Below are positions 1-64,000 of a DNA stretch of 64,000 bases, piece after piece. The position numbers and the translations under genes were made by a program. Each line of letters begins with the position of its first letter. Within the stretch, counting starts at the first letter, position 1. Under the pieces are notes generated by a model. That model saw only the letters and a list, made by a program, of their open reading frames with translations, did not search any database and was not told the origin of the DNA. The DNA lies in the IMG/VR virus record IMGVR_UViG_3300032180_000385, positions 62,001 through 126,000 of that record; one strand, written 5' to 3'. This DNA comes from a virus.

Positions 1-381
1 GATGGGTACTTGCGTGTCAACCTCAGTCGTTATGGTGCTACTCGAAGTGTTACCATCCACACTCTCGTGCTGACAGCATTCGACCGTCCCCCTGCAAGCG
101 GGGAGCAAGGCAGGCACGGACTCGGCGGGAAAACTGACAACCATCTAGAGAACCTGGAATGGGGAACGCCACAGGAAAACAGTGACGATAAATACAGAGA
201 CGGCACGATGGCCTGTGGCGAGAAGCAGGGAAATTCAAAACTTACCGCTACTGATATAAAATCAATCAGAACTCGTCGTGCTGCCGGGGAGGAAGCAAGT
301 TCACTAGCTCTTAACTTTAAAATAAGTGAGACACATGTAAACCGAATCGTAAAGCGTGAATCGTGGCGTCACATACCGTAG
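1..381 (+). CDS. HNH homing endonuclease (5' end outside window)
   Basis: The reading frame is open from the first base, so the N-terminus lies outside the window. The visible part has an HNH_3-type core: H-T-L-V-L-T-A-F-D near the start, then R-H-G-L-G-G-K-T-D-N-H and N-L-E-W-G-T-P-Q-E-N-S. This is followed by a C-terminal helix-turn-helix like those that guide homing enzymes to DNA (S-L-A-L-N-F-K-I-S-E-T-H-V-N-R-I). It runs opposite to the structural operon, as homing genes often do. Codon use is more AT-rich than in the neighbours, which suggests transfer. It probably cuts an intronless or HNH-less allele; the target is unknown. Confidence 0.8.
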   Translation, partial: DGYLRVNLSRYGATRSVTIHTLVLTAFDRPPASGEQGRHGLGGKTDNHLENLEWGTPQENSDDKYRDGTMACGEKQGNSKLTATDIKSIRTRRAAGEEASSLALNFKISETHVNRIVKRESWRHIP

Positions 382-391
382 CTCAGTACAT

Positions 392-814
392 TTAAATCAC
401 GCCGCACTGCACACCAATCCTGGCTCCAAAGAAAGTCACTCCATTAAAAAGCAATCGCCCGTAGCTCTCAATTGCGATAGGCTCAGCGAAATGACAGGCT
501 CCGCCCAAGGTTGGATCAACCATAATGGCTTCTGGAATACTACTCGATGTTATATTTTCTCCTATACCGAGAAAACTATCCAGGGCGCGTTGGACAGCCT
601 CGCTAGGCGCTGCATCACTGATCGCAATAAGCACCCTTAGATTACAGGTGAACGCCCCGTCCATCGTAGCACCATAGGTAACGTATGGTTGGCCTGGCAA
701 AATCACCGCGACAGGAGGCTGGATCGAGTCTTTCGCCTCGGCCATAACCCGCAGACCCGTCTTCGCGGCGATCTGATTCGCCAGGGCTGCCCGAACCGCA
801 CCAAGATCAGCCAC
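392..814 (-). CDS. tail-terminator / neck-type virion protein
   Basis: About 140 residues starting at GTG (M-A-D-L-G-A-V-R-A-A-L), with the Shine-Dalgarno GGAGGAG just upstream. The start shares one base with the TAG stop of the upstream gene (TAGTG), so translation is probably coupled. The layout (N-terminal helix, a P-P-V-A-V-I-L-P-G segment, a central L-R-V-L-I-A-I-S-D-A-A strand, and T-L-G-G near the end) resembles small neck or tail-terminator proteins of actinophages. Its place downstream of the head-tail connector supports a role at the head-tail junction. The family assignment is from pattern only. Confidence 0.5.
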   Translation of the reverse strand: MADLGAVRAALANQIAAKTGLRVMAEAKDSIQPPVAVILPGQPYVTYGATMDGAFTCNLRVLIAISDAAPSEAVQRALDSFLGIGENITSSSIPEAIMVDPTLGGACHFAEPIAIESYGRLLFNGVTFFGARIGVQCGVI

Positions 815-1272
815 TAGTTCTCTCCTCCGCTTGCTTGCTCTCCCGAATGGTGCCGCAGGCGCTCCTCGACGTGCGCGAGATGCCGGGCATGAACGTCCGC
901 AACAAACGCGGCCGTTATCGATCGGGTACCGGGGTGATCTGGATGATGACGGCGGCACAGGTTATAGGTCATTCCGGTAATGGGATCAGTCAGGGCATGA
1001 TGTCCTAGCCGCCAGCACCAGCGCTGATGACAATTGTGTTTCTTATAGATGGCAATTAGACCACCGATAATTGTCACTTCCGCCAGATCGCTGCCGAAAC
1101 CCGAGAAAAACCCATAGTAGGGACCTGGCTCGTTAATGGTACCGGTATGAAACTGAAGCCAGTAGCCCAGGCCGAAATGAGTCACGTTCCACTGCCAGAT
1201 TCCGTACGCTAGTACGCCTAGCAAGGCAACCGGAACAAGATACCAGAAAGTTTTCACACAAGTATGTCCCAT
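814..1272 (-). CDS. membrane protein with His/Cys-rich cytoplasmic segment
   Basis: 152 residues. Two hydrophobic segments lie at about residues 8-28 and 58-76. They are followed by a stretch rich in His and Cys (Y-K-K-H-N-C-H, C-W-R-L-G-H-H, C-R-R-H-H-P) that could bind zinc, and a charged tail with H-V-E-E-R-L-R-H-H. Proteins of this shape occur in many actinophage virion operons, function unknown. It overlaps the upstream gene by 19 bases and the downstream gene by one base, so it belongs to the same transcript. Confidence 0.6.
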   Translation of the reverse strand: MGHTCVKTFWYLVPVALLGVLAYGIWQWNVTHFGLGYWLQFHTGTINEPGPYYGFFSGFGSDLAEVTIIGGLIAIYKKHNCHQRWCWRLGHHALTDPITGMTYNLCRRHHPDHPGTRSITAAFVADVHARHLAHVEERLRHHSGEQASGGEN

Positions 1273-1877
1273 TCCAGCGCCCAGGCTTCTTCCCGCTGGC
1301 CTGTGAACGGCATTAGCCTGCCCCAGGACACCATCCCCGCCGGATGTGTCAGGACCGCATGCCCGTCGTGCGGCAGGGAAATACCCATAACCAGGCCGGG
1401 TACCGGAGCATCCTCCGCAACCCGGAAGAAATCTCGCAGTCGCACCCGGCAGCCGCCACTCCTTGCCGCTTCCAGCGCGGCCTCGATCGACGTACCGCTG
1501 TCTACGGTCCCGCCGGCTAGGCGGTGCAAGGCCAGGATCTCATCGTCGGCTAGGACAATGCCGGTCACGGTCGCGAGATGGTAGGCGATCGCCAGGGCAG
1601 AGCAGGTTGGATAGACGTCGTTGAAGCCAGGCACTTTCGACATCACATCGGATGCCATGGCAGCTCGCTTAGCCGCCGTGTTCGCGGTAACCAGCGGGGA
1701 GACACTCGCCTTGTACAACGCCGCCTGGTGCTTCTGCTGCGCGGTCTGCTTCGCCTGTAGTGCGGCAAACTGCTTCTGTCCCGTCGGCAGCAGCGTGCGG
1801 GTTACCCACGACCGGGATCTCCGCGGGGTGTAGACCCGCTGCCACGGCCCGCCGCCCCACCCTTTTCCCCGGGCCAT
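1254..1877 (-). CDS. unknown protein with cysteine-peptidase-like pattern
   Basis: 207 residues. The N-terminal third is basic and Ala/Gln-rich, probably helical. The C-terminal part has a Cys in V-Y-P-T-C-S-A-L-A-I-A-Y-H and a late His in D-G-H-A-V-L-T-H-P, each in a setting that resembles the Cys and His of papain-like or C39-like folds. The segment D-S-G-T-S-I-E-A-A-L lies between them. I infer a possible cysteine peptidase or an inactive relative; no family is firmly recognised. It starts at ATG and follows a small possible ORF. Confidence 0.55.
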   Translation of the reverse strand: MARGKGWGGGPWQRVYTPRRSRSWVTRTLLPTGQKQFAALQAKQTAQQKHQAALYKASVSPLVTANTAAKRAAMASDVMSKVPGFNDVYPTCSALAIAYHLATVTGIVLADDEILALHRLAGGTVDSGTSIEAALEAARSGGCRVRLRDFFRVAEDAPVPGLVMGISLPHDGHAVLTHPAGMVSWGRLMPFTGQREEAWALEWDILV

Positions 1878-2005
1878 AACCGGCCCTTACCGCTGGTGCG
1901 AGGACCCGCTACCCGGAGCATGACCACTGTGCCCGACGGAGTGAGGATCTGCGGGACAATACCCCAGCAGTTGGTCGTCGTCAGCACAGGTCTCGTCCTG
2001 TCCAC
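1802..2005 (-). CDS. possible small ORF, 67 aa
   Basis: Starts at GTG seven bases after an AGGAGG ribosome site and lies directly downstream of a promoter-leader motif. The first 40 residues look protein-like. The last 25 are Gly/Arg-rich and overlap the start of the next gene in another frame. It could be a genuine short leader gene or chance open frame. Confidence 0.35.
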   Translation of the reverse strand: MDRTRPVLTTTNCWGIVPQILTPSGTVVMLRVAGPRTSGKGRLWPGEKGGAAGRGSGSTPRGDPGRG

Positions 2006-2030
2006 ACCAGAGCCTCCTGTTCGAAGTCCC

Positions 2031-2070
2031 GGCTCCGGCTGTGACAAGCTGGCCGCAGGCTACAGTATCA
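2031..2070 (-). promoter_or_regulatory. promoter with conserved leader motif
   Basis: On the minus strand TGATACTGT (extended -10) precedes CTGCGGCC and then GGAGCC, the leader signature found at seven other places in the window. It would drive the small ORF and the 1254-1877 gene. Here the spacing from -10 to CTGCGGCC is shorter than elsewhere. Confidence 0.5.
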
Positions 2071-2880
2071 GTGTAGACGTTCGAGCAGCTCGTCGCGGTA
2101 GTTCGTCACCACAAAGTCAAGCAGAGCCCCTCGGTAGTTCGCCACCACAAAGCTCAGCAGATCATCGACGCGCTGCCCCTTCCAGGACACCCATAGTTCT
2201 AGATTGTCAGGCCGATTATCAGTCTTGATGCCATTCTTGTGATGAACCTCCTCTTCTCGAAGTAGCGGACGCCCTAGCTGTTCCTCCATGACTAGACGGT
2301 GTTCGAATCGATCCCTGCCATTAACCTTAATTTTTCGATAACCATTTTCTGTAACCCAGCCGCGATCATCGTGATAGTAGGCCGGGCCATCCATCGGGCT
2401 GCCTGCCTTGCGTCGTCGCTCATGCCGAGGGCAGAGACCGCTTGCCGAACTTATCTTGGGCTGGTCGCATCCTTCCCAGACGCACTCCGGAACGGGTTCG
2501 TCTTTCCGGCGATGCGGTCGGATTGGCGCGTTCATATCTGAATGCAGAATGTACTTTCGATGATAATGCACCGAGCAGTATCCACGTGAGCTATGCGGAC
2601 GATCACAGCCAGGGTGACTACACAGCTTCTTTTCAGCAAACGGTACGTCCATGTTCCGGCCATTACGAACCCGCTGATAGTGTGCCGAACAGTATCCGCC
2701 CGCATGATGTGGCCGATCACAACCAGGATGATTGCAGTTTCGTTGACTGCCCCTGAACGGTATGTTCATGTCCCGACCCGTGAGCTGACGCTGGTAGTGC
2801 GCGTTGCACAGACCTGTTTTCTTATAAGAACGAGGCCGGTCGCAGCCAGGCCACGTGCAGGTAGACTGATCTTGTGTCAT
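2068..2880 (-). CDS. HNH endonuclease with five zinc-knuckle repeats
   Basis: 270 residues. The first half has tandem modules of the form C-x4-C-x(2)P-x(n)-G-x-C-x2-H-Y (about residues 8-30, 48-70, 91-112, 133-153), each able to bind zinc and probably DNA. The C-terminal half is an HNH_3 domain: H-R-L-V-M-E-E-Q-L-G, then V-H-H-K-N-G-I-K-T-D-N-R and N-L-E-L-W. The extreme C-terminus carries an internal duplication (L-L-S-F-V-V-A-N-Y-R / L-L-D-F-V-V-T-N-Y-R). A paralogue lies at 33372-34247. The gene has its own leaderless-type promoter. Confidence 0.85.
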   Translation of the reverse strand: MTQDQSTCTWPGCDRPRSYKKTGLCNAHYQRQLTGRDMNIPFRGSQRNCNHPGCDRPHHAGGYCSAHYQRVRNGRNMDVPFAEKKLCSHPGCDRPHSSRGYCSVHYHRKYILHSDMNAPIRPHRRKDEPVPECVWEGCDQPKISSASGLCPRHERRRKAGSPMDGPAYYHDDRGWVTENGYRKIKVNGRDRFEHRLVMEEQLGRPLLREEEVHHKNGIKTDNRPDNLELWVSWKGQRVDDLLSFVVANYRGALLDFVVTNYRDELLERLH

Positions 2881-2886
2881 ACCCTT

Positions 2887-2892
2887 ATTTTA
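2887..2892 (-). promoter_or_regulatory. -10 element for leaderless HNH mRNA
   Basis: TAAAAT, preceded by TGT (extended -10), ends exactly six bases before the ATG of the HNH gene. Transcription would start at or next to the A of the ATG. Confidence 0.55.
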
Positions 2893-2929
2893 ACACACCG
2901 ACCAGAATTTCAAAAACCAACAAATTCGA

Positions 2930-3871
2930 TCACACGCCGACTTTCAGGCGCTGATCGGTATACGGGCGAAGCATTTCGATGATCCACGGATTGGCCTGAA
3001 TTCTCACGACACCAAGGTCTCCTGCCCCAGCAATGCCAAAAGGCGCATCCTTGCGCTTAAACCATTCGGTGGCCAGCTCCAGGCAGGCCTGCGATACTGT
3101 CGGCGGAACAGATGGCCATCCCCAGGTGCCGGTAATCTGCACTCGGTCCATGTGCGCGAACGGGTAAATATACGGGAACCACTTACCGTTCTGCAGTACC
3201 TGTACCTTCTTGAACGGGCGCTGGACTCCGAGAGCGTTCAGGTTGTAGCGATCTTTGCCAAACTTGAGCTGGTAGTCCACGTTCTGCGTCCACGCCTCAG
3301 CGAACACGCCATTCCCGGTCTGATCGACGTTAAGAGAGGTGATGCTGACCAGAGGGTCAATCGTCAGTTCCCGGATGTCGTAGGGTACGAACGTCCGCGT
3401 CTCGGTAATCCGGTAAAAATGGGTGGCGCAATGCTCATTGATCCACGTACTCGCCGCCTGGATGGCCTGCTGCATGGCGAAATCGTCGGAACCGTCTTCA
3501 ACGCTGATCCGGTCTCGCAGCTCCTCCAGTCCGCAGTACCAGTTGCCGAGTTGGGGCGGGAACACGCGCCAGGTGCCTGGTTGAACGTCGGAAACAGCTC
3601 CGGTACCGATCCAGATGTAGCTCCACAGCCCGTCGATTCCGGTGATGGCCGGGGAACAGGGCACGATAAGCTCATAATGCCCAACCAGTGGCTTGGTGAT
3701 GTCTGCGGGAGAGGCACCGTTGTACGTATGAACAACCTGATTTCCTGATGGATCAGTGACAACACAGGAAACAGTTGTCGGATCGGTGTCGACGAGTGGG
3801 TCGCCCGCCTGAAACTCGTTGCTGAGCAGGGCTATCTCGTTCTGGTTGTCATAGTAGATAGTGCTGGTCAT
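2930..3871 (-). CDS. head-tail connector / adaptor protein
   Basis: 313 residues. Residues 1-115 look like a beta-sandwich extension (D-P-S-G-N-Q-V-V-H-T-Y). The region from about 120 has the connector signature of gp6-like adaptors: E-E-L-R-D-R-I, then A-I-Q-A-A-S-T-W-I-N-E-H-C. After it come a G-T-W-G-W-P-S-V-P-P motif and the helix A-C-L-E-L-A-T-E-W-F-K-R. Such proteins bind under the portal. Here the gene sits about 31 kb from the capsid gene, separated by tail-fibre and sugar genes. Confidence 0.75.
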   Translation of the reverse strand: MTSTIYYDNQNEIALLSNEFQAGDPLVDTDPTTVSCVVTDPSGNQVVHTYNGASPADITKPLVGHYELIVPCSPAITGIDGLWSYIWIGTGAVSDVQPGTWRVFPPQLGNWYCGLEELRDRISVEDGSDDFAMQQAIQAASTWINEHCATHFYRITETRTFVPYDIRELTIDPLVSITSLNVDQTGNGVFAEAWTQNVDYQLKFGKDRYNLNALGVQRPFKKVQVLQNGKWFPYIYPFAHMDRVQITGTWGWPSVPPTVSQACLELATEWFKRKDAPFGIAGAGDLGVVRIQANPWIIEMLRPYTDQRLKVGV

Positions 3872-3895
3872 CAGGGCCTCCTGCGCGAGAACCCT

Positions 3896-3934
3896 GGCTC
3901 CATGACGGCCGCAGCGGTACGTACCCTCATGATA
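3896..3934 (-). promoter_or_regulatory. promoter with conserved leader motif
   Basis: GTATCAT is followed after 14 bases by CTGCGGCC and then GGAGCCAGG, ahead of the connector gene (start 3871). Confidence 0.5.
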
Positions 3935-6377
3935 CTCCGCTTAGGCTTCGTGCCGGGGAGGTGACAGTACTCGCGCCTGGCGCACCACCCGACACCGCCC
4001 CGTTCCGGCTCGACGCGGACTGGTTAACCGCACTCTGCGCAGGTACCAGAGCCAGTATGCTGTCCTGGCTTACCATCGGCTGTCCGATCGACGTCGCCGT
4101 GCTGTGCCCCTTAATGGTGCTGATCTCTAGGGTTCCCGGACGCAGTACGACAGACAGTGCCTCGGCAGCCTGCGCATGTGCCGCCAGCAGTAGCGAAGCA
4201 GCGGTTATCCCTGTTCCTGTCGCTACGCCGGCAGTTAGGGCAACCTCGGTTGAAGGTGACAGCACCGATCCGGTCCCGCTGGCAAGAGAAGGAGTCACCG
4301 CAGGAGCCGCAGGCAAGACGGTTCCGGTTCCAGTTGCAAGACCAGCAACGGTAACGAAGTCGGCCGAAGCGTCCGGAGCAGTACTCACCCCGTTGGCCAC
4401 TCCGGCAGTGATAGCTGTCGCGATCCCCGCATCCAGAGCGAGTCCAGACCCGAGAGCCCCCGGATCACCGCAGAATCCCGCTTCAGATGCCAATGCAACC
4501 CCGATGCCGACAGCGAGTACGGCGTCAGTAGCGATCGCGGCAGCTACAGGCAATACGGTTCCGGTTCCTACAGCGACCCCGAGCGTGGTCTGACTATCAA
4601 TCGCAGAAGCCGGGGTGGCACCTGTCCCGCTGGCAAGTCCCGCACCCGCCTGATTATCAGCATCCGACGCTAGGCTAGTTCCGCTTCCGGTTGCGGTATC
4701 AGCTACAAGCGCGAAAGAAACAACAGAAGCCTGACCCGTACCGGTAACAAGTCCAGCGGCAGTAAGCGCAGCAGTTACAGACGATACAGTCCCGATTCCG
4801 GTAGCGGTCCCCGCTGTAATCGCAATCACGGCTGGAGTCGTAACAATACTTGTTCCTGGCGCAAAACCAGCATTCCCAACGTTATCGGCATCAGGTGCCT
4901 GGCTCGCACCCGTTCCAGTCGCGAATCCAGGGGCTAGGCCAATTCCGGTAATACCAAGGCCGTAGAAACCTTCGCCGTAAGAACCTCCACCGTAAATGAT
5001 CTCCGTCAGGGCGCTCGCAAGATCGGCAAAACCTTGACTGCCCGCACTAGCTGACGGGACACCCCCGGTTCCGCTGGCAGATCCCGCTGCAAGGCCGATT
5101 CCTGGTGCTTGCACAGTGACGAGGCCGTCAGCAAGCCCCGTGCCTGCAGCTACCGCGGATCCGGATGGCTGCGCAATGGCGAGACCGGTCGCAGATCCTG
5201 CCGCTAGGCTGATTCCCGGTGCTAGTGCTAGGCCCGTGCCCGATGCGAGTCCTACGAAGCCCTGATTATCGGCATCCGGTGCCTGCGCAGCTCCGGTTCC
5301 AATGGCAAGCCCCGCAGCTACGAATACCGGAATCTGAGCTGTTGGTGCCTGTGCCGTACCGGTGGCGGATGCGAAGCCGGGGGTCAGTTCTGCTCCAGGG
5401 GCTCCTGCCGTGCCCGTGCCTGAAACGAGTCCTGCGCCCCCCTGGTTGTCGGCATCAGAGGTCTGCGCTATTCCGGTTCCGGTGGCGAGACCTGGTGTCA
5501 GTCCGACCGCAAGCCCGTCAACAACGGGAGCCCCCGTACCGATCCAGGTTTGATCTGAAGCAGCAAGGTTATCCATCCAAAACGTGTTCGTGCTGTTCGA
5601 TACGCTGGAGCCGATAAGGGCGAAGTTAAGTGCGGAAACGTTGTTGTTAGCTGCGTTGTTGACTGAATCCTGCAGAGTACCAGAAGCGTCGTAAAGTCGA
5701 GCGAAAGTCTGCGCATTTCCTGCCCCGGAAACAAACATGCCTTCAATTCGGTACCAGGTGTTCAGTGACATGGCGGTACCGGTACCGTTAACATTGCCGC
5801 CAGGTCCTATGGCAGAAATATGCCCGGTGCCTGTGATACCCAGCCCTAGTGCACCGGCTCCTGCACGGAATACGTACCCGATTGAATAGTTTGTCAGGTA
5901 GATATAAGCCCGCAGATAGAGGATAGCCGAGTTATACGGAAGCGGGTTCCAGCCGGTATAGCTGAGGCTCGCGGACGTGACAAACTTATAAGCCAGGGAG
6001 CCAGCGAAAACCTGAGAGTTGTCAAAGGTAATTGTTCCCACGCCACCTTGGGTAAGCGCATCACCTGACACTCCGCCGGAGTTCCCCGCTGTTACGGCCG
6101 TAGTGTTCGAGCCGCCTTCAGCTGTGTTTTTCAGCGCTAGAAAGCGAGCGCAGGCTACTCCGGTGCCTGTGGCGAGTCCGGCAGCCAGTCCTATTCCGGA
6201 AGACTGTACAGCACCGGTTCCGTGGGCGAGTCCTGCAGTGACGAATAGAGATGCCTCGCTATACAAAACAGGTGAGGCAACCGTCGTGCAGGCCGGCCAT
6301 GGGAACTGCGGGACGACAATCTTACTAGTGCCGGGAACAAGTGCGACACCGCCGTCGAGCTGGATGACTACTGCCAT
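3927..6377 (-). CDS. repeat-rich tail fibre / appendage protein
   Basis: 816 residues, built almost wholly of a short degenerate repeat of the type A-G-L-A-T-G-T-G-x-A. Interruptions of A-P-D-A-D-N-Q-G recur. Residues about 75-290 form a non-repeat lectin-like (concanavalin/LamG-style) domain nearly identical to one in the 9676-13098 protein. A tyrosine/glycine insert (G-G-G-S-Y-G-E-G-F-Y-G-L-G) is also shared. The protein is probably a host-facing virion fibre or decoration. Repeats and domain copies would favour recombination and length change. Confidence 0.7.
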   Translation of the reverse strand: MAVVIQLDGGVALVPGTSKIVVPQFPWPACTTVASPVLYSEASLFVTAGLAHGTGAVQSSGIGLAAGLATGTGVACARFLALKNTAEGGSNTTAVTAGNSGGVSGDALTQGGVGTITFDNSQVFAGSLAYKFVTSASLSYTGWNPLPYNSAILYLRAYIYLTNYSIGYVFRAGAGALGLGITGTGHISAIGPGGNVNGTGTAMSLNTWYRIEGMFVSGAGNAQTFARLYDASGTLQDSVNNAANNNVSALNFALIGSSVSNSTNTFWMDNLAASDQTWIGTGAPVVDGLAVGLTPGLATGTGIAQTSDADNQGGAGLVSGTGTAGAPGAELTPGFASATGTAQAPTAQIPVFVAAGLAIGTGAAQAPDADNQGFVGLASGTGLALAPGISLAAGSATGLAIAQPSGSAVAAGTGLADGLVTVQAPGIGLAAGSASGTGGVPSASAGSQGFADLASALTEIIYGGGSYGEGFYGLGITGIGLAPGFATGTGASQAPDADNVGNAGFAPGTSIVTTPAVIAITAGTATGIGTVSSVTAALTAAGLVTGTGQASVVSFALVADTATGSGTSLASDADNQAGAGLASGTGATPASAIDSQTTLGVAVGTGTVLPVAAAIATDAVLAVGIGVALASEAGFCGDPGALGSGLALDAGIATAITAGVANGVSTAPDASADFVTVAGLATGTGTVLPAAPAVTPSLASGTGSVLSPSTEVALTAGVATGTGITAASLLLAAHAQAAEALSVVLRPGTLEISTIKGHSTATSIGQPMVSQDSILALVPAQSAVNQSASSRNGAVSGGAPGASTVTSPARSLSGVS

Positions 6378-6417
6378 AACACTACCAGCATGTGATCACG
6401 CACTTATAATCACAACC

Positions 6418-6885
6418 CTACTTTCTAGGTGTACCGTTATAAACTCTCCCCTTATGCAAACCACATGTGCAGCCTGGAAGACAAGGTTGCTTCCTTGGAG
6501 CATTATGCTTTCCACAATCACAGCCAGGAAGACAAGGAGGGGACCCAGGAAGACCATGTTTTGCGCATTCGCAGCCCGGAAAACATGGTGGAGATGGTCT
6601 AAGATTTCCAACTGTTCCATCATAAACTCCGTGACAGCTATAGCACAACGGCCTGTAGTGCCAAACATCTGAACCATCTAGTCCGTGAATTTGAGACCAT
6701 TGCTTAGCAAAGTCGTTACAAAACGTGCATCCATAACCAGTAGCTTTGCCTCTTACTTTCTTAACAAGAGAATGGAGGTTAAAGTAGTCTAGTTCACCAT
6801 CGTATGCCCTACCTTTGTGTCTACCGCACTCGCACCCTGGAAGGCATTTTTTACCGGGGTGATTACTTCGATTTCCTTTAGTCAT
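6418..6885 (-). mobile_element. probable free-standing HNH-like endonuclease ORF nested in the tail gene
   Basis: ATG at 6885 opens a 155-residue protein in the same frame as the tail gene. It has four C-P-G-C-x-C-x-x-H zinc knuckles around a C-x2-C ... C-x2-C-H core. The DNA here is clearly more AT-rich than the tail part. A near-consensus sigma-70 promoter ends six bases before this ATG. I infer a homing gene inserted at the 3' end of a tail gene, in frame. Confidence 0.6.
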
Positions 6886-7905
6886 AGTAGTATTATACAA
6901 CATTCCTTGAATAAATTCAACCATTGAAATTCCTAACCAGCATGTTATACAGACGAGTCCATTACCACCGTTCCCGCCTGCACCGCCTGTAACTCCACCG
7001 CCTCCGCCTCCGCCGCCACAGCCGATAGCACCATCGCCACCACGGCCACCGATACCAGCGCTAGCCGATCCGCCACCCGTTCCCCCGAAGAATACCCAGG
7101 TTAGATTGGTATAACTAGCTCCGGACACTCCGGCACCTCCCCCGCCTGCGACCCCGGTACCCCCAGGAAAATTAGCCGGAAAAAAATTAGGCCCTACACC
7201 TGAATATGTATTCGAATACGGTGTTATACTACCGCCATTTGTATCGCCATTTGCAGCTGATGCGCCCCCTCCGCCGCTGCCTCCGGTTGTCATTATTCCG
7301 CCTGCAGCAAGAGTCACACCTGTAGCATTTCCTGTTCCATTCCCGCCAGCGGAGGCGGAGGCGATAATGGAACTAGCTGATACCATCCCGACCATACCAT
7401 AACCAGCATAAGACTGACTTCCATTTTCACTAGCCCCAGCTGCACCGCCCACACTAGCTGTCCCGGCTGATCCGAAAGCTGCCGACTGGTTTGAATTAGT
7501 TACAGCAAGAGCAGGGGCCTGACCGCCTATATTACTGCCGCGCATGATGTCACCAAATAGTCCTACGGCAGTAACATCGCCCGAAGAGCCGTTTGAACCA
7601 GCCGCACCGCCCGCACCGCCAGTCCCTGCATAAACATATAGAGAGGCAGGCAAGAGAAATGCCGGGACCAGGTACCGTACAGATGCCCCGGCGCCGCCAC
7701 CGCCTCCGCCGCCACGTAGTGTAGAAGTGGCTCCAGAATAGCCTCCTCCGCCACCAGCCCCGGGTCCGATCAGCATCATCCAGACCATGGTAATCCCTTT
7801 TGGTTTTGTCCATATCTGACAGGAGTTTAGACCGATATTGTAAAACACCTGCTGCCGGTCACCTGTATCTGGCCAGCCAAAAAAATCAGGCATGTCAGTA
7901 ATCAC
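6418..7905 (-). CDS. glycine-rich tail protein fused in frame to an HNH-like endonuclease
   Basis: 495 residues. Residues 1-325 are a glycine-rich tail-tip or adhesin-type protein with long polyglycine runs, as in other phage fibres (compare the C-terminus of 16891-19260). From about residue 340 the composition changes to a Cys/His-rich module: C-L-P-G-C-E-C-G-R-H, a core with G-C-T-F-C-N-D-F and C-Y-S-C-H-G-V-Y-D-G, then three more C-x-P-G-C-x-C-x-x-H knuckles. This is an endonuclease-like domain. An internal promoter sits right before it, so the endonuclease may also be made alone from 6885. Confidence 0.75.
   Translation of the reverse strand: MITDMPDFFGWPDTGDRQQVFYNIGLNSCQIWTKPKGITMVWMMLIGPGAGGGGGYSGATSTLRGGGGGGGAGASVRYLVPAFLLPASLYVYAGTGGAGGAAGSNGSSGDVTAVGLFGDIMRGSNIGGQAPALAVTNSNQSAAFGSAGTASVGGAAGASENGSQSYAGYGMVGMVSASSIIASASAGGNGTGNATGVTLAAGGIMTTGGSGGGGASAANGDTNGGSITPYSNTYSGVGPNFFPANFPGGTGVAGGGGAGVSGASYTNLTWVFFGGTGGGSASAGIGGRGGDGAIGCGGGGGGGGVTGGAGGNGGNGLVCITCWLGISMVEFIQGMLYNTTMTKGNRSNHPGKKCLPGCECGRHKGRAYDGELDYFNLHSLVKKVRGKATGYGCTFCNDFAKQWSQIHGLDGSDVWHYRPLCYSCHGVYDGTVGNLRPSPPCFPGCECAKHGLPGSPPCLPGCDCGKHNAPRKQPCLPGCTCGLHKGRVYNGTPRK
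6892..6920 (-). promoter_or_regulatory. sigma-70-type promoter inside the tail gene
   Basis: TTGAAT (6920-6915), a 17-base spacer, then TATAAT (6897-6892), followed by six bases and the ATG at 6885. The geometry predicts a leaderless mRNA for the nested endonuclease. Confidence 0.65.
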
Positions 7906-8335
7906 CGCCGACGACTGATACCCGCACTCCGGCTGCTACAGCAGTTCCTAGCGTACAGTTAATGACATATCCAGCGGGGATGGCAAAATTAAAGGCGATC
8001 TCGCTTGTCTGAAGAGCTGCTGCCGCATTCGCGGTAGATGCAGGAATAGTCAGCTCTGAGATCAAGACGTTGTTCGCTTGCGTCGCGTTAGTAGACCCAT
8101 TATTAAGAAAAACACGGAGAACAGTAGTAACATTCGTACCGACCGGACGGCAGACTAGCTTCTGAATGTACGAGCCATTCGCCCCGGCGGTGAAGACCGA
8201 AGTTACATAACCTGTACCATCCATCGCTGTGTTAGCAGACAGTATCGGTCCTGCGGTTGCCGCCGCATTGTCGTCGACTGAACCCCAGCTGATATGCGGC
8301 GTGAGGGTAAACAGGGGGGCGGTGTTAGCAGGCAT
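7895..8335 (-). CDS. small beta-rich virion protein
   Basis: 146 residues, Thr/Ala/Asn-rich, predicted all-beta (V-T-T-V-L-R-V-F-L-N-N-G, L-I-S-E-L-T-I-P-A-S, I-A-F-N-F-A-I-P-A-G-Y). It resembles small structural or decoration proteins encoded next to fibre genes in actinophages. It overlaps the next gene start by 11 bases. The exact role is unknown. Confidence 0.55.
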   Translation of the reverse strand: MPANTAPLFTLTPHISWGSVDDNAAATAGPILSANTAMDGTGYVTSVFTAGANGSYIQKLVCRPVGTNVTTVLRVFLNNGSTNATQANNVLISELTIPASTANAAAALQTSEIAFNFAIPAGYVINCTLGTAVAAGVRVSVVGGDY

Positions 8336-8343
8336 CTCGGCTC

Positions 8344-8556
8344 CTACTCGTGATCCCGGTCGTCACCCTGGGCGGTAACGCCTGGCTGGCTGCTCGCTGG
8401 GTAGACGCGGGTTAGCTCGGAGCCGTCCGGGTAGACGCGAGCCGAGTCGGGGTTGCCGTCAGCGGCGAAGTACGAGCCGGTGACCGTCAGGTCGGTGAGG
8501 TTCAGGGCGGCAGCAACCGCAGACGCGAGTCCCGAGGGGAGACTGAGGTTTGCCAT
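8344..8556 (-). CDS. small protein with shared C-terminal GDDRDH tail
   Basis: 70 residues from ATG 8556, with an AGGAGA ribosome site. The N-terminus is helical. The C-terminal half contains A-R-V-Y-P-D-G-S-E and ends P-G-V-T-A-Q-G-D-D-R-D-H-E. A very similar ending closes the 305-residue protein at 30259, and the R-V-Y-P-N-G-S-E part recurs at 31223. The gene sits downstream of a promoter-leader motif. Confidence 0.6.
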   Translation of the reverse strand: MANLSLPSGLASAVAAALNLTDLTVTGSYFAADGNPDSARVYPDGSELTRVYPASSQPGVTAQGDDRDHE

Positions 8557-8583
8557 GTCGTCTCCTGCAGGTCGAGGGAACCT

Positions 8584-8633
8584 GGCTCCAGGATGGCGCT
8601 GGCCGCAGATGGCACTTCTCGTCCATCGTACCG
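8584..8633 (-). promoter_or_regulatory. promoter with conserved leader motif
   Basis: GGTACGAT, 16 bases, CTGCGGCC, then GGAGCCAGG, upstream of the gene starting at 8556. Confidence 0.55.
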
Positions 8634-8686
8634 TCAACCGGCCCGATCGTACCTCCGCGCTCCCGAAGACTTGCCGAGCTGCACCG

Positions 8687-9154
8687 CTATGCCGCCATCT
8701 GAATCGTAAGAATCCCGAGCACATTCCATGAAATGGCGAATGTTCCGGCTACCGTCGAATACCCGGTGCCGCCGAAATAAATGCCGCAGATTTTAGCCTT
8801 CGGACTAAGACCATTAGCATATATATAGCAGCCATAGGCAGGGGCGGTTGTAGTGGTGCTCCCGACGCTAACATTATTCATTGACCACATAAGTGTTTTA
8901 CTTGGTGATTGCGTCAGGGTCGGGGCATAGGAACCAGTGCTCAGGTTGATGCCGCCCGTCGGCCAATTCGAACCCGCAGTCACCTCATTCCCATTAGTCC
9001 AGGTAGACGGATCAGTAGCTGAAATATAGTCAGGTGTCTCCGAGTTTGTAGATAGCGACAAATTATTGTTTGTATCGAGAAGACTCATCGCGATGACTTG
9101 CTTAAGGGTATCTCTAAAAGTGGCGTAAAAGATACCACTCTCCGTCCAGGCCAT
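8687..9154 (-). CDS. virion protein, paralogue of the intein host at 15 kb
   Basis: 155 residues from ATG 9154, ribosome site GGAGGG. Pattern A-T-F-R-D-T-L-K-Q near the start, N-G-N-E-V-T-A-G-S-N-W-P-T-G-G-I in the middle and Y-F-G-G-T-G-Y-S-T-V-A-G-T-F near the end. The last two match the extein parts of 14993-15943 (G-N-E-V-T-S-T-N-W-A-A-G-G-I, Y-F-G-G-S-Q-T-V-T-A-G-T-F). This copy has no intein at the matching G-T-F position. It is probably a minor tail or fibre protein. Confidence 0.6.
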   Translation of the reverse strand: MAWTESGIFYATFRDTLKQVIAMSLLDTNNNLSLSTNSETPDYISATDPSTWTNGNEVTAGSNWPTGGINLSTGSYAPTLTQSPSKTLMWSMNNVSVGSTTTTAPAYGCYIYANGLSPKAKICGIYFGGTGYSTVAGTFAISWNVLGILTIQMAA

Positions 9155-9155
9155 A

Positions 9156-9410
9156 TCACCCTCCGTTACTCGGTAGCACGCCCGCTGCCACGCCCTGCGC
9201 GGCCCGGACCGGTGCCAGCTCGTCAGCGAGAGCCTGCGCAGCGGTGTGATCTCCGTCTGCCATCGCCTCCGCGTACAGAGCGACCAGCTCATTCAGCGGA
9301 CGGGATGCGCCCAGGTGCCCGACTGCGGCCTTGCGCAGCACGGCAGGGTCAGCGTCTGGCTGATGCTCGCGCAGCGCCTTATCAAAAATCGCCTGGCTCT
9401 GCCAGCTCAT
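9156..9410 (-). CDS. small helical protein, 84 aa
   Basis: Ala/Leu-rich and predicted all-alpha (S-Q-A-I-F-D-K-A-L-R-E-H, E-L-V-A-L-Y-A-E-A-M-A-D). The stop lies two bases before the next start, and it overlaps the upstream gene by four bases. It is part of the tail operon. Function unknown; a chaperone or assembly role is possible. Confidence 0.55.
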   Translation of the reverse strand: MSWQSQAIFDKALREHQPDADPAVLRKAAVGHLGASRPLNELVALYAEAMADGDHTAAQALADELAPVRAAQGVAAGVLPSNGG

Positions 9411-9652
9411 ATCAGCCCCGTCTTCGTCTCGATAGTCTGGGGATGGATGTTCACATCTTGCCGACAGGAAACTCCTGAGCCGGGATTACTATGTTCGGTT
9501 ACCATGTTTCCAAGCGTGTCAGTAGTTTCCTTGAAAGGCAGGTGCGACTCGGGGTGCTCACGGCCTGATTTTTCTGTTACCCGTGTTCGTCCATGGGACA
9601 GATGACCGATTGACTTCATCCGGTCCAGCTGCTTACGCCACTCATCCGTCAT
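9407..9652 (-). CDS. small hydrophilic protein, 81 aa
   Basis: Start chosen at ATG 9652 (M-T-D-E-W-R-K-Q-L-D-R-M), which has GAGAGG nearby. An upstream in-frame start at 9691 would run into the preceding gene. Rich in charged residues and His. Overlaps the next gene by ATGA. Function unknown. Confidence 0.5.
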   Translation of the reverse strand: MTDEWRKQLDRMKSIGHLSHGRTRVTEKSGREHPESHLPFKETTDTLGNMVTEHSNPGSGVSCRQDVNIHPQTIETKTGLI

Positions 9653-9675
9653 CGCGATGTCCTCTCCAACTGCTC

Positions 9676-12600
9676 TCAGGGTACCGTCCACACAGCGTTA
9701 GAATTATCCGGTACGCCAATTACGCCAGGTGCGTTCGTCCAGGCTCCCTCCCCCGCAGTCACCGGCAGGTCTTCAGCCGTGGCCCAGCTGAGCGATGTCA
9801 CGTCGGTGATGACTGGGAACGCCGGCACGACGGCAAGAGTAGCCGGGTGCACGGTGGCGTTCGCATCGGCCACGACCGCCGGTACCGGGATCACCGCAGA
9901 GACGCTCAGCGCACTCGCGAAGATATGCGCGGCCTCGAACCCGGCAGTAGCGGCCGGTAGCGCTGAGGCAACGGCAAGCGTACTCGGAGCGACCGACGCG
10001 TTCACGATCCCGCTAGCCGATGGTGCCTGAATTGCGGTGAGCACGTTGAACGTCTCCGGGAAAACAATCGCGCTGTGGCCTGGCAGCCAGACGACAGACA
10101 GGCTTACAGCGTCAACGTTCACCGTTGCGCCGTGATTGCCCAGAAGAGTGCCGGCGATCACCCGCAGCCGGAGCGTGGCAAGCTGGCTGTAGGCTACCCC
10201 ACTGAATTCAACGACATCGGCGTGGCCGGGAACGGTAGACACGGTGCCCATCTGGGGAGAGCCGATCCGTGCAGAGGTTCCGTCCCACAGTTCGTACGAG
10301 GGCGCAACGATACTCGCGTTGGAACCGTATTGCACGATAGTGGCGATTACGGACTGGATGAGAGAACCGGCCGGTACCTGCGGGAATGAGCTGAACCCGT
10401 AGCCTTCTAGCGCTGGAGACATAGTCGCCACGCTTGGCGGCAGTGCCGTGCCCGCTCCGGCGACGGATCCCGCGATTACCCTGCTCGCGGGCGCGGGAGC
10501 CTGTGCAGCAGCAATGCCCGAAACCAATCCAGGAGCCAATCCCATCCCGGTAATTCCGAGACCGTAGAAACCTCCTCCGTAAGAACCTCCGCCATAGGTA
10601 ATTTCCGTCAAAGCGCTTGCAAGCCCGGTACTAGCGGCCTGGTTATCAGCATCGGGCGCCTGGCTTACGCCCGTCCCGGTAACAAGACCGACGGTAAGCC
10701 CGATACCGATAAGACTGAAACCATACACTCCCGCGCCGTACACGCCACCGCTGTACACAGGTCCTGTCAACCCAGCGGCGAATCCGGCAGCGACCTGATT
10801 ATCAGCATCTGGCGACAGAACCGTACCCGTACCGCCCGCAGTCCCTGAGCTAATCCCTCGACCGACTACCTGCGCCGTGCCCGTGCCTGAAACGAGTCCT
10901 GCGCCCCCCTGGTTATCGGCATCCGGTGCCTGCGCAGCTCCGGTTCCGGTGGCAAGACCTGGTGTCAGTCCGACCGCGAGCCCGGCAACGAGAGGAGCCC
11001 CTGTACCGATCCAGGCCTGATCAGAGGCGGCCAGGTTATCCAGCCAGAGCGTGGTCGTGCTGTTCGAGATGCTGGAACCAATAAGAGCGAAGCCAAATGT
11101 TGAAACATTATTGTTAGCCGCGTTGTTTACCGAGTCCAGCAAGGTGCCAGAGGTATCGTACATGCGGACAAATGCCTGCGCATTACCAGCTCCGGCTACG
11201 AACATACCTTCAATTCGGTACCAGGTATTCAAAGAGGCCGCCGTACCGGTACCAGTAACGTTACCGCCAGGGCCTGCTGCGAGCAAATGCCCCGAGCTAT
11301 TAATGAGCAACCCCAGTGCCCCGGTTCCAGCCCGGAATATATACCCGACAGAGTAGTTCGTCAGGTAAATATACGCCCGCATGTAAAGAATCGCCGGGTT
11401 GTATGGACATGGGTTCCAGCCGGTATAGCTGAGGCTCGCAGCAGTGACGAACTTATAAGCCAGAGAGCCGGCGAAAACCTGAGAGTTGTCAAAGGTAACT
11501 GTTCCCACGCCACCTTGGGTAAGCGCATCACCTGACACTCCGCCGGAGTTCCCTGCTGTTACGGCAGTTGTGTTCGAGCCGCCCTCGGCCGTGTTTTTCA
11601 GCGCCAGGAAGCGAGCGCAGGCGATTCCGGTACCTGTGGCGAGTCCGGCGGTGATCTGAACGTTCGAAGAAGGTGACTGCGATACCCCTGTTCCGGTAGT
11701 CAGTCCCGGTGTCAGCTCCGTACTCGGTACCTGAGCGGTTCCGGTGCCTGTCGCGAGTCCCGGAGTTAGCTCGATGCCCGATGCCGAAACGGATCCAGTA
11801 CCTGTTGCCAAACCGGGCGTCAGCTCGATGCCCTGTCCTGGCGGGGTAAGGACAGAAGCGTCGTCAATATACAGCTGGATGGTCGAGTCTGGCGTCCCGT
11901 TAAATCCTACGCTGGCATGAACCTTGTAAGTGCCTGCGGGTATAGTAAACGCGCCTGACGTGTAGAATCCAGCCGTCGCGGCGGGAAGGTTAAAAGAGGC
12001 AGGATAGTATCCGCCCAGGTAGTTGCTCCCGGAATAATCAAAGTAGTCCATGGTAAATCGGGTAAGAGAGTAACCTTGCGGGCTGTAAAGATAAGCCTGA
12101 ACCTGAAGAACCTGACCAGGGACAACGTTTATTGTCTCAATGGTGACGATGCCTGACGATACCCCAGTTGTTGTCATCAACCAGGACTGGGTGCCGTCGT
12201 TCGACCACCCAGAAGAAAGCGCTCCGGTCACGCCAGTTTGGAATACATTCCACAGCCCGGTACTGCCCTCGAAATTGTCGAAGGTGATGACCGTGGTTCC
12301 GGTGCCGGTAGCGAAAGAGGTTGCCTGTGGTGGTGTCAGCCCAATGCTCGTTGCCCGAGCTGTACCTGTACCGGTGGCTAGCCCCGCGGTCACCGTGAAA
12401 GTTTCCTTTGCCAGCAAAAGATAAGAGTTGCTGGAAACGGCTTCGTTGAACGTCTGACCACCGGGCGTGACCGTTCCCGTAGACGACAAGGTCTCCGTGT
12501 AAGCTGACACCGAGTTCGCGAAGGCCCCGCCCGCCCCCGCATATCCGCCCAGGGCGACAACTGAGAAACCACTGGACGGCGTGGTCATCGAGATAGCGGA

Positions 12601-13098
12601 AGAACCGCTTGTCTGGTAGCGCGCCGCGTTGAGAATGATCGCCATATCGGCTGCATACGTAGCAACAGCGGTATTAGGCGTATTCACCGTGCCTGGCGAT
12701 GTGATGACATGGACGCTGCTCTCAGCATCAAAAACAGCAGTAGCCGGAGCGTTCGCAGCCGTAGAGCGCAAGGCGAGCATCATATAGGCATAGGCAGCGC
12801 TGGTACCCCAGCTAAAGGTCGGAGCGGTATCTCCGGTAGCGTATGTTTTATACGCAAGCATGGACGTAAACGGGGCGTTCGTCGCAGCATTGCTGTCGCT
12901 GCTCGTGATCGTCCAGGTACCTGTGCCTGCACTCTGGGTGAAGGTCAGGCCGGAGGCAGTGACCAGGAAGATGACGAGAACGAGGTCGCCGTTGCTGGCT
13001 CCAGCTGTCGTCCAGCCCGTATACTGGGTTGCCTGCGAGGTGACACCGGCCGTTCCGCTGTTACTCGGCGCTAGGTACCCGCGTAGTGCTACGGCCAC
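9676..13098 (-). CDS. very large repeat-rich tail fibre protein
   Basis: 1140 residues from GTG 13098, preceded by GAGGAGGTGAC. Residues 1-240 form a beta-rich N-terminal domain. A galectin-like stretch follows (about 270-430), then repeats of A-G-L-A-T-G-T-G type. The lectin-like domain (about 490-705) is duplicated in 3927-6377. More repeats and the Tyr/Gly inserts lead to a C-terminal beta domain. The protein is probably the main receptor-binding fibre or an appendage that extends it. Repeats are shared at both protein and DNA level with the 3927 gene, so exchange between them is likely. Confidence 0.7.
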   Translation of the reverse strand: MAVALRGYLAPSNSGTAGVTSQATQYTGWTTAGASNGDLVLVIFLVTASGLTFTQSAGTGTWTITSSDSNAATNAPFTSMLAYKTYATGDTAPTFSWGTSAAYAYMMLALRSTAANAPATAVFDAESSVHVITSPGTVNTPNTAVATYAADMAIILNAARYQTSGSSAISMTTPSSGFSVVALGGYAGAGGAFANSVSAYTETLSSTGTVTPGGQTFNEAVSSNSYLLLAKETFTVTAGLATGTGTARATSIGLTPPQATSFATGTGTTVITFDNFEGSTGLWNVFQTGVTGALSSGWSNDGTQSWLMTTTGVSSGIVTIETINVVPGQVLQVQAYLYSPQGYSLTRFTMDYFDYSGSNYLGGYYPASFNLPAATAGFYTSGAFTIPAGTYKVHASVGFNGTPDSTIQLYIDDASVLTPPGQGIELTPGLATGTGSVSASGIELTPGLATGTGTAQVPSTELTPGLTTGTGVSQSPSSNVQITAGLATGTGIACARFLALKNTAEGGSNTTAVTAGNSGGVSGDALTQGGVGTVTFDNSQVFAGSLAYKFVTAASLSYTGWNPCPYNPAILYMRAYIYLTNYSVGYIFRAGTGALGLLINSSGHLLAAGPGGNVTGTGTAASLNTWYRIEGMFVAGAGNAQAFVRMYDTSGTLLDSVNNAANNNVSTFGFALIGSSISNSTTTLWLDNLAASDQAWIGTGAPLVAGLAVGLTPGLATGTGAAQAPDADNQGGAGLVSGTGTAQVVGRGISSGTAGGTGTVLSPDADNQVAAGFAAGLTGPVYSGGVYGAGVYGFSLIGIGLTVGLVTGTGVSQAPDADNQAASTGLASALTEITYGGGSYGGGFYGLGITGMGLAPGLVSGIAAAQAPAPASRVIAGSVAGAGTALPPSVATMSPALEGYGFSSFPQVPAGSLIQSVIATIVQYGSNASIVAPSYELWDGTSARIGSPQMGTVSTVPGHADVVEFSGVAYSQLATLRLRVIAGTLLGNHGATVNVDAVSLSVVWLPGHSAIVFPETFNVLTAIQAPSASGIVNASVAPSTLAVASALPAATAGFEAAHIFASALSVSAVIPVPAVVADANATVHPATLAVVPAFPVITDVTSLSWATAEDLPVTAGEGAWTNAPGVIGVPDNSNAVWTVP

Positions 13099-13151
13099 GG
13101 CTGGTCACCTCCTCGGTGCGCTGCTACCGTCTATTATGCGGCTTGACGCTT

Positions 13152-14540
13152 CTAGTGATAATTGAGACCACGAACCGAAGCGTAGGTACTCACTCCATCC
13201 GGTGTCCACACATCGCAGACGTCCTCGTACCCGTTCGTCGATGACAGCGTGACCACTCCTGACCCGACGGTGGTAGCCGCCCCCGTTATCGTCAGTGTCC
13301 CTGCGGCTCCTGAAGCTGGCTGCTTGACGTGAAGAACAATCTTCTGGGCATACCCGGCGATGATATTCTTGAAAGAGATGGTATTCGCTCCGTTAGCAAG
13401 AGTAATCTTGAACGTATTTCCTTCGGCGTTGTAGATACCGTCACCGACCGCTGCGTAAACAGTCTGGGATCCTGCCTCCAGTACTCCGCCCATAAGTATA
13501 GCAGAAAACCCCAGGCCTCTCGTATTCGCCAGGAAATCTCCGGAGGTATTGCAGTCCATTATCCCGTTGAAGCTAAACTGGTACGTAAACTCCAGGCCGC
13601 TTGTCTGCTTGTATGCGGCAGGCGAGCTGCTGTAGATCCTGATGACTCCTATGTTTCCGTAGAAGTTAAAGCTACCCCCGGCGTTAATCGGGACCGGCCC
13701 GACGTTTCCGGCTCCGGCATCCGCTTCCATGTTGATGTTGATGATGGACTCAAGGATTCCTGCTCCGGTATTCCCGAAGTCAATTCCCTTGCCCGTGTCC
13801 GAGGTCCCGCACTTGTTGTTCAGCGAGAAGTTAAATACGGGACAGGCAAAGAATCTCGATCCGCCCTGGAAGGCCAGTCCTGTCTGATTCGGGTTACAGA
13901 GGGTCTTAATGTTGACTGAAGCTCCACCGATAACATTCAGACCGGAAGTGTTCCTAGCTAGAACGCCTGTTGTGCAATTACTAGTGTTGAAATCAAAAAC
14001 ACCCCAGTTAGTCCACCCGACCAGGCTGTCTACCACGATTCCAAGCTGGCCTGCGGCCGAATAATTCTGTGCGCTCACCGATGACTTAGGGCTGTTGATA
14101 TCTCCGCACACGAACCCTATCGCGTTAGCCCCGGCATTAGTCCCGTCAACGATAAAACCTGATACATAACCGCCGAGAGAAACAGTCGGGCTGGTAGAAC
14201 CAATGTTGAACGCTGAGTCGTACTGATGAAGCCAGGTATTGTTTCCGGTATGGTTGATTGTCGCGCCGGGAGAGATAAAGTTCTGCTGAACACCAAGAAC
14301 GTGACCACCGCTGTCCTTATACGTTCCCGGAGGCAGGAAGATGGTGCCTGGCGACGTCCCAAGTGAAGTGAAAGCGGCAGCGATGGCAGTGCTGCTGTCA
14401 TTGACTCCGGTAGAATCAGCACCCTGAACGGTAATCTGCCCAGCTGTCGACCCGTCAGCATTGTGACCAACCAGCAGCCAATTGTTGAGCTGCGTCCCCC
14501 AGATATTAGTGCTGCCGCTAACCGTCGGCAGGGATGCCAT
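13152..14540 (-). CDS. tailspike-like right-handed beta-helix protein
   Basis: 462 residues from ATG 14540 with GGAGGTGGC. N-terminal head-binding segment N-I-W-G-T-Q-L-N-N-W-L-L-V-G-H-N-A-D-G-S, shared with 16891-19260. It is followed by a pectate-lyase-3-type entry motif (D-S-S-T-A-I-A-A-A-F, I-F-L-P-P-G-T-Y) and many short beta-strands with N-C-T-T-G turns. Such proteins bind or cut surface polysaccharide. Catalytic residues cannot be read off reliably. Confidence 0.75.
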   Translation of the reverse strand: MASLPTVSGSTNIWGTQLNNWLLVGHNADGSTAGQITVQGADSTGVNDSSTAIAAAFTSLGTSPGTIFLPPGTYKDSGGHVLGVQQNFISPGATINHTGNNTWLHQYDSAFNIGSTSPTVSLGGYVSGFIVDGTNAGANAIGFVCGDINSPKSSVSAQNYSAAGQLGIVVDSLVGWTNWGVFDFNTSNCTTGVLARNTSGLNVIGGASVNIKTLCNPNQTGLAFQGGSRFFACPVFNFSLNNKCGTSDTGKGIDFGNTGAGILESIININMEADAGAGNVGPVPINAGGSFNFYGNIGVIRIYSSSPAAYKQTSGLEFTYQFSFNGIMDCNTSGDFLANTRGLGFSAILMGGVLEAGSQTVYAAVGDGIYNAEGNTFKITLANGANTISFKNIIAGYAQKIVLHVKQPASGAAGTLTITGAATTVGSGVVTLSSTNGYEDVCDVWTPDGVSTYASVRGLNYH

Positions 14541-14569
14541 GCCACCTCCGCGAGCAACGAGAACCGGCT

Positions 14570-14613
14570 GGCTCCACGCTTACGGCCGCAGCATCTTGCT
14601 CTTCAGCGTACCA
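14570..14613 (-). promoter_or_regulatory. promoter with conserved leader motif
   Basis: TGGTACGCT (extended -10), 13 bases, CTGCGGCC, then GGAGCCAGCC, upstream of the tailspike start at 14540. Confidence 0.6.
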
Positions 14614-14694
14614 GTCCTGGCTGTCTCTCGACTGTCTCTGCCAGAAATCTGCCTCAAAACGCTGAGCACCATTGTCACAGCAGCCCCTCCTGGT

Positions 14695-14931
14695 CTACTC
14701 CGCCCCAGGCTCTGCTCTGCGAGATGCTTCTTCCAGGTACACAGCTGCTGCACGCAACCGGATCGGATCATGACCGGCATGACCAATGAAAAGGTTGCAG
14801 TTTCCGCAAAGAAGACCCCTGATTACACCGGTTCCATGATCATGGTCGACATGCGGACTTTTACCCTTACCCGTACTGCGGAGAACTCCCTGGAAGCCCC
14901 AGCACGTATTTAAGCGGTGTACTGCCCGCAT
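14695..14931 (-). pseudogene. endonuclease VII-like remnant
   Basis: 78 residues with the core of recombination endonuclease VII: H-V-D-H-D-H-G-T-G-V-I-R-G-L-L-C, then C-N-L-F-I-G-H-A and a helix ending A-A-A-V-Y-L-E-E-A. The usual N-terminal C-x2-C zinc pair and arm are missing; only C-W-G-F-Q-G precedes the core. I infer a truncated or frameshifted homing-type gene between two tail genes, with activity doubtful. Confidence 0.6.
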
Positions 14932-14992
14932 CTAGTTCGCCTGACCCGTATTGCTGCTGCGTCCATACTCTCAGCATTTTCTGTCCTGCCCT

Positions 14993-15943
14993 CTAAACGG
15001 CGATGTTAAAGACTGCGGTAACGAGTGCTCCACCAGGTGTCGCCCAAAGGATCGTATTCCCGGTGAAGTACTGAGTCCCGTTGAGGCGAGCATACCAGGT
15101 GCGATTCGGCGTTTGCACGCACCACACCAGATCAGCCGTCTCGGCAGTAGCGGTCAGGTCGGCTACCTTGTCCGTTCGCTCCGTTTCACTAATGCAGAGC
15201 TGCGCATCCGACGGAAGAGTCTGGGTCGTGTACCACTCGATTCCGTCTGCGCCCGGGGTTGTAGCCGGCCAGCGATGACCTGGAGTAGTAACCGACGAGT
15301 GCGAGGGGCCGTCCATCCGGATGACATCGTAAGGACCGTCGTGGAAAACGTGCACCGATGTAACGGGCTGCCATTCCGCTTGCCCGGTAACCGTGTTCAG
15401 AGTCAGGCAGATATCGCCAGGGATTACCTCGTCGTAACGAAGCCAGCCGCGCTCCGTCATAATTTCAGTATCCGGGCTAACGCAGAACGTTCCGGCCGTG
15501 ACCGTTTGCGATCCGCCGAAGTAGTTGAAGCAGAGGCCCTGTTGTGCCGTGCCCGCCCCAGTAATGGTATTATCGTATACCAAACATCCGTAAAAACCGG
15601 TCAGCGTTACCGTTCCGCCGCCTGGGGTGTTTGCCGCCGTAAAGCAGATAGAACTAGAACCGGTGTCGATGGCGAATGCCTTGCCGGTGAGCGCGATACC
15701 ACCGGCCGCCCAGTTTGTGCTAGTGACCTCATTACCAGTGACCCACTGGGCGACAGCGTAGGCTGAGTTGGCAACCGAGACTGTCTTGTCCGGCGCCGTG
15801 GTGTTGTTGAATAGCGCGACTTTAATCGAGTCGGCGGACAGGCTGCCATAAGTAGGCGGGGCTGCGGTAGTCCAGCACCTGCCCAGAATTGGGTTAAGCG
15901 CGGCCTGCTGGAAAATAGCCGATCCTGCGGTGGCCCAGCTCAT
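14993..15943 (-). CDS. virion protein interrupted by a mini-intein
   Basis: 316 residues as translated. N-extein residues 1-153 (beta-rich, G-N-E-V-T-S-T-N-W) and C-extein of 20 residues starting T-I-L-W-A-T-P-G-G. Joined, they give a 173-residue protein similar to the intein-less paralogue at 8687-9154. The intein sits inside the conserved Y-F-G-G ... A-G-T-F segment near the C-terminus. It is probably a minor tail or fibre protein. Confidence 0.75.
   Translation of the reverse strand: MSWATAGSAIFQQAALNPILGRCWTTAAPPTYGSLSADSIKVALFNNTTAPDKTVSVANSAYAVAQWVTGNEVTSTNWAAGGIALTGKAFAIDTGSSSICFTAANTPGGGTVTLTGFYGCLVYDNTITGAGTAQQGLCFNYFGGSQTVTAGTFCVSPDTEIMTERGWLRYDEVIPGDICLTLNTVTGQAEWQPVTSVHVFHDGPYDVIRMDGPSHSSVTTPGHRWPATTPGADGIEWYTTQTLPSDAQLCISETERTDKVADLTATAETADLVWCVQTPNRTWYARLNGTQYFTGNTILWATPGGALVTAVFNIAV
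15056..15484 (-). other. mini-intein, 143 aa (no endonuclease)
   Basis: Begins C-V-S-P-D-T-E-I-M-T (Cys1), has block B S-S-V-T-T-P-G-H (T-x2-H), and ends W-Y-A-R-L-N-G-T-Q-Y-F-T-G-N before Thr+1. The penultimate residue is Gly instead of the usual His. No LAGLIDADG or HNH domain is present, so it can splice but not home. Its sequence is close to the N- and C-terminal parts of the portal intein, which suggests it derives from that intein by loss of the endonuclease. Confidence 0.85.
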
Positions 15944-15950
15944 AATCGCA

Positions 15951-16136
15951 TCATTCCTTCATTTTCTTCTCGTTGCTGTTTTCTGGCTTGACCGCACCTT
16001 GGGCGGCTGCCAAGCCTGCCTGAACGGTAAAGGCTGGAGGTTCCGGAGACGCCGTCATTGAAGCAGACGCGACTCCACCCAGGGCGAGTGCCTGCTCTCG
16101 TTCGGTTTTCAGCCGACGTCGCTGACGCTTTCCCAT
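15951..16136 (-). CDS. small basic-then-acidic protein, 61 aa
   Basis: Starts M-G-K-R-Q-R-R-R-L-K-T-E-R and ends in a Lys/Glu-rich tail. The middle is Ala/Pro-rich. It lies three bases after the upstream gene and just before the intein-bearing gene. Function unknown. Confidence 0.5.
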   Translation of the reverse strand: MGKRQRRRLKTEREQALALGGVASASMTASPEPPAFTVQAGLAAAQGAVKPENSNEKKMKE

Positions 16137-16138
16137 GT

Positions 16139-16459
16139 TCAGTCTCCCCGCTTGCCGCTAGCCACTGACAGCCCCTGATCGCGCAAGATGCACGCAGCCG
16201 CGTCGAGGGAAACCCAGCCGTACTGATAGCCGGCAACCGCAACACTGCCGATGTGGACCTTCTCGCGCTCCTGACGTACATTAGCCAGCTCCGCGCGCAG
16301 CGCCCGGACGGTCTTCCGGCGGAAACCGAGGTGCTCGGCAATCAGCGGGATATAGTCAACTGATACCCAGCCGGGATTTTCGCGCTCGATCAGGCCCATT
16401 CGCTGCAGCTCGCGCACCGCTCGGATCGTCGTGTCCATGTCAACGTCGGCAGGATTCAT
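16139..16459 (-). CDS. small protein with winged-helix-like helices, 106 aa
   Basis: Helical sequence with two Q/G-W-V-S-V/L-D-x2 segments (G-W-V-S-V-D-Y-I-P-L-I, G-W-V-S-L-D-A-A-A-C-I), which look like an internal repeat. The helix T-V-R-A-L-R-A-E-L-A-N-V could be DNA-binding. It is unusual in a structural operon; regulator or assembly factor cannot be decided. Confidence 0.5.
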   Translation of the reverse strand: MNPADVDMDTTIRAVRELQRMGLIERENPGWVSVDYIPLIAEHLGFRRKTVRALRAELANVRQEREKVHIGSVAVAGYQYGWVSLDAAACILRDQGLSVASGKRGD

Positions 16460-16465
16460 GAGCCG

Positions 16466-16795
16466 TCAGTCCCCGAGCCTGAGCTGCGCGAGCCCGGCGT
16501 TAGCGGCTAGATCGGTACCCTCGTCGCGAGTTGTCCTGATCGACATGTACGGCCGGCCATCGTCTCCGGTCGCCTGGATCTCACCGTTCAGGTAATCCTC
16601 GCGCTCGACAGCCTCCACCTTGCAGGCAGTCCCGGCGCGAACGAGAGGCGCGGTGAGGTAATGCAGCCGCGGGCAGGTATGGAACCGTGAAGAGCCGGGG
16701 GGTAGCGCGGGGACTCGCTCTGACAGCCCGCAGTTGGGACATGACCAGTCTTCAAACGGCGTTCGCAGCAGCGGTACGTTCCGCGGCACGTCCAT
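16466..16795 (-). CDS. zinc-ribbon protein, 109 aa
   Basis: Start ATG 16795. C-P-N-C-G at about residue 19 and H-T-C-P-R-L-H near 39 form a likely zinc site. The rest is beta-rich (V-E-A-V-E-R-E-D-Y-L-N). Small phage proteins of this type often lie near head genes. It follows a promoter-leader motif. Function unknown. Confidence 0.6.
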   Translation of the reverse strand: MDVPRNVPLLRTPFEDWSCPNCGLSERVPALPPGSSRFHTCPRLHYLTAPLVRAGTACKVEAVEREDYLNGEIQATGDDGRPYMSIRTTRDEGTDLAANAGLAQLRLGD

Positions 16796-16823
16796 GCGGC
16801 AGCTCCCGGGTTCGGAATCCGCC

Positions 16824-16865
16824 GGCTCCTGGGTGGCCGCAGCGCTACTGACCTTCAGCATAGCA
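16824..16865 (-). promoter_or_regulatory. promoter with conserved leader motif
   Basis: TGCTATGCT (extended -10), 14 bases, CTGCGGCC, then GGAGCCGG, upstream of 16795. Confidence 0.6.
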
Positions 16866-16890
16866 GCCTGGACAACACTCGTTCCGCTGG

Positions 16891-19260
16891 CTACTGGAAA
16901 TAGGTAATCACGAGCGCGTACCCGGCGGCGCCCTGAGCGCCCGCACCTGAAGACGTGCCGCCTGAGCATGCTCCTCCGCCTCCGCCACCGCCGCCAGTGT
17001 TCGCCTGAGGAGATGCCCCCGCCTGTGCCGCTCCGGTGATCGCCGCCGCCCCGCCACCGCCACCAGGCCCAGTTCCGCCTTGAAAGGCCGGAGCCGTACC
17101 GCTAGTCGGAGATGCCCCGCCGACAATACCGCCAGCAGAAGTATTGGCACTTGATCCCAGGAATGTATAATAACCGACTCCGCCATTGGCAGCCGTCGGC
17201 CCGGAAGCGATCACCCCGCCACCTCCGCCGCCGCCGCTTGTCGCACCTTGGACTGCGGCATCACTGGTTCCGCCGGTTCCTGTCGTTCCGGTACCACCCG
17301 CTCCACCGGTTGTCAGCCCGGATCCGCCTCCACCGCCGGCTGCCGTTCCCGACGCACCCGGCCCAGCCGCGCCTGCTGCTCCACCGTGCGCCCACAGATA
17401 AGAACCGAAAAACGTTCCTGATCCGGCAACGCCTGGGTTACCCGCGCCAGCCCCCGTAACGGCCGCTCCGCCCGCTCCCCCGGTGCCGAGGGTGACCGCG
17501 ACCGTGCCGGATAGCTGTGACGCCTGAAACATGGCCGTCGAATAGCCGCCTCCTCCGCCGCCACTACCGCCGACTGCGGCTCCGCTTGCCTCGAATGCCC
17601 CGGATCCGCCGCCACCGCCGTCCGCGACGAGGGCGACATAAACAGTCTGCGCTCCAGCTGGCTTCGTCCATGTTGCCGTGGAGGTATAAAAATTGACTTG
17701 CGGAGTGACAATTGAAGATCCGGGGGTGTCTAGATTAGTCCACGAGCCACCCGAACCGGTACCGGTAAAAATAGATTCGAGGTCTCCGGAAGCGACAGCG
17801 GTATAAACCCCGGTAGCAGGAGCGTAGTTAGCGTAGTTCCGGACCGAAATGCTCACCGGGCTGGCGCCGGCTGGAACGATGCAGGTAGCTTTCGGGCCAT
17901 TCAGCGTCACCAGGTCCAGGTTGACTCTGCACGGCCGTGTGCTCGCCGATCCGCTGATCGATATAATCGGAGCCTGATAAGCACCTGAGGAATACATCAG
18001 AGCTGATATACTATTAAAACTCCACTGACCGCCGATGACAGTAATAAGCGGATTACCAGCCTGCGGATAAACAGTTGTAAAGGCAATATCCTCAAATGAT
18101 ACCGGAGTCGGACTGAAACTATTGGTACCAAGGATAAATTGTGAACTGTTCTGCGACTGAATATTTTTAATTGTCGTCTGACCAGCACTATTATCAGTGA
18201 AATAAAAATCACACCAGTTCTGCGCTGGCTGGGCTCCGAGCAGAGCGAAACTAGAGCAATTTATCTTGTATCCGTAGTAGCACAGGTTAGCATCAACTCC
18301 GAGACCCCGGTGATCATAGTTGTTCCCGTTGCCGCCGCAGCCGAAGGCAAAAGCCACCAACCAGTTCCCGGTGCTGCTCCAGGATCCACCTGCCTGTCCT
18401 CCGGTTACGATAACATTTTCTAGCGTCGTGCCGTCGACCTGTCGGGCACCGTTTCCTTCTAGCGAGAGCCCAGTAATGAATTTAAGAGTACGAATACGAA
18501 TATCCCGGAAGCAGTTTCCCGAAGTCGACCGAGCTGCGACATTAGCCGATACAACAGCGACCGTTACGGTAACGGTTCCGGTGGCCGTGCAGTTCTGCGA
18601 CAGCGTCCACCCGACACCGGAAGTGGAGGTGAGAACAGTCGTCCCGCCGGGGATGCCGGTACCCGTTACCGTCGCGCCGACGTCGTAGGCCTGAGCCAGA
18701 GTGTTAGTTACGACCGCCGACCCGGAAATAGTTCCGCAGCCCGCGTCGGTCCGGCTGGCCGTCACCCAGTCGAGCCGGATGCCGTCAATGACCTGCTCGG
18801 TTCCGTCACCCGTGACCTCGAAGCCCTCGAACACCCCGTCCGCAGATCCGTTAACGAACAGCACCGCCTGGGTGAACCCGGTTCCGGACGCGCGGATGTT
18901 GGTCATCGCCGGGCCGTCGCCGATCAGCTTGAAGTTCTGCACCGACTGGATAATCAGGTCCGACGTTACTTTGTACGTACCGCGTGGGAGGTAGACCGGT
19001 GCGAGCGCTCCCCGGGTATGTGTGGCTGGAGCAGCATTGCCGGTGGCGGCGTTAATGGCCGCCTGAATCGCAGCGGTGTCATCGGTGGTGCCGTTGCCGG
19101 TCGCCCCGTACTGCGGGTCCTGCACGTTGATGACACCGCTGACACCGTTGACGCTGGCCAGGGATCCGTCAGCCTTGTGCGCGACCCGCAGCCAGGTATT
19201 GAGCTGCGTGCCCCATGAGTTCTGGCTAGCGCCCTGGCTGGGAAGGCTCGGCGTTGTCAT
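16891..19260 (-). CDS. large tailspike with beta-helix and glycine-rich tip
   Basis: 789 residues. N-terminal segment N-S-W-G-T-Q-L-N-T-W-L-R-V-A-H-K-A-D-G-S matches that of 13152-14540, so both probably use the same attachment site on the virion. A pectate-lyase-3-type beta-helix follows (D-D-T-A-A-I-Q-A-A-I-N, Y-L-P-R-G-T-Y-K-V). The last 260 residues are glycine-rich with many poly-Gly runs, as in tip adhesins of T-even and actinophage fibres. Role: receptor binding and perhaps glycan cleavage. Confidence 0.75.
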   Translation of the reverse strand: MTTPSLPSQGASQNSWGTQLNTWLRVAHKADGSLASVNGVSGVINVQDPQYGATGNGTTDDTAAIQAAINAATGNAAPATHTRGALAPVYLPRGTYKVTSDLIIQSVQNFKLIGDGPAMTNIRASGTGFTQAVLFVNGSADGVFEGFEVTGDGTEQVIDGIRLDWVTASRTDAGCGTISGSAVVTNTLAQAYDVGATVTGTGIPGGTTVLTSTSGVGWTLSQNCTATGTVTVTVAVVSANVAARSTSGNCFRDIRIRTLKFITGLSLEGNGARQVDGTTLENVIVTGGQAGGSWSSTGNWLVAFAFGCGGNGNNYDHRGLGVDANLCYYGYKINCSSFALLGAQPAQNWCDFYFTDNSAGQTTIKNIQSQNSSQFILGTNSFSPTPVSFEDIAFTTVYPQAGNPLITVIGGQWSFNSISALMYSSGAYQAPIISISGSASTRPCRVNLDLVTLNGPKATCIVPAGASPVSISVRNYANYAPATGVYTAVASGDLESIFTGTGSGGSWTNLDTPGSSIVTPQVNFYTSTATWTKPAGAQTVYVALVADGGGGGSGAFEASGAAVGGSGGGGGGYSTAMFQASQLSGTVAVTLGTGGAGGAAVTGAGAGNPGVAGSGTFFGSYLWAHGGAAGAAGPGASGTAAGGGGGSGLTTGGAGGTGTTGTGGTSDAAVQGATSGGGGGGGVIASGPTAANGGVGYYTFLGSSANTSAGGIVGGASPTSGTAPAFQGGTGPGGGGGAAAITGAAQAGASPQANTGGGGGGGGACSGGTSSGAGAQGAAGYALVITYFQ

Positions 19261-19292
19261 GCGGCTGCTCCCGGATCGCGAGTGTCCCCGCC

Positions 19293-19335
19293 GGCTCCGT
19301 CTCAGGCCGCAGCGCTACTGGCCTCTAGCGTATCA
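19293..19335 (-). promoter_or_regulatory. promoter with conserved leader motif
   Basis: TGATACGCT (extended -10), 14 bases, CTGCGGCC, then GGAGCCGG, upstream of 19260. This is the clearest copy; the -10 overlaps the end of the upstream gene. Confidence 0.65.
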
Positions 19336-19620
19336 GCCTTGGTTCCGCCCGTTTCGCTGGCTGAGCGCCGCCACATCGAAAACCGTGGCCGGAACCACCT
19401 TGCTGCCGCCTCCGGCCATAGAATCACGGAGACCCGTCAGGACATCCAGCCAGTTGCCTAGATCTTCAGCGCTGAGCAACGCGGTGAACGTAGTCGAGGC
19501 AGACCGCAGCGTGATCACGGCGAAAGTACCGGCAGGCGCATCGATGGTACCGGTCTCCAGGCGGACGGGCACCTGAGTGAGCAGCTGGTTCGCAGAATCG
19601 ACGAACGACGGAGTTGTCAC
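19333..19620 (-). CDS. small virion-operon protein, 95 aa
   Basis: Beta-rich N-terminal half (V-P-V-R-L-E-T-G-T-I, T-F-A-V-I-T-L-R-S-A) then a helix (L-G-N-W-L-D-V-L-T-G-L-R-D). Overlaps the upstream methyltransferase stop by ATGA. Function unknown. Confidence 0.55.
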   Translation of the reverse strand: MTTPSFVDSANQLLTQVPVRLETGTIDAPAGTFAVITLRSASTTFTALLSAEDLGNWLDVLTGLRDSMAGGGSKVVPATVFDVAALSQRNGRNQG

Positions 19621-21107
19621 GGCTTCTGCCAGATGCCTCGAATGACGTCTACATCATCGAGCACGACCCACCAGCTGTCCGGCGGCCTGGCAAGCAAGTT
19701 AACGCCGATGAGCACCGCTCCCCGCTTCATGTCCTCCTGCACCTTCCGCTCAAGCTGCGCCTGAAGCTCCCGGTCATGGAACGTCAGGTTGAGGAAGATG
19801 ATGTCCTGATCCCCGTACCCTTCGTAGCTAAGGGCATCACGACGGCGTACCCCGTCGAGGCCGAGCTTCCGCGCTTGATCGAGATACTCGGGTACTCGCT
19901 CGATGCCGGCTACCTCGAGACCAAAAATCTCCTGCGCGAGCAGCATCTTAGTACCGATCCCGCAGTTCCCGGTCATCACTACGTTCCCGCCGCGACGCAT
20001 AACCCAGAAGCCTGTCGGCACGGTAAAGCAGTAGGCCTTCCCGTCTTCGCTCGGCACCTTCAGGATATCCGTTTTCGGACGGCCTGCCATACCAACCATA
20101 GTGTTAGTATTGGCAAACACAGTGTAGTCAGTAGCATCCCCACGTCGATCTTCACGAAGTACCGCTCGGTACCCGCTGGCGGTCATCGCATACTGAATGA
20201 AGTCCGCTGATTCTCGGATACGCGTGCTAAATCGCCCGGCCCGTGATTCAGTTACACTGCCATCCCAGTGCAGGCATTCCTCTGAGATTACGCGAAGCTG
20301 CTCGGTCGAAGCAGGCCAGAACCCTTCATATGACTTCGTAGACCACGGCGGGATGAAACTGAAACGCACTGTTCGCGTATTGTCGAGTGATTCATGATAA
20401 GAAATTCCTGCTGCCGCAAGCAGTTCACGTGCACGTTCGATTTTTCGTGGCTTGCGAAACTTCAGAACCGCATTTTCAGGTCGCCGCAGATACCCGTCTG
20501 CGTTCACCATAACCTGAACCCTGATCTGTTCATCGGACAGCTCTACCTTGGTGCTGATCTGCGGGATAAACGTCGTCTGAAACTCGCCACTAACGCCTAG
20601 CGCTAGACGACCGTGCTCTGCTGCGAACTTTTCCGCCGTCCACACCGTAGGAACGCGACGCCTCTCTGCACCGGTGATCTTCCAGAACAGTACTCGGTGC
20701 TCTGCGGACAGACGCTGATTGATACCGTATTTGGTATGCAGGTCATAAAACTCATCGCATGACTTGACGATATAGCGCTCCGGCTGTACTAGCGCGCCCT
20801 CTCCAGTGTCCGGATCGTACTGCATCACCGGGCCGCCATCGTAGTCGACGATCCTGCACCAACCTGTCGGCGACAGGTACTCGCTGTCCGCATCAACGCA
20901 ACCGACCTCGAAGAAAACATCACCAGAAGCTTCCGGCAGTGCCTCAGCGAGCAAGGAGATGAACTCAGGTACCGAGAACGGCATCCACGGCAGGCTGTCC
21001 GGCTTCTCACGTCCGGCCGGATTGGTCATCCACTCGCGGTCCAGCTTTGCGACCGTGCGAAGCGTGTCAGCGATGTTCTTTGCGATGTGCTTACTGTTCG
21101 CGCTCAC
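19617..21107 (-). CDS. SAM-dependent methyltransferase split by an intein
   Basis: 496 residues as translated. N-extein 1-69 ends F-F-E-V-G; C-extein of 115 residues begins C-G-I-G-T-K-M-L-L-A. Splicing restores E-V-G-C-G-I-G-T-K, the SAM-binding motif I of class I methyltransferases. Motif II-like acidic end I-E-R-V-P-E-Y and motif IV-like D-I-I-F-L-N-L-T-F follow. Start GTG 21107, overlapping the small upstream gene by GTGA. Its neighbours are sugar genes, so the substrate may be a glycan or small molecule; this is inference. Confidence 0.8.
   Translation of the reverse strand: MSANSKHIAKNIADTLRTVAKLDREWMTNPAGREKPDSLPWMPFSVPEFISLLAEALPEASGDVFFEVGCVDADSEYLSPTGWCRIVDYDGGPVMQYDPDTGEGALVQPERYIVKSCDEFYDLHTKYGINQRLSAEHRVLFWKITGAERRRVPTVWTAEKFAAEHGRLALGVSGEFQTTFIPQISTKVELSDEQIRVQVMVNADGYLRRPENAVLKFRKPRKIERARELLAAAGISYHESLDNTRTVRFSFIPPWSTKSYEGFWPASTEQLRVISEECLHWDGSVTESRAGRFSTRIRESADFIQYAMTASGYRAVLREDRRGDATDYTVFANTNTMVGMAGRPKTDILKVPSEDGKAYCFTVPTGFWVMRRGGNVVMTGNCGIGTKMLLAQEIFGLEVAGIERVPEYLDQARKLGLDGVRRRDALSYEGYGDQDIIFLNLTFHDRELQAQLERKVQEDMKRGAVLIGVNLLARPPDSWWVVLDDVDVIRGIWQKP
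19965..20900 (-). mobile_element. intein (312 aa) with LAGLIDADG-like endonuclease, inserted in SAM motif I
   Basis: Starts C-V-D-A-D-S-E-Y-L-S (Cys1); block B region Q-R-L-S-A-E-H-R-V; ends G-G-N-V-V-M-T-G-N before Cys+1. Central part has two LAGLIDADG-like segments, V-Q-V-M-V-N-A-D-G-Y-L and S-E-E-C-L-H-W-D-G-S, separated by about 80 residues. As in the other two inteins here, the residue before the terminal Asn is Gly. The methyltransferase cannot bind SAM until it is excised. Confidence 0.85.
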
Positions 21108-21274
21108 GCGCTGTCCTCCGGCTCGTAGTCGTTGTCGATCTTCAGCGGCAAGACCGCGTCCGGGAGTTCCGGCAGCTCCTCGCCTGGCCTAGCGTTGCTC
21201 CAGTCGGGCTTGTCACCACCGCGGTGCTCCTCGGGCGGCAGCTTCGGCTTCTTGACTTCCCTTGTCTCTTCCAC
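21104..21274 (-). CDS. small acidic protein, 56 aa
   Basis: GTG start with GGAGGAAAC directly upstream. Acidic and Pro-rich: P-K-L-P-P-E-E-H-R-G-G and P-E-L-P-D-A-V-L-P-L-K-I. The stop overlaps the start of the methyltransferase as GTGA. Function unknown. Confidence 0.55.
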   Translation of the reverse strand: MEETREVKKPKLPPEEHRGGDKPDWSNARPGEELPELPDAVLPLKIDNDYEPEDSA

Positions 21275-21299
21275 GGTTTCCTCCGCTCCTGCTGGTGCC

Positions 21300-21335
21300 G
21301 GTCCGCTGCAGCGGCAACCTACGCTGCAGCGGACC
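21300..21335. repeat. perfect 14-bp inverted repeat, 8-base loop
   Basis: GGTCCGCTGCAGCG and its exact complement flank an 8-base loop, between the glycosyltransferase and the next small gene. There is no U-run after it on the minus strand, so a simple intrinsic terminator is unlikely. It may stabilise or partly terminate the transcript. Confidence 0.7.
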
Positions 21336-21349
21336 GAACTGCTGCCACC

Positions 21350-22423
21350 CTACGTCAGACCCCGTACCTGCGGAAAGAGGTTCTGATACGCATCGCGCCA
21401 TCGGGTCCAGTTTTTCTCGATCGTCCAGCTTCGAGCATCATCGCGGGCAGCCTCACCCAGCTTCAGGCGAAGGTTTTCGTCAGAAGCCAAAATGCTGAGA
21501 TACTTGAGCCACTCATGTTCATAGCGAACGAGGAATCCGTTCTCACCATGCCGGATAAAACCACTGTAAACCGGACAGTCAGTAGCGATCGACGGAATGC
21601 CGCGAGCTGCCGCCTCCAAAACCTTAATATTGCTCTTAGACAGATCGAATTCGGTAACGGCGAGCGGTGCGAGATTGATGTCGAAGTCAAGCGTCGCGTA
21701 ATAGCCTTCAGGGTCCTCGTACACCGGAACCCAGGGGCGGAACTTTGCCCGGTTCCCGACCTTGAAGGTTGGCCGGTAGTCAGTACCGCCGAGATGGAAA
21801 TCCCAGCCTGAAAATCGCTTCAGGAACCTGCGGACTGAACTGGTGATCAGGCTGACATCGATACCGTGACTGGCGCCTCCCTGCCAGCCGATGGACGGGC
21901 GCGACCTGACTCGGGGCGTTTCCGCTGAGCCTGTAACCTGACTGGGCGGTACCGTATCCAGCAGCCAAGCGGGGATGCAATTTGGCAGCACGGCGATGTT
22001 CTCGTTCCCGGTATGCTCATGGATAACCCGAGCCAGCTGATCGGTGGTCACGGTAACCAGGTCGGAAACTTCGGCCATGTGCGTCACAGCATCCTGGACA
22101 TCTCCCCGCTGGTAGAGGCTGTAAGCCTGGAAGTTGATCGGCGAGATGCTGAACACGTCGTCGTCGGTCTCATAGACGAGCCGTGATTGCGGGGTCCGAG
22201 CGCGACGCCAGGTTTCCAGCCCACGGTGCGTATTAAAACGCTGTCCGATGATGATGTCAAAGCCCTGCATGTCCCGGAGCGTGACCGGCGTCCTGTTGCC
22301 CTTGTCGTCGCTGGCCGACCGGAAGGTTACCTCATGACCGTGCTTTTCGAGCTGACGCAAAGGCAATTCAATCCGGTACCAGCAACATCCGCTTCCACCG
22401 TCATGACCTGCGAAGATCCTCAC
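21350..22423 (-). CDS. GT4-like (GT-B) glycosyltransferase
   Basis: 357 residues. N-terminal Rossmann half begins M-R-I-F-A-G-H-D-G-G-S-G. The C-terminal half has the nucleotide-sugar site of GT-B enzymes: F-D-L-S-K-S-N-I-K-V-L-E-A-A-A-R-G, then P-S-I-A-T-D-C-P-V-Y and G-E-N-G-F-L-V. It would transfer a sugar from a nucleotide donor in the cytoplasm. With the other glycosyltransferases, epimerase and reductase nearby it suggests assembly of a small glycan, on the virion or on host surface material. Acceptor unknown. Confidence 0.8.
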   Translation of the reverse strand: MRIFAGHDGGSGCCWYRIELPLRQLEKHGHEVTFRSASDDKGNRTPVTLRDMQGFDIIIGQRFNTHRGLETWRRARTPQSRLVYETDDDVFSISPINFQAYSLYQRGDVQDAVTHMAEVSDLVTVTTDQLARVIHEHTGNENIAVLPNCIPAWLLDTVPPSQVTGSAETPRVRSRPSIGWQGGASHGIDVSLITSSVRRFLKRFSGWDFHLGGTDYRPTFKVGNRAKFRPWVPVYEDPEGYYATLDFDINLAPLAVTEFDLSKSNIKVLEAAARGIPSIATDCPVYSGFIRHGENGFLVRYEHEWLKYLSILASDENLRLKLGEAARDDARSWTIEKNWTRWRDAYQNLFPQVRGLT

Positions 22424-22435
22424 TGTGCTCCCTCC

Positions 22436-22654
22436 TTACCGCTGTACTGACCCTGTTGACCAGATGCCCTGCTCGTAGTGCGTTTTCATCCGGTGGTAGA
22501 GAGCGTCCAGCTCAGCGCGGGTCATCACGAGAAGCTGACAGCGCAGTTCCTCGTCCGGCTCATCCTCTCGTTCGATGAAGATGCTCGCCTCTACCCAGTC
22601 GGTCTCCGCTTCGTTCAGCTCGCTTGCCTCAAGAGAAATCCGGGACTTACTCAC
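22436..22654 (-). CDS. small acidic protein, 72 aa
   Basis: GTG start overlapping the upstream stop as GTGA.  Acidic; middle strand E-A-S-I-F-I-E-R-E-D-E and a helix M-T-R-A-E-L-D-A-L-Y-H-R-M. Same operon as the glycosyltransferase. Function unknown. Confidence 0.5.
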   Translation of the reverse strand: MSKSRISLEASELNEAETDWVEASIFIEREDEPDEELRCQLLVMTRAELDALYHRMKTHYEQGIWSTGSVQR

Positions 22655-22761
22655 AGCTTTCCCTCCGCCTGCAGTCTCCGGGTCAGGCCAATTCTGTGCT
22701 CGACATCAAGCCGGACTCCGAACCTGGCGATGAACACCGGATTGGCAGTTATCACCGTCAT
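22651..22761 (-). CDS. 36-aa ORF duplicating the end of the PLD-like protein
   Basis: Reads T-A-N-P-V-F-I-A-R-F-G-V-R-L-D-V-E-H-R-I-G-L-T, which matches the C-terminal tail of the 23074 gene (S-A-N-P-V-F-L-A-R-F-G-A-R-L-D-T-E-H-R). Overlaps its neighbours as ATGA and GTGA. It is either a retained functional tail module or a remnant of a tandem duplication. Confidence 0.5.
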   Translation of the reverse strand: MTVITANPVFIARFGVRLDVEHRIGLTRRLQAEGKL

Positions 22762-22886
22762 GACCTGCGAAGATCTTCACCGCGCTGTCTCCTAACATAC
22801 GTAAGGCCGATACCATCGGGGTGATACCAGTCGCCAAACCACGCCGGAGCGCCAAGAAACCGAAGAAAGCACCAGAGATCCTTCAC
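22758..22886 (-). CDS. small basic/aromatic protein, 42 aa
   Basis: GTG start overlapping the upstream stop (GTGA) and a stop overlapping the next start (ATGA). Sequence begins M-K-D-L-W-C-F-L-R-F-L-G-A-P. The last 27 bases of this ORF repeat the first bases of the 21350-22423 glycosyltransferase in another frame, so part of it came from duplication. Function unknown. Confidence 0.4.
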   Translation of the reverse strand: MKDLWCFLRFLGAPAWFGDWYHPDGIGLTYVRRQRGEDLRRS

Positions 22887-23077
22887 CTGAACACCCCTCT
22901 CCGCTTTGCCGTCATCCGTTCAGCCTGCGTTCCGAACAGGGTAACTCGCTGCGCGTGCGGGTGCTCACGGGAGACAGTTCCGGTCCTAGTCGTGCATTTA
23001 GTTCCAGCTCGGGCATGGCAATACGGGCAGGCTACTCCGCTTTCCACCAGGCGCCGTGCGTCCCTGAGCGTGCTCAC
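22883..23077 (-). CDS. small zinc-finger protein, 64 aa
   Basis: C-P-Y-C-H-A-R-A-G-T-K-C then H-P-H-A-Q-R form the C-x2-C ... C ... H site common in small actinophage proteins. Overlaps both neighbours by four bases. Probably binds nucleic acid or protein; role unknown. Confidence 0.65.
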   Translation of the reverse strand: MSTLRDARRLVESGVACPYCHARAGTKCTTRTGTVSREHPHAQRVTLFGTQAERMTAKRRGVFR

Positions 23078-23697
23078 TTCTTCGCTGCCCTCGCCTGCTT
23101 TTTAGCCTGCCGTGATAGTCCGGTGCGGTGCTCCGTATCAAGCCGCGCGCCAAACCTGGCCAGGAACACCGGATTAGCGCTCACCAGCAATGTATTGTTT
23201 TGAGCCTTGTAGCCAGGAGCGGGCTTTACCGTCGGATCGAGACTGATGCCGGTTCCCTCACCGGACGCCGACCAGTTCGTTGAGCCCTCCCAGCCGAGAC
23301 CCTGCCCGACCAGTACCCCGCCCTTGGTATGGCTGATCTGACCCGTCGCGGACTCTGTGACTACGAACGAATTATAAAAACCCGGATCCGCTACCTCATC
23401 GGCTGCGAGGATAACCCTCTCATAACGACCCTGCGCCTGATAGCTGTCCAGAGTACCCTGAACGGACACGTTCGGATTCTTCAGCAAAGCCATGATGGCA
23501 TCGTTCAGCTCCCTGTCGTCATAGCCGAACATATCGATTTTCAGGCCCATTCTTTCATTAACAAGCAAATCGAGAAGAATGCCATGAACATCATCGCGGC
23601 CGACGAGAAACAGGTAATGATCACCGTAGCCGAGAGTCAAGACGCCTTCCGATGTATAACGGCCGAAACGAGCGAGTCGTGGGTCATCGTAAGTCAT
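23074..23697 (-). CDS. PLD-like (HKD) domain protein
   Basis: 207 residues. One HKD-like motif: S-H-T-K-G-G-V-L-V followed by W-E-G-S-T-N-W-S, as in phospholipase D/Nuc-type enzymes. The usual Asp four residues after the Lys is replaced, so the site is atypical. N-terminal part has L-F-L-V-G-R-D-D-V-H-G-I-L-L-D-L-L. One HKD per chain would need dimerisation. Possible nuclease or phospholipase-type enzyme. C-terminal tail is duplicated at 22651. Confidence 0.6.
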   Translation of the reverse strand: MTYDDPRLARFGRYTSEGVLTLGYGDHYLFLVGRDDVHGILLDLLVNERMGLKIDMFGYDDRELNDAIMALLKNPNVSVQGTLDSYQAQGRYERVILAADEVADPGFYNSFVVTESATGQISHTKGGVLVGQGLGWEGSTNWSASGEGTGISLDPTVKPAPGYKAQNNTLLVSANPVFLARFGARLDTEHRTGLSRQAKKQARAAKK

Positions 23698-24254
23698 GGC
23701 AAGAACCCCCAGGCTAGATGCCCGACCTGCCCCTGAACGCCTGTCACGTCGTCAGCTGCCTCCGTCACACCGAACCCCGGATGCCCAGTGGCGGCGCAGC
23801 GCCCGTAATCGTGATAAGCAATAAATCCGCCAGGCCGGATCAGCGGCAGTGTGAATGAAAGATCGGCTCGCACCGATTCCTCGCTATGATGAGCATCGAG
23901 GAACACGCCATCGAAAATAGGCGGATCGTGCCGCATTCTGGGCAGGGCATCCTCGAACCGCTCTTTCACCGGCGTAACGCGATCTGCTACCCCGTACCGG
24001 TGGATGGTGTTCCAGAAGATGTCCCAGGTGTCACCGCGGCCGGCCATGTCGTCACCCTGATGCCAGTCGACGGACACCACGTGATCCGCAACCGAAGCAA
24101 TCACCACCGTCGAGTAGCCATGGTAGGCACCCAGCTCCAGCACATACTTGTCCCGGCACAGTGCCGCCAGCGCGGTTGCCTCGGCCGGGGTAACAGCGGA
24201 GCTGACGTCGTACGGAAAAATGATCTGACGCTCGGGGCTATCTGTTTCGCTCAC
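23694..24254 (-). CDS. class I SAM methyltransferase (methyltransferase-24 type)
   Basis: 186 residues from GTG 24254. Motif I V-L-E-L-G-A-Y-H-G-Y-S-T, acidic end V-V-S-V-D-W-H-Q-G-D-D, and F-D-G-V-F-L-D-A-H-H-S near position 115, followed by G-G-F-I-A-Y-H-D-Y. This fits the small-molecule or sugar O-methyltransferase group often found with glycan genes. It sits between glycosyltransferases, so a sugar substrate is likely but unproven. Confidence 0.75.
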   Translation of the reverse strand: MSETDSPERQIIFPYDVSSAVTPAEATALAALCRDKYVLELGAYHGYSTVVIASVADHVVSVDWHQGDDMAGRGDTWDIFWNTIHRYGVADRVTPVKERFEDALPRMRHDPPIFDGVFLDAHHSEESVRADLSFTLPLIRPGGFIAYHDYGRCAATGHPGFGVTEAADDVTGVQGQVGHLAWGFLP

Positions 24255-24263
24255 TAGCTCATC

Positions 24264-24929
24264 CTAATCATTCCAGGCGCTCTTCCCTCTCGGTGCCCAG
24301 TGGCTGAGACCTCGCTCGGCGTGGTCATAGTACCAGCGCTGCTCATCGGTCGGATTTTCCAGATCCTCATACCAGGCAAGATGCTCGCCAATATAGGGAG
24401 GCCCGGTACGCAGCGCGCCATCCAGGTCGAACCCAGATCCTTCCCGGTACAGGGCGAGCGTGGTATCGATATCTGCCCGGTAGGCACCATCACCCAGTGG
24501 ATACTGCCAGAACTGAGTTTCGTGCCCGACGACCTGCTGCTTACGGGAGTAGTGATCTGGGAGGTTGTCGATGCGCAGCCCGAGTCCGGCCTTCGTTCGA
24601 TCCGGGTACTTATCCAGCAGGGAACCGAGATGCTGCGGCCAGTCCGGTGGGCAGTCGAGCGCAGGCACGACATCCGGATCAGTGACGATATATCGTTCGC
24701 TGCCGCGTGCCACGTTGAACGGCTCCCAGCCCCAGAGACCTCGCGGGTGGCCGCCGCCCCGGCGCAGAACCGTGATACCTCGTGCTTCCCAGGACCTAAG
24801 CAAGCTGAGCGCAGCAGGCCAGGTGCTGCCGTGATCAACGATGACAACTTCCAGCTGCGCGTCCATTAGTGCCTTCAGGCAGTACCGGGCATACGTTACC
24901 CGATCTCGGAAGATTACGAAGGCCTTCAA
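24264..24929 (-). CDS. GT-A type glycosyltransferase
   Basis: 221 residues. N-terminal V-I-F-R-D-R-V-T-Y, strand E-V-V-I-V-D-H-G-S-T, and a metal-binding D-x-D in I-V-T-D-P-D-V-V-P at about residue 83. C-terminal half has H-E-T-Q-F-W and Y-I-G-E-H-L-A-W-Y. It resembles GT2-family enzymes. Overlaps the upstream gene by four bases. Part of the sugar island. Confidence 0.7.
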   Translation of the reverse strand: MKAFVIFRDRVTYARYCLKALMDAQLEVVIVDHGSTWPAALSLLRSWEARGITVLRRGGGHPRGLWGWEPFNVARGSERYIVTDPDVVPALDCPPDWPQHLGSLLDKYPDRTKAGLGLRIDNLPDHYSRKQQVVGHETQFWQYPLGDGAYRADIDTTLALYREGSGFDLDGALRTGPPYIGEHLAWYEDLENPTDEQRWYYDHAERGLSHWAPRGKSAWND

Positions 24930-25276
24930 CCGCTCACGACTCCTGCTTCCGGCGCCCGGCGTCGGCGCCTCTTACGCGAAACTTCCGGCTCAACGACCAA
25001 CGCGACTTCTGGTTCCCGCGCAGCTTCCGGCACCTGCTCCGGCACCTCCATAACCGGCACAACTGCGGGCGTCTTATACCGCTGGCCGTCCAGGTAATAC
25101 GACTCGCTATAGCCGATGTGCTCCCGGGCAAGGATGGCCACCGGAGTCCAGGTACGCCCGCCGATCACTACTTCGGATGACTCACATCGATAACCGTCCT
25201 GACGGTGCACGATCGCAGCCGTAGCATCGATTAGCTGAACGCGCCGGTGATGCAGCTTGCAAGTGAGTCTCGTCAT
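24926..25276 (-). CDS. unknown protein with basic C-terminus, 116 aa
   Basis: N-terminal half beta-rich with C-K-L-H-H-R-R-V near the start; C-terminal half Pro/Glu-rich followed by R-K-R-R-R-R-R. It is translationally coupled to the glycosyltransferases on both sides. No family recognised. Confidence 0.5.
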   Translation of the reverse strand: MTRLTCKLHHRRVQLIDATAAIVHRQDGYRCESSEVVIGGRTWTPVAILAREHIGYSESYYLDGQRYKTPAVVPVMEVPEQVPEAAREPEVALVVEPEVSRKRRRRRAPEAGVVSG

Positions 25277-25932
25277 TGTTTACACAGCTTCCTTGATGGC
25301 CAGCCTGGCAGCAAGTCGAACGCTTTCGGCTTATTCTGGCCAACCCATTCCTCCGCCTGGTGACGGTACTCATTCTCCGGCGGCGGTAGTTCCCGAAGGT
25401 ATTGCGTTCTAGCCCACCAGTAATTACCACCGTACATCGGTACCGTGACCGGATAATCTGGCGGGTTGTGATGCTCTTCCGGGGTCAGCCAGTGGCAGCC
25501 GACAGTGTCATAATCGTGCAGCAGAGCCGCGCACGCCCGCCAGTTGCTGACGACATGCCTAGTCATCGACCGGCGCCAGATCGCGTTCCACTCCGAATCG
25601 TCATGAGCGCCCTTAGTGTGCGCGTACAGCACAGGGAAATTACCCGGAATATTATGGATATCGCAGTGAAGCTTCGAGAGGGTAAGCTGCTCAAATCCCT
25701 CATCTGCTTCAACCCACACCTCCGGAATTGGCACGCCGTTGCTCCCGAACCGCATCACGATATGGTTTTTAGCCCGCTCCCGGTCTTCCGGATACCCGAC
25801 CAGGCCGACAACCGTTTCACCCTCGAATCCGGATTTCCCGAGAGCCTCGGCATGCTCGCGAACCGGAGTCGACCAGGCTCCAGAAGCGTAAACATGGTAG
25901 AAGTGGCGAATGTAAGAACTGATGTAACTCAC
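25273..25932 (-). CDS. putative glycosyltransferase-like protein
   Basis: 219 residues from GTG 25932, overlapping the upstream stop as GTGA. Conserved-looking parts: Y-I-R-H-F-Y-H-V-Y, V-V-G-L-V-G-Y-P-E-D, V-L-Y-A-H-T-K-G-A-H-D-D, G-C-H-W-L-T-P-E-E-H and G-G-N-Y-W-W-A-R. This set recalls uncharacterised glycan-synthesis proteins in phage and bacterial polysaccharide clusters. Catalytic residues are not known to me; context supports a sugar role. Confidence 0.6.
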   Translation of the reverse strand: MSYISSYIRHFYHVYASGAWSTPVREHAEALGKSGFEGETVVGLVGYPEDRERAKNHIVMRFGSNGVPIPEVWVEADEGFEQLTLSKLHCDIHNIPGNFPVLYAHTKGAHDDSEWNAIWRRSMTRHVVSNWRACAALLHDYDTVGCHWLTPEEHHNPPDYPVTVPMYGGNYWWARTQYLRELPPPENEYRHQAEEWVGQNKPKAFDLLPGWPSRKLCKQ

Positions 25933-26579
25933 GTTTGTTCCTTCTCCCGCCAGCGGTAAGCACTCGGCCAGGAATCGCAGGTGATCTCGCTGACCCGTAC
26001 GTACGGCACTTCTTCGTTCAGCCAGAGCAGCACCATGTCCCAGTCTTCCCAGCAGCTGCCTGGCTCGCTCCATGTCCCCCGCTCCAGAGTCTCCCGACGG
26101 TGCATGATCATCGGCGTACCGACATTTCCGGCGGAAATCTGACCATGACCGACCTCGTGCACACCATGCGGAGCGTGACTGGCTAGCAGGGACACCGCGA
26201 ATCCGGCCTTCGGGTTCTCGTCCAGCGCGCGAGCCAGCACCTCGCAGTGCTGCGGCCGGAGCGTGTCGTCGTCGTCACAGTAGGCGATGTACTCGCCGCT
26301 GGCGTATTCTAGGCCGTGCAGCCTAGCCGGGGCGCCCCAGTGCTTATCCTCGGTATGCTCCGGCAGCTCAAAATACCAAAGCTGCTGCCCCCGACGGAAA
26401 CGAAGTGCCAACGGGGTGTTTTCTATGCGCTTCCGCAACTCCGGATCCGGGCCATCGCTGATGATGATATGCTCGACTGCTGGATATGTCTGTGCCTGTA
26501 CACTCGGAATACACCTGCTCACCAGTAGCTCGTGCCGTTTCCAGGTTGGGGTGATCACCGAAATCAGGGGCGTGCTCAT
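25929..26579 (-). CDS. GT2-family glycosyltransferase
   Basis: 216 residues. Typical GT2 start S-V-I-T-P-T-W-K-R-H-E-L-L, nucleotide strand H-I-I-I-S-D-G-P-D, then G-L-E-Y-A-S-G-E-Y-I-A-Y-C-D-D-D-D-T-L with the metal-binding Asp cluster at about residue 100. C-terminal W-E-D-W-D-M-V-L is the ED-x-D acceptor-side motif. Soluble, cytoplasmic. Confidence 0.85.
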   Translation of the reverse strand: MSTPLISVITPTWKRHELLVSRCIPSVQAQTYPAVEHIIISDGPDPELRKRIENTPLALRFRRGQQLWYFELPEHTEDKHWGAPARLHGLEYASGEYIAYCDDDDTLRPQHCEVLARALDENPKAGFAVSLLASHAPHGVHEVGHGQISAGNVGTPMIMHRRETLERGTWSEPGSCWEDWDMVLLWLNEEVPYVRVSEITCDSWPSAYRWREKEQT

Positions 26580-26734
26580 TGTCTCCTCGCTGGTGGGTAG
26601 AGGGCGATCCAGATCAGAACAAGCATGACAACCGTCCAGCCCCAGTAGCCCGGTATGCCAAGGATGCCCAACGCAATAATCACCGCTATCCCAGCTAGCA
26701 GTCCGGTAATGTGAACGGCTGTTCTCCGGGTCAT
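26576..26734 (-). CDS. small membrane protein, 52 aa
   Basis: Two hydrophobic segments (A-V-H-I-T-G-L-L-A-G-I-A-V-I-I-A-L and W-T-V-V-M-L-V-L-I-W-I-A-L) with a basic tail. ATGA overlap with the upstream tiny gene. Function unknown; it may anchor glycan enzymes, which is inference. Confidence 0.6.
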   Translation of the reverse strand: MTRRTAVHITGLLAGIAVIIALGILGIPGYWGWTVVMLVLIWIALYPPARRQ

Positions 26735-26826
26735 CGCAGTAGCACCTGGGCAGCCACGAGAATCAGCGCCAAGGTGCAGGCCCATGCACCAAAAGCATAA
26801 TAAAAAGCACGTAGGGCAAGCCTCAT
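26731..26826 (-). CDS. 31-aa single-span membrane peptide
   Basis: ATG overlaps the glycosyltransferase stop (ATGA) and its own stop overlaps the next start (ATGA). Sequence M-R-L-A-L-R-A-F-Y-Y-A then a hydrophobic segment to V-L-L-R. The exact overlaps on both ends make it a credible gene despite its size. Confidence 0.5.
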   Translation of the reverse strand: MRLALRAFYYAFGAWACTLALILVAAQVLLR

Positions 26827-27452
26827 GACGGCCACGGTTCCGTCCATTCCCCTCTCGTAACCTTTCGCAGCGCCTCATAATACAGCGCCCGATCGTAATT
26901 GGTCCGTGCTTCCTCCGACCCCATGCCCGCCCCGCGTTTATGCATCGCCCAGTGATGGTTAAATGAGTACTTGTTGCACATCTTCGGCGGAAATCCAGCC
27001 TGCCGTCCCCTATCGCTGAAAAAATCATCAGAGTAATAATGCGACAAAAGCAGCGGACTTATTTTCTCCCACTGCTGACGGCTGCAGAACGGAATAACAG
27101 TAATACCAGTATCGATGCCGTCCGGGAACTCGGAACTGGCATATGGCCGCGACTGAAGTATTCCCAGGTGAACGTTCAGTACCCGCGGAGCCGGCAGGAA
27201 TCCACGGTCAGTCAGCTCGATTGCCGCGAGATCCCAGCCGTCCATGGGCTCCAAATCATCACATGTCAGGTGAATGTAGTCGCCTTTCGCCTTATCCGCA
27301 CCGGCCTGCCAGGCCTTACCGCATGTCGAATGATCATACTCGGTAATGATCTCGTTCGGAGTGCTGGTGCGATCGCGGTAGGCGTTCAGGCAGCGCTCAT
27401 AGTGATCTTCGCGGCCGGGAATCGTCGGAATGATGATCGAGAGCAGGGTCAC
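26823..27452 (-). CDS. GT2-like glycosyltransferase
   Basis: 209 residues from GTG 27452. Begins S-I-I-I-P-T-I-P-G-R-E-D-H-Y; Asp-containing motif Y-I-H-L-T-C-D-D-L-E-P at about residue 63; later Y-S-D-D-F-F-S-D-R-G. Fits the GT-A fold. Coupled to small genes on both sides. Confidence 0.75.
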   Translation of the reverse strand: MTLLSIIIPTIPGREDHYERCLNAYRDRTSTPNEIITEYDHSTCGKAWQAGADKAKGDYIHLTCDDLEPMDGWDLAAIELTDRGFLPAPRVLNVHLGILQSRPYASSEFPDGIDTGITVIPFCSRQQWEKISPLLLSHYYSDDFFSDRGRQAGFPPKMCNKYSFNHHWAMHKRGAGMGSEEARTNYDRALYYEALRKVTRGEWTEPWPS

Positions 27453-27622
27453 GGGAACTCCGATTTCATTGTCCGCAACGCCTCAATCAAAGCATCGAGA
27501 TCTTCACGATCTATGCTTATAGCTTCATAACCCTCATCGCGGATAACTATATCAACATCCCGGCCTTCGACATAGATACGCTCTGAGCCATCTTCCGCTA
27601 CTCCGATCCGCTTAACGGTCAC
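27449..27622 (-). CDS. small acidic protein, 57 aa
   Basis: GTG start after GGAGGG, stop overlapping the next start as GTGA. Alternating strands and acidic helix: R-I-Y-V-E-G-R-D-V-D-I-V-I-R then R-E-D-L-D-A-L-I-E-A-L. Function unknown. Confidence 0.5.
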   Translation of the reverse strand: MTVKRIGVAEDGSERIYVEGRDVDIVIRDEGYEAISIDREDLDALIEALRTMKSEFP

Positions 27623-27640
27623 CCCTCCACCTCCACGAAG

Positions 27641-27943
27641 CTAGACCGCCGTCAGTAGTATGTAAAGATTCAAAGCACCAGAATACGTATTCTTCACGTA
27701 TACAGGGTCGCGATCTGTAATGAATGAATACGAATTAGTGCCGACAGGCGTTCCTTCTGCATTCGGAATAGCGAACGACAGCGACGTTCCTGTGGAATCT
27801 TGCGACAGAACATTTTCTCCAGTAATACCTCCCGTGTCCCCGCTGTGCAGGCTCACCGTGCAGCGTATTGGGCTGATACCGAGAGCCGTGAACACCTCGA
27901 CAACAGCTCCTCCTGCGACAGTTACTGTAGCTGCATAAATCAT
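27641..27943 (-). CDS. small beta-rich virion-type protein, 100 aa
   Basis: All-beta composition (A-A-T-V-T-V-A-G-G-A-V-V-E-V-F, Y-S-F-I-T-D-R-D-P-V-Y-V). Similar in style to 7895-8335. It lies within the sugar island, which supports a link between sugar genes and virion proteins. Confidence 0.5.
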   Translation of the reverse strand: MIYAATVTVAGGAVVEVFTALGISPIRCTVSLHSGDTGGITGENVLSQDSTGTSLSFAIPNAEGTPVGTNSYSFITDRDPVYVKNTYSGALNLYILLTAV

Positions 27944-27969
27944 GACTACCCCTCCTGCGATTTTCTTGA

Positions 27970-28806
27970 TTAACTAATCCTACCCTCAAATGACTGTTCT
28001 GTCATTGAGAGCCTTTCATCGAGAAGCGACATAGCATAAATATCATACTCGTCTAGATCAAAATCAAAGATACTAATATTCTCCTGAAGCCGTTCAAATG
28101 TACCTGTCTTCGGAATCACCGAATTACCAAGCTGCAAACTCCAACGCAGTACTATTTGTGCTGGGGACCGCCCATACTTGCTCGCAATAGAAACTAGTAT
28201 CGGCGAATCAAGATTCTTTCTTCCCCGACCAAGCGGACCCCATGCCTGGGTAATAATATCAAACCTATTATGAAAAGTTCGTTGCGCAGCCTGGGGACAC
28301 CAAGGATTTAGCTGTATCTGATTCACGGAAGGCGGAGTAGAAGCATAACTAAGAAGACAGGTAAGATCATCAAACTTAAAGTTAGAAACACCGATACTCC
28401 GGCATCTGCCATCATTCAGAAGCCGTTCAAACGCCCGCCACGCTCCCTTGGTCAACGCTACCTCCATCCTGGGCCAGTGCATCAAGTAGAGATCAATCAC
28501 GTCAAAGCCAAGACGTATCATACTGGCATCGAATGCCCGAAGCGTAGAATCGTACCCGTCCGCAGCCCATACCTTACTCGTAACAAATAGCTCATCACGA
28601 GGAAGTCCCGATTCAGCAACAGCCCGACCTATTCCCGCCTCATTGCGATACTGATCGCTCGTGTCGAACATTCGGTATCCGATATTTATAGCCTCGCCAA
28701 CTATAAGTTGAGCCTGATCATCGGACAATTTCCACGTACCTAGTCCAAAATTTGGCATAGCCCTACCAGAGTTAAGTTGGACTGTCGGAACCACCGTTAC
28801 TGTCAT
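27970..28806 (-). CDS. aldo/keto reductase
   Basis: 278 residues from ATG 28806 (ATGA overlap with the epimerase stop). AKR signatures: N-F-G-L-G-T-W at the start, F-D-T-S-D-Q-Y (catalytic Asp and Tyr), F-V-T-S-K-V-W (Lys), Y-L-M-H-W-P (His), and the NADP-binding I-P-K-T-G-T-F near residue 233. It would reduce a carbonyl, probably of a nucleotide sugar given its partner epimerase. Base use looks more AT-rich than in the neighbours, which suggests recent transfer. Confidence 0.85.
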   Translation of the reverse strand: MTVTVVPTVQLNSGRAMPNFGLGTWKLSDDQAQLIVGEAINIGYRMFDTSDQYRNEAGIGRAVAESGLPRDELFVTSKVWAADGYDSTLRAFDASMIRLGFDVIDLYLMHWPRMEVALTKGAWRAFERLLNDGRCRSIGVSNFKFDDLTCLLSYASTPPSVNQIQLNPWCPQAAQRTFHNRFDIITQAWGPLGRGRKNLDSPILVSIASKYGRSPAQIVLRWSLQLGNSVIPKTGTFERLQENISIFDFDLDEYDIYAMSLLDERLSMTEQSFEGRIS

Positions 28807-29747
28807 CCCAGCCACGTGCCTTCACTATCAAATCTTGACACGTAACCTAGCGTCTCCTTCATTCCATCGTCCAGGCTTTTCTCCGGTCGCCATCCCATCT
28901 TCCACAGCCGGTCACTATCAAGCATCTTACGCAGCGTAATCTGACTATCCGGGAGAATCTCAGTCAGCGACGATCTACAGCCTGGAACGAGGGCCATGCA
29001 CCGACTGGCCAGCTCCCCCGTAGTGATATGCTGGTCATTCCGGTTAACGTTCCATACCCCAGATAGTCCTGATTCTACAATCAAGGCCAGTCCTCGGCAA
29101 GTATCACCCACATACGTAAAACAGCGCATACAACCCTTATGAACGATAATTGGCAGACCATGATGCGCCTGCCAGAGCATAGTATGCAAAGCGTTGTACC
29201 CGATAACCCCCGTGCGCCCGGAAAAACGCGGCACCGTACCAGGCAGCGGCAGAACAGCGGCTGGACCGTAGGGCATGTTCAATCGAGTAATCATCAGCCC
29301 ATCGGGGGCATACAACCGACACGCTTCTTCTCCCCACTTCTTGGACAACCCATACATATTCAGCGGCTCTAGCGGCATGGACGTCAGAATATCTCCCCGC
29401 TGATCAGTGGTTTTACCATACACCTCAGACGATGACATAAACATGAGCCTAGCCCCCGTCTCCGCAGTATCCCGAGCTAGCTCAGCAGTCAGTCCAACAT
29501 TAGCCTTCACCGTAAGCTGCAGATTCTTTTCACCCCACACACGCCCGTACAAAGCAGCAAGATGAATCACAACATCTGGACGCGCGTAAGCCAGCCAGCT
29601 TCGCCGAGCATCATCATCATGCAAATCAAACAGCATATCCGCCCCCGCTTGAATATCCTGCCCGAACACCTCGTGACCGCGTTCAGCAAAAGTTTTCACT
29701 AGCCAGCCACCGATATATCCAGCCGCACCAGTTATCGCGATCCTCAT
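28803..29747 (-). CDS. NAD-dependent sugar epimerase/dehydratase (extended SDR)
   Basis: 314 residues. Rossmann motif G-A-A-G-Y-I-G, catalytic Ser/Thr region F-M-S-S-S-E-V-Y-G, and Y-G-L-S-K-K (Y-x3-K). Typical of GalE/RmlB-like enzymes that alter nucleotide sugars. With the reductase and glycosyltransferases it completes a small sugar pathway. Overlaps neighbours at both ends. Confidence 0.85.
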   Translation of the reverse strand: MRIAITGAAGYIGGWLVKTFAERGHEVFGQDIQAGADMLFDLHDDDARRSWLAYARPDVVIHLAALYGRVWGEKNLQLTVKANVGLTAELARDTAETGARLMFMSSSEVYGKTTDQRGDILTSMPLEPLNMYGLSKKWGEEACRLYAPDGLMITRLNMPYGPAAVLPLPGTVPRFSGRTGVIGYNALHTMLWQAHHGLPIIVHKGCMRCFTYVGDTCRGLALIVESGLSGVWNVNRNDQHITTGELASRCMALVPGCRSSLTEILPDSQITLRKMLDSDRLWKMGWRPEKSLDDGMKETLGYVSRFDSEGTWLG

Positions 29748-30061
29748 TGCCCGACCTCCCGCCAGCGCGCCTCGACCAGCCGCTCAGCCAGCACCGTAGC
29801 ATCATAATCCCAGATCTGCTCATTGCGGTACAGCGGGTGTCCCAGCGGAAGCGTCTTCGCGCGGAAGTTCTCCAGGTACCGGATGTTCTCCCAAATCTGG
29901 ATCCAGCGCCCGCCCCGGGACTTAACCAGCACCTCGACCCGCTCATTGGCGCTGCCCGGATTCGGTCGCGTCACATAGGCCCGCGCCCCGACCGCCGCAA
30001 CGTTCCTCGGGACGGTGAAGTTGCACTGCACGACGATCCGGTCTCCTGGCTCAGGCATCAT
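29744..30061 (-). CDS. unknown protein, 105 aa
   Basis: Start ATG 30061 chosen because GGAAGG lies seven bases upstream; it overlaps the end of the zinc-finger ORF. Beta-rich first half (D-R-I-V-V-Q-C-N-F-T-V), then L-P-L-G-H-P-L-Y-R-N-E-Q-I-W-D-Y. Coupled to the epimerase by ATGA. No family recognised. Confidence 0.5.
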   Translation of the reverse strand: MMPEPGDRIVVQCNFTVPRNVAAVGARAYVTRPNPGSANERVEVLVKSRGGRWIQIWENIRYLENFRAKTLPLGHPLYRNEQIWDYDATVLAERLVEARWREVGQ

Positions 30062-30209
30062 CCGGAACCTTCCGCAGCCGGGGCAGCCGTGACCGCACCA
30101 GGTCATCCCAGCGGTAGTGAGCACCCAGGAAGTGCCGGGTCATCCCCGTGGGCGTGAAGAACATCCTCCGGCAGGACACGCACCGGATACTGCGGCTGCT
30201 TCCTCGCAT
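30051..30209 (-). CDS. small C2H2-like zinc-finger protein, 52 aa
   Basis: C-V-S-C-R-R-M-F-F-T-P-T-G-M-T-R-H-F-L-G-A-H fits C-x2-C-x12-H-x4-H. Basic ends. It probably binds nucleic acid. It shares 11 bases with the next gene. Confidence 0.55.
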   Translation of the reverse strand: MRGSSRSIRCVSCRRMFFTPTGMTRHFLGAHYRWDDLVRSRLPRLRKVPDDA

Positions 30210-30258
30210 GGAGAGACTGTATCAGACGGGAAGCTCGCTAGAAACTAGCCTGACAGGG

Positions 30259-31176
30259 TCACATGTGATCACGGTCATCACCCCTGGCAGTGACCCCGGG
30301 TTCCATTCCCCGCGAGTACACGCGTGCACTTTCGGGACGCCCGTCGGCACTGAACCCGGTTGGCAGAACGGCAACTGTCGGGACTGAAGACGGAGAGTAT
30401 GGCACCAGAGAACCACCTGTGTCCGTCACAGCAAAACCAACGTTAAACTGCTCGAACGGAAAATTCGCCTGCATGTCATCGTTATATCCCGGAGTCAGGA
30501 CACCAGCGGACGAATTAACCGTGTAAAGCCATGATCCCCCAAATCCAGCCGGCCCGGTAACCCAGATGTTAAAGCCGAACGAATAGTGCGCCGAGTCATC
30601 TGCCGCCGGGGAATCCTGGAACGCACTGCTAAATTCCCAGGCAGCAAAGCACCCGGCACCAGGCGCAAGAGCTGGCATGGGAACTGGATAGCTGTTTGCA
30701 ATACTAGTGTTTGAAACAAAGAAGGTGTCTACAGCAGGATACCCCCATTGCGGACTACCCCGAGTGGATCGTAGGATAAAGCCAGACGGCTCTACTGCAT
30801 AGTCAGAATTCGCTGGAACAGTAACAGAGCAACTGATCCCGGTGACCGTACCAGTAACAATCCCGAACCATACCTCGGTGCTAACAGGAATATCCGAACC
30901 AAGCGGCGGCGGAGATGTCAAAACTCGATGCCATGTGACATTAGCACTGCTGACGGTACTCGATCCCGGAACGTATCCGGTCGTCAATACATGCAAGAAC
31001 ACCAGGATGCAGTCACCCGAATGAACTAGGGTAAAATCGCAAGGCCAGCTGTCAGCTGTCACAACCAGGTCTCCTGAACCATTGCTAAGAGGCTGCCCCA
31101 CCCCTGTTCCGGATCCCCAGAAGGGATTCTGGTTATTACCGCCTGGACCATCATTACTAATGAGGCTAATAGTCAT
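30259..31176 (-). CDS. beta-rich virion protein with GDDRDH tail
   Basis: 305 residues. Beta-sandwich style (C-I-L-V-F-L-H-V-L-T-T-G-Y, V-S-S-A-N-V-T-W-H-R-V-L) like the N-terminal domain of the 9676 fibre. The C-terminus A-R-V-Y-S-R-G-M-E-P-G-V-T-A-R-G-D-D-R is nearly the same as that of 8344-8556. Likely a virion surface protein. Confidence 0.6.
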   Translation of the reverse strand: MTISLISNDGPGGNNQNPFWGSGTGVGQPLSNGSGDLVVTADSWPCDFTLVHSGDCILVFLHVLTTGYVPGSSTVSSANVTWHRVLTSPPPLGSDIPVSTEVWFGIVTGTVTGISCSVTVPANSDYAVEPSGFILRSTRGSPQWGYPAVDTFFVSNTSIANSYPVPMPALAPGAGCFAAWEFSSAFQDSPAADDSAHYSFGFNIWVTGPAGFGGSWLYTVNSSAGVLTPGYNDDMQANFPFEQFNVGFAVTDTGGSLVPYSPSSVPTVAVLPTGFSADGRPESARVYSRGMEPGVTARGDDRDHM

Positions 31177-31222
31177 GACGGACCGCCTCTCTCACGCCCC
31201 CACTGACGTACCTTACCAGTAA

Positions 31223-31366
31223 CTACACCGTGATGTCAGTTACCTTATCGCTGTGGGCACCCTTGTTCGTCGCCTTCTCACTGCCGTTCTTCTCCGGCAG
31301 GCCACCAGTCTGGCCACCGAGAGCCTTCTCGCTCCCGTTCGGATAGACTCGGGAAAGATCGCTCAC
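31223..31366 (-). CDS. small protein with RVYPNGSE motif, 47 aa
   Basis: GTG start overlapping the upstream stop (GTGA). Contains S-R-V-Y-P-N-G-S-E-K, matching the motif in 8344-8556, then Gly/Lys-rich repeats (N-G-S-E-K-A twice). Function unknown. Confidence 0.5.
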   Translation of the reverse strand: MSDLSRVYPNGSEKALGGQTGGLPEKNGSEKATNKGAHSDKVTDITV

Positions 31367-31554
31367 GTCTGCTCCCAGTCCCCGCCACTGGAAGCGCCGT
31401 TGTCCGACCAGCCGCCTGCGATGTTCCCGGCGCGATCAGCGGCGCCGCCATCCGGAATCTTCTCCCACTTGCCGATCGAGCCCTCGCCCGTAGCGTCGTA
31501 CGGCTGCCCTGGAACGTTCGGCGGGCTGGTGATCGGGTTCGGTGCGTCTGCCAT
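31363..31554 (-). CDS. small Pro/Gly-rich protein, 63 aa (paralogue pair)
   Basis: ATG 31554 with AAGGAGAC. Low-complexity N-terminus; C-terminal part G-K-W-E-K-I-P-D-G-G-A-A-D-R-A-G-N-I. The neighbour 31572 has the same frame of motifs (G-R-W-K-A-V-D-G, L-S-G-N-V), so the two are paralogues. Possible capsid decoration or scaffold-related role; inference. Confidence 0.5.
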   Translation of the reverse strand: MADAPNPITSPPNVPGQPYDATGEGSIGKWEKIPDGGAADRAGNIAGGWSDNGASSGGDWEQT

Positions 31555-31571
31555 GTCAGTCTCCTTGCTCG

Positions 31572-31787
31572 TTATGTCTGCTTCCATCGTCCGACATCCG
31601 GAAACGCTGCGGTAACGTTCCCGCTCAGGTCTATCTCCCCGCTGTCACCGTCGACGGCCTTCCACCGACCAGCGGGAGTCTTGTCGGTGGCATCCCAGTC
31701 GCGGGGTGTCGCGCCATTCGTTCCCGTCGCCGTAACAACGTGCGGAGAATCAGTAGCCGGTCCGTTCGTCGCTGGATTGCCTGCCAT
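31572..31787 (-). CDS. small Gly/Asp-rich protein, 71 aa (paralogue pair)
   Basis: GGGAGAC upstream of ATG. Ends V-G-R-W-K-Q-T, compared with G-D-W-E-Q-T in the downstream paralogue. Between capsid and fibre genes. Function unknown. Confidence 0.5.
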   Translation of the reverse strand: MAGNPATNGPATDSPHVVTATGTNGATPRDWDATDKTPAGRWKAVDGDSGEIDLSGNVTAAFPDVGRWKQT

Positions 31788-31801
31788 CTAGGTCTCCCGG
31801 A

Positions 31802-32053
31802 CTACTTCCAGGCGGGCGGGCTCGGACTCCACCCTTGCTGCCCGCTCGCCTGCGGCTTCCCGTCCGTTCCCGGCTTAATCGGAGCGCTGTTGCTCGGCCC
31901 CTCGCGAACAGACTGGATATCGTCCGAGGTAACCGATTCTGAGTCCGTGCCCGGCGCCCCAAAATCCGGCTGTTCCGAGATAGTGTTCGTAGCCGCCATC
32001 GACCCAGCCTTAACACCAAGACTGTCCTTTGCCAAGCTACTGAGATCCTGCAT
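31802..32053 (-). CDS. unknown disordered protein, 83 aa
   Basis: Start ATG 32053 (M-Q-D-L-S-S-L-A-K-D) chosen; the frame is open further upstream but there it is Arg/Ala-rich. Ser/Asp/Pro-rich, probably flexible. Follows 32058-32588 closely. Confidence 0.45.
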   Translation of the reverse strand: MQDLSSLAKDSLGVKAGSMAATNTISEQPDFGAPGTDSESVTSDDIQSVREGPSNSAPIKPGTDGKPQASGQQGWSPSPPAWK

Positions 32054-32057
32054 GTCC

Positions 32058-32588
32058 TCAGCCCCGAACCGCCCGGCCACCGCGGAGAACCCTGCCGCCG
32101 GCACCCGGCTGGAAGCGTCCCGAGCCGGCCTCAGGCTCGTTGCCCCTGATGCCTTCAAGCTGCGGACCGCCGGTCGCGTAACCCTGGTCGTTGGCGTCCG
32201 TCGAGTCCCGCGGGCCGGAAACGTCATCGCTCACAGTCGTCGTGGTGTACGGGCCGATGCCGTCATTGGGAGTCGTGTAAGTGATCGAGTCCGCACCGCC
32301 CGTGCTGTCAGTTGCGCCCTGCGTACCGGGAGCGCCCGTGCTAGTGATGTCCGCATCGCTGACGCCGGTCACGCTGTCGCTAACCTGACCGATTTCGTTG
32401 GTCGGGTCGAGTCCTGCCGTCCTGCCGCCCTGCGTGCCAGGCGCACCTGTGCCGGTAGGAAGAGGACCGCCGAAGATCGCGGTGCTCCAGTCGCCGGGCG
32501 GGTAGCCTTCGTTTCCGGTGGGGTCGCCTGCCTTGCTGGTACCCGAGTACGGCCTGCCGCTCGTCGGGGTCTTTCCTGAGTCAGCCAT
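32058..32588 (-). CDS. low-complexity Gly/Thr/Asp-rich protein, 176 aa
   Basis: Repeated G-A-P-G-T-Q-G twice, with acidic Thr-rich segments and a basic C-terminus. Probably disordered. Similar in style to the two small paralogues downstream. Located just after capsid genes, so a decoration or scaffold function is possible. Confidence 0.5.
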   Translation of the reverse strand: MADSGKTPTSGRPYSGTSKAGDPTGNEGYPPGDWSTAIFGGPLPTGTGAPGTQGGRTAGLDPTNEIGQVSDSVTGVSDADITSTGAPGTQGATDSTGGADSITYTTPNDGIGPYTTTTVSDDVSGPRDSTDANDQGYATGGPQLEGIRGNEPEAGSGRFQPGAGGRVLRGGRAVRG

Positions 32589-32624
32589 TTCGGGCTCCTA
32601 TCGTCATGTCCTGCCATGTCTATC

Positions 32625-33068
32625 TTACAGCCGGCCGCCGAACGCCGACTGAAGCTGGGCCTTGGTCAGCGCCCCGGCCTCATCAAGGCTGGTGCCCTGA
32701 CTGACCGCGTACGCTACCCAGGCTGATTTCGGATCCGCCGGGGCCGGACGCGGAACCTCGGGAGAAGGGGCCGGCGGCGGAGGCTCGTGATGCGGAACAG
32801 GCGGTGCGGCTTCCGCTGCCTTCACCGCTGCGGGCGTCTGGGTAACTTCCGTCACCGAAACCGGAGTCTCCCATGACTGAGCGGCTGGCGGCGCTGACGG
32901 CGGTGGAGCAGGACGTGCCCAGTCCGGTGCCGCTACCTGCCTGGCCAGCTGACCGCGGACAAGCGCAATGCCTTCATCATCATCGACCTCGAACACCGCG
33001 TACTTCGGCGGCCACGCGTCCCCGCCCGGACGGCCCCCGGAGATCCCCTCGAGCATCTGAACCCACAT
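32625..33068 (-). CDS. Pro-rich protein with C-terminal SAP-like helix pair, 147 aa
   Basis: N-terminal K-Y-A-V-F-E-V-D-D-D-E-G-I-A-L-V-R (beta), long Pro/Ala linker, then A-W-V-A-Y-A-V-S-Q-G and E-A-G-A-L-T-K-A-Q-L-Q-S-A-F, a small helical motif common at the ends of actinophage head proteins. Role unknown. Confidence 0.55.
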   Translation of the reverse strand: MWVQMLEGISGGRPGGDAWPPKYAVFEVDDDEGIALVRGQLARQVAAPDWARPAPPPSAPPAAQSWETPVSVTEVTQTPAAVKAAEAAPPVPHHEPPPPAPSPEVPRPAPADPKSAWVAYAVSQGTSLDEAGALTKAQLQSAFGGRL

Positions 33069-33070
33069 GC

Positions 33071-33379
33071 CTATGCTTCCCTCCGGAAGTCGTTAATATC
33101 GACAAGCTGCCTCGTGCCCGATGACGAGCAGTCGGTACACACGAATGTCTTCCCATCGCCATTCTCGCTGATGATCCGGGCGCCGGGAAGAGCGAAATGA
33201 CCGCAGGCCAGCCGCTGCAGGCCACCCGTCTCCCGGCACTTAGCGCACGCGAGCTGACCTGTCTTCAGCCGGAGTGCCCGCCGCACCGAACCCGACCCAA
33301 GCGACCGCCCGCAGAACGCGCACCGTTCCCGAGGAGCCGACGGTGCCTGCCGGATCCTGGCTCGACGCGTATTACTCAT
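33071..33379 (-). CDS. double zinc-ribbon protein, 102 aa
   Basis: Cys pairs C-A-F-C-G, C-A-K-C-R, and later C-G-H plus C-T-D-C could hold two zinc ions. Start ATG 33379 overlaps the HNH gene stop by eight bases (ATGAGTAA). Function unknown. Confidence 0.6.
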   Translation of the reverse strand: MSNTRRARIRQAPSAPRERCAFCGRSLGSGSVRRALRLKTGQLACAKCRETGGLQRLACGHFALPGARIISENGDGKTFVCTDCSSSGTRQLVDINDFRREA

Positions 33380-34247
33380 GTCGGGTCACCGTCTCCAAAG
33401 CCTCGCGCACCTCATCAGGATAATTCTCGACAACGAACGCGATAAGGTCTGAAACCCGCTGCCCCCGCGGCTGGCGCTGGTTCGTCCACAGTTCCAGGTT
33501 CTCCGGCCGGTTGTCGCTGCGGATACCGTTCTTGTGATGCGGTTCCTCGAACGTGCGCAGCTCGCGCCCGAGCATCTGCTCCATCACTAGCCGATGCTCC
33601 AGGATCGGGCGACCGTTCCGACGCTCGGGTGACATCCTGTAGCCATCGGTAGTGGTATATCCCTGGCTCTTGCGAGGCTGCGCGCCCCACTTGCCTTCCG
33701 GATCGCCGGTAAGCTTCCACCGACTATAGTGCATCCGACACCAACCGCGTGACGTAGCCTGCCTGGGACACTCTTCAATAGAGCAAGACTTACCCTTGTA
33801 CTTAGACTTACGTTCCTGCTGAGGAGTAACTAGCTCCGGTCCCCCAGGATCTCCGGTTCGCCGTACGCGGGCGTAATGCCCCTGACAGTAACCGCGCGCT
33901 TTAGCAGGATTATCACAGCCTCCTACCGAGCACTCCGCACCTGGATTCCAGATCCGAGTAGGTTCTGGCGTCCCCCGTCGCTGCACTCTCATATAATGCG
34001 CTTTGCAGTAACCCTTGGCGTAGGGCTTTTCATCGCAATCATCAGCCTGGCATTCGGAAGCCTGCCGTACATACTCCCGCAACGGATGCAGTGGCTTACC
34101 ACTCATGAACTGCTTATAGTGCTGCGTACAGTAACTACGACTGTAGTACGGCCTGCCGCAATCCTCGTAGTCACAGATTCGATCTGAGGCTGGCATCTCC
34201 TGGTGTGTCCTTCCGTGAGATGGTACGAAGGCAAACGGCATCTGCAC
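33372..34247 (-). CDS. HNH endonuclease with zinc-knuckle repeats (paralogue of 2068)
   Basis: About 291 residues from GTG 34247 with AGGAGG six bases upstream. Five C-x4-C ... G-Y-C-x2-H-Y modules in the first half, then H-R-L-V-M-E-Q-M-L-G, H-H-K-N-G-I-R-S-D-N-R and N-L-E-L-W-T-N. Same design as 2068-2880 but with a normal Shine-Dalgarno start. It sits between the capsid gene and the small head proteins. Confidence 0.85.
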   Translation of the reverse strand: MQMPFAFVPSHGRTHQEMPASDRICDYEDCGRPYYSRSYCTQHYKQFMSGKPLHPLREYVRQASECQADDCDEKPYAKGYCKAHYMRVQRRGTPEPTRIWNPGAECSVGGCDNPAKARGYCQGHYARVRRTGDPGGPELVTPQQERKSKYKGKSCSIEECPRQATSRGWCRMHYSRWKLTGDPEGKWGAQPRKSQGYTTTDGYRMSPERRNGRPILEHRLVMEQMLGRELRTFEEPHHKNGIRSDNRPENLELWTNQRQPRGQRVSDLIAFVVENYPDEVREALETVTRHE

Positions 34248-34354
34248 CGTGCGCCTCCTAAACTGTACCATCTCACGGACTGACATGTAAATCCCGACTT
34301 TCCCCTGTCCGACCTAATCGAACGAGTTCTCGAAAAAACTCTTTGAACTGCTGA

Positions 34355-35608
34355 TCAGGTAGAAGCTCCCTTAAAGAGCTTCACGGCGCCGGTGCGATCG
34401 ACCATAGTCCCATCACCACGGAGGATGGCCCTAAATGTCACGAGATCAGTGGAAAATGCGAAATCATCGCTACGCTCGAAGCGGACCCCGCCGACGAGCC
34501 GGACGAAATACTGGCTGAAGTCACCGAACGCGATGGGGGTCGCGCCGGTGGCGAGAGCGGGCATGAACGGGTCCGCGACGAGGGGCTTGCCGAGTAGCAG
34601 GTCGGGCGATCCGAGCACCGCGGAGGGCTCCCAGATCGGCCTGCCTACGGTGTCCGTGATCTTGCGGAATCCGCCGATGGTCTTGTCCGCCGCGAGCCAG
34701 TAGCAGCTGCGTGACTGACGATACGGTGCGATGACCGAGTACTCCAGGTCCACCAGGTTGGCGTAGCTGGGGGCACCCGCAACGCCGGTCGTAGCGCCGG
34801 TGACGCCGACCGAGTTGTTGATGATCCCGTAAGGCTGACCGGAACCGGTGCCGTTCACCAGGTCGGTGCCGAATGCGTTGCCCAGCGCGCGGCCGGCCTG
34901 CATGGCGAGATAGCCGAGCAGGTCGACGGCAGTGTCATCGATCAGCTCGCGAGCCACCTGCAGCATGATGCCGTACTTGTAAGCCGACAGCTGCTGCATG
35001 CTGAACGCCGGGTCGGAGGTAGCGAGGGCACCCGCCTGGGCCGCCGACGCCGCCGTGGAGTGCGCGGTCGTCTTCGGCACCTGCAGCGTCTCGCCGCCCC
35101 CGGTGTTGAGCACCGTAGGACCGCACTGCATGACCCCGGACACCTCGATGAGGTGCGCGATGAGCATGTCGTAGAAGTCTGTAGGCACAATGCTCGACGC
35201 GTTGGTGCCCTGTGTGCCTGTGGTCAGGACACGATAGTTGACCGGACCGCGGGCACTGGTGTCGTGCCGGAATTCCATCGCCCGGGGTGCGCCATCCTCG
35301 CCACGCGCCCACTTGCGGAATTCGCCTTCCAGGCCCTGCATCGCTGCCGGGACCGGGCGCTGATCGGCTGGCTTGCCGGAAAGCGCATCATAAGCAGCGT
35401 CCGCATCCTTGGCCCTCTTCTCGGTGTCGAGAACGGCCTTGATGCGAGTATCGAGGGTACCCATCTCCTCCTGCATGGCGTCCCAGCGGCCCTGCTCTTC
35501 GGGAGTGAAGGCCCTGTTCTCCTCGGCCGCGGTCTCGGCGATCTTCCTTGCCTCGTTCCAGACGCCGAGACGCCGGTCACGAAGCTTCTTCGCAACTTCA
35601 CTAGCCAT
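34355..35608 (-). CDS. major capsid protein, HK97 fold
   Basis: 417 residues. Residues 1-90 are a charged coiled-coil delta (scaffold) domain. The HK97-like body follows, with V-P-T-D-F-Y-D-M-L near the start of the mature part, G-T-D-L-V-N-G-T-G-S-G-Q-P-Y-G-I, and the C-terminal F-G-D-F-S-Q-Y-F-V-R. A protease gene upstream would remove the delta domain. ATG 35608, AGAAGGAGG ribosome site. Confidence 0.9.
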   Translation of the reverse strand: MASEVAKKLRDRRLGVWNEARKIAETAAEENRAFTPEEQGRWDAMQEEMGTLDTRIKAVLDTEKRAKDADAAYDALSGKPADQRPVPAAMQGLEGEFRKWARGEDGAPRAMEFRHDTSARGPVNYRVLTTGTQGTNASSIVPTDFYDMLIAHLIEVSGVMQCGPTVLNTGGGETLQVPKTTAHSTAASAAQAGALATSDPAFSMQQLSAYKYGIMLQVARELIDDTAVDLLGYLAMQAGRALGNAFGTDLVNGTGSGQPYGIINNSVGVTGATTGVAGAPSYANLVDLEYSVIAPYRQSRSCYWLAADKTIGGFRKITDTVGRPIWEPSAVLGSPDLLLGKPLVADPFMPALATGATPIAFGDFSQYFVRLVGGVRFERSDDFAFSTDLVTFRAILRGDGTMVDRTGAVKLFKGAST

Positions 35609-35738
35609 AGCTAGCCCCTCCTTCTACGGGGGATCGGTTGAAACACCCACATCGGATGTCTCGGTACCGGCTCCGTCCGCACCCTGGAAGGGCAGCTACG
35701 GCCTCGGAAATTTTGTTGTCAGCTACCTGCGCGGACTG

Positions 35739-36752
35739 CTAGATCTCGTCTGCGTAGGGGTCTTCCTGGTTGGCCTGCAGCGCGAGCATGGCCTGCGCCC
35801 CGGACAGCACCGGCTTGGGCGGCGGCTTCGGAGCCGGGATGTTCCGCTTGTCCGGGCCGATATTGTCGGTACGCTTGAAGAATTCGAGTACACGCCCGTC
35901 GTTCACCCTGGAACGAACTTCCTCGACGTCGGCCTGCACCCAATTGGCGAGGGATTCGACCGCACCGTTCATGGCCCTGGCTGCGGCCGTCGCGTCGGGG
36001 TAGGCCGGGTCGAGCACCGGCGCCACGTCGACGAGCTGCACGGACACGAGGGTCCGCATCGGGAAGTTGAAGTCCGTGACGCCCCATTCGTCACCGCCGG
36101 GGAAGACCCGGAATGCAAAGCTGGAATGCCGGACGTCTCCGCGATCGACGTATTCGAGAATGTCAGCCCGGGACTGCGGCGGCAGGACGTCGTAGAGAAG
36201 GCCCTGCTGATCGACTCGAAGCGAGAGCGTGTTGGCGTGCGTGGTGCCAAGTAGCAGGTCATCCTTGTGGTTGAATCGGCACACGACATCCGGCCAGTTC
36301 TCAGTGCGCGACTGGTCGAAGGCGGTAGTGTCGACCTGCTCCACGAAGCCGCTCATCCGTCGGGACAGCTTGTTGAAGCACGCGGCGTAGCCGTAGATAC
36401 GCTTCGGACCACCGGAATGCTCTTCCCTGGTCTCCAGCGGGAACTTGGTGAACCGGCGCTCCGGCCACGCATCACCCGAGGTGGTTGCCCCGAGAGCGTC
36501 ACGCTGCGCTCCCGACACCTTGATGCCGAAACGCCTCGCGGCCGTCATGATCTTCGGCATTGCCTGCTTGCCGAACGGAGACTGCGGTGCCCGCGCGAGA
36601 GCATTACGAGCATGTGCCTCATCATGCACCGGGAAATGCCGCTTGCTTCGCGGCGATGTCCGACCTGACGGGTCCTTTATGCCACCCGGCTCGATAAATG
36701 CGAATGCGCTGTCTTCGAGGTCGTTGATTGCTTGAGATGATAGTGTGCTCAC
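35739..36752 (-). CDS. prohead maturation protease (HK97 gp4-type)
   Basis: 337 residues from GTG 36752, where AAGGAAG is well placed. Residues 1-90 are an extra N-terminal region with the A-R-N-A-L-A-R motif seen in actinophage proteases. The protease core has R-I-Y-G-Y-A-A-C-F-N, catalytic His in F-N-H-K-D-D and Ser in R-H-S-S-F-A-F. It cleaves scaffold and capsid N-termini in the prohead. C-terminal Pro/Lys tail. Confidence 0.85.
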   Translation of the reverse strand: MSTLSSQAINDLEDSAFAFIEPGGIKDPSGRTSPRSKRHFPVHDEAHARNALARAPQSPFGKQAMPKIMTAARRFGIKVSGAQRDALGATTSGDAWPERRFTKFPLETREEHSGGPKRIYGYAACFNKLSRRMSGFVEQVDTTAFDQSRTENWPDVVCRFNHKDDLLLGTTHANTLSLRVDQQGLLYDVLPPQSRADILEYVDRGDVRHSSFAFRVFPGGDEWGVTDFNFPMRTLVSVQLVDVAPVLDPAYPDATAAARAMNGAVESLANWVQADVEEVRSRVNDGRVLEFFKRTDNIGPDKRNIPAPKPPPKPVLSGAQAMLALQANQEDPYADEI

Positions 36753-36766
36753 AGATCTTCCTTCCA

Positions 36767-36775
36767 TGTTATACT
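36767..36775 (+). promoter_or_regulatory. extended -10 for leaderless HNH mRNA
   Basis: TGTTATACT ends six bases before the ATG of the plus-strand HNH gene. Predicted start of transcription is at the ATG. Confidence 0.6.
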
Positions 36776-36781
36776 TAGGTC

Positions 36782-37474
36782 ATGACCAGTGGACGTAACC
36801 CTGACTACATCCCGGGCAAGACCTGCGAGAACTGCGGGAAGCCTATTCCGTGGCGTCCCGGGATAGAGGTGCGAGCGAGAGCCCGCTGGTGCAGCAAAGA
36901 CTGCTTCCAAACCGCTGGACGCGATGCTGCACCTAAGCCGTGTGAAAACTGCGGCAAGCCAATCCCGTGGCGGGAAGGCCGCGCAGCCCGTACTAAGGCT
37001 CGCTTCTGCTGCGACGCCTGTAAATTCGCTTGGCAGAAGCTCCACCCGCCGAATCCACGACAACCTCGGGAAACGAAGCCATGCGACACATGCGGCAAGC
37101 CTGTCGAGTACCTTCCATCCCAGAAGCTGGCAAGTAAGTACCCGAACGGAAACATCTACTGCTCCCGAGAATGCTTCGGTATCGGGCATTCTAAAACCAT
37201 GACGGGACGCCGTCCCAGCGGAGGCATCTATACCTCGCCCAGCACCTTCCGACTGATGATCCGACGCGAATTCTTCGACCGCTGCGCCATCTGCGGCTGG
37301 GACACAACCCCGTGCGACGTCGCGCACATCATCGATCGGAAAGACGGCGGACCCGACTCGCTGGAGAACGTTGTGATGCTGTGCCCGAACCACCACCGGG
37401 CCTTCGACATGAAGTTGATCCCCGTCGAGACAATCCGGCTGGCACGAGAAACGATCCTGCGTAATCATCAGTGA
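36782..37474 (+). CDS. HNH endonuclease with C-x2-C zinc modules
   Basis: 230 residues. Three N-terminal modules of the form C-E-N-C-G-K-P-I-P-W ... C-S-K-D-C (zinc, likely DNA-binding), then a classical HNH core: C-A-I-C-G-W, D-V-A-H-I-I-D-R-K-D-G-G-P-D, N-V-V-M-L-C-P-N-H-H. Inserted between protease and portal genes on the opposite strand; it overlaps the portal stop by seven bases. Homing endonuclease by context. Confidence 0.85.
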   Translation: MTSGRNPDYIPGKTCENCGKPIPWRPGIEVRARARWCSKDCFQTAGRDAAPKPCENCGKPIPWREGRAARTKARFCCDACKFAWQKLHPPNPRQPRETKPCDTCGKPVEYLPSQKLASKYPNGNIYCSRECFGIGHSKTMTGRRPSGGIYTSPSTFRLMIRREFFDRCAICGWDTTPCDVAHIIDRKDGGPDSLENVVMLCPNHHRAFDMKLIPVETIRLARETILRNHQ

Positions 37475-39960
37475 TCACCGTGCCCGTTTCCGTTACCATT
37501 CATTGATCCGGCCAGGACTGACCGCTCCGCATCGGACGGTATCCACGCCCCAACGTATTCAGGCTCGACCTTTTCCGCACGAGCCCGTCCTTCACGCGCC
37601 AGCGCCCGCAGGACAGCTATCAGACCATCCGTGGACAGATCTCCGGCATCTCGCGTCTTCGTCAGAACGGCTGCAAGCAATGATGCGGGAGATTTCGCAG
37701 ACGGCTCAATATTAGGCTGCGCGATACCTTCCTGCTGAAGCTTTTCCAGCCGGTCTGCGGCTAGGTCCATCTCCAGCGTAATCTGGGGAAGCATGGAGTT
37801 CGGAATGCCGCGAATAGAGTGAGCCATCGCGACCATGACATCCGCCGGGATAACCTCATTGCCTGCCCCGCCTGGAAGTGGCCCCATGTCTTCCTTCTCG
37901 CGAATCTCGTCGATGGTCAGGATCCCCGTGTCCCGCTGAGACTCGTAGATCTCCGTCCGGGTCTTCAGATCAGTCTTCAGCAGCGCGTCAGAATTAAAGC
38001 GAACGTACCGGTTAGCGGGAATAATATCGAAGAACGCGGTCTCTAGCCTAACCATCCACGGACGCAAGGATTCAATGACCTGAAGGGTACTCATCTCTAC
38101 CGTGTTGCCAGTAAAATAGCAGGTGCCGTTCCGACGCGCATACCAAGACTTACTTGGCGTACTTACACACCATACAAGATCTGTAACCTCGTCGGTCACG
38201 TACTCCGGATGACCCTTCGGCTTACGCCACGGTGAAATCTGAATCGGCATAACATACATACCATGCTTATTCGGTCCCCGTACCACGCCCGAGCGTCCAG
38301 ACAGTGCGCAGGCAACCTGGAACGCATCAAGCCGCGCTTTATCCTTCTGTGCCATCGTCCAACTTGCGGCATGCCGAGAGCCATCAGCATCGAGGGACGT
38401 TTGAATGAAAAGCTCAAGCTGTGCCCTGGTAAGCTGGCTCAGAAATTCCGTAGAAACTACCTTAGCAGGAGCATGCTTTGTCAGCACCTGCCCAGCTTGC
38501 GCGTTCAACCTGAAATGCACGTGCCCCCGCTCGTCCAGGTCTTCCTGCCATGCCGGACCGCCATCGTGCTGTCCCGTAAGACCATTTCGCAGATTTCGCA
38601 CCACACTCGCGTGTGAACCGCACTTCCGAGCTATTCCCCGATTCGTCCCACTCGGATCACGAAGTAGCTCAACCCGGATAAGATCCCGCTTCTTCCGCCC
38701 ACGCCCGCCTAGCAACGAAACGCCACGCTCTACAGCACTTGGCCCAAACATCTCCGTCAGCGCTGCCCTAATCCGCATTACGTTCAGCGGGTTCACTCGC
38801 TCCGACTGAGCAATTGTCACGGCACCTGATTCCCCGATCCATCCCTCTGTCCAGAACCAAGCCACCAACTCAGCTAGTGCGTCCGACCACTTCGGCTCTA
38901 CCGGAGTCACAACCGGAGCCGCCGCGCAGACCCGCGAATTAATCGGCATAGTTTCTGTAGTTCGCCACTGGTAACCTTCGTTTCTGCGCCTTTCCCCAGA
39001 CAACATCACAGGCCAACGATGATTTGGCGTGGTTACCGACGAATGTGACAGGTTCTCCAGGCGGATAACCGGATAAGACGCGTCATCAAAAACATGTACC
39101 TTTTGAACTGGCTGCCATTCAGCCATACCCGTTTCAGTATTCAGTCCAAGACAAGTGTCCCCGGCAAGCACCTGATCGTGCCTCAGCCAACCGCGCAAGG
39201 TTAGGATTTCCGTCTCAGCATCAGCGCAGTTGTAGGTTAGACTGTCAGCCCTTTTCCCGCCAACGCGATCCGGAGGAAGCCCATAAATGGCAGCAAGCTG
39301 GGTAGCGCTAAACTGCTGACTCTCGATGAATTGAGCTTCAGACGGCGGAACTGTTATCGGCTTGTATTCCCAGTCTCGACCGTAGACGAGTGGCGTATGG
39401 TTCCGGATCGCATCGACTAGCTGCTCCTTGATCTGGTCAGACGCATCCTTATCCACTTCCAGCTGATTATTCTGAAAGGTGCCTGGTGGAAAACCACCGG
39501 AAGCGAACCAGTCGTTGCCAAACCGCTGGGCTTCCGTTCCCGACGAGATCGTCAGCATGAAATGCCGTAGCGGAGAAATACCCTCCGTACGGCCGGGGAG
39601 CGTAAATGCCCGGATATGAAAAAGCTCGTCACGCCAGTTTTCAATCAACCGTCCGTAGACGTACACCCGGGTACGAAGGGGATTCCATGGCTGCTGCGGG
39701 TCATCAATGACGTTAACCATGTCCGGCGGAATCCAATCGATTCCAGTCGGGTAACTAAAGCCATCGCGACCGGTGACGAAACCCCAGGCGTTTCCGTGCA
39801 GGAGCAGTGATGTCATGCACTGGTACACCCAGTCAAAGGTGTTCGCGCTGACTGATGGCCGATCAAAAATAGACGGTCCCCAGTACCTGGCCGCAACGCC
39901 ACCGCCGGGGGCTCGTGTGTAAAGCTTGATTGGCAGGCTGGCGAGAGATTCGGCTAGCAA
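37468..39960 (-). CDS. portal protein with intein
   Basis: Frame of 830 residues; the true N-terminus appears to lie upstream in another frame. Exteins: residues 1-244 and 620-830. They carry portal features: S-L-A-S-L-P-I-K-L-Y, L-L-L-H-G-N-A-W-G-F, H-I-R-A-F-T, and Y-G-L-P-P-D-R-V-G before the intein. After it come T-R-T-E-I-Y-E-S-Q-R and L-T-I-D-E-I-R-E-K-E. The portal is the dodecameric DNA gate at one capsid vertex. Confidence 0.9.
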   Translation of the reverse strand: MLAESLASLPIKLYTRAPGGGVAARYWGPSIFDRPSVSANTFDWVYQCMTSLLLHGNAWGFVTGRDGFSYPTGIDWIPPDMVNVIDDPQQPWNPLRTRVYVYGRLIENWRDELFHIRAFTLPGRTEGISPLRHFMLTISSGTEAQRFGNDWFASGGFPPGTFQNNQLEVDKDASDQIKEQLVDAIRNHTPLVYGRDWEYKPITVPPSEAQFIESQQFSATQLAAIYGLPPDRVGGKRADSLTYNCADAETEILTLRGWLRHDQVLAGDTCLGLNTETGMAEWQPVQKVHVFDDASYPVIRLENLSHSSVTTPNHRWPVMLSGERRRNEGYQWRTTETMPINSRVCAAAPVVTPVEPKWSDALAELVAWFWTEGWIGESGAVTIAQSERVNPLNVMRIRAALTEMFGPSAVERGVSLLGGRGRKKRDLIRVELLRDPSGTNRGIARKCGSHASVVRNLRNGLTGQHDGGPAWQEDLDERGHVHFRLNAQAGQVLTKHAPAKVVSTEFLSQLTRAQLELFIQTSLDADGSRHAASWTMAQKDKARLDAFQVACALSGRSGVVRGPNKHGMYVMPIQISPWRKPKGHPEYVTDEVTDLVWCVSTPSKSWYARRNGTCYFTGNTVEMSTLQVIESLRPWMVRLETAFFDIIPANRYVRFNSDALLKTDLKTRTEIYESQRDTGILTIDEIREKEDMGPLPGGAGNEVIPADVMVAMAHSIRGIPNSMLPQITLEMDLAADRLEKLQQEGIAQPNIEPSAKSPASLLAAVLTKTRDAGDLSTDGLIAVLRALAREGRARAEKVEPEYVGAWIPSDAERSVLAGSMNGNGNGHGDH
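38104..39228 (-). mobile_element. portal intein, 375 aa, with LAGLIDADG-type endonuclease
   Basis: Begins C-A-D-A-E-T-E-I-L-T (Cys1), block B S-S-V-T-T-P-N-H, ends W-Y-A-R-R-N-G-T-C-Y-F-T-G-N before Thr+1. Two LAGLIDADG-like helices: L-V-A-W-F-W-T-E-G-W-I-G and L-F-I-Q-T-S-L-D-A-D-G-S. A segment between them (N-R-G-I-A-R-K-C-G-S-H-A) looks like a helix-turn-helix insert. Splicing domain is closely similar to the mini-intein at 15 kb. Confidence 0.9.
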
Positions 39961-40159
39961 CCGGACGCAGGAATAGAGTGCCGGAAGACCGAGTGCCTGA
40001 TCCTGGCCGTAGAACGCCCGGGACGGATGAATCGGCCCACCTTGCGAAAATTTGAAGTAAATAGGGTGAATCCCATGGACGAATTAATCGCCATGGAACT
40101 CCGCCGATAACGCGCTGCTCAACACTTCTGTCAGCCAAGATGCGATCAAGGAAACCCAT
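39961..40159 (-). pseudogene. portal N-terminal coding in a shifted frame
   Basis: ATG 40159 follows GGAGGTGG and opens M-G-F-L-D-R-I-L-A-D-R-S, a typical portal start. The rest of the portal (I-H-P-I-Y-F-K-F-S, G-L-P-A-L-Y-S-C-V-R) continues in the +1 frame after about residue 28; that frame has a TAA just upstream and no start. Either a one-base error, a true inactivating frameshift, or a programmed shift. Confidence 0.6.
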
Positions 40160-40185
40160 AACCCCTACCACCTCCCTCCGCCTAC

Positions 40186-40194
40186 TGCTAGAAT
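40186..40194 (+). promoter_or_regulatory. extended -10 for leaderless HNH mRNA
   Basis: TGCTAGAAT ends six bases before the ATG at 40201, the same geometry as at 2887, 6892 and 36767. Confidence 0.6.
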
Positions 40195-40200
40195 GGAACT

Positions 40201-40893
40201 ATGGGTAGAGGGACGCCGGACCTGGCAGATCAAAAATTCGGGCGCCTGCGGGTGCTGACGCGAGACTGGGACGCTCCTGGTCCACATGCTCAATGGCTGT
40301 GCTGGTGCGACTGTGGCACGATGACTTCGGTAGCTAGCAGCGCTCTGCGCTCGGGTGCAACACAAAGCTGCGGCTGCCTGCACAGTGAACGAACGGCAAC
40401 ATCGAACGCAGCTCGCGCAGGCTATAGCGCGCCTATCCGCAGGAACACAAAGCCCCGACCTAGCTTGGCTGACCCAACAGTATGGCGCAGTAGCTCCCGA
40501 TCCTACGGAAGCTGGATTAACATGATTCGCCGTTGCACGCACATGAACGATCCGCGATACCCCGAATGGGGTGGACGAGGTATCACTGTCTGCGAACGCT
40601 GGTTGTCCTTCGACAATTTTCTGGCCGATATGGGAGAACGTCCGCCTAAAATGTCCCTGAACAGAATCGATAACAACGGGAACTACGAACCCGAAAACTG
40701 CAACTGGGCTACATCTCATGAGCAACAGATGAACACCAGGAGCTTTAAACTGATACCCGAAGTGGTAGCCGAGATCAAACGTCTCCGCACAACTGGACTG
40801 ACACTGGACGCGATTGGAACGAAGCTCAACCTGCATCGCAATACTGTGTCGCGAGCCCTGAGCGGGAAGACGCGGCAGCGTAGCGGTAAGTAG
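40201..40893 (+). CDS. HNH endonuclease with CDCG zinc-finger domain
   Basis: 230 residues. N-terminal domain [16 protein letters not shown] and S-C-G-C-L-H-S-E is the DNA-binding module seen before many phage HNH/AP2-type nucleases and is also present in the methyltransferase at 62932. The nuclease part has [28 protein letters not shown] and C-N-W-A-T. A C-terminal helix-turn-helix follows. Inserted between the portal gene and its upstream leader motif, opposite strand. Confidence 0.85.
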
Positions 40894-40962
40894 CTTTGAC
40901 CTACCGTTCACCTGCTCGACTTGCCTCACCTGACAACAGACCCTTCGCTGGAACGAGGGCCT

Positions 40963-41005
40963 GGCTCCGACGCTGGCCGCAGGCACTATTGGCTACAGAG
41001 TACGT
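40963..41005 (-). promoter_or_regulatory. promoter with conserved leader motif
   Basis: GTACTCT, 14 bases, CTGCGGCC, GGAGCCAGG on the minus strand. The next minus-strand gene is the portal, but the plus-strand HNH gene (40201-40893) now lies between. The surrounding 188-base gap (40894-41081) also holds a TGCCTAGAAT box and an AGACT/AGTCT hairpin. Confidence 0.55.
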
Positions 41006-41081
41006 CATGGACGCCGTTCCGCAAACCATTCTAGGCACTTATCTCGGATCAGCGACGCTTACAGACTTTACGATACAGTCT

Positions 41082-41384
41082 TTAAACTTTGCTGTTGTCC
41101 TGAGATCGCGACCCGGCTGCCGCCTGCCGAACTGACTTTTCGGTCTGCCGAACGTCCCACCCGGTACCATCCCGCCAGCCACGGCGTACCGCTATCGCAA
41201 AAATAACCAGGCCGTTATGCCACACCCATAGCGCACCGATGACAAGCACAAGCCACACGCGCCCCAATACAAAACCTGGAACCCAGCAAAGCCAGAGAAC
41301 CACGGCAAGAACTATCTGCGAAAACCTGACCTTCTTAGCGCGGACCGTAATCTCGCTCAGCGGCAGAAACTTCAGCGTTGTCAT
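41082..41384 (-). CDS. small membrane protein, 100 aa
   Basis: Two adjacent hydrophobic segments (about residues 23-42 and 46-66) with charged ends; Q/S-rich C-terminus. Start overlaps the terminase stop as ATGA. Function unknown. Confidence 0.6.
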   Translation of the reverse strand: MTTLKFLPLSEITVRAKKVRFSQIVLAVVLWLCWVPGFVLGRVWLVLVIGALWVWHNGLVIFAIAVRRGWRDGTGWDVRQTEKSVRQAAAGSRSQDNSKV

Positions 41385-43129
41385 ACCGGCATCCTAAGGC
41401 AGATGTTCTCCGCTAAGCGCACAGAGCTGAGAAGGTCGTAGCCGCGCCTCTTCTTCCCGAGCGCCCAGCTAGCCAGGGTAACGGCAACGATCGGCGTAAT
41501 ATCAGCCTCGCTGTCGCGTCGTGACCAGCCGCGCCCGCCATCTCCGATCTGCCGGGTTTCGGCACTGCCGATCGCAGACCACAGCACAGGTGCCTGCTCC
41601 CTGCCGAGATGAATGACCTGGCGATCACGGATGCCGGTGACAATCTGAGCAAATGCAGCAGCCTCATCAGCACTGCCGGCCGCCAGCACTTCAATCCCTG
41701 CCTGCTCTGCCGCGTCAATCAGCCCGGCCGCCGGTCCGTTCTTCGGAATGCAGACAGCAGCAGGATGGTACTCGCGGTTCAGCTCGACAAGCCGGGGGAT
41801 GACCCAGTCCGTACCCTCGCGAGAGCAGCCGCGGGGGATCTCCAGCACCGTTCGATACCTCGTCCTCGGTGGTGACAGAGGAAATTTTTCCTCGAGCTTC
41901 GGCTCTGGCCGTTCCCAGGCCGCTCCGATAGTAGTGACAGTCATCTCCGGGTTGACATCAACCGCGAAGGCCAACGGTCGGACCGCACCACCGGGATCTC
42001 CCAGGGCACACTGACTCCAGGCTTCTTCGGAGACGACCGCCCAGGCTTCCTCTTCGGCCGGCCAGTCGCCAACGCTGAGGATCTCACGGTCAAACTGCGC
42101 CATGGTCATCGTCGCGAATTCCTTGGCCGTCTGCTCATAGCTGATCCTGGTACCCAGGGCAGGATTCGCCTTCGCCCAGGATCGCGGGTCATCCCGGTCA
42201 TCATGTCGGTCGCAGACGATGTACCGATTGGTCTTCCGGCCAAGCACCTCATCGCGCGGGCAGGTATCGAGGTGCGGGTCGATCGACCACTCGGCACCCA
42301 TCAGCGTCTGATCTTGACGCATGATCCGGCGCCGGACGAGGGCAAGCTGAATGCTATCGTGGTAGCCCGCTGAAGCGGTATAAATGACCTGCGGATTAGG
42401 AACCGCGCGCATGGTCGGCAAAGACGCCCCAACTTGCTCATCGGTCAAAAACATTGCCTCGTCATAGACGACCGTATCAGCTGTGAAACTTCGCCCGGAA
42501 CCGCGAGAGCGAGCCAGAAAACGAAGTCGGCTACCAACGCTACGCCGAATCATCTTGCCGCCTTGTCCAAAGATAAGCGTCGGCGCTGGCTTCAACTCGA
42601 TTGACTCTTCACCATGACTGGTAATAACCCGGTGAACGCGCCTTCTCAGCTCATCATAAGCGGAGATAGTATCCTGAACCCGGCGGAAATGCTCAGCAGC
42701 AGCCTTGAACTCATGCGCGGTATGAATAATCATCCGCTCGCCGAATACAAAAAGCCCGCCTATCTCCCGAACTTCCAAATTTTGGTTCTTACCGTTCTGC
42801 CTGGCAACAATTGCAGCGTTCTCAAAAGCAGCCCACCTTCCATCAGGCTTAGTCCCGCAGCATTCGCCGAGCCACCATTCCTGCCATTCATCAAGGCTGT
42901 ACCCGACGGTAGGAGCCCAGTCCAGTAGCTCTTCCGATGCGTGGTTCCCGCAACCTGACTGGTACCCGTTCTGCTTACCGCGCCAGCACGCCCCGCACTT
43001 CGGGTCGATCTCCCGATGCCTGGGGGGAGCGGTCCAGAACCGCGGCATCTGGCTGCCGACTAGCTGACCGTGCAGGATCGACCCGTCGGGCAGGTAAACG
43101 TCAGGCACCGCGACGAGGTGAACGCTCAT
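41381..43129 (-). CDS. terminase large subunit
   Basis: 582 residues. ATPase half: Walker A-like V-A-R-Q-N-G-K-N-Q at about residue 108, Walker B T-V-V-Y-D-E-A, then T-M-R-A-V-P-N-P-Q-V-I-Y-T-A-S-A. Nuclease half begins with A-F-A-V-D-V-N-P-E-M. It packages DNA through the portal and cuts it. Odd: residues 1-20 are H-L-V-A-V-P-D-V-Y-L-P-D-G-S-I, the same peptide that starts five small ORFs upstream. Confidence 0.9.
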   Translation of the reverse strand: MSVHLVAVPDVYLPDGSILHGQLVGSQMPRFWTAPPRHREIDPKCGACWRGKQNGYQSGCGNHASEELLDWAPTVGYSLDEWQEWWLGECCGTKPDGRWAAFENAAIVARQNGKNQNLEVREIGGLFVFGERMIIHTAHEFKAAAEHFRRVQDTISAYDELRRRVHRVITSHGEESIELKPAPTLIFGQGGKMIRRSVGSRLRFLARSRGSGRSFTADTVVYDEAMFLTDEQVGASLPTMRAVPNPQVIYTASAGYHDSIQLALVRRRIMRQDQTLMGAEWSIDPHLDTCPRDEVLGRKTNRYIVCDRHDDRDDPRSWAKANPALGTRISYEQTAKEFATMTMAQFDREILSVGDWPAEEEAWAVVSEEAWSQCALGDPGGAVRPLAFAVDVNPEMTVTTIGAAWERPEPKLEEKFPLSPPRTRYRTVLEIPRGCSREGTDWVIPRLVELNREYHPAAVCIPKNGPAAGLIDAAEQAGIEVLAAGSADEAAAFAQIVTGIRDRQVIHLGREQAPVLWSAIGSAETRQIGDGGRGWSRRDSEADITPIVAVTLASWALGKKRRGYDLLSSVRLAENICLRMPV

Positions 43130-43379
43130 GACTCAGCCCAGGCACTCCTTGTCCGAAGGTTGCCTGGCTCCGGTTCCGAGAGGAACGGCCGCAGGATAAC
43201 GCTAGTTTAAACCCCATCAAGGCACGAGCCTCATCGATGGTCATCATCCCCCGGTTAATCTTAACCATAATCCGTGCCAGTGCTCGGCCGAATTCCTGGT
43301 CCGGCTCGGGCAGCTCGCCGCGTCGCACGGTCCCATCGGGCAGAAAGACATCCGGTACGACAACAAGATGCGCAGCCAT
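43101..43379 (-). CDS. small protein with PDVFLPDG N-terminal peptide (copy 5), 92 aa
   Basis: N-terminus M-A-A-H-L-V-V-V-P-D-V-F-L-P-D-G-T-V-R-R, then E-P-D-Q-E-F-G-R-A-L-A-R-I-M-V-K-I and T-I-D-E-A-R-A-L-M-G. The last ~35 residues run through the terminase promoter-leader motif and may be read-through. Three bases separate it from the upstream copy. Function unknown. Confidence 0.55.
   Translation of the reverse strand: MAAHLVVVPDVFLPDGTVRRGELPEPDQEFGRALARIMVKINRGMMTIDEARALMGFKLALSCGRSSRNRSQATFGQGVPGLSHERSPRRGA
43166..43212 (-). promoter_or_regulatory. promoter-leader motif before terminase
   Basis: TAAACT followed by CTGCGGCC and GGAGCCAGG, 40 bases before the terminase start. Lies inside the 3' part of the upstream ORF. 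Confidence 0.45.
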
Positions 43380-43382
43380 GGC

Positions 43383-43658
43383 TCAGACCCCGTTGCCACT
43401 AATAAGACTGACCTGGTTCGTCCGGCAGACCGGCATGCCCACAAGAGCATCCAGATACAGGGACCTCCGGAAAGACGAATCTGAAAACTGTGAACTCATG
43501 AAATTAAACGGAAGGGGCGCGGAAAGGAAGCCCGGAATGATCCCGGCTGTCAGGGCAGGCTCATATGTGTACTCGCCACCGCCCCCGCCCGCAGGCAGCT
43601 CGCCACGTCGCACAGTCCCATCGGGCAGAAAGACATCCGGTACGGCAACAAGCCTCAT
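43383..43658 (-). CDS. small protein with PDVFLPDG N-terminal peptide (copy 4), 91 aa
   Basis: Start taken at the ATG that overlaps the upstream stop as ATGA. M-R-L-V-A-V-P-D-V-F-L-P-D-G-T-V-R-R-G-E, a Gly-rich linker, then a hydrophobic, Phe-rich part unrelated to the other copies (L-P-F-N-F-M-S-S-Q-F-S). Confidence 0.6.
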   Translation of the reverse strand: MRLVAVPDVFLPDGTVRRGELPAGGGGGEYTYEPALTAGIIPGFLSAPLPFNFMSSQFSDSSFRRSLYLDALVGMPVCRTNQVSLISGNGV

Positions 43659-43837
43659 GACCATTGTTCCTCGCTGAGCAGAAGAATCTGAGCCTCATGA
43701 TAAGTAATCCACCCATAACTGAGTGCTGTCTTAACTTGCCTTATACGCCGCTCCCTGCTCGTCTCAGGTGGCTTCCCGCGCCGCACAGACCCATCCGGCA
43801 GGAAGACATCGGGCACAGCGACAAGACGAATGGTCAT
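43655..43837 (-). CDS. small protein with PDVFLPDG N-terminal peptide (copy 3), 60 aa
   Basis: M-T-I-R-L-V-A-V-P-D-V-F-L-P-D-G-S-V-R-R, then R-R-I-R-Q-V-K-T-A-L-S-Y-G-W-I-T-Y-H-E-A-Q, a helical tail. ATGA overlaps on both sides. Confidence 0.6.
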   Translation of the reverse strand: MTIRLVAVPDVFLPDGSVRRGKPPETSRERRIRQVKTALSYGWITYHEAQILLLSEEQWS

Positions 43838-44064
43838 GCCAGATCACTCATCTGGGTCTTGAGTTTTTCCATGATCGCAGCCTGGCTTTTCAGTGTCTGT
43901 TGCAGCTTGTCCGCAACCTCCGTTACCGCCGCAATAGCCATGATGATCTGACACATCTGAGGTACCCGATGCTTTCGCTGCTCCAGCCAGTCGGCCAGAT
44001 CACCACGCCGCGCTGTGCCATCGGGCAGGAAAACATCGGGTACGGCAACGAGGCGAACGGTCAT
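43834..44064 (-). CDS. small protein with PDVFLPDG N-terminal peptide (copy 2), 76 aa
   Basis: M-T-V-R-L-V-A-V-P-D-V-F-L-P-D-G-T-A-R-R-, then a long amphipathic helix (I-I-M-A-I-A-A-V-T-E-V-A-D-K-L-Q-Q) that could form a coiled coil. ATGA overlaps on both sides. Confidence 0.6.
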   Translation of the reverse strand: MTVRLVAVPDVFLPDGTARRGDLADWLEQRKHRVPQMCQIIMAIAAVTEVADKLQQTLKSQAAIMEKLKTQMSDLA

Positions 44065-44246
44065 AACTCTCTTCGCCCCTTGCTGATCCGAAATGTCGGC
44101 TCAAAGCCAGCCTCAACGAGCAAATTCTTGAAGACAGCCAGTCTCCCGAGCCGATGTTTCCACTTGTAAGGCAACGCCTGCTCCCCATGCAAAACGGTAC
44201 CGTCGGGCAGGAAAACATCGGGTACGACAACGAGGTGAACGGTCAC
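44061..44246 (-). CDS. small protein with PDVFLPDG N-terminal peptide (copy 1), 61 aa
   Basis: GTG start, M-T-V-H-L-V-V-V-P-D-V-F-L-P-D-G-T-V-L-H, then a basic helical tail (W-K-H-R-L-G-R-L-A-V-F-K-N-L). Overlaps the upstream gene and the next copy by four bases each. Confidence 0.6.
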   Translation of the reverse strand: MTVHLVVVPDVFLPDGTVLHGEQALPYKWKHRLGRLAVFKNLLVEAGFEPTFRISKGRREL

Positions 44247-44530
44247 TGCGACGCTGCCCCCGCAAGACGCTTCTCCCGCCGCGCCCGGATCTCATCTGTC
44301 TGATCGCCCTTCACCTCGCCAGGCGCCATCTTCCGAAGCTGGTCGAGAGACAACCGGACCTCCCGAGCGAACCCGGCCGCATCACGCGGAGCGAGACCGC
44401 CTTCATCCAGGATCCTGGCAGCATGGAGTGCTACAGCGGCTACTCCGCCGCTTCGCATCTTCACCGGCAGCTCCAGCAGATCGGAGAGTACCGCCGTCTC
44501 GATCGGTCCGCAGTACTTAGAAGTTGTCAT
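44243..44530 (-). CDS. probable terminase small subunit
   Basis: 95 residues, helical: V-A-L-H-A-A-R-I-L-D, A-A-G-F-A-R-E-V-R-L-S-L-D-Q-L, then a charged tail with D-E-I-R-A-R-R-E-K-R. This is the pattern of small terminase-like proteins next to actinophage terminases. It is the first gene of the packaging module and lacks the PDVFLPDG peptide. Confidence 0.6.
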   Translation of the reverse strand: MTTSKYCGPIETAVLSDLLELPVKMRSGGVAAVALHAARILDEGGLAPRDAAGFAREVRLSLDQLRKMAPGEVKGDQTDEIRARREKRLAGAASQ

Positions 44531-44588
44531 TCCTCATCATCGTCCTTACCGCAGCATTCCCTGCGTTCCCAGCCTCCGTCGCCATCCG

Positions 44589-44597
44589 TGATACGCT
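44589..44597 (+). promoter_or_regulatory. extended -10 promoter for the plus-strand block
   Basis: TGATACGCT, identical to the -10 at 19.33 kb, upstream of the rightward genes 44655-46359 and divergent from the packaging genes. Confidence 0.5.
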
Positions 44598-44654
44598 ATG
44601 AGAACCCAGGAGCAAGAGTGTCCATGTCCCTCACGATACCCCCAGAAAGTCGTC

Positions 44655-44861
44655 ATGACCCTCGTAACTATCCGGATTCTCTGGATGGACGACAAGAAAA
44701 CCACTCTGAAGGATGTCACCACCAGCGTGCGCGAAGGCGTCCTGCACGTCCATCGGTACCGTGACAATAGCATCATCCACGAGTGGCACCTCCCCATCGC
44801 CAACATCCGGTGGTGGACACCTGTACGAAACGGCGATCCGGAGCCTACCCTAGAGACATAA
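44655..44861 (+). CDS. small beta-rich protein, 68 aa
   Basis: M-T-L-V-T-I-R-I-L-W-M-D-D-K then V-L-H-V-H-R-Y and W-H-L-P-I-A-N-I-R-W-W. Weak ribosome site (AGAAAG). Reads as a small phage beta protein of the type found near DNA-modifying genes. Function unknown. Confidence 0.5.
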   Translation: MTLVTIRILWMDDKKTTLKDVTTSVREGVLHVHRYRDNSIIHEWHLPIANIRWWTPVRNGDPEPTLET

Positions 44862-44983
44862 AGAGCTACTGCCATGCCTGCCATACCTGGGCTTCACTCG
44901 ACCTCGCCTGGATGTGCTCACCGTGCTCCGCCGGCTGGTACGCCCGGCCCCGTCGCTCTGCCCTACTGATGGAAGAGTCACTC

Positions 44984-45697
44984 ATGCCCTTGCTCCTCGA
45001 CGGCTGCTGTGGTGCAGGAGGTGCCGCACGGGGGTACACCGAGGCCGGATTTGAAGTCTGGGGTGTCGACAGCAACCCGCGGCTCGAACGGGACTACCTC
45101 GCCTCCGGTGCCACCCGGTTCTTCTGCGCAGACATCCTCGAAGTCCTGGAAGACCCGTTCTTCCTTCGCAGCTTCGACCTCGTCCACGTAAGCCCGCCTT
45201 GCCAGGGCTACTCAAAAATGTCAAATTGCCGACCGGGACTCGCTGACAGGTACCAGAAACTGATCAGCCCAGTACGCGACCGGCTGGAAGCAAGCGGCAA
45301 GCCCTTCGTCATCGAGAACGTCTCCGGTGCCCGCCCGTGGCTTCGCGATCCGGTAACGCTGTGCGGGGAGATGTTCGGCCGCCGGGTCTACCGGCACCGG
45401 CTGTTCGAGCCCGGCGGAGGACTCACGCTGTCAGCGCCTGTGCCCGGACAACTAAGACAGCTCGCTGAAAAGCAACCTAACAGGGAATGCGGCTGGGTGC
45501 ACCCCGTAGCGGCGGCGAAGGCCGGGCACTGGCGGCCAGGCGCGTACGTATCGGTAAGCGGACACGAAAGGAAAGAACCCGTCCGCGAAGCGATGGCTAT
45601 TGACTGGATGAGCAATCGGGAAGACATCAAGGAAGCAATCCCCCCATACATGAGCAACTTTCTAGGACTTCAAGTACTAGAACAACTAACAGCATAG
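44984..45697 (+). CDS. C5-cytosine-type DNA methyltransferase
   Basis: 237 residues from ATG 44984 (GGAAGAG seven bases upstream). Motif I L-L-D-G-C-C-G-A-G-G-A-A, motif IV V-S-P-P-C-Q-G-Y with the catalytic Cys, motif VI E-N-V-S-G-A-R, then L-C-G-E-M-F-G. It would methylate cytosine in DNA, probably to evade restriction. In the same frame upstream there is a zinc-ribbon sequence C-H-A-C-H-T-W ... C-S-P-C-S without an ATG, so the protein may start earlier at a GTG. Confidence 0.85.
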   Translation: MPLLLDGCCGAGGAARGYTEAGFEVWGVDSNPRLERDYLASGATRFFCADILEVLEDPFFLRSFDLVHVSPPCQGYSKMSNCRPGLADRYQKLISPVRDRLEASGKPFVIENVSGARPWLRDPVTLCGEMFGRRVYRHRLFEPGGGLTLSAPVPGQLRQLAEKQPNRECGWVHPVAAAKAGHWRPGAYVSVSGHERKEPVREAMAIDWMSNREDIKEAIPPYMSNFLGLQVLEQLTA

Positions 45698-45708
45698 GAG
45701 TTAACCAG

Positions 45709-46359
45709 ATGATGCGAGACGTCCAGATGGAACTAGGGCGTGCTATCAGATTTATTGACGGCGCTCCCGACATTACCGGACTGCCTTGCGATAAAATAGA
45801 ATCGGAAGAAGCGGGGGAGTACATGCGCCGCTATCATCTAGAATTTTCTCGGGACCGCTGCATCCGCTTCCATCACATACTAACCTCTGACCCCGAGATT
45901 GACCTGCATGATCATCCTTGGGATTTTGCATCAGTCATGCTAGCTGGTTCCTACGTCGAAATTACCCCTGACGGGCCGGTAACGTACGAGGCTCCGTGCG
46001 TCATCACCCGGACAGCCAGGCAGCTGCACCGCCTAGTGCTAGCCGAACCTGTGTGGACCTACGTCATCTGCGGCAAGGTTCAACGCAAATGGGGTTTTGC
46101 TACTGACCATGGGTGGGTGCCCTGGGATCAGCACGGGAATACCCGCGACACCAGCTCCTGCGGAAACTTAATGCACCTTACCGTACGAGAAAAAGCCCTC
46201 ATCGCTCATTCTCTCCGGGCGACCGCCGCAAACCTTGACCAAGAAGCCAGATCACATAGATTCAGGCACGGTCGGTGGGCAGAACACCGTACGGCTCTTC
46301 ACGAAGAAGCACACGAACTGCGCGAGCTAGCCGAAAGATTCGAAAACGGAAAACCGTAA
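45709..46359 (+). CDS. cupin-fold protein
   Basis: 216 residues. Metal-site-like I-D-L-H-D-H-P-W-D-F at about residue 66, L-A-G-S-Y-V-E, and T-A-R-Q-L-H-R-L-V-L: the two-motif layout of small phage cupins. C-terminal 60 residues are a charged helix. GGAG eight bases before the start. Enzymatic role unknown; next to a DNA methyltransferase. Confidence 0.65.
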   Translation: MMRDVQMELGRAIRFIDGAPDITGLPCDKIESEEAGEYMRRYHLEFSRDRCIRFHHILTSDPEIDLHDHPWDFASVMLAGSYVEITPDGPVTYEAPCVITRTARQLHRLVLAEPVWTYVICGKVQRKWGFATDHGWVPWDQHGNTRDTSSCGNLMHLTVREKALIAHSLRATAANLDQEARSHRFRHGRWAEHRTALHEEAHELRELAERFENGKP

Positions 46360-46367
46360 CCCGTAGA

Positions 46368-46559
46368 TCAGAGTAGCAAGTTCGCAGGATCTATTCCCTC
46401 TCGGAGACGAGCAGCGATGGCGCGGCGTTCCTCCGCAATCTTGCGCAGCCGATCACGCTCCCGTTGCTTCTGCTGCCGTGCAGCCCGGTCAGCAAGGCGC
46501 GCAGCCTGCTCATCAAGCGCACCAGCAGCCATCAGCCGGTCAAATTCTGTTATCTCCAC
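46368..46559 (-). CDS. small coiled-coil protein, 63 aa
   Basis: Highly charged helix Q-Q-K-Q-R-E-R-D-R-L-R-K-I-A-E. Convergent with the cupin gene. Function unknown. Confidence 0.5.
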   Translation of the reverse strand: MEITEFDRLMAAGALDEQAARLADRAARQQKQRERDRLRKIAEERRAIAARLREGIDPANLLL

Positions 46560-46570
46560 GAATAATCCTT

Positions 46571-46741
46571 CTAGTAACCAAGCGGGCCAACAGCCGTGCT
46601 AGTCTCTTCGTCGTAACTGCCAACGGCTTCCTTCAGGTCATTCTTATCCTGCTCGCTCATCTTCTTCCACTCCTTGGAGAAGTCTCCTGGCTTCATCCCA
46701 AAGTAGGCCATAACCGCGCTCATACCTGTCTTCACTGCCAT
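46571..46741 (-). CDS. small helical protein, 56 aa
   Basis: Begins M-A-V-K-T-G-M-S-A-V-M-A-Y-F-G and has K-P-G-D-F-S-K-E-W-K-K-M-S-E-Q-D-K-N, a pattern common in small actinophage proteins. GGGAAAGAG ribosome site. Confidence 0.6.
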   Translation of the reverse strand: MAVKTGMSAVMAYFGMKPGDFSKEWKKMSEQDKNDLKEAVGSYDEETSTAVGPLGY

Positions 46742-46802
46742 ATCTCTTTCCCTCTTCCTTTCACTGATCTGAGCCGATCCAGCTCACCCGCCATCACAAG
46801 CC

Positions 46803-47027
46803 TTACCACGGGCGCTCCTCGAGAACACGGAGATCAGCCTCATTCTCCCAGACGGGCGGATACTGCGCCTGATGCCAGCGGACAAGAACCGATCCATCAT
46901 AGGGCTGATCTGGGTCCGGCCCTTCCACGCCAATCCAGGTGGTGTTCACCGTCTGCCCCTGAACACCGACAACGAGTCCAGTGTCATGCGTGTCAAGGTG
47001 CTCGACGTATGCGTGATAAGCGATCAC
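46803..47027 (-). CDS. small beta-rich protein, 74 aa
   Basis: Beta strands D-T-G-L-V-V-G-V-Q-G-Q-T-V-N-T-T-W and V-L-V-R-W-H-Q-A-Q-Y. Likely soluble. Function unknown. Confidence 0.5.
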   Translation of the reverse strand: MIAYHAYVEHLDTHDTGLVVGVQGQTVNTTWIGVEGPDPDQPYDGSVLVRWHQAQYPPVWENEADLRVLEERPW

Positions 47028-47039
47028 CCTAGCCTCTTC

Positions 47040-47906
47040 TCACCGCGGTGCCAGGTAAGGGACACTGTGGCCGAGGCCGATCCAGTGCTGGGCTAGCAGC
47101 CCGAGCAAGATAAGGATTGTGCAGACGAAGATGAGCACGGTAATCAGCCATTTGCTCGCCTGATCACGTACCCGAACGGAAATGTCGTGTTCCTTCATCT
47201 GCCACCAGCGCTCCCGCAGAACCGGCGGGCTGATCGGGGCGCGCGTCCACACAGGGGGATTGCTCCTGCTGCTGACCTTGAACCGGTCAACGGACCGGTC
47301 GACGATAAAACCCTGAATGGTGGCCCCGACGGGTGCCCACAACCGGTGCAGTACCAGGCCAATCACGATGCCGAGAAGAATCACCTGCCAGGAGGAATGC
47401 GAAATCCACGACGGTGCGGTTACCGTACCGAGTTTCAGCGCATGCCACGCATTCGGCAGACCAAAGTCGAGCAGCCAGACGCCGCCCGCGGCCAATCCTA
47501 CGGCGAGCGCCACAAGCAGCACGGGAGTCGCGATCAGCCGAAACCGGCCGCAGCGAATCCCCCACCACTTTGGCTTGGCAAGCAGCGTCTTCACGAACAT
47601 GGTGGCCATGGCGGGTTCGAGCAGATCCCGCTCACCGTGCCGGTAGAGAACCCAGCTCTTATACCGATTGAAGACGCCCATACCACTGTCGAACCAGTGC
47701 TTCAGGTAGAAGATCTGGAAGTGCACGCTGGCGACGTGAACGTACCAGCGCACCTGGAAGACCCCGAAATAGATGCCTGCGATGAGCGCGGAGCCGAGCG
47801 CCGCAGCCACGGCTCCCCAGATGACCGTCTGTACTAGCCGGAGCCGGACTGGCTTCCCGTTGACGAGAAGTTCCCCGGCTTGCGGTTCGGCGGTAGCGGC
47901 GCTCAT
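47040..47906 (-). CDS. multi-span membrane protein, 288 aa
   Basis: Four or five hydrophobic segments (about residues 25-48, 118-140, 163-185, 255-277) with soluble charged loops. Start ATG 47906 overlaps the lipoprotein stop (ATGA), so the two are co-made and may act together in the envelope. No family recognised. Possible superinfection-exclusion role; inference. Confidence 0.6.
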   Translation of the reverse strand: MSAATAEPQAGELLVNGKPVRLRLVQTVIWGAVAAALGSALIAGIYFGVFQVRWYVHVASVHFQIFYLKHWFDSGMGVFNRYKSWVLYRHGERDLLEPAMATMFVKTLLAKPKWWGIRCGRFRLIATPVLLVALAVGLAAGGVWLLDFGLPNAWHALKLGTVTAPSWISHSSWQVILLGIVIGLVLHRLWAPVGATIQGFIVDRSVDRFKVSSRSNPPVWTRAPISPPVLRERWWQMKEHDISVRVRDQASKWLITVLIFVCTILILLGLLAQHWIGLGHSVPYLAPR

Positions 47907-48247
47907 GCCCTGATGGCGATAGCCACGCACGCCTGCGCCCCCGTGTGCTTGAAGTACGTCGGCCCGCGGAGCGCTGCCGTTGCCAGGCACTTCCCTAGCG
48001 CGGTACGAGCCGGCGCAGGTACCTGCTTCTCGAGGCAGGGCTTCATGTCCGCAATATGAGCGGATCCGCTGACGCAGGCCTTCAGGATCTTCGCTGCCGC
48101 CGCCTCATCGGTCTTCACCGCGGTAGACGTCGCAAGCGCCGACACACGCGCGCTCGTCTTACCGCTGGCCGACGAATGACACCCTGCCACTGCCGCAACC
48201 ATCGCCAGCGCTACTGCCGACACTGCCGTGATCCCCCGTATGCTCAC
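47903..48247 (-). CDS. lipoprotein with Cys-rich mature part, 114 aa
   Basis: Signal peptide with lipobox V-A-A-V-A-G-C at residues 17-23, then a Ser/Ala linker and a helical domain with four Cys (K-A-C-V, K-P-C-L, G-K-C-L, Q-A-C-V) spaced as for two disulphides. Exported and lipid-anchored in the host. Lipoproteins of phages often block secondary infection; function here unproven. Confidence 0.65.
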   Translation of the reverse strand: MSIRGITAVSAVALAMVAAVAGCHSSASGKTSARVSALATSTAVKTDEAAAAKILKACVSGSAHIADMKPCLEKQVPAPARTALGKCLATAALRGPTYFKHTGAQACVAIAIRA

Positions 48248-48303
48248 TGATTTTACCCCTTACGCCGCAGGGAACTCTTCCAGTACCTAGCCTATCCTAC
48301 TGG

Positions 48304-48507
48304 CTACCTCTGTCGCAGCCGTGCGGCAACATTCTTGTTAAGAACGTAGCGCCTAGTGTGAACCCACTGGCAGGTACCGCACCAGAATCCTCCCTCGTGC
48401 CCGCACGGACACTGGCACAGAGCAGCCGCCCGGCACTCCTGGCAGTCTGCTGGACCGCAGAACCGCCCGACCGAATTCCGGTGCCTGGGAGGGTAGTGCT
48501 CGAACAT
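48304..48507 (-). CDS. Cys-rich zinc protein, 67 aa
   Basis: Nine Cys, in pairs: C-G-P-A-D-C-Q-E-C, C-Q-C-P-C-G-H, C-G-T-C-Q-W-V-H. Likely two zinc sites. Chosen over two overlapping frames because of this pattern. Confidence 0.55.
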   Translation of the reverse strand: MFEHYPPRHRNSVGRFCGPADCQECRAAALCQCPCGHEGGFWCGTCQWVHTRRYVLNKNVAARLRQR

Positions 48508-48513
48508 CCCCGC

Positions 48514-48759
48514 CTAACCTTCCATGCCAATACCTCGCTGCTGATGGTAGTCCCGCCATGCCGTCAAGGCCTCCGGTGTCGTCCACCGTGACCGCACCTC
48601 AATCGGAGCCTCAGACCGACAGCAGTTGCAAGTCACCTCAATCTGCCCGCTCCTGCTCCCGTAACGCCTGCTACTAGCATTCTGATAAAACCTGATCACA
48701 ATCTGATGAGCAGCAGACAAATCCTCCGGCAGCGGCAGATAAGGAAGAACCCCCGGCAT
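48514..48759 (-). CDS. small zinc-binding protein, 81 aa
   Basis: C-N-C-C near the middle, E-V-R-S-R-W-T-T-P-E-A-L and W-R-D-Y-H-Q-Q-R. Overlaps the upstream stop by one base. Function unknown. Confidence 0.5.
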   Translation of the reverse strand: MPGVLPYLPLPEDLSAAHQIVIRFYQNASSRRYGSRSGQIEVTCNCCRSEAPIEVRSRWTTPEALTAWRDYHQQRGIGMEG

Positions 48760-49001
48760 TAGCCTCCTGACCTCTTCCTGAGCGCATCAATTTTTTCCAG
48801 AACATCCGCGTACGCGTCTGATCTGCCTCGCTTGTAGTCAACCTGCACCCCGGCGCATCCGTCATCGGCACGGGCCTTCATGTAGGTATCACGCCAGCCT
48901 TCCGCCGAAGACCACAGCTCGCGCCGAAGGGCGACTACCGTGAACGGATCGACCCCGTATCTCCGGAACAGCCAGCCTCTCAGCCTGATGATCACACTCA
49001 T
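48759..49001 (-). CDS. small basic protein, 80 aa
   Basis: ATG 49001 overlaps the upstream stop. Helical with W-L-F-R-R-Y-G-V-D-P-F and a C-terminal D-V-L-E-K-I-D-A-L-R-K-R. Function unknown. Confidence 0.5.
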   Translation of the reverse strand: MSVIIRLRGWLFRRYGVDPFTVVALRRELWSSAEGWRDTYMKARADDGCAGVQVDYKRGRSDAYADVLEKIDALRKRSGG

Positions 49002-49267
49002 CCGAGCACCTCCGCCCGAAACGGATCGCCTGGATCCCACCCGCAATGCCGTGCCATCATCAGATCGTACCGTTCCTGGAACTTCTGGTTCCTCACATGT
49101 GCCTGCCGCGCGGGGCACCCGACCCCCTCACAATGCCACCAGCCTGCCGCCACGGCCTCCGTAGTCTGCGCTACAGCGATCAGCCTGTCCCGGGTCCTTG
49201 GTGAGATGTCCTGCGCAGCTTTCTCGACGATCCGCAGCAAGTCGGCCCTGCTGATAGTAAAGCTCAT
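48998..49267 (-). CDS. small helical protein, 89 aa
   Basis: L-L-R-I-V-E-K-A-A-Q-D-I, then W-W-H-C-E-G-V-G-C-P-A-R with two Cys. ATGA overlaps on both sides. Function unknown. Confidence 0.5.
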   Translation of the reverse strand: MSFTISRADLLRIVEKAAQDISPRTRDRLIAVAQTTEAVAAGWWHCEGVGCPARQAHVRNQKFQERYDLMMARHCGWDPGDPFRAEVLG

Positions 49268-49521
49268 GTCCCCGGCTGCCCTCTCCGCACGGTTCCGTCA
49301 GGCAGGATAACATCCGGAACGACGACGAGACGAGGCTGACCCAGCAGCCAAACTTTCTCCAGCGAGAAAATCTTCCGGATAAGAATATCTCCCTGTGAAT
49401 CGTCCCACTCATCAGCAGTAACAATATAGCTCGATCCCAGCGGGGGAGGCTCGGTATGCCATTCCTCGATATACCGAAAGCCTGATGCTTGCACCAAAAC
49501 CCTGGAAACTACCTCACTCAT
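49264..49521 (-). CDS. small protein with C-terminal PDVILPDG peptide, 85 aa
   Basis: Residues 1-62 are beta-rich (V-S-R-V-L-V-Q-A-S-G-F, S-S-Y-I-V-T-A-D-E-W). The last 20 residues read L-V-V-V-P-D-V-I-L-P-D-G-T-V-R-R, the same peptide that begins the terminase and five ORFs at 43-44 kb, here at the opposite end of the protein. Translationally coupled on both sides. Confidence 0.6.
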   Translation of the reverse strand: MSEVVSRVLVQASGFRYIEEWHTEPPPLGSSYIVTADEWDDSQGDILIRKIFSLEKVWLLGQPRLVVVPDVILPDGTVRRGQPGT

Positions 49522-49814
49522 CCAAACGCCCCCGGGCTGGTCATCGCGTGCAACCGTCGGCCTACCTCACCGGCCACCGCCAGCTGGAACGCTGCCTGAG
49601 TACGCTCTAGTCCGAGATCGGCCGGAATCGGTACCCTCGTACTCTCCTGGCAGAAGACGACCTGACCATGCGTCGCGCCGCCCATCACCCGTCCGACCAC
49701 AGTCGCGGTCGCCCGATCCGCTGTTTCCCGGACCGCCGCGTCCCATGCCTGCCGGAAGTCATCGTGCTCCAGCGCGAACAGTGTCACGTGGATAAGGTCG
49801 TTCGTCTCTTCCAT
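49518..49814 (-). CDS. small protein, 98 aa
   Basis: L-I-H-V-T-L-F-A-L-E-H-D-D-F-R-Q-A-W then T-A-T-V-V-G-R-V-M-G-G-A-T-H-G. Helix plus strands; C-terminal L-A-V-A-G-E-V-G-R-R. Function unknown. Confidence 0.5.
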   Translation of the reverse strand: MEETNDLIHVTLFALEHDDFRQAWDAAVRETADRATATVVGRVMGGATHGQVVFCQESTRVPIPADLGLERTQAAFQLAVAGEVGRRLHAMTSPGAFG

Positions 49815-49816
49815 GC

Positions 49817-50071
49817 TTACTCCCGCCCTTCAGCGTAGCCTGGACCGCGAAGCTCCTGCTGTCCCTTCCAGCTCACTCTACGCTCCAGCTCGTCCTGCGC
49901 TGCCTGTTTCAGCAGCCCGGCCGCCTTCGCCAGCCGCTGCAAATCCTTACTGTCTTCTAGCCAGCGCATCTCAGCATAGACCTCACCCGGAATATCATTC
50001 AAAGCGTAGGCGAGTGCCCTGGCGGAAACCGCCGTTATCTGCGTTGCCGGATCTCTGCCTGAATCGTCCAT
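49817..50071 (-). CDS. small helical protein, 84 aa
   Basis: ATG 50071, GGAAAGGAAAG upstream. Helical (A-R-A-L-A-Y-A-L-N-D-I, L-Q-R-L-A-K-A-A-G-L-L-K). First gene after the lipoprotein 50146. Function unknown. Confidence 0.5.
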   Translation of the reverse strand: MDDSGRDPATQITAVSARALAYALNDIPGEVYAEMRWLEDSKDLQRLAKAAGLLKQAAQDELERRVSWKGQQELRGPGYAEGRE

Positions 50072-50145
50072 AACAGCTTTCCTTTCCAGATGCCGGAACC
50101 CGGCCACGAGCTTTCGCGTGACCGGGTTCCAGTGCTCTTCCGAAG

Positions 50146-50685
50146 TTACGCCGCAGGAAGCGTGAACGTACCCGTCACCGTGAAGGTGGTCAACGCGCTA
50201 CCGGGAACCGGGTTGACGTTCTGCGAATTATCGCACCCGCGCCCGCCCGTTAGCCGCGGCATGGTAGCGGTGAAAACAACCCAGTACGTCCCCTTCCCGG
50301 TGATCCCCTTGTACGCGCCCGTGCTGCCAGGCACTAGATGGAACGTCCCGGTCTCGGAAAACTTAATCGAGCAGGTTCGAGGATTGAAGATCGTTCCCGG
50401 GCTGCGGGTCTGCTTGTGGTAAACGCGGAGACCGCCCTTGCTGAGCTTCAGCGTGTCGGTACCGGCATTGCTATTGCCGCTGAGGGTGATGCTCCCGGTG
50501 TCGGCAAACAGGCCGCTGGCCTTCAACGGGATCGTCGGGGCGTTCGCCACACTCGTTGTCGTCCCAGTGATGACCTCCGTACCCGTTCGCGGCACTGGCG
50601 CCGTCGAACTGCTGCTCGACGAGCTGGAGCAGGCCGCCAGCCCGGCCGTAGCGAGAACAGCGATTACTGCGAGGATCTTTCTCAC
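50146..50685 (-). CDS. secreted lipoprotein, 179 aa
   Basis: Signal peptide with lipobox L-A-A-C, followed by a run of Ser. Mature part is all-beta with Cys near R-T-C-S-I-K-F and G-G-R-G-C-D-N. Resembles host actinobacterial secreted beta-barrel proteins more than phage proteins. Overlaps the upstream secreted protein by ATGA, so the pair moves together; probably host-derived cargo. Confidence 0.6.
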   Translation of the reverse strand: MRKILAVIAVLATAGLAACSSSSSSSSTAPVPRTGTEVITGTTTSVANAPTIPLKASGLFADTGSITLSGNSNAGTDTLKLSKGGLRVYHKQTRSPGTIFNPRTCSIKFSETGTFHLVPGSTGAYKGITGKGTYWVVFTATMPRLTGGRGCDNSQNVNPVPGSALTTFTVTGTFTLPAA

Positions 50686-51920
50686 GTTGTCACCTTCCAG
50701 GTGAACGTTGCGGTGGCGTGCACCGTGGTAACCGCTTCGGTTCCGGTGACGTGGACGGTATAAGTAGCAATATGCGTGGGTGTGCCGGTGATCTTGCCTG
50801 TAGAACTGATGTGCAGTCCAGCCGGAAGTCCGCTGGCAGTAAAGCTAACCGATCGGTGGACAGTAACTGGCGAGGTGCAGGCGCTACCGAAAGGCTCAGT
50901 GCAGTAGACGGTCGTCGCCGAAGCATGAATCTGCAGGCTAACCGCGTGATTAACACGAGTCGTCTGAGTACCTGGGCTCGGCACGAACACCCCATCCGAC
51001 AGGGCACACGCGCTGCCGACATTACTCCACTCAGGCTGCTCAACGTACTTGCTGCTGCCAATGCTCTGGGTGAAGACACCCGACCATGCGCACTTGTCGC
51101 CATTCTCGAAACCGGCCGCATCCCACCATGCGCTCAGCTGCGGGTCGTTGACCGATTCCGCGAACTCGTGACCGCCGACAATCGACCAGCCCTGAAGCGC
51201 CGGAGACGGGCCGGACGGAAGGAAGTCCGCCCCGCAATTGCCGCCCTGATCAGGCATGTACGGCTCGTTGGTGTAGGACAACTCAAGTGAGCCATCACTA
51301 GCCCAGCTATGCCAGGCGCAGTAGGAAGAGCCGAAGCCGCCACCAGGATTAGTGCCGGACGGGCTGACCACGATAATCTGGGTGTTGGCGTTGATCAGCT
51401 GCCCATGTGCCTTGAAGTAGTTAGCGTAGGCGACGGCGACCGCAGCGAGCTGTGCCTGCGTCGCGCTGGCGGGCGGGTTACTGCAGTCCGCGACCGCACC
51501 GTAAAGAACCTTGCCGCTGAACTCCGAACGCTGACCCGGAACACCGTGATACTGAGTCATGGTGTTTGACAGCAGATCCGGACCAGTACCCCGGGCATTG
51601 AAGAAGTTGATCAGGTAATTCTCGTCAGCCAGCCCGTGACCTTGCTGACCAACGCACGCGGAATGCCACCACTTACCCCAGAAGACGAGGTAGACGCGCG
51701 GGGTAGTCTGAACCGGCCCGCCGTGATAGGCGAGGTTGCCGCTGCCGAGCTTCCCGAGGGTAGCAAGCGACGCGGCACCGCCCTTCGTTGGAAGATAGTT
51801 GATCGGAGAAGTAGCCGTCGGTGGTGCACTGCGGCGCATGGCGCTAGCAGCCCCGGCGGGGATAGCCATCGTCATCGCTACGGCTGCGATTGAGATGAGA
51901 GCCAGGATGATCTTTTTCAC
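50682..51920 (-). CDS. secreted host-like putative metallopeptidase with Ig-like tail
   Basis: 412 residues. Sec signal peptide (M-K-K-I-I-L-A-L-I, cleavage near A-G-A-A-S-A). Central domain has Y-L-V-F-W-G-K-W-W, T-Q-Y-H-G-V-P-G and G-G-H-E-F-A-E-S-V-N-D-P followed by N-G-D-K-C-A-W: an H-E-x3-(E/D)-like arrangement suggesting metal binding. The last 90 residues are an Ig-like fold with G-L-P-A-G-L-H-I-S and G-K-I-T-G-T-P-T. Exported proteins of this kind are common in actinobacteria. In a phage this looks like a moron. Confidence 0.65.
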   Translation of the reverse strand: MKKIILALISIAAVAMTMAIPAGAASAMRRSAPPTATSPINYLPTKGGAASLATLGKLGSGNLAYHGGPVQTTPRVYLVFWGKWWHSACVGQQGHGLADENYLINFFNARGTGPDLLSNTMTQYHGVPGQRSEFSGKVLYGAVADCSNPPASATQAQLAAVAVAYANYFKAHGQLINANTQIIVVSPSGTNPGGGFGSSYCAWHSWASDGSLELSYTNEPYMPDQGGNCGADFLPSGPSPALQGWSIVGGHEFAESVNDPQLSAWWDAAGFENGDKCAWSGVFTQSIGSSKYVEQPEWSNVGSACALSDGVFVPSPGTQTTRVNHAVSLQIHASATTVYCTEPFGSACTSPVTVHRSVSFTASGLPAGLHISSTGKITGTPTHIATYTVHVTGTEAVTTVHATATFTWKVTT

Positions 51921-51978
51921 TCTTGTCCTTTCGAGTACTTTCTGTCCCTAAGGGGACCACGTACCCCACCACGATACC

Positions 51979-52161
51979 CTACCTTGACCGTCGCGGGTAG
52001 CGCCTCGCCCGACGACCGCATGAACACCGGGAAATTTCCTCGACAGTGACGCCGTTCCAGCGATTTTCCAGCCAGAACATCTCCCGGTGACGGCGGAGCG
52101 CACACGACGGCCACAGTAGCCAGCGGCGCAGCTCCCAGTTGTCAAGCAGGACGCCCTTCAC
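51979..52161 (-). CDS. small basic protein, 60 aa
   Basis: Chosen among three overlapping frames because its GTG overlaps the upstream stop (GTGA). W-E-L-R-R-W-L-L-W-P-S-C-A and a basic C-terminus. Function unknown. Confidence 0.4.
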   Translation of the reverse strand: MKGVLLDNWELRRWLLWPSCALRRHREMFWLENRWNGVTVEEISRCSCGRRARRYPRRSR

Positions 52162-52391
52162 CCGAAGTCTTCCCGCTCATCGGGCTCCAGAGCACACCCG
52201 CAAACGTAAGCAATCAACTGTTTGCTGACACCGACCTCCCGGGCCAGCCGGCCGAAGGTCCAGCGCTTCGGATCTTCCTGGCGAAGCTGGCGGATGATGA
52301 TATCACGCAGGTAGCGGCGGCGGTGGGCCTGATCATCCAGGTCCGCTGCCGCCGCGTGGTGCTCCCTCGCCTGCGCTATCCGGACATCCAC
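52158..52391 (-). CDS. helix-turn-helix protein, 77 aa
   Basis: W-T-F-G-R-L-A-R-E-V-G-V-S-K-Q-L-I-A-Y-V is a clear helix-turn-helix. It lies right after the Ro60 gene and may regulate this cluster. Basic N-terminal helix precedes it. Confidence 0.65.
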   Translation of the reverse strand: MDVRIAQAREHHAAAADLDDQAHRRRYLRDIIIRQLRQEDPKRWTFGRLAREVGVSKQLIAYVCGCALEPDEREDFG

Positions 52392-52415
52392 GGCCGACTA
52401 CCTGCCTGCACCTGT

Positions 52416-54017
52416 TCAGATATCTCCTCGCGCGTGATCTGCAAGCAGGGTCGGAATAGCTGAGTCAAAACCCGAGACATCGAGTTCTCGTCCATCCTCG
52501 GGACGAGCGATGCTGAACTCAGTCGGCGAGATCGCGATGACCTGAAGCCGGGCGTCGATGCCCATCTTCTGCCGGTACTCTTCCAGAGCCTGATGCGGGT
52601 GAATCGGACCGTACCAGGTCTCCCCATCCGTCCACACTCTGAAAACATCCGCTTGCACTCGGTGACGAGTCGCCCAGGTCATCGGCGCCGCGCAGTCAGT
52701 GGATCCGCCCCAGACGCTCATGATCTTGGCGATAACGGCGTCAAGGCGCATCCGCGGCGACAGGTCGATCGGAAGCAGTTCGGTGCTGAAGGTGAACATG
52801 CCGGAATACGGCTCGGTCTTCTGGGTGACCATGGCCATGGCAGCGACCGCCTCGACGGCGGTGAACGGGTACCCGGCAATCGCCCAGCCCATCGAGCCAG
52901 ACGTGTCGGTGGCGTTGACGATCCGCTTTCCGGACGGCTCAACCGAACCGTAGGCCGCGTAGAATCCCGCATCGCAGGCGTCGGTGATGACCGGAACCGG
53001 GGTCCAGGTGCCGCCCCTGCCGCGCATCGGACGGCCGGCCGCGTATGCCTTCAAGGTGAGCAGCATCTCAACAGGATGGATGCGAGCCTTCGCCAGTCCG
53101 GCCGAGTCGGCGATCCTGGTGGCGACGTCGCTGGTCAGGCTGTCCATCGGGGCGAGCACGCCGAGCCGGGTCAGCTTGGCCAGGTTGCGAGTCAGCGCGC
53201 CCAGCGGAACGTTGCCGTTCGCGATCAGCGCCCGCCATACGTCAGCGTTCCCCGTTGCCTCGGACGGCAGCATCTCGTGCGACAGGGAGCGACAGCCCTC
53301 GATGATCGAAACCCACTCGCTGACGTCCTGGGTGGCGTGCGCAGCTGCAGCAGCCTGGACAACCGGAATCCCGGCCAGCTCATCGCCGAGAACGCCCTTA
53401 GCGATGTAATTCCACAGAGCCTGCTGCCGCGTGTTGCCGTGGTGCTGGACGTGCGCGAGCCGGATCAGGTCACGCTGCGCCCACTTATCCCGCTGCTTGT
53501 ACTTGAGCACCTGGTAGGCGGCACCCTCAGTGCTCTGGCCGGTGTACCAGTTACGGACGCCCTTGATAAGCTGCGGACCCCAGCCGCGGAACATCTCCGC
53601 GTACAGCGCGTACTTCAGGATGTGACCGCCGGTGCGCGCGACCTGCGGCAGTGCCCACAGGGCATGAGCGCGAGCCTCAGTGCTGCCCAGGCCGGATGCC
53701 GCCGCGAGAGCGAAGAGCGCTGGGTCGTTGCACGGTGCCCGGCCCGCCTGGCTGATCGCTACCGCATCGTTGACGAGTCGCGGATCGGATGCCTTTGCGA
53801 GCTTGGTGACTACCCCGGCATTATCACGGGTGAGATCACGCTCGGTAACGTAGTACGTTCCGCCTTCGACCCCCAATGTCAAAAACCTGTTGAGCCGCGC
53901 GTAATCGTCGATGACGAAGACAAACCCGCCCGCGTTGTTCTTGACCTGGTCCTCACGGGCCGGCTCGGACTGCGGAGTGCGCCTCGGGGTGACATGACGC
54001 TCCAGCGCGCTGCTCAT
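52416..54017 (-). CDS. TROVE/vWA protein (Ro60 / Rsr homologue)
   Basis: 533 residues from ATG 54017 (AAAGGA upstream). TROVE domain residues ~30-330 with N-W-Y-T, Q-V-L-K-Y-K-Q-R-D-K-W-A and R-D-L-I-R-L-A-H-V. The vWA domain has the metal site D-T-S-G-S-M-G at about residue 371 and W-T-D-G-E-T. Ro60 proteins form a ring that binds misfolded RNA and Y RNAs; bacterial forms work with Y RNAs that mimic tRNA, and phage copies are known. Here the gene's own leader and the ~1 kb upstream hold related structured RNAs. Confidence 0.9.
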   Translation of the reverse strand: MSSALERHVTPRRTPQSEPAREDQVKNNAGGFVFVIDDYARLNRFLTLGVEGGTYYVTERDLTRDNAGVVTKLAKASDPRLVNDAVAISQAGRAPCNDPALFALAAASGLGSTEARAHALWALPQVARTGGHILKYALYAEMFRGWGPQLIKGVRNWYTGQSTEGAAYQVLKYKQRDKWAQRDLIRLAHVQHHGNTRQQALWNYIAKGVLGDELAGIPVVQAAAAAHATQDVSEWVSIIEGCRSLSHEMLPSEATGNADVWRALIANGNVPLGALTRNLAKLTRLGVLAPMDSLTSDVATRIADSAGLAKARIHPVEMLLTLKAYAAGRPMRGRGGTWTPVPVITDACDAGFYAAYGSVEPSGKRIVNATDTSGSMGWAIAGYPFTAVEAVAAMAMVTQKTEPYSGMFTFSTELLPIDLSPRMRLDAVIAKIMSVWGGSTDCAAPMTWATRHRVQADVFRVWTDGETWYGPIHPHQALEEYRQKMGIDARLQVIAISPTEFSIARPEDGRELDVSGFDSAIPTLLADHARGDI

Positions 54018-54056
54018 CAGAAAAATCCTTTCTCGTACTGCGATATAAAAGCAGAA

Positions 54057-54129
54057 GCCCTGCGGGCATAAGAACGGCTGACGGATTGCCATGGTTTGAG
54101 TGATAACCGTCTGCCTCCGGCTCGCAGGG
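54057..54129 (-). ncRNA. structured RNA element R6 (Ro60 leader)
   Basis: Closed by CCCTGCGaGC / GCcCGCAGGG (A-C mismatch). Inside is a hairpin GACGG / CCGTC, with the family motifs CGAGCCGGA, GGTTATC and TTATGCCCGC. Nearly the same as R5 except for the hairpin loop. Lies 40 bases before the Ro60 start. Confidence 0.65.
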
Positions 54130-54135
54130 TGCTGC

Positions 54136-54432
54136 TCAGAACTGCGTCTCGGTAAGAGCCTCAACGATGGTGATCTCCGGCGGGCCTTGCGCACCGACTT
54201 CCGCGATGAATGACTGCAGAGCAGGGTTGGCGAAGAACTGCTGGAACTGCTCCGCGGTCTCCCACTCGTCGACGACCACGACGATGCCGTCGCCGATGCC
54301 GAACTGGTGATGGAGCGCGCCCTGTGACTGGCTTGAATCGGTGATTTCCGTGAACACAGCGGCCCGATCGGTCAGGGCCTGACGGAACACTGCGGTATCA
54401 CCGGGGAACTTCATGATGACGAGTACGCTCAT
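54136..54432 (-). CDS. ABM-like (dimeric ferredoxin-like fold) protein, 98 aa
   Basis: V-L-V-I-M-K-F-P-G-D at the start, H-H-Q-F-G-I-G-D-G-I-V-V-V-V-D-E-W in the centre, then A-E-Q-F-Q-Q-F-F-A-N-P-A-L. Pattern of antibiotic-biosynthesis-monooxygenase-like small proteins. Located between two structured leaders (R5 upstream, R6 downstream). A second ABM-like protein is at 62062. Function unknown. Confidence 0.6.
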   Translation of the reverse strand: MSVLVIMKFPGDTAVFRQALTDRAAVFTEITDSSQSQGALHHQFGIGDGIVVVVDEWETAEQFQQFFANPALQSFIAEVGAQGPPEITIVEALTETQF

Positions 54433-54460
54433 CGGATAAATCCTTTCGTGGCTGACTAAA

Positions 54461-54528
54461 GCCCTGCGGGCGTAAGAACGACTGACGGGTTTCGTCCAAG
54501 ATAACCGTCTGCCTCCGGCTCGCAGGGC
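54461..54528 (-). ncRNA. structured RNA element R5 (leader of the ABM-like gene)
   Basis: Outer stem GCCCTGCGaGC / GCcCGCAGGGC, inner hairpin GACGG / CCGTC, motifs CGAGCCGGA, GGTTATC, TTACGCCCGC. Same form as R6 and 28 bases before the ATG at 54432. The order of the two halves is permuted relative to R1-R4. Confidence 0.65.
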
Positions 54529-54635
54529 CTCGGCATGCGTGCGGGTACGGCGGGCGTAAAGCTTCTTCCGGGTGCTCGGCCAATTGAGCATGCAGACCAA
54601 ACCTTTCGGATGGACTGCGGAGGAATCGAACCTTC

Positions 54636-54705
54636 GATAACCGGAGGATTCCGGCTCGCCGCGATGTAGTTGTGTGTAAGTGCGGCGGGCATATGTCGTA
54701 TCCGG
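54636..54705 (-). ncRNA. structured RNA element R4
   Basis: Stem a CCGGA / TCCGG, stem b GCcCGCCGC / GCGGCGaGC, ATATGCCCGC and CGAGCCGGA motifs, ends GGTTATC. A T-arm-like hairpin (54619-54635) follows at once. Shares an identical run of more than 25 bases with R3. Confidence 0.65.
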
Positions 54706-54768
54706 AAGTGGAGAAGCCGCACTCCCTAACCCTTGCAGGCCGGGGGATTCGAACCCCATATCCCATCA

Positions 54769-54843
54769 GATAACCGGACGCGTCCGGCTCGCCGCGATGT
54801 AGTTGTGTGTTAATCAGCATAGCGGGCATAAAATCCGTCCCGG
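54769..54843 (-). ncRNA. structured RNA element R3
   Basis: Stem a CCGGG / TCCGG, stem b GCcCGC / GCGaGC, TTATGCCCGC motif, ends GGTTATC. Preceded by a tRNA-like D-arm (54860-54884) and followed by a T-arm-like hairpin (54743-54757). Confidence 0.65.
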
Positions 54844-54889
54844 CATATATCATGCTGGTGCTCTATCCATTGAGCTACCCGATCTTACA

Positions 54890-55048
54890 ACCGGAGCGAG
54901 GATTCGAACCTCGCTACCCCCAGCTCCCGCGATAACCAGGTCGATCCGGCTCGCCATGCTAAGTCCGTGAACACTATGCGGTTGTCAGTGACAGCAGGCA
55001 TAAGTTCAGTCCCGGCATTTTCGGTGCTCCATCCTGAGCTACCCCGGT
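54890..55048 (-). tRNA. candidate interrupted tRNA-like unit (contains R2)
   Basis: ACCGGGG (55048-55042), TA and a D-arm GCTC-6-GAGC. About 110 bases later come a T-arm CGAGG-TTCGAAT-CCTCG and CTCCGGT, which pairs with the first seven bases (one G-U). No CCA is encoded and a normal anticodon arm cannot be formed. Element R2 occupies the anticodon region. Could be a tRNA mimic or a tRNA with an insert; the type call is provisional. Confidence 0.4.
54931..55015 (-). ncRNA. structured RNA element R2
   Basis: Stem a CCGGG / CCTGG, stem b GCcTGC / GGCGaGC region, TTATGCCTGC and CGAGCCGGA motifs, ends GGTTATC. Lies between a D-arm (55026-55039) and a T-arm (54897-54913). Confidence 0.6.
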
Positions 55049-55095
55049 CTCCCGGGAGCAGGGACTCCCACCCCGCGTCCACCGGCTTAGAAGGC

Positions 55096-55148
55096 GATAA
55101 CCAGGTCGATCCGGCTTGCTGTCGTACAGCAGCTTACACGGTTCCTGA
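55096..55148 (-). ncRNA. structured RNA element R1 (diverged, short loop)
   Basis: Stem a TCAGG / CCTGG, stem b GCTGCTGT / ACAGC(A)AGC closed by a three-base loop, then AGCCGGA and GGTTATC. First element of the array, about 90 bases from the divergent cupin gene. Confidence 0.5.
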
Positions 55149-55237
55149 CGGAGCGCAAGGGGGATTTTCCCCGCTACAGCCATCGTGTACCGTGAGCATC
55201 GCAGACGAGCAGACAGGACAAGGAGAAGGGCGAGATC

Positions 55238-55594
55238 ATGCTGGAAGTGAAGAACCTCGGCACACCCGACGACCACCGCGTGTTCCCGAACGGGCAGCTG
55301 GATGTCGTAACCGTGGGCGCGATGACCTTCGGGTTCGCTACCTTCGAGCCCGGTTGGCGCTGGACGCAGTCGCTGCGGTCGATCGTCGGCACGGACACTT
55401 GCCAGGCGGCGCACAACGGATACTGCGCGAGCGGAAGCATGCACATCCTCATGGATGATGGAACAGAATCCGACATCGGGCCAGGCGACGCGTTCGTCAT
55501 CTCGCCGGGACATGACGCCTGGGTGACCGGGAACGAGCCATGCATCGCCTACGACTTCTCTGGCTACGCGAACTACGCCAAGCCTCAGGAGTAG
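55238..55594 (+). CDS. small cupin protein, 118 aa
   Basis: F-E-P-G-W-R-W-T-Q-S near residue 35, G-S-M-H-I-L-M-D-D-G and G-P-G-D-A-F-V-I-S-P-G-H-D: a single-domain cupin. GGAGAAGGG upstream. Divergent from the RNA array. Looks like a host metabolic protein; a strong hairpin terminator follows. Confidence 0.75.
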   Translation: MLEVKNLGTPDDHRVFPNGQLDVVTVGAMTFGFATFEPGWRWTQSLRSIVGTDTCQAAHNGYCASGSMHILMDDGTESDIGPGDAFVISPGHDAWVTGNEPCIAYDFSGYANYAKPQE

Positions 55595-55606
55595 TCCTCG
55601 CACAGC

Positions 55607-55638
55607 GAAGGCCCCCGACGTTCTCGTCAGGGGCCTTC
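55607..55638. terminator. bidirectional intrinsic-type terminator hairpin
   Basis: GAAGGCCCC(C)GACG, loop TTCT, CGTC(A)GGGGCCTTC between two convergent genes. Very stable stem with A/T-containing flanks on both sides. Confidence 0.7.
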
Positions 55639-55649
55639 ATCTTGCCCGG

Positions 55650-56186
55650 CTAGGCCGACGGCGGCACCGCCGTGTGGCTCTCAACATAGGCACGAACCAC
55701 GGAGTAGAGAGCCCGCTGGCCCGCCACGATCGCCGCAGCCAGTCCGATGAAAGCACCAAAGCCCCAGCCGATGGAGAGTCCTGGTATCCCCGAGTCCGGC
55801 TTGTCGAAAAACGCGATCAGCACGAGAAGCAGCTGAACGGCGGTCCCGATGGCGAGCAGGTTCCCGTGCGCAGCAGGAGAGATCAGCCGGCCCCAGGCCG
55901 TGGTTGCCACTAGGTAACCGATCAGCGCGAGCGCGACAAGGAACTCGACCCACATCCATCCGTAGTAGGTGGCGTCCGTACTTCCCCCGATCGAGTACCC
56001 GAATCCGCTAATCGAAGCGGTGTACCAGGGCAGGAAAAGCGCGATCAGCGCGACGAGGGACGCCACTCCGACAACCTTGTCGACGTTGGTCAGCCGACTC
56101 AGATCGAAACTGACCGGGGCCTGGCTCACCGAACGCGGCGCTGGTTCTGGTGCCGGTGTCCCGTTGTCCTTATTTTCTATGGGCAT
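55650..56186 (-). CDS. four-span membrane protein, 178 aa
   Basis: Pro-rich cytoplasmic N-terminus, then hydrophobic segments at about 37-57, 77-97, 107-127 and 137-160. F-L-P-W-Y-T-A after the first span is typical of a widespread actinobacterial membrane family of unknown function. Possibly host-derived. Confidence 0.65.
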   Translation of the reverse strand: MPIENKDNGTPAPEPAPRSVSQAPVSFDLSRLTNVDKVVGVASLVALIALFLPWYTASISGFGYSIGGSTDATYYGWMWVEFLVALALIGYLVATTAWGRLISPAAHGNLLAIGTAVQLLLVLIAFFDKPDSGIPGLSIGWGFGAFIGLAAAIVAGQRALYSVVRAYVESHTAVPPSA

Positions 56187-56264
56187 CTTCCGCCTCTTCC
56201 TCTTTCTTTCGTCACATCTTAGACTCTATGATACTACTAGACCAACACTACAGGGAAGGTAGCC

Positions 56265-56417
56265 GTGCAACAGTCACGCATCAGGAAACCATCCGTTCCC
56301 AGAAGAGTAACCGCCGTCACCGTCATCGAAGTTCCGGCAGACCTCCGCGATGAGCAGTTGAGCGATGACGTAAGCTGCTGCCTCGGTGAGATCGACGAGC
56401 TGCTCGCTGACAACTAG
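56265..56417 (+). CDS. small acidic protein, 50 aa
   Basis: GTG after GGGAAGG; TGATACTAC extended -10 lies 50 bases upstream. Basic N-terminus, then V-I-E-V-P-A-D-L-R-D-E-Q and a Cys pair. It is antisense to the end of the 56274-56732 gene, so one of the two overlapping ends is probably not used. Confidence 0.4.
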   Translation: MQQSRIRKPSVPRRVTAVTVIEVPADLRDEQLSDDVSCCLGEIDELLADN

Positions 56418-56732
56418 GCACCGCCACTCTAACCGTTCGATCCGGTGCGTGGTGTCTGTCAGTCCTTTTGCCAGTCCGGCCCGGTAGTTCTGTTCCAACG
56501 CGAGCCAAAACCGGGCCGGGATGAAAGTCCCCATAGCGAGACAGTCCGCGTGCGACTTAAGCAGGGGCTTCCGATCCAGAACTTCACGGATCAGCGTGAC
56601 CGCGTACTGCTTGTTCTCCCTGCCCACGCAGGCAACGGCGAGCACATCCACGGACAAGCCGTTCTCCTGCATCCAGTCGTCCAGCGTCGCGGCCGGGGCG
56701 ATCGTCCAATCCGGATCGAAGGGGATTGTCAT
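56274..56732 (-). CDS. HTH (XRE/HigA-like) protein
   Basis: 152 residues from ATG 56732 (ATGA overlap upstream). W-T-I-A-P-A-A-T-L-D-D-W-M-Q-E-N-G-L-S, then L-A-V-A-C-V, and F-W-L-A-L-E-Q-N-Y-R-A-G-L-A-K-G: the antitoxin-like HTH common in actinophages. Residues after about 95 are antisense to the small plus-strand ORF. Confidence 0.7.
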   Translation of the reverse strand: MTIPFDPDWTIAPAATLDDWMQENGLSVDVLAVACVGRENKQYAVTLIREVLDRKPLLKSHADCLAMGTFIPARFWLALEQNYRAGLAKGLTDTTHRIERLEWRCLVVSEQLVDLTEAAAYVIAQLLIAEVCRNFDDGDGGYSSGNGWFPDA

Positions 56733-57217
56733 AACAGCGCCGCCGACTCGATCATCCCTTGGTACGGAGGCGTGACGCAGTGCCACTCACGGAGCTTCCC
56801 GACCCGTTTTGCAAATCGCAATGTTTGCCAGGTCCCGCTCCGCAGCGACTGCGGATCCTCCTCGGAATAGGCAGGAAAGCCGAACACCATCGTGCTCTCG
56901 TCGACGATACGCCGATTCCGGTCGGCATACGTGGTGCCCGGCGGCATCTCAATCACCGTGATCCTACGCAGCCCTGTCGGAACAGCTCCCCACCAGGGAT
57001 CCACCCGACTACGGTCTGCCGGAACAACGATCACATGCTCAGCAGTATCCCGATGATAACAAAGCCACTTGCCGATAAAGGCGTCCCCGCCGATGCAGGC
57101 ACCCGTAATGTAACGATCGGCATCCGGAACCCGGGCAGTCAGCACGTTAGTCACCACGCCGTTCCGCGCCTCGGCGGACAGCTCCCGTGAAGCACTAAAG
57201 CCAACGCTGGTGATCAC
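56729..57217 (-). CDS. SLOG/DprA-like nucleotide-binding protein
   Basis: 162 residues. G-F-S-A-S-R-E-L at the start, I-T-G-A-C-I-G-G-D-A-F-I-G, H-V-I-V-V-P-A-D-R-S-R-V-D, P-P-G-T-T-Y-A-D-R-N: Rossmann-like fold of the SLOG superfamily, which binds nucleotides or their derivatives. Roles in signalling or defence are known for the superfamily; the specific role here is unknown. Confidence 0.65.
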   Translation of the reverse strand: MITSVGFSASRELSAEARNGVVTNVLTARVPDADRYITGACIGGDAFIGKWLCYHRDTAEHVIVVPADRSRVDPWWGAVPTGLRRITVIEMPPGTTYADRNRRIVDESTMVFGFPAYSEEDPQSLRSGTWQTLRFAKRVGKLREWHCVTPPYQGMIESAALL

Positions 57218-57456
57218 AGATACGGCCCATCTTGGGGAGGCTCGCCGTTGAGAATCCTGTCGACTTCTGCCTCGACCAGTGCGGACGTCCAGTTGTAGTG
57301 ATCATCGATCACGTAGGTACGAAGGATCTGCCGTTCGATCCGCTCATCCGACCAGTCCGGGTTCCGCTCGCGCAGCCACCGAGCACAGTCCCTGTCCGCA
57401 GCGGGATTCCGGCCCTCGGCATTCCTACGCTTATCAGCGCCTGCTCTTGCTCTCAT
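57214..57456 (-). CDS. small charged protein, 80 aa
   Basis: Basic N-terminus, then W-L-R-E-R-N-P-D-W-S-D-E-R-I and a helix V-E-A-E-V-D-R-I. Start shares a base with the upstream stop (TAATG). Function unknown. Confidence 0.5.
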   Translation of the reverse strand: MRARAGADKRRNAEGRNPAADRDCARWLRERNPDWSDERIERQILRTYVIDDHYNWTSALVEAEVDRILNGEPPQDGPYL

Positions 57457-57806
57457 TATTCTTCTTCCTCTTTTGACAGGATAACTTCGGTAAACCCGCC
57501 CAGCCGGGCCATGACCCGAATAAAGTTGTTTTTATACCCGTAAGTGTCATAAAACCAGCGACACAAAGCCCCGCCAACCTCCCGGTGAACGCCATAGGAA
57601 AGCGTTTCGTGGCAGATGATCCCCTGACTGCCTTCCTGCATCCCGTCTCGCACCATCTGCCGGAGCCGTCCTGACTGCAAATACATCGAATTCCCTGGTC
57701 GGCCGATGCACGTTGGGCATTGCTCGGACAGTACCCGCGGCCTGGATTCCCCGCGAACGAAGCATGATTCCCTGCTTGGCGGTTCGTCTCCGTCGTCATA
57801 GCTCAT
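57456..57806 (-). CDS. unknown protein with Cys pair, 116 aa
   Basis: C-P-T-C-I-G-R-P-G at about residue 30, S-G-R-L-R-Q-M-V-R-D, I-I-C-H-E-T-L-S-Y-G and an acidic C-terminus. Actinophage-type small protein. Function unknown. Confidence 0.55.
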   Translation of the reverse strand: MSYDDGDEPPSRESCFVRGESRPRVLSEQCPTCIGRPGNSMYLQSGRLRQMVRDGMQEGSQGIICHETLSYGVHREVGGALCRWFYDTYGYKNNFIRVMARLGGFTEVILSKEEEE

Positions 57807-58016
57807 CTATATTACCCCCGTAATTCTCAGAACAATCACAATTATCGCAAGGATGCAGCCGATAGCCGCTTCCAGGTCGTCACGCCAGACCGGCTCGGTG
57901 ACCGTCCGCTCACACTCGGAGCACCAGAACTGGTAGCGTGCGAGCCAGAGGCGTTTCCATGACCGGTACGGAACGATCATAAGCACATGGCTCTCACAGT
58001 ACTGCTTCGATCTCAT
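57807..58016 (-). CDS. zinc ribbon plus membrane anchor, 69 aa
   Basis: F-W-C-S-E-C-E-R-T-V and an upstream C-E-S-H can form a zinc site; a hydrophobic C-terminal segment A-I-G-C-I-L-A-I-I-V-I-V-L follows. Start ATG 58016. Confidence 0.5.
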   Translation of the reverse strand: MRSKQYCESHVLMIVPYRSWKRLWLARYQFWCSECERTVTEPVWRDDLEAAIGCILAIIVIVLRITGVI

Positions 58017-58075
58017 CCCGCCGATCCTTCCCCGCAAGGCGCTCTGGTCATTCTACCCTCTGCGGAGCACTTCAG

Positions 58076-58648
58076 CTACACATCTGCCCGTTTGACGAAC
58101 AGCATCTTACGGTATAGAACAGGCAGACCACCCGCGGCCTGGAGGAGCGCATGTCTGATCTCGCTGTTTCCCTCACTGTCACCGGCCTGCACGGAACGCT
58201 GATCCTGATCGCCGTCATCCTGATCGCGATCGGGGCCATCATCACCGTGTTCGTGAATCCGCGAACCCCCTGGGCGACGTTCGTAGCGCTCGGCCTGTGC
58301 CTTGCTACCCTGGCGTTGCTGATCACCGGCTAAAACAGAGTACCCATCCGGCCAAAGTTCCCGCGGCGGAAGCGCGCTCAGCAGCACGTGCTCCGGCTCC
58401 GCCCTAGCCGCCTCCCCGGTCGCATCGTCCCGGAACCTGAAACCACCCTCGTTCCGTCGATACCGATAGACAACAGCGCTATACCCGTCGAGAATGTAGA
58501 ACTCGATGCGGTAAATGCACCGCTCGACGGGCTCGGGGATGTTCTGTCTCACCCAGGTAAACACCTCTGGCGAGTTCGATATCCGAAAGACAGCCGGGTC
58601 GCCACCGCTGTTACAATCCCAGACAAGAACAGGCGCGGCCGGAATCAC
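58076..58648 (-). CDS. unknown protein; distal part probably read-through
   Basis: 190 residues. The first ~105 look real (V-L-V-W-D-C-N-S-G-G-D-P, F-T-W-V-R-Q-N-I-P-E-P-V-E-R-C, Y-S-A-V-V-Y-R-Y-R-R-N-E) and match a small actinophage type. The rest is Asp/Gln/Arg-rich and antisense to the plus-strand gene 58151-58333; a stop is one base out of frame there. Confidence 0.55.
   Translation of the reverse strand: MIPAAPVLVWDCNSGGDPAVFRISNSPEVFTWVRQNIPEPVERCIYRIEFYILDGYSAVVYRYRRNEGGFRFRDDATGEAARAEPEHVLLSALPPRELWPDGYSVLAGDQQRQGSKAQAERYERRPGGSRIHEHGDDGPDRDQDDGDQDQRSVQAGDSEGNSEIRHALLQAAGGLPVLYRKMLFVKRADV
58151..58333 (+). CDS. small two-span membrane protein, 60 aa
   Basis: GGAGGAGCGC before ATG. 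Two hydrophobic segments (T-L-I-L-I-A-V-I-L-I-A-I-G-A-I-I and F-V-A-L-G-L-C-L-A-T-L) joined by N-P-R-T-P-W. Antisense to the tail of the minus-strand ORF. Confidence 0.6.
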   Translation: MSDLAVSLTVTGLHGTLILIAVILIAIGAIITVFVNPRTPWATFVALGLCLATLALLITG

Positions 58649-58866
58649 CTGGCAAGATCACCGCGCTCCAGCCGGTCAGCGTTTAGCTCGAGAACCCGAA
58701 TGATCCCCCACGGCCAGAACGTCTTCGGCCTCGTCGTCCGACGCCGGATCACCTCTGCGGCCTCACGCAGCTTCCGGGCATCCGCCTCCCGTCCCAACCG
58801 GACGACATCCTCCACGTACTCACTGTCCATCCGCCTGCCCGGCCCTCTCATCTCATGCGGTCCCAT
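58645..58866 (-). CDS. small charged protein, 73 aa
   Basis: Helical, Arg/Glu-rich: A-R-K-L-R-E-A-A-E-V-I-R-R and W-P-W-G-I-I-R-V-L. Overlaps the next gene by ATGA. Function unknown. Confidence 0.5.
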   Translation of the reverse strand: MGPHEMRGPGRRMDSEYVEDVVRLGREADARKLREAAEVIRRRTTRPKTFWPWGIIRVLELNADRLERGDLAR

Positions 58867-58875
58867 CTTGTTCTC

Positions 58876-59271
58876 CTATCGTCCGCATGCCGAATTCCAC
58901 CGCTTGCCCGTTCGCTTCCAGTGGCACTGCCCAGCCTTCACGGCATCATCGACCGAAAAAGATGACCCGTCCGCCATCACCGGGTTAATGAACGCGAATG
59001 CGCTGATCCCGTCGAGGGTAACTATTTTTCCGCACATGCATTTCGCGCCGGTTAGCAGCTTCACCGCCAGCGCCTCAGCGGCCTCGCACGGGTCAGAGTG
59101 ATTTTCAGCAATGATGCGCATACCTTTATAATAAGCAGTGGCGTACCAGCCTGCCTCGGCAACAGGAACATCCTCATGGAGACATCCAAGCTCGAACGAT
59201 GTCGCTCCGGTTCGCCCGGTCAGATCAGCGGCGGCTATTACTCGGTTCTCATCGTCGGGCGTCATGACCAT
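58876..59271 (-). CDS. unknown actinophage-type protein, 131 aa
   Basis: A-A-D-L-T-G-R-T-G-A-T-S-F-E-L-G, G-W-Y-A-T-A-Y-Y-K-G-M-R-I, A-L-A-V-K-L-L-T-G-A-K-C-M-C-G and C-H-W-K-R-T-G-K-R-W. This is a recurrent small protein of actinophages with no assigned function. Confidence 0.6.
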   Translation of the reverse strand: MVMTPDDENRVIAAADLTGRTGATSFELGCLHEDVPVAEAGWYATAYYKGMRIIAENHSDPCEAAEALAVKLLTGAKCMCGKIVTLDGISAFAFINPVMADGSSFSVDDAVKAGQCHWKRTGKRWNSACGR

Positions 59272-59453
59272 ACTGAAAACAACACCTTCATCATAGTCCT
59301 GATAAGCCCCTCGAAATTATCCAGGATTTTCGTGTACGGCGAACCGTCTCCGCTGACCGACCACGCATCCCAGTCTTGCTCCGAGTACCGCTCCAAGGGG
59401 ATGTTACCTGCTCGGGCTGCTGACGCGTACCAGTCATCGTTATCGCGTGCCAT
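59262..59453 (-). CDS. small protein, 63 aa
   Basis: M-A-R-D-N-D-D-W-Y-A-S-A-A-R-A-G, then E-Q-D-W-D-A-W and a hydrophobic end M-M-K-V-L-F-S-V-W. Overlaps both neighbours. Function unknown. Confidence 0.45.
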   Translation of the reverse strand: MARDNDDWYASAARAGNIPLERYSEQDWDAWSVSGDGSPYTKILDNFEGLIRTMMKVLFSVWS

Positions 59454-59688
59454 TAGCATCCTTCGCGTGATCAGGACAGAAATCCAGCCGCGTGCCGTAC
59501 TCAACCTCACGTTCGCTCACCCGGATGATGTTTTCCACACCTGTTTTCCAGCCGAGCGGGCGCAGCCTGGCCCGGACCGCCGTTACCGTCATACCCTCCC
59601 CGAGTTGAAGCTGCGAACCGTAGCGCATCTCCGCGCAACCCTCATGATTGCACATCACGCCCATGTCGGTGAAGCGGATCGCGCTCAT
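59440..59688 (-). CDS. small zinc protein, 82 aa
   Basis: M-C-N-H-E-G-C near residue 12 and F-C-P-D-H-A near the end make a Cys/His zinc site around a central helix A-V-R-A-R-L-R-P-L-G-W. Function unknown. Confidence 0.55.
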   Translation of the reverse strand: MSAIRFTDMGVMCNHEGCAEMRYGSQLQLGEGMTVTAVRARLRPLGWKTGVENIIRVSEREVEYGTRLDFCPDHAKDANGTR

Positions 59689-59918
59689 TGCTGTTCCCTT
59701 GCCGGCACGAGCGAGCGAAGCAGCTCTTCCACGTGCTCCTCGTCGAGATGGTGACCATGATACTCACACACCTTACACAGCCGAACGCCTTCCGCGATAG
59801 AAACATCCCCAGGGATACCATCGAGTCCGCAGCACGGGCAGCTTCCGGCCAGCCAGCGCTCCCGCACCCGGCAGTAATAGGCCTCATTCAGCCCTCTCCG
59901 CCACTTTTCCTCAGGCAT
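59685..59918 (-). CDS. zinc protein, paralogue of 62723, 77 aa
   Basis: S-C-P-C-C-G-L-D and C-K-V-C-E-Y-H give a C-x2-C / C-x2-C site; R-E-R-W-L-A-G precedes and H-V-E-E-L-L-R-S-L follows. The copy at 62723 has the same order. Confidence 0.6.
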   Translation of the reverse strand: MPEEKWRRGLNEAYYCRVRERWLAGSCPCCGLDGIPGDVSIAEGVRLCKVCEYHGHHLDEEHVEELLRSLVPAREQQ

Positions 59919-60225
59919 TGCTATCCGATTCAGTATATAGCTCCAAGTCTTCCAAATAATCACAAGCGGCTAGCTTTCCCTCAAGGTATGTCACGACCCA
60001 CGCTATAAAACGAGCATCGTCCTCCAAACTGTTTTTCTCCGCCAAAATAACAGTTAGAGAGCACCTCCCGCTACCTCCATTATGGGTACGCAGACCTGAC
60101 GCCTTCACCCTCAGCATCCGAAGAGGCTGCCCGCCGGATCCCCCTCCATATTTTTCATCCAGACGAATTTCCGTCGTTATCGTTGCTGCAATCACTGTTG
60201 TCCGTCTTTCAGTTCGTTTAGACAC
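59911..60225 (-). CDS. unknown protein, 104 aa
   Basis: Beta-rich (T-V-I-A-A-T-I-T-T-E-I-R-L, S-L-T-V-I-L-A-E-K) with a helix and acidic C-terminus. The DNA is more AT-rich than average. Overlaps the upstream coiled-coil gene by 34 bases. Function unknown. Confidence 0.5.
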   Translation of the reverse strand: MSKRTERRTTVIAATITTEIRLDEKYGGGSGGQPLRMLRVKASGLRTHNGGSGRCSLTVILAEKNSLEDDARFIAWVVTYLEGKLAACDYLEDLELYTESDSNA

Positions 60226-61211
60226 GTCGCATTTGCATCAGTAATCATAGCGATGGCCGACCCGTGTCGAGCAGCCGTCTCAACAATTCCGGACGCGTTC
60301 TTAGCTAGCATCTCTATGCGCTGCCGATGCTGCTCAACAGTTGCCGTACCCCAGGTAACCATCGTACCATCACCGAGCGCTATCTGGGTATTCAACAGCT
60401 CAGTTGTAACTTCCAGACGAGTCTGCGCAGCTACCTCATAGATCAGCTTATAAATTTGTTTTCTTCGAAGCTCCTCGTAATACGCCATTGGCCCATCCGG
60501 ATGCCAATTAGATTCAAAAAAAGCAACACTCCTCTCATCGGTATTTGCAGCAGCAGCACGCGCACGCTCATACCAGTCGGCAAAATCCTTGCCAAGCCAC
60601 CTGCGGAACTTCTTTCGTTCATGTGCATCCAGCCATACGCCTGGCCCCGCCAAGCAGTCTCTATACTTGATAAACTCCGGTGGTGTGGGGGCGACCGCAT
60701 GCTGCGGATCATCTCGACGCCACTCAACCAAATTTTCTCTCGCCGTAGCCGTATATACATACTCCACGCCGATAGCCTCCGCGTACTCTTGCCTGATTCC
60801 CTCTGGTATAGCACCACGATCCGGTACTACGCGACCTGTCCTAACCCCCCATTCCCGAATAACACGAGCCGGATGAGCTGCTACGAAATCACTTCGCTGA
60901 CGACACCACTCCCGATGCTGTTCTTCCTTGAGCCTCTGCTCTGAACGTCGTACCTCTCGTGCCGTCTGCTGTGCTGTTTCATATTCGATTCGCTGCGCTT
61001 CCCTAGCTGCACGATCCTCCGCTACGCGCGCCTGCTGACGACGATGACCTGCCACATAAGAACTAAGCATCCCGATAGCAAACTCGCGAAGCCGATCCTG
61101 ATTCATTCCTCTCGCCACAGTAGCAGCAATGACTTCCGGGTCATCATCCTGACGCTCATCAGCTAGCTGAAGTGCCTGCGTGATCCAGGCGGAATACGTG
61201 TCCTCAGGCAT
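60192..61211 (-). CDS. coiled-coil protein, 339 aa
   Basis: Start taken at ATG 61211 (M-P-E-D-T-Y-S-A-W); the open frame upstream is low-complexity. Residues ~70-125 are a charged coiled coil (R-A-A-R-E-A-Q-R-I-E, E-V-R-R-S-E-Q-R-L-K). The C-terminal half is mixed, with W-L-G-K-D-F-A-D-W-Y. AT-rich codon use relative to neighbours suggests transfer. No family recognised. Confidence 0.55.
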   Translation of the reverse strand: MPEDTYSAWITQALQLADERQDDDPEVIAATVARGMNQDRLREFAIGMLSSYVAGHRRQQARVAEDRAAREAQRIEYETAQQTAREVRRSEQRLKEEQHREWCRQRSDFVAAHPARVIREWGVRTGRVVPDRGAIPEGIRQEYAEAIGVEYVYTATARENLVEWRRDDPQHAVAPTPPEFIKYRDCLAGPGVWLDAHERKKFRRWLGKDFADWYERARAAAANTDERSVAFFESNWHPDGPMAYYEELRRKQIYKLIYEVAAQTRLEVTTELLNTQIALGDGTMVTWGTATVEQHRQRIEMLAKNASGIVETAARHGSAIAMITDANATCLNELKDGQQ

Positions 61212-61260
61212 TACGGTGCATCCATCCCACGAAAATCCTCGCTGACGTGCTTGCCTGCTG

Positions 61261-61413
61261 TCACTCTTCCCAGCCTCCCTCGCACGGGCAGTCATCGACG
61301 TTGCAGTGCCCCCAGCCGTGCTCCTCAGAGTCATGCTCGCAGGTGCAGTCGCTGAAGCTCGCCGAGTACTCCCACTCGCCGCCTTCGTCATCATCCGGGT
61401 CGATCACCGTCAC
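61261..61413 (-). CDS. Cys/His zinc protein, 50 aa
   Basis: GTG after GGGAGG. C-T-C-E-H ... E-H-G-W-G-H-C ... D-D-C-P-C: a compact C-x-C-x-H / H-x4-C / C-x-C pattern frequent in actinophages. Confidence 0.6.
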   Translation of the reverse strand: MTVIDPDDDEGGEWEYSASFSDCTCEHDSEEHGWGHCNVDDCPCEGGWEE

Positions 61414-61530
61414 CCTCCCCTGTAGGGCGTTACAATACTCCGATGCTACGGCGAGCGATACAGGCGGTACCCGAATGACAACCGTGAAATTTTCGAACTA
61501 CAGTAATGCAAGTATCGAACAGTAGCAGCA

Positions 61531-62052
61531 GTGTCACTCATCCACGTCAGAGGTGAAGACTGGCCCAGCCTGCCACCCGATCTGGCTTACTACCTGGGCT
61601 GGTATTTTTGGTCACCCTGGGTGCTCGACAACGCCCCGCACGACGACCGGCTGTTCCGCGGGTACGCCGAAATGATGACCAACATCGCCTGGTGGCTCGT
61701 CGCGTACCATCGCCTGCCCGCGGACGTCGCCGTTGCCTGGCTCCCGTGGTATCACCGGCTGGGGCTCGCTGCCGCTGCGGCCATGCCACCCGCCCCCGTG
61801 GCTGCCGCAGTAACCAGTCCGGGCGGAGAGCCTAGCCCAAGACAACCAGCTAAGCCCGTCCGCCCGATAAGCCCCGCCAGTGCCGAAGGACGACGAGGAG
61901 CAATAGGCACACTCTACCGCATGAAAGGCCCGTGGTTCTACGCCGCCTACCGAGGGCTGTGCTCCAGGTGCGGATCTCCCATCGAGCCTGGCGAGAAGAT
62001 CCGGGCGGACGGTGACGGCGGGTGGGAGTGCCGAGAATGTGACGAGCAGTAA
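61531..62052 (+). CDS. unknown protein with C-terminal zinc ribbon, 173 aa
   Basis: N-terminal Trp-rich helical domain (W-Y-F-W-S-P-W-V-L, M-M-T-N-I-A-W-W-L-V), Pro-rich linker, then C-S-R-C-G-S-P-I-E-P-G-E and C-R-E-C at the end. The zinc-ribbon ending is a known stand-alone phage module. Preceded by a 16-codon ORF that may be a leader. Confidence 0.55.
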   Translation: MSLIHVRGEDWPSLPPDLAYYLGWYFWSPWVLDNAPHDDRLFRGYAEMMTNIAWWLVAYHRLPADVAVAWLPWYHRLGLAAAAAMPPAPVAAAVTSPGGEPSPRQPAKPVRPISPASAEGRRGAIGTLYRMKGPWFYAAYRGLCSRCGSPIEPGEKIRADGDGGWECRECDEQ

Positions 62053-62061
62053 CCTGCCTTA

Positions 62062-62352
62062 CTACCAGGCGCGCAGAACATCGAGGTTGCGGAAGACCGG
62101 CGGAGTTCCGGACAGCTGCTGGTACCGCTCGGCCGCAGCCTGAGTCTCGGGCAGGGCAGAGTTCTCCATCGCGGACTCGTAGGAGTCGAAGACCACCGCC
62201 ATGCGGTAGAGCTGAGAATCGGAGCGATCGCGGGTCACCGTTATCGATCGTGCCGTGCGTTTTCCCTCGGTGGCAGCCCACCAGTCATCGTTAATCGTGT
62301 ACGCCGCGCTGATGTCAGACGTACGAAATTCGATAACCTGAACGAATGTCAT
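62062..62352 (-). CDS. ABM-like small protein, 96 aa
   Basis: V-Q-V-I-E-F-R-T-S, R-S-I-T-V-T-R-D-R, Y-R-M-A-V-V-F-D-S-Y-E-S-A-M-E and F-R-N-L-D-V. Same fold class as 54136-54432. Function unknown. Confidence 0.6.
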   Translation of the reverse strand: MTFVQVIEFRTSDISAAYTINDDWWAATEGKRTARSITVTRDRSDSQLYRMAVVFDSYESAMENSALPETQAAAERYQQLSGTPPVFRNLDVLRAW

Positions 62353-62365
62353 GATCCTGCTCCTG

Positions 62366-62665
62366 TCAGTTCGCCACCCTGGGGCGAGCATCTCCTACAT
62401 ACTGACCGGGCTGAGCGCCTAGCTCGAACAGATCGAAACACGGAAAATCCTCTGAGATACCGCCTGAAAGATCGAGGCGAGACTTGCCGCCTCCCGATTC
62501 TGGTACGTACTGCACGACCGTAACGCGCACTTCCGCCGACGGCAGCATCTCGAGGCCTACCACCACCATCGTACCGCCTGCTGACCCGAAGTAAGAAGAG
62601 GCTAGCTCTCCGTGTATGAGGTTAATTCTATCGCCGAGCCGAAGCTCATGCGCGTGCTTGATCAT
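62366..62665 (-). CDS. small beta-barrel-like protein, 99 aa
   Basis: H-E-L-R-L-G-D-R-I-N-L-I, T-M-V-V-V-G-L-E-M, V-R-V-T-V-V-Q-Y-V-P, F-D-L-F-E-L. Likely an SH3-like or OB-like barrel. Function unknown. Confidence 0.5.
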   Translation of the reverse strand: MIKHAHELRLGDRINLIHGELASSYFGSAGGTMVVVGLEMLPSAEVRVTVVQYVPESGGGKSRLDLSGGISEDFPCFDLFELGAQPGQYVGDARPRVAN

Positions 62666-62722
62666 AATTCTCCCTGATAACCCGAACCACTACCGATCCG
62701 GTCTCAGTATCAGAGGATACAC

Positions 62723-62935
62723 TCACGGCACCAGGGCTTCCAGCAGCTCGTCGAGGAAGCCGGGCGGATCTTCGTAGTGCCGATTCCCGATGCAGCGCCC
62801 GCACATGAACACGCCCTCCGCAACAGCGGCCGGCTCGTAGTCCCGATCCCTGCCTGGCCAGGAGGTCAGCTCGCTCCCGCAGCACGGACAGCGGCCTTCC
62901 CGCCAGTACCGTCGACAGTACTCGAGATCACTCAT
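62723..62935 (-). CDS. zinc protein, paralogue of 59685, 70 aa
   Basis: R-C-P-C-C-G-S-E and C-G-R-C-I-G-N-R-H match the zinc pairs in 59685-59918; ends L-D-E-L-L-E-A-L-V-P. Overlaps the methyltransferase stop by four bases. Confidence 0.6.
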   Translation of the reverse strand: MSDLEYCRRYWREGRCPCCGSELTSWPGRDRDYEPAAVAEGVFMCGRCIGNRHYEDPPGFLDELLEALVP

Positions 62936-63897
62936 TGTGCTAGAACCTCCAAGATCTGCTTTCCGAGATAAAACGTATAAGCCGGAGGAATTGCCTGCGC
63001 TATTTCCTTCGCATCCATCCAGTCGATTCCCATGGCTACCCGGTGAAGATTTACCTGCTCGATACCGTCCAAGTGATCACCATTCCCCGTGCCATACACC
63101 CCGATAGTCCCGGTCATCTTATCACTACCAGGTCCGTACTTCACCTGATAATATGGACGGTGCCTATCCTGCCATTGATGATTACATGCGACGCCTCGCA
63201 ACGGCAAGCTCGACTCGAAAAGCCGATGACGACGAACGCGAAGCGCGAATGACGACCCGCAAAGCTGAACTGGATTTAGCAACGGAGCACCCGGAACATT
63301 TTCGATAATATAGGGAAGACCAATTGATTGCACCATCTCACGAAACGGAACTACTAGATCTGGATAATCATCACGACCGGAATAAATGCCTTTCTTTTTC
63401 TGATGTGTAACTTTCACCAGCTCCGTCATTGCTGAATAATGCTGACATGGCGGACTGCCGACTACTACATCAAAATCCTGTGCGATAGCACTCAGCTCAC
63501 CTGCCGTCAGTTTCGTAAAATCAGCCTTCCAGAACTCAAATGGATAGTGTGGTTGCGGGTCAATGTCCATCCCGGTCACCTCAAACCCAGCCATATGGTA
63601 ACCCATTGAAGCCCCGCCAGCCTTACAGCAGATGTCCAGGAGCTTCTTCGCACTACTCCTAGCACCTGTCGCGCTCGACGACATTTTCGGCACTGACTCC
63701 GAAAATCCACGCTCACGCTGAGCACACCCGCACGAACGGGTATGCCCGGTCCTGAGATGCTCTACTGACACAGCAACCTCGTTGCCGCACTTGCAACGAC
63801 ATATAGCCATCCAGCGGGTCGTGCGTACCTCACGAATCACCGTAAGCCTGCCGAACCGGTTACCCGGGTATACCTGATACTCTCGCGGACGCGCCAT
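62932..63897 (-). CDS. C5-cytosine-type DNA methyltransferase fused to homing-type DNA-binding domain
   Basis: 321 residues. Residues 10-62: F-G-R-L-T-V-I, A-I-C-R-C-K-C-G-N and S-C-G-C-A-Q-R, the domain found at the front of the HNH enzyme at 40201. Residues 85-321: methyltransferase with L-L-D-I-C-C-K-A-G-G, V-V-G-S-P-P-C-Q-H-Y (catalytic Cys), E-N-V-P-G-A-P and L-C-G-S-S-F. It probably protects phage DNA; the extra domain could guide target choice. Related to 44984-45697. Confidence 0.85.
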   Translation of the reverse strand: MARPREYQVYPGNRFGRLTVIREVRTTRWMAICRCKCGNEVAVSVEHLRTGHTRSCGCAQRERGFSESVPKMSSSATGARSSAKKLLDICCKAGGASMGYHMAGFEVTGMDIDPQPHYPFEFWKADFTKLTAGELSAIAQDFDVVVGSPPCQHYSAMTELVKVTHQKKKGIYSGRDDYPDLVVPFREMVQSIGLPYIIENVPGAPLLNPVQLCGSSFALRVRRHRLFESSLPLRGVACNHQWQDRHRPYYQVKYGPGSDKMTGTIGVYGTGNGDHLDGIEQVNLHRVAMGIDWMDAKEIAQAIPPAYTFYLGKQILEVLAQ

Positions 63898-63903
63898 CTA
63901 GCC

Positions 63904-63909
63904 ATTATG
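63904..63909 (-). promoter_or_regulatory. -10 element for leaderless methyltransferase mRNA
   Basis: CATAAT, then six bases, then the ATG at 63897: the geometry shared with the HNH genes. The remaining bases to 64000 show nothing else I can support. Confidence 0.45.
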
Positions 63910-64000
63910 CCCGAACGCCCGGGGTTATGCCCCTACGAGGACTTGCTCATCCCGAAGCCTTCCGATCTGAGAGCGCGGTGTTATGCGCGTTCACGGCTGC

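Follow-up and report, generated by a model that had tools for sequence, protein, structure and literature searches.

Most of what is known about Ro60 and its Y RNAs comes from human autoimmunity and a few bacteria. The human Y1 RNA reads GGUCCGAAGG..GUUAUC, which resembles the GGGCCGAAGG..GGTTATC of the phage array described here. Chen et al. (2014) are said to have found a tRNA-like domain in at least one Y RNA of each species, though not in all. In the Ro60-binding site, an unpaired, conserved C comes after a helix of about seven base pairs (PMC4726728, PMC4030889); this bulged C is the primary Ro60 contact, and H187 of human and mouse Ro60 contacts the Y RNA (PMC4030889). In bacteria, the tRNA-like part of YrlA links the Ro60 orthologue Rsr to PNPase (PMC8394870, PMC7790460). 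Y RNAs in mycobacteriophages were identified by Chen et al. 2014, as cited in PMC12282133, and have been proposed for a Listeria phage (PMC12282133).

The window analysed here, a stretch of 64,000 nucleotides, covers positions 62001-126000 of an IMG/VR virus record of 128,987 bases, and terminase, portal and major head genes are all present in it. No near-identical DNA was found among GenBank phages for the 25 kb tested. An IMG/VR contig of 184,980 bases encodes a Ro protein of 100% identity and carries the array as in the window. The relatives of the phage point to actinobacteria as the host group. Separately, the portal gene (37468-39960) gives portal-family matches in two parts, about 1-236 and 619-700, divided by an apparent intein. 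Directly upstream of a Ro60/Rsr gene lies an array of six minus-strand units, 54057-55123 (Table 1). These elements are structured RNAs, namely phage Y RNAs that are predicted partners of Ro60/Rsr, and we hold it to be very probable that the array encodes six such RNAs binding the Ro60 protein encoded immediately downstream.

Table 1. Features of the Y RNA array and its neighbourhood, in window coordinates. R1 and R2 are the covariance models described in the text, with E-values from a shortened calibration; T and D arms belong to the tRNA-like module.
Feature	Position	Strand	Length	R2 E	R1 E	Rfam YrlA	Fold z	Outer helix	Stem a	T arm	D arm	Remarks
Y RNA unit 1	54990..55123	-	134 nt	8.6e-10		22.4 bits, sub-threshold		GACAGCA/UGCUGUC	CCUGG/CCGGG	55061-55074	55026-55041	
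Y RNA unit 2	54816..54959	-	144 nt	2.8e-12		29.8 bits, E=4.7e-4		GCAUGGCG/CGCUAUGC	CCUGG/CCGGG	54900-54910 (core), intact	54860-54877	
Y RNA unit 3	54681..54796	-	116 nt	1.4e-9				GCGGCG/CGCCGC	UCCGG/CCGGA	54744-54756	54710-54725, divergent	
Y RNA unit 4	54546..54663	-	118 nt	2.3e-9		20.1 bits		GCGGCG/CGCCGU	UCCGG/CCGGA	54622-54632 (core)	54574-54589	
Y RNA unit 5	54460..54528	-	69 nt	1.7e-5	4e-6		-3.0	GCCCUGCG/CGCAGGGC	GACGG/CCGUC			minimal, without tRNA-like module
98-aa ORF	54136..54432	-	98 aa									between units 5 and 6
Y RNA unit 6	54057..54130	-		6.5e-6	2.1e-7		-3.4	CCCUGCG/CGCAGGG	GACGG/CCGUC			minimal, without tRNA-like module
Ro60/Rsr orthologue	52416..54017	-	533 aa									full length; TROVE + vWA_Ro60

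Six minus-strand copies of the shared motifs had already been reported at this place in the original prediction, and a motif search recovers them. AGCCGGA...GGTTATC and TTAYGCC each occur six times in the array, on the minus strand only, and the 5′ motif has exactly six copies in the whole 129-kb record, against none for a reversed control. Every unit is a hairpin closing on itself, and one covarying plan is common to all six. On the 5′ side, an outer helix of about seven pairs leads to an A-C mismatch and two further pairs. An unpaired C separates these from stem b, and a bulge separates stem b from stem a, whose GGTTATC end opens into a variable insert. On the 3′ side, the second strands of stems a and b come first; an internal loop with TTAYGCC at its end then joins them to the second strand of the outer helix. 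The insert of units 1-4 passes from a T arm through an acceptor-like hairpin to a D arm; that of units 5 and 6 is a short loop and nothing more. The register of the original prediction was half a unit off, so that the 3′ arm of one unit was joined to the 5′ arm of the next. It therefore named the wrong partners for stem a: the pairs do vary in sequence, as had been claimed, but within a unit they are CCUGG/CCGGG, UCCGG/CCGGA and GACGG/CCGUC. Its interval reached to 55148 because its TCAGG (55144-55148) is an unrelated stretch outside unit 1. The outer helix had gone unnoticed, as had the tRNA-like modules of units 1-4 and their lack in units 5 and 6, whilst the A-C mismatch, claimed for most copies, is found in all six.

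The outer helix forms 36 of the 36 possible pairs across the six units. When the 3′ arms were re-dealt among the units, 4 of 720 permutations equalled this number, all of them swaps of interchangeable arms. The invariant unpaired C is present in all six window units, and none of the 25 training units departs from the C and G that follow the outer helix. These training alignments held 12 minimal and 13 tRNA-bearing units, taken from other phages only and containing no window sequence. The covariation that the prediction required of homologues is present: consensus folding of homologues outside the window gave two-sided compensatory changes at 12 of 16 pairs in the minimal class and at 21 of 32 in the tRNA-bearing class. 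Applied to the window, covariance model R2 found all six units at E=2.8e-12 to 1.7e-5 (next match E=3.9) and model R1 found the two short units (next match E=1), the E-values of both models coming from a shortened calibration. A covariance search of the whole record returned the six units and nothing else of note. In thermodynamic folding the two short units score better than the other four, whose z values are modest (-0.4 to -2.7), and the case for structured RNAs is carried by the comparative evidence, not by thermodynamic folding. The array is overlapped by ORFs, as it would be if the repeats were conserved coding sequence. However, the motifs are spread over all three reading frames, protein conservation does not explain them, and the changes among homologues are compensatory at the RNA level; we regard a coding origin as next to impossible.

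As predicted, the array sits just before a TROVE/vWA gene. The Ro start codon follows the helix end of unit 6 by 40 nt, and the protein matches Pfam TROVE and vWA_Ro60 (PF05731, E=1.3e-29; PF25045, E=1.5e-51). Its best solved relatives are Deinococcus Rsr (2nvo, E=6.7e-103) and animal Ro60, and it carries the DTSGS motif. Moreover, its H189 is the equivalent of the Y-RNA-contacting H187 and is invariant in 13 phage Ro proteins. The 98-aa ORF, which begins 28 nt after the helix end of unit 5, has no match in Pfam or PHROG; its leader, comprising unit 5, the ribosome-binding site and the start codon, is nearly a copy of the Ro leader. The duplicated stretches are located at 54055-54129 and 54459-54527, each together with the next 30 nt. 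Divergent from the array is a small cupin-like ORF at 55238-55594 (+), whose Cupin_2 score is under the curated cut-off.

The units are similar to bacterial YrlA (RF02553; Salmonella, Deinococcus, Mycobacterium smegmatis) in that the gene adjoins Ro60/Rsr, in that the paired ends form a Ro-binding basal stem (predicted in the phage units) and in the permuted module with T arm, acceptor-like hairpin and D arm. The insert of units 1-4 is the circularly permuted tRNA mimic of YrlA, although in unit 1 the T arm has kept its stem and UUCGA has gone from the loop. In contrast to bacterial YrlA, the basal-stem motifs are different (AGCCGGA..GGTTATC / TTAYGCC), and the window array is phage-borne, has six copies and includes two without the tRNA module. 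A comparison with the Rfam YrlA model had been suggested beforehand. The model recognises the module, with a full-length alignment to unit 2 and weaker ones to units 1 and 4, but all of these lie far below the RF02553 gathering score of 69 bits, which no unit reached. In 17 related phage and bacterial loci, Rfam at gathering level reported tRNAs and tmRNAs and not a single Y unit. As the RF02553 threshold is missed by the array and by its relatives, the array is not filed under that family.

T-arm and D-arm motifs, together with the two 'tRNAs' that ARAGORN reports when introns are allowed, could also indicate a phage tRNA cluster whose genes are decayed or contain introns. We find this highly unlikely, since homologues show covariation in the outer hairpin, no tRNA part is present in units 5 and 6, ARAGORN at its default setting reports no tRNA genes, and the Rfam tRNA model scores only 16.6 bits in matches that span unit boundaries. 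Intron-containing tRNA genes were rejected because the T arm comes before the D arm within each unit, and nowhere in the array do D, anticodon and T arms stand in order in one gene.

The basal stem of the units likewise corresponds to the vertebrate Ro60-binding site, in which a seven-pair helix and a second helix flank a single conserved C and an internal loop (PMC4726728, PMC4030889). The invariant C of the units falls at the position of the bulged C with which Ro60 makes its primary contact. Vertebrate Y RNAs differ in having no tRNA-like module, in being transcribed by RNA polymerase III and in their loops. Units 1-4 provide the tRNA-like module in at least one RNA of the genome, and the reported rule of at least one such domain per species fits the two unit classes of the array. 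Taken together, position, partner, Ro60-site anatomy and tRNA module all agree on the identity of the units as Y RNAs. The earlier proposal of Y RNA-like partners of Ro60, still a predicted pairing, is thus strongly supported by position, anatomy, the YrlA module and the contact histidine. That these would be of a new type is not supported, as units 1-4 are built like YrlA, arrays of this kind elsewhere often include minimal units, and Y RNAs of mycobacteriophages are already reported (PMC12282133, citing Chen et al. 2014). With bacterial and mycobacteriophage Y RNAs already published, the array falls within a recognised kind of RNA.

Ro genes are present in 341 GenBank phage records, mostly those of Mycobacterium and Streptomyces phages. 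From a sample of 80 bacterial and 80 viral Ro loci, R2 returned 174 and 253 matches, respectively, at E<=0.01, overwhelmingly on the Ro strand and upstream of Ro. A motif-and-helix scan identified units upstream of the Ro gene in 62/80 of the bacterial and 67/80 of the viral loci, bearing out the clustering beside Ro genes for which a covariance search had been proposed. Unit density upstream of Ro was 1.25 per kb in bacterial and 1.95 per kb in viral loci; because the scan requires helices, unit counts are selected for pairing and the background rates (0.02-0.04 per kb elsewhere in Ro loci, 0.032 in control loci) serve as the control, giving an enrichment of about 40-fold. Actinobacteriophages (Farewell, Colt, FuzzBuster, Cashline, BearBQ and Streptomyces phages) have the window-type unit in both classes, likewise upstream of a gene for a 'Ro-like RNA binding protein', and no Y RNAs are annotated in the records examined. 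Their arrays usually have one to five units, compared to six in the window; in Bixzunavirus phages such as Colt and LinStu, two minimal units and one tRNA-bearing unit make up the set at the Ro locus. Across relatives, array sizes range from one to about eight units, with both insert classes recurring, and at one viral locus (L357) eight or more model matches lie upstream of Ro. A count of six is therefore high, not extreme. In the Gordonia phages Forza, Sixama and GMA2, unannotated units are found inside a tRNA/tmRNA array downstream of Ro. Two further Rfam matches lie in phage tRNA regions: a Pistol ribozyme (RF02679, 56.8 bits) at 4991-5047 of the GMA2 locus, within the tRNA array, and an Rfam tRNA-Sec match (51 bits against a threshold of 47) at 850-935 of the Streptomyces phage TunaTartare locus, at an unannotated place in the tRNA region.

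Near-copy leaders in front of Ro and of the 98-aa ORF, ribosome-binding site included, suggested Ro60 autoregulation. Units 5 and 6 would then be cis leader elements, with free Ro60 controlling translation or termination by binding both its own mRNA and the mRNA of the 98-aa ORF, which we judge improbable. Equally doubtful is the regulon that would follow, in which Ro60 bound to a Y-RNA mimic on its own mRNA ties Ro synthesis to the pool of free Y RNA and the 98-aa ORF is co-controlled. Both units end shortly ahead of start codons, a weak terminator-like hairpin overlaps the 3′ arm of unit 6, and a minimal unit is nearest Ro in 38/67 viral loci and in 21/31 mixed viral loci (13.8 expected, p=0.006). 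However, median gaps from Y unit to ORF and from tRNA to ORF in the phages of the set, hand-read from annotation and match tables, are 29.5 and 30 nt (p=0.85). Moreover, the order effect is gone after related loci are merged (at 60% identity, 11/20 vs 9.4 expected, p=0.30), and the raw signal is therefore due to relatedness among loci. The terminator-like hairpin is not conserved, being found at 2/387 units and at 2/387 random positions. A different ORF follows the unit in Streptomyces phages, and the strongest units of Forza and Sixama are those downstream, in the tRNA array. The spacing, order and terminator tests thus gave no positive support for Ro autoregulation, revealing neither a Ro-specific placement nor a conserved terminator.

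For six Y RNAs that bind Ro60, we propose that the outer part of each hairpin would dock on the exterior of the Ro60 ring, where the conserved histidine surface lies. Since the tRNA-like part of YrlA connects Rsr with PNPase, units 1-4 probably serve as tethers: by analogy with Deinococcus and Salmonella, their module would attach the host exoribonuclease PNPase to Ro60, which could then feed structured RNAs to it during infection. With the UUCGA loop lacking in unit 1 and the D arm divergent in unit 3, tethering of PNPase may fail for some of the four. Units 5 and 6, in which the module is absent, likely bind or gate Ro60 with no recruitment of the nuclease. The Y RNAs would probably be transcribed together with the Ro operon, at its head, and then cut out. 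A sigma-70 promoter scan across the array found none; before unit 1 there is a poor TTGCGC-16-TAAGCT match that is only suggestive. A linker motif, ACAACTACAT, stands ahead of units, and the matches listed for it in a collection scan are dominated by chance.

In summary, phage Y RNAs as such are not new, and the array is of a known kind that Rfam misses in these phages and bacteria and that is present here in high copy number. With the covariance models of this analysis, a large branch in actinobacteria and actinophages can be detected that Rfam YrlA misses. Direct tests could start from many existing cassette-bearing phage strains, such as mycobacteriophages on M. smegmatis. Phages carry whole cassettes of Ro60 plus Y RNAs, with two classes of RNA, implying that control over the decay of structured RNA pays during infection.
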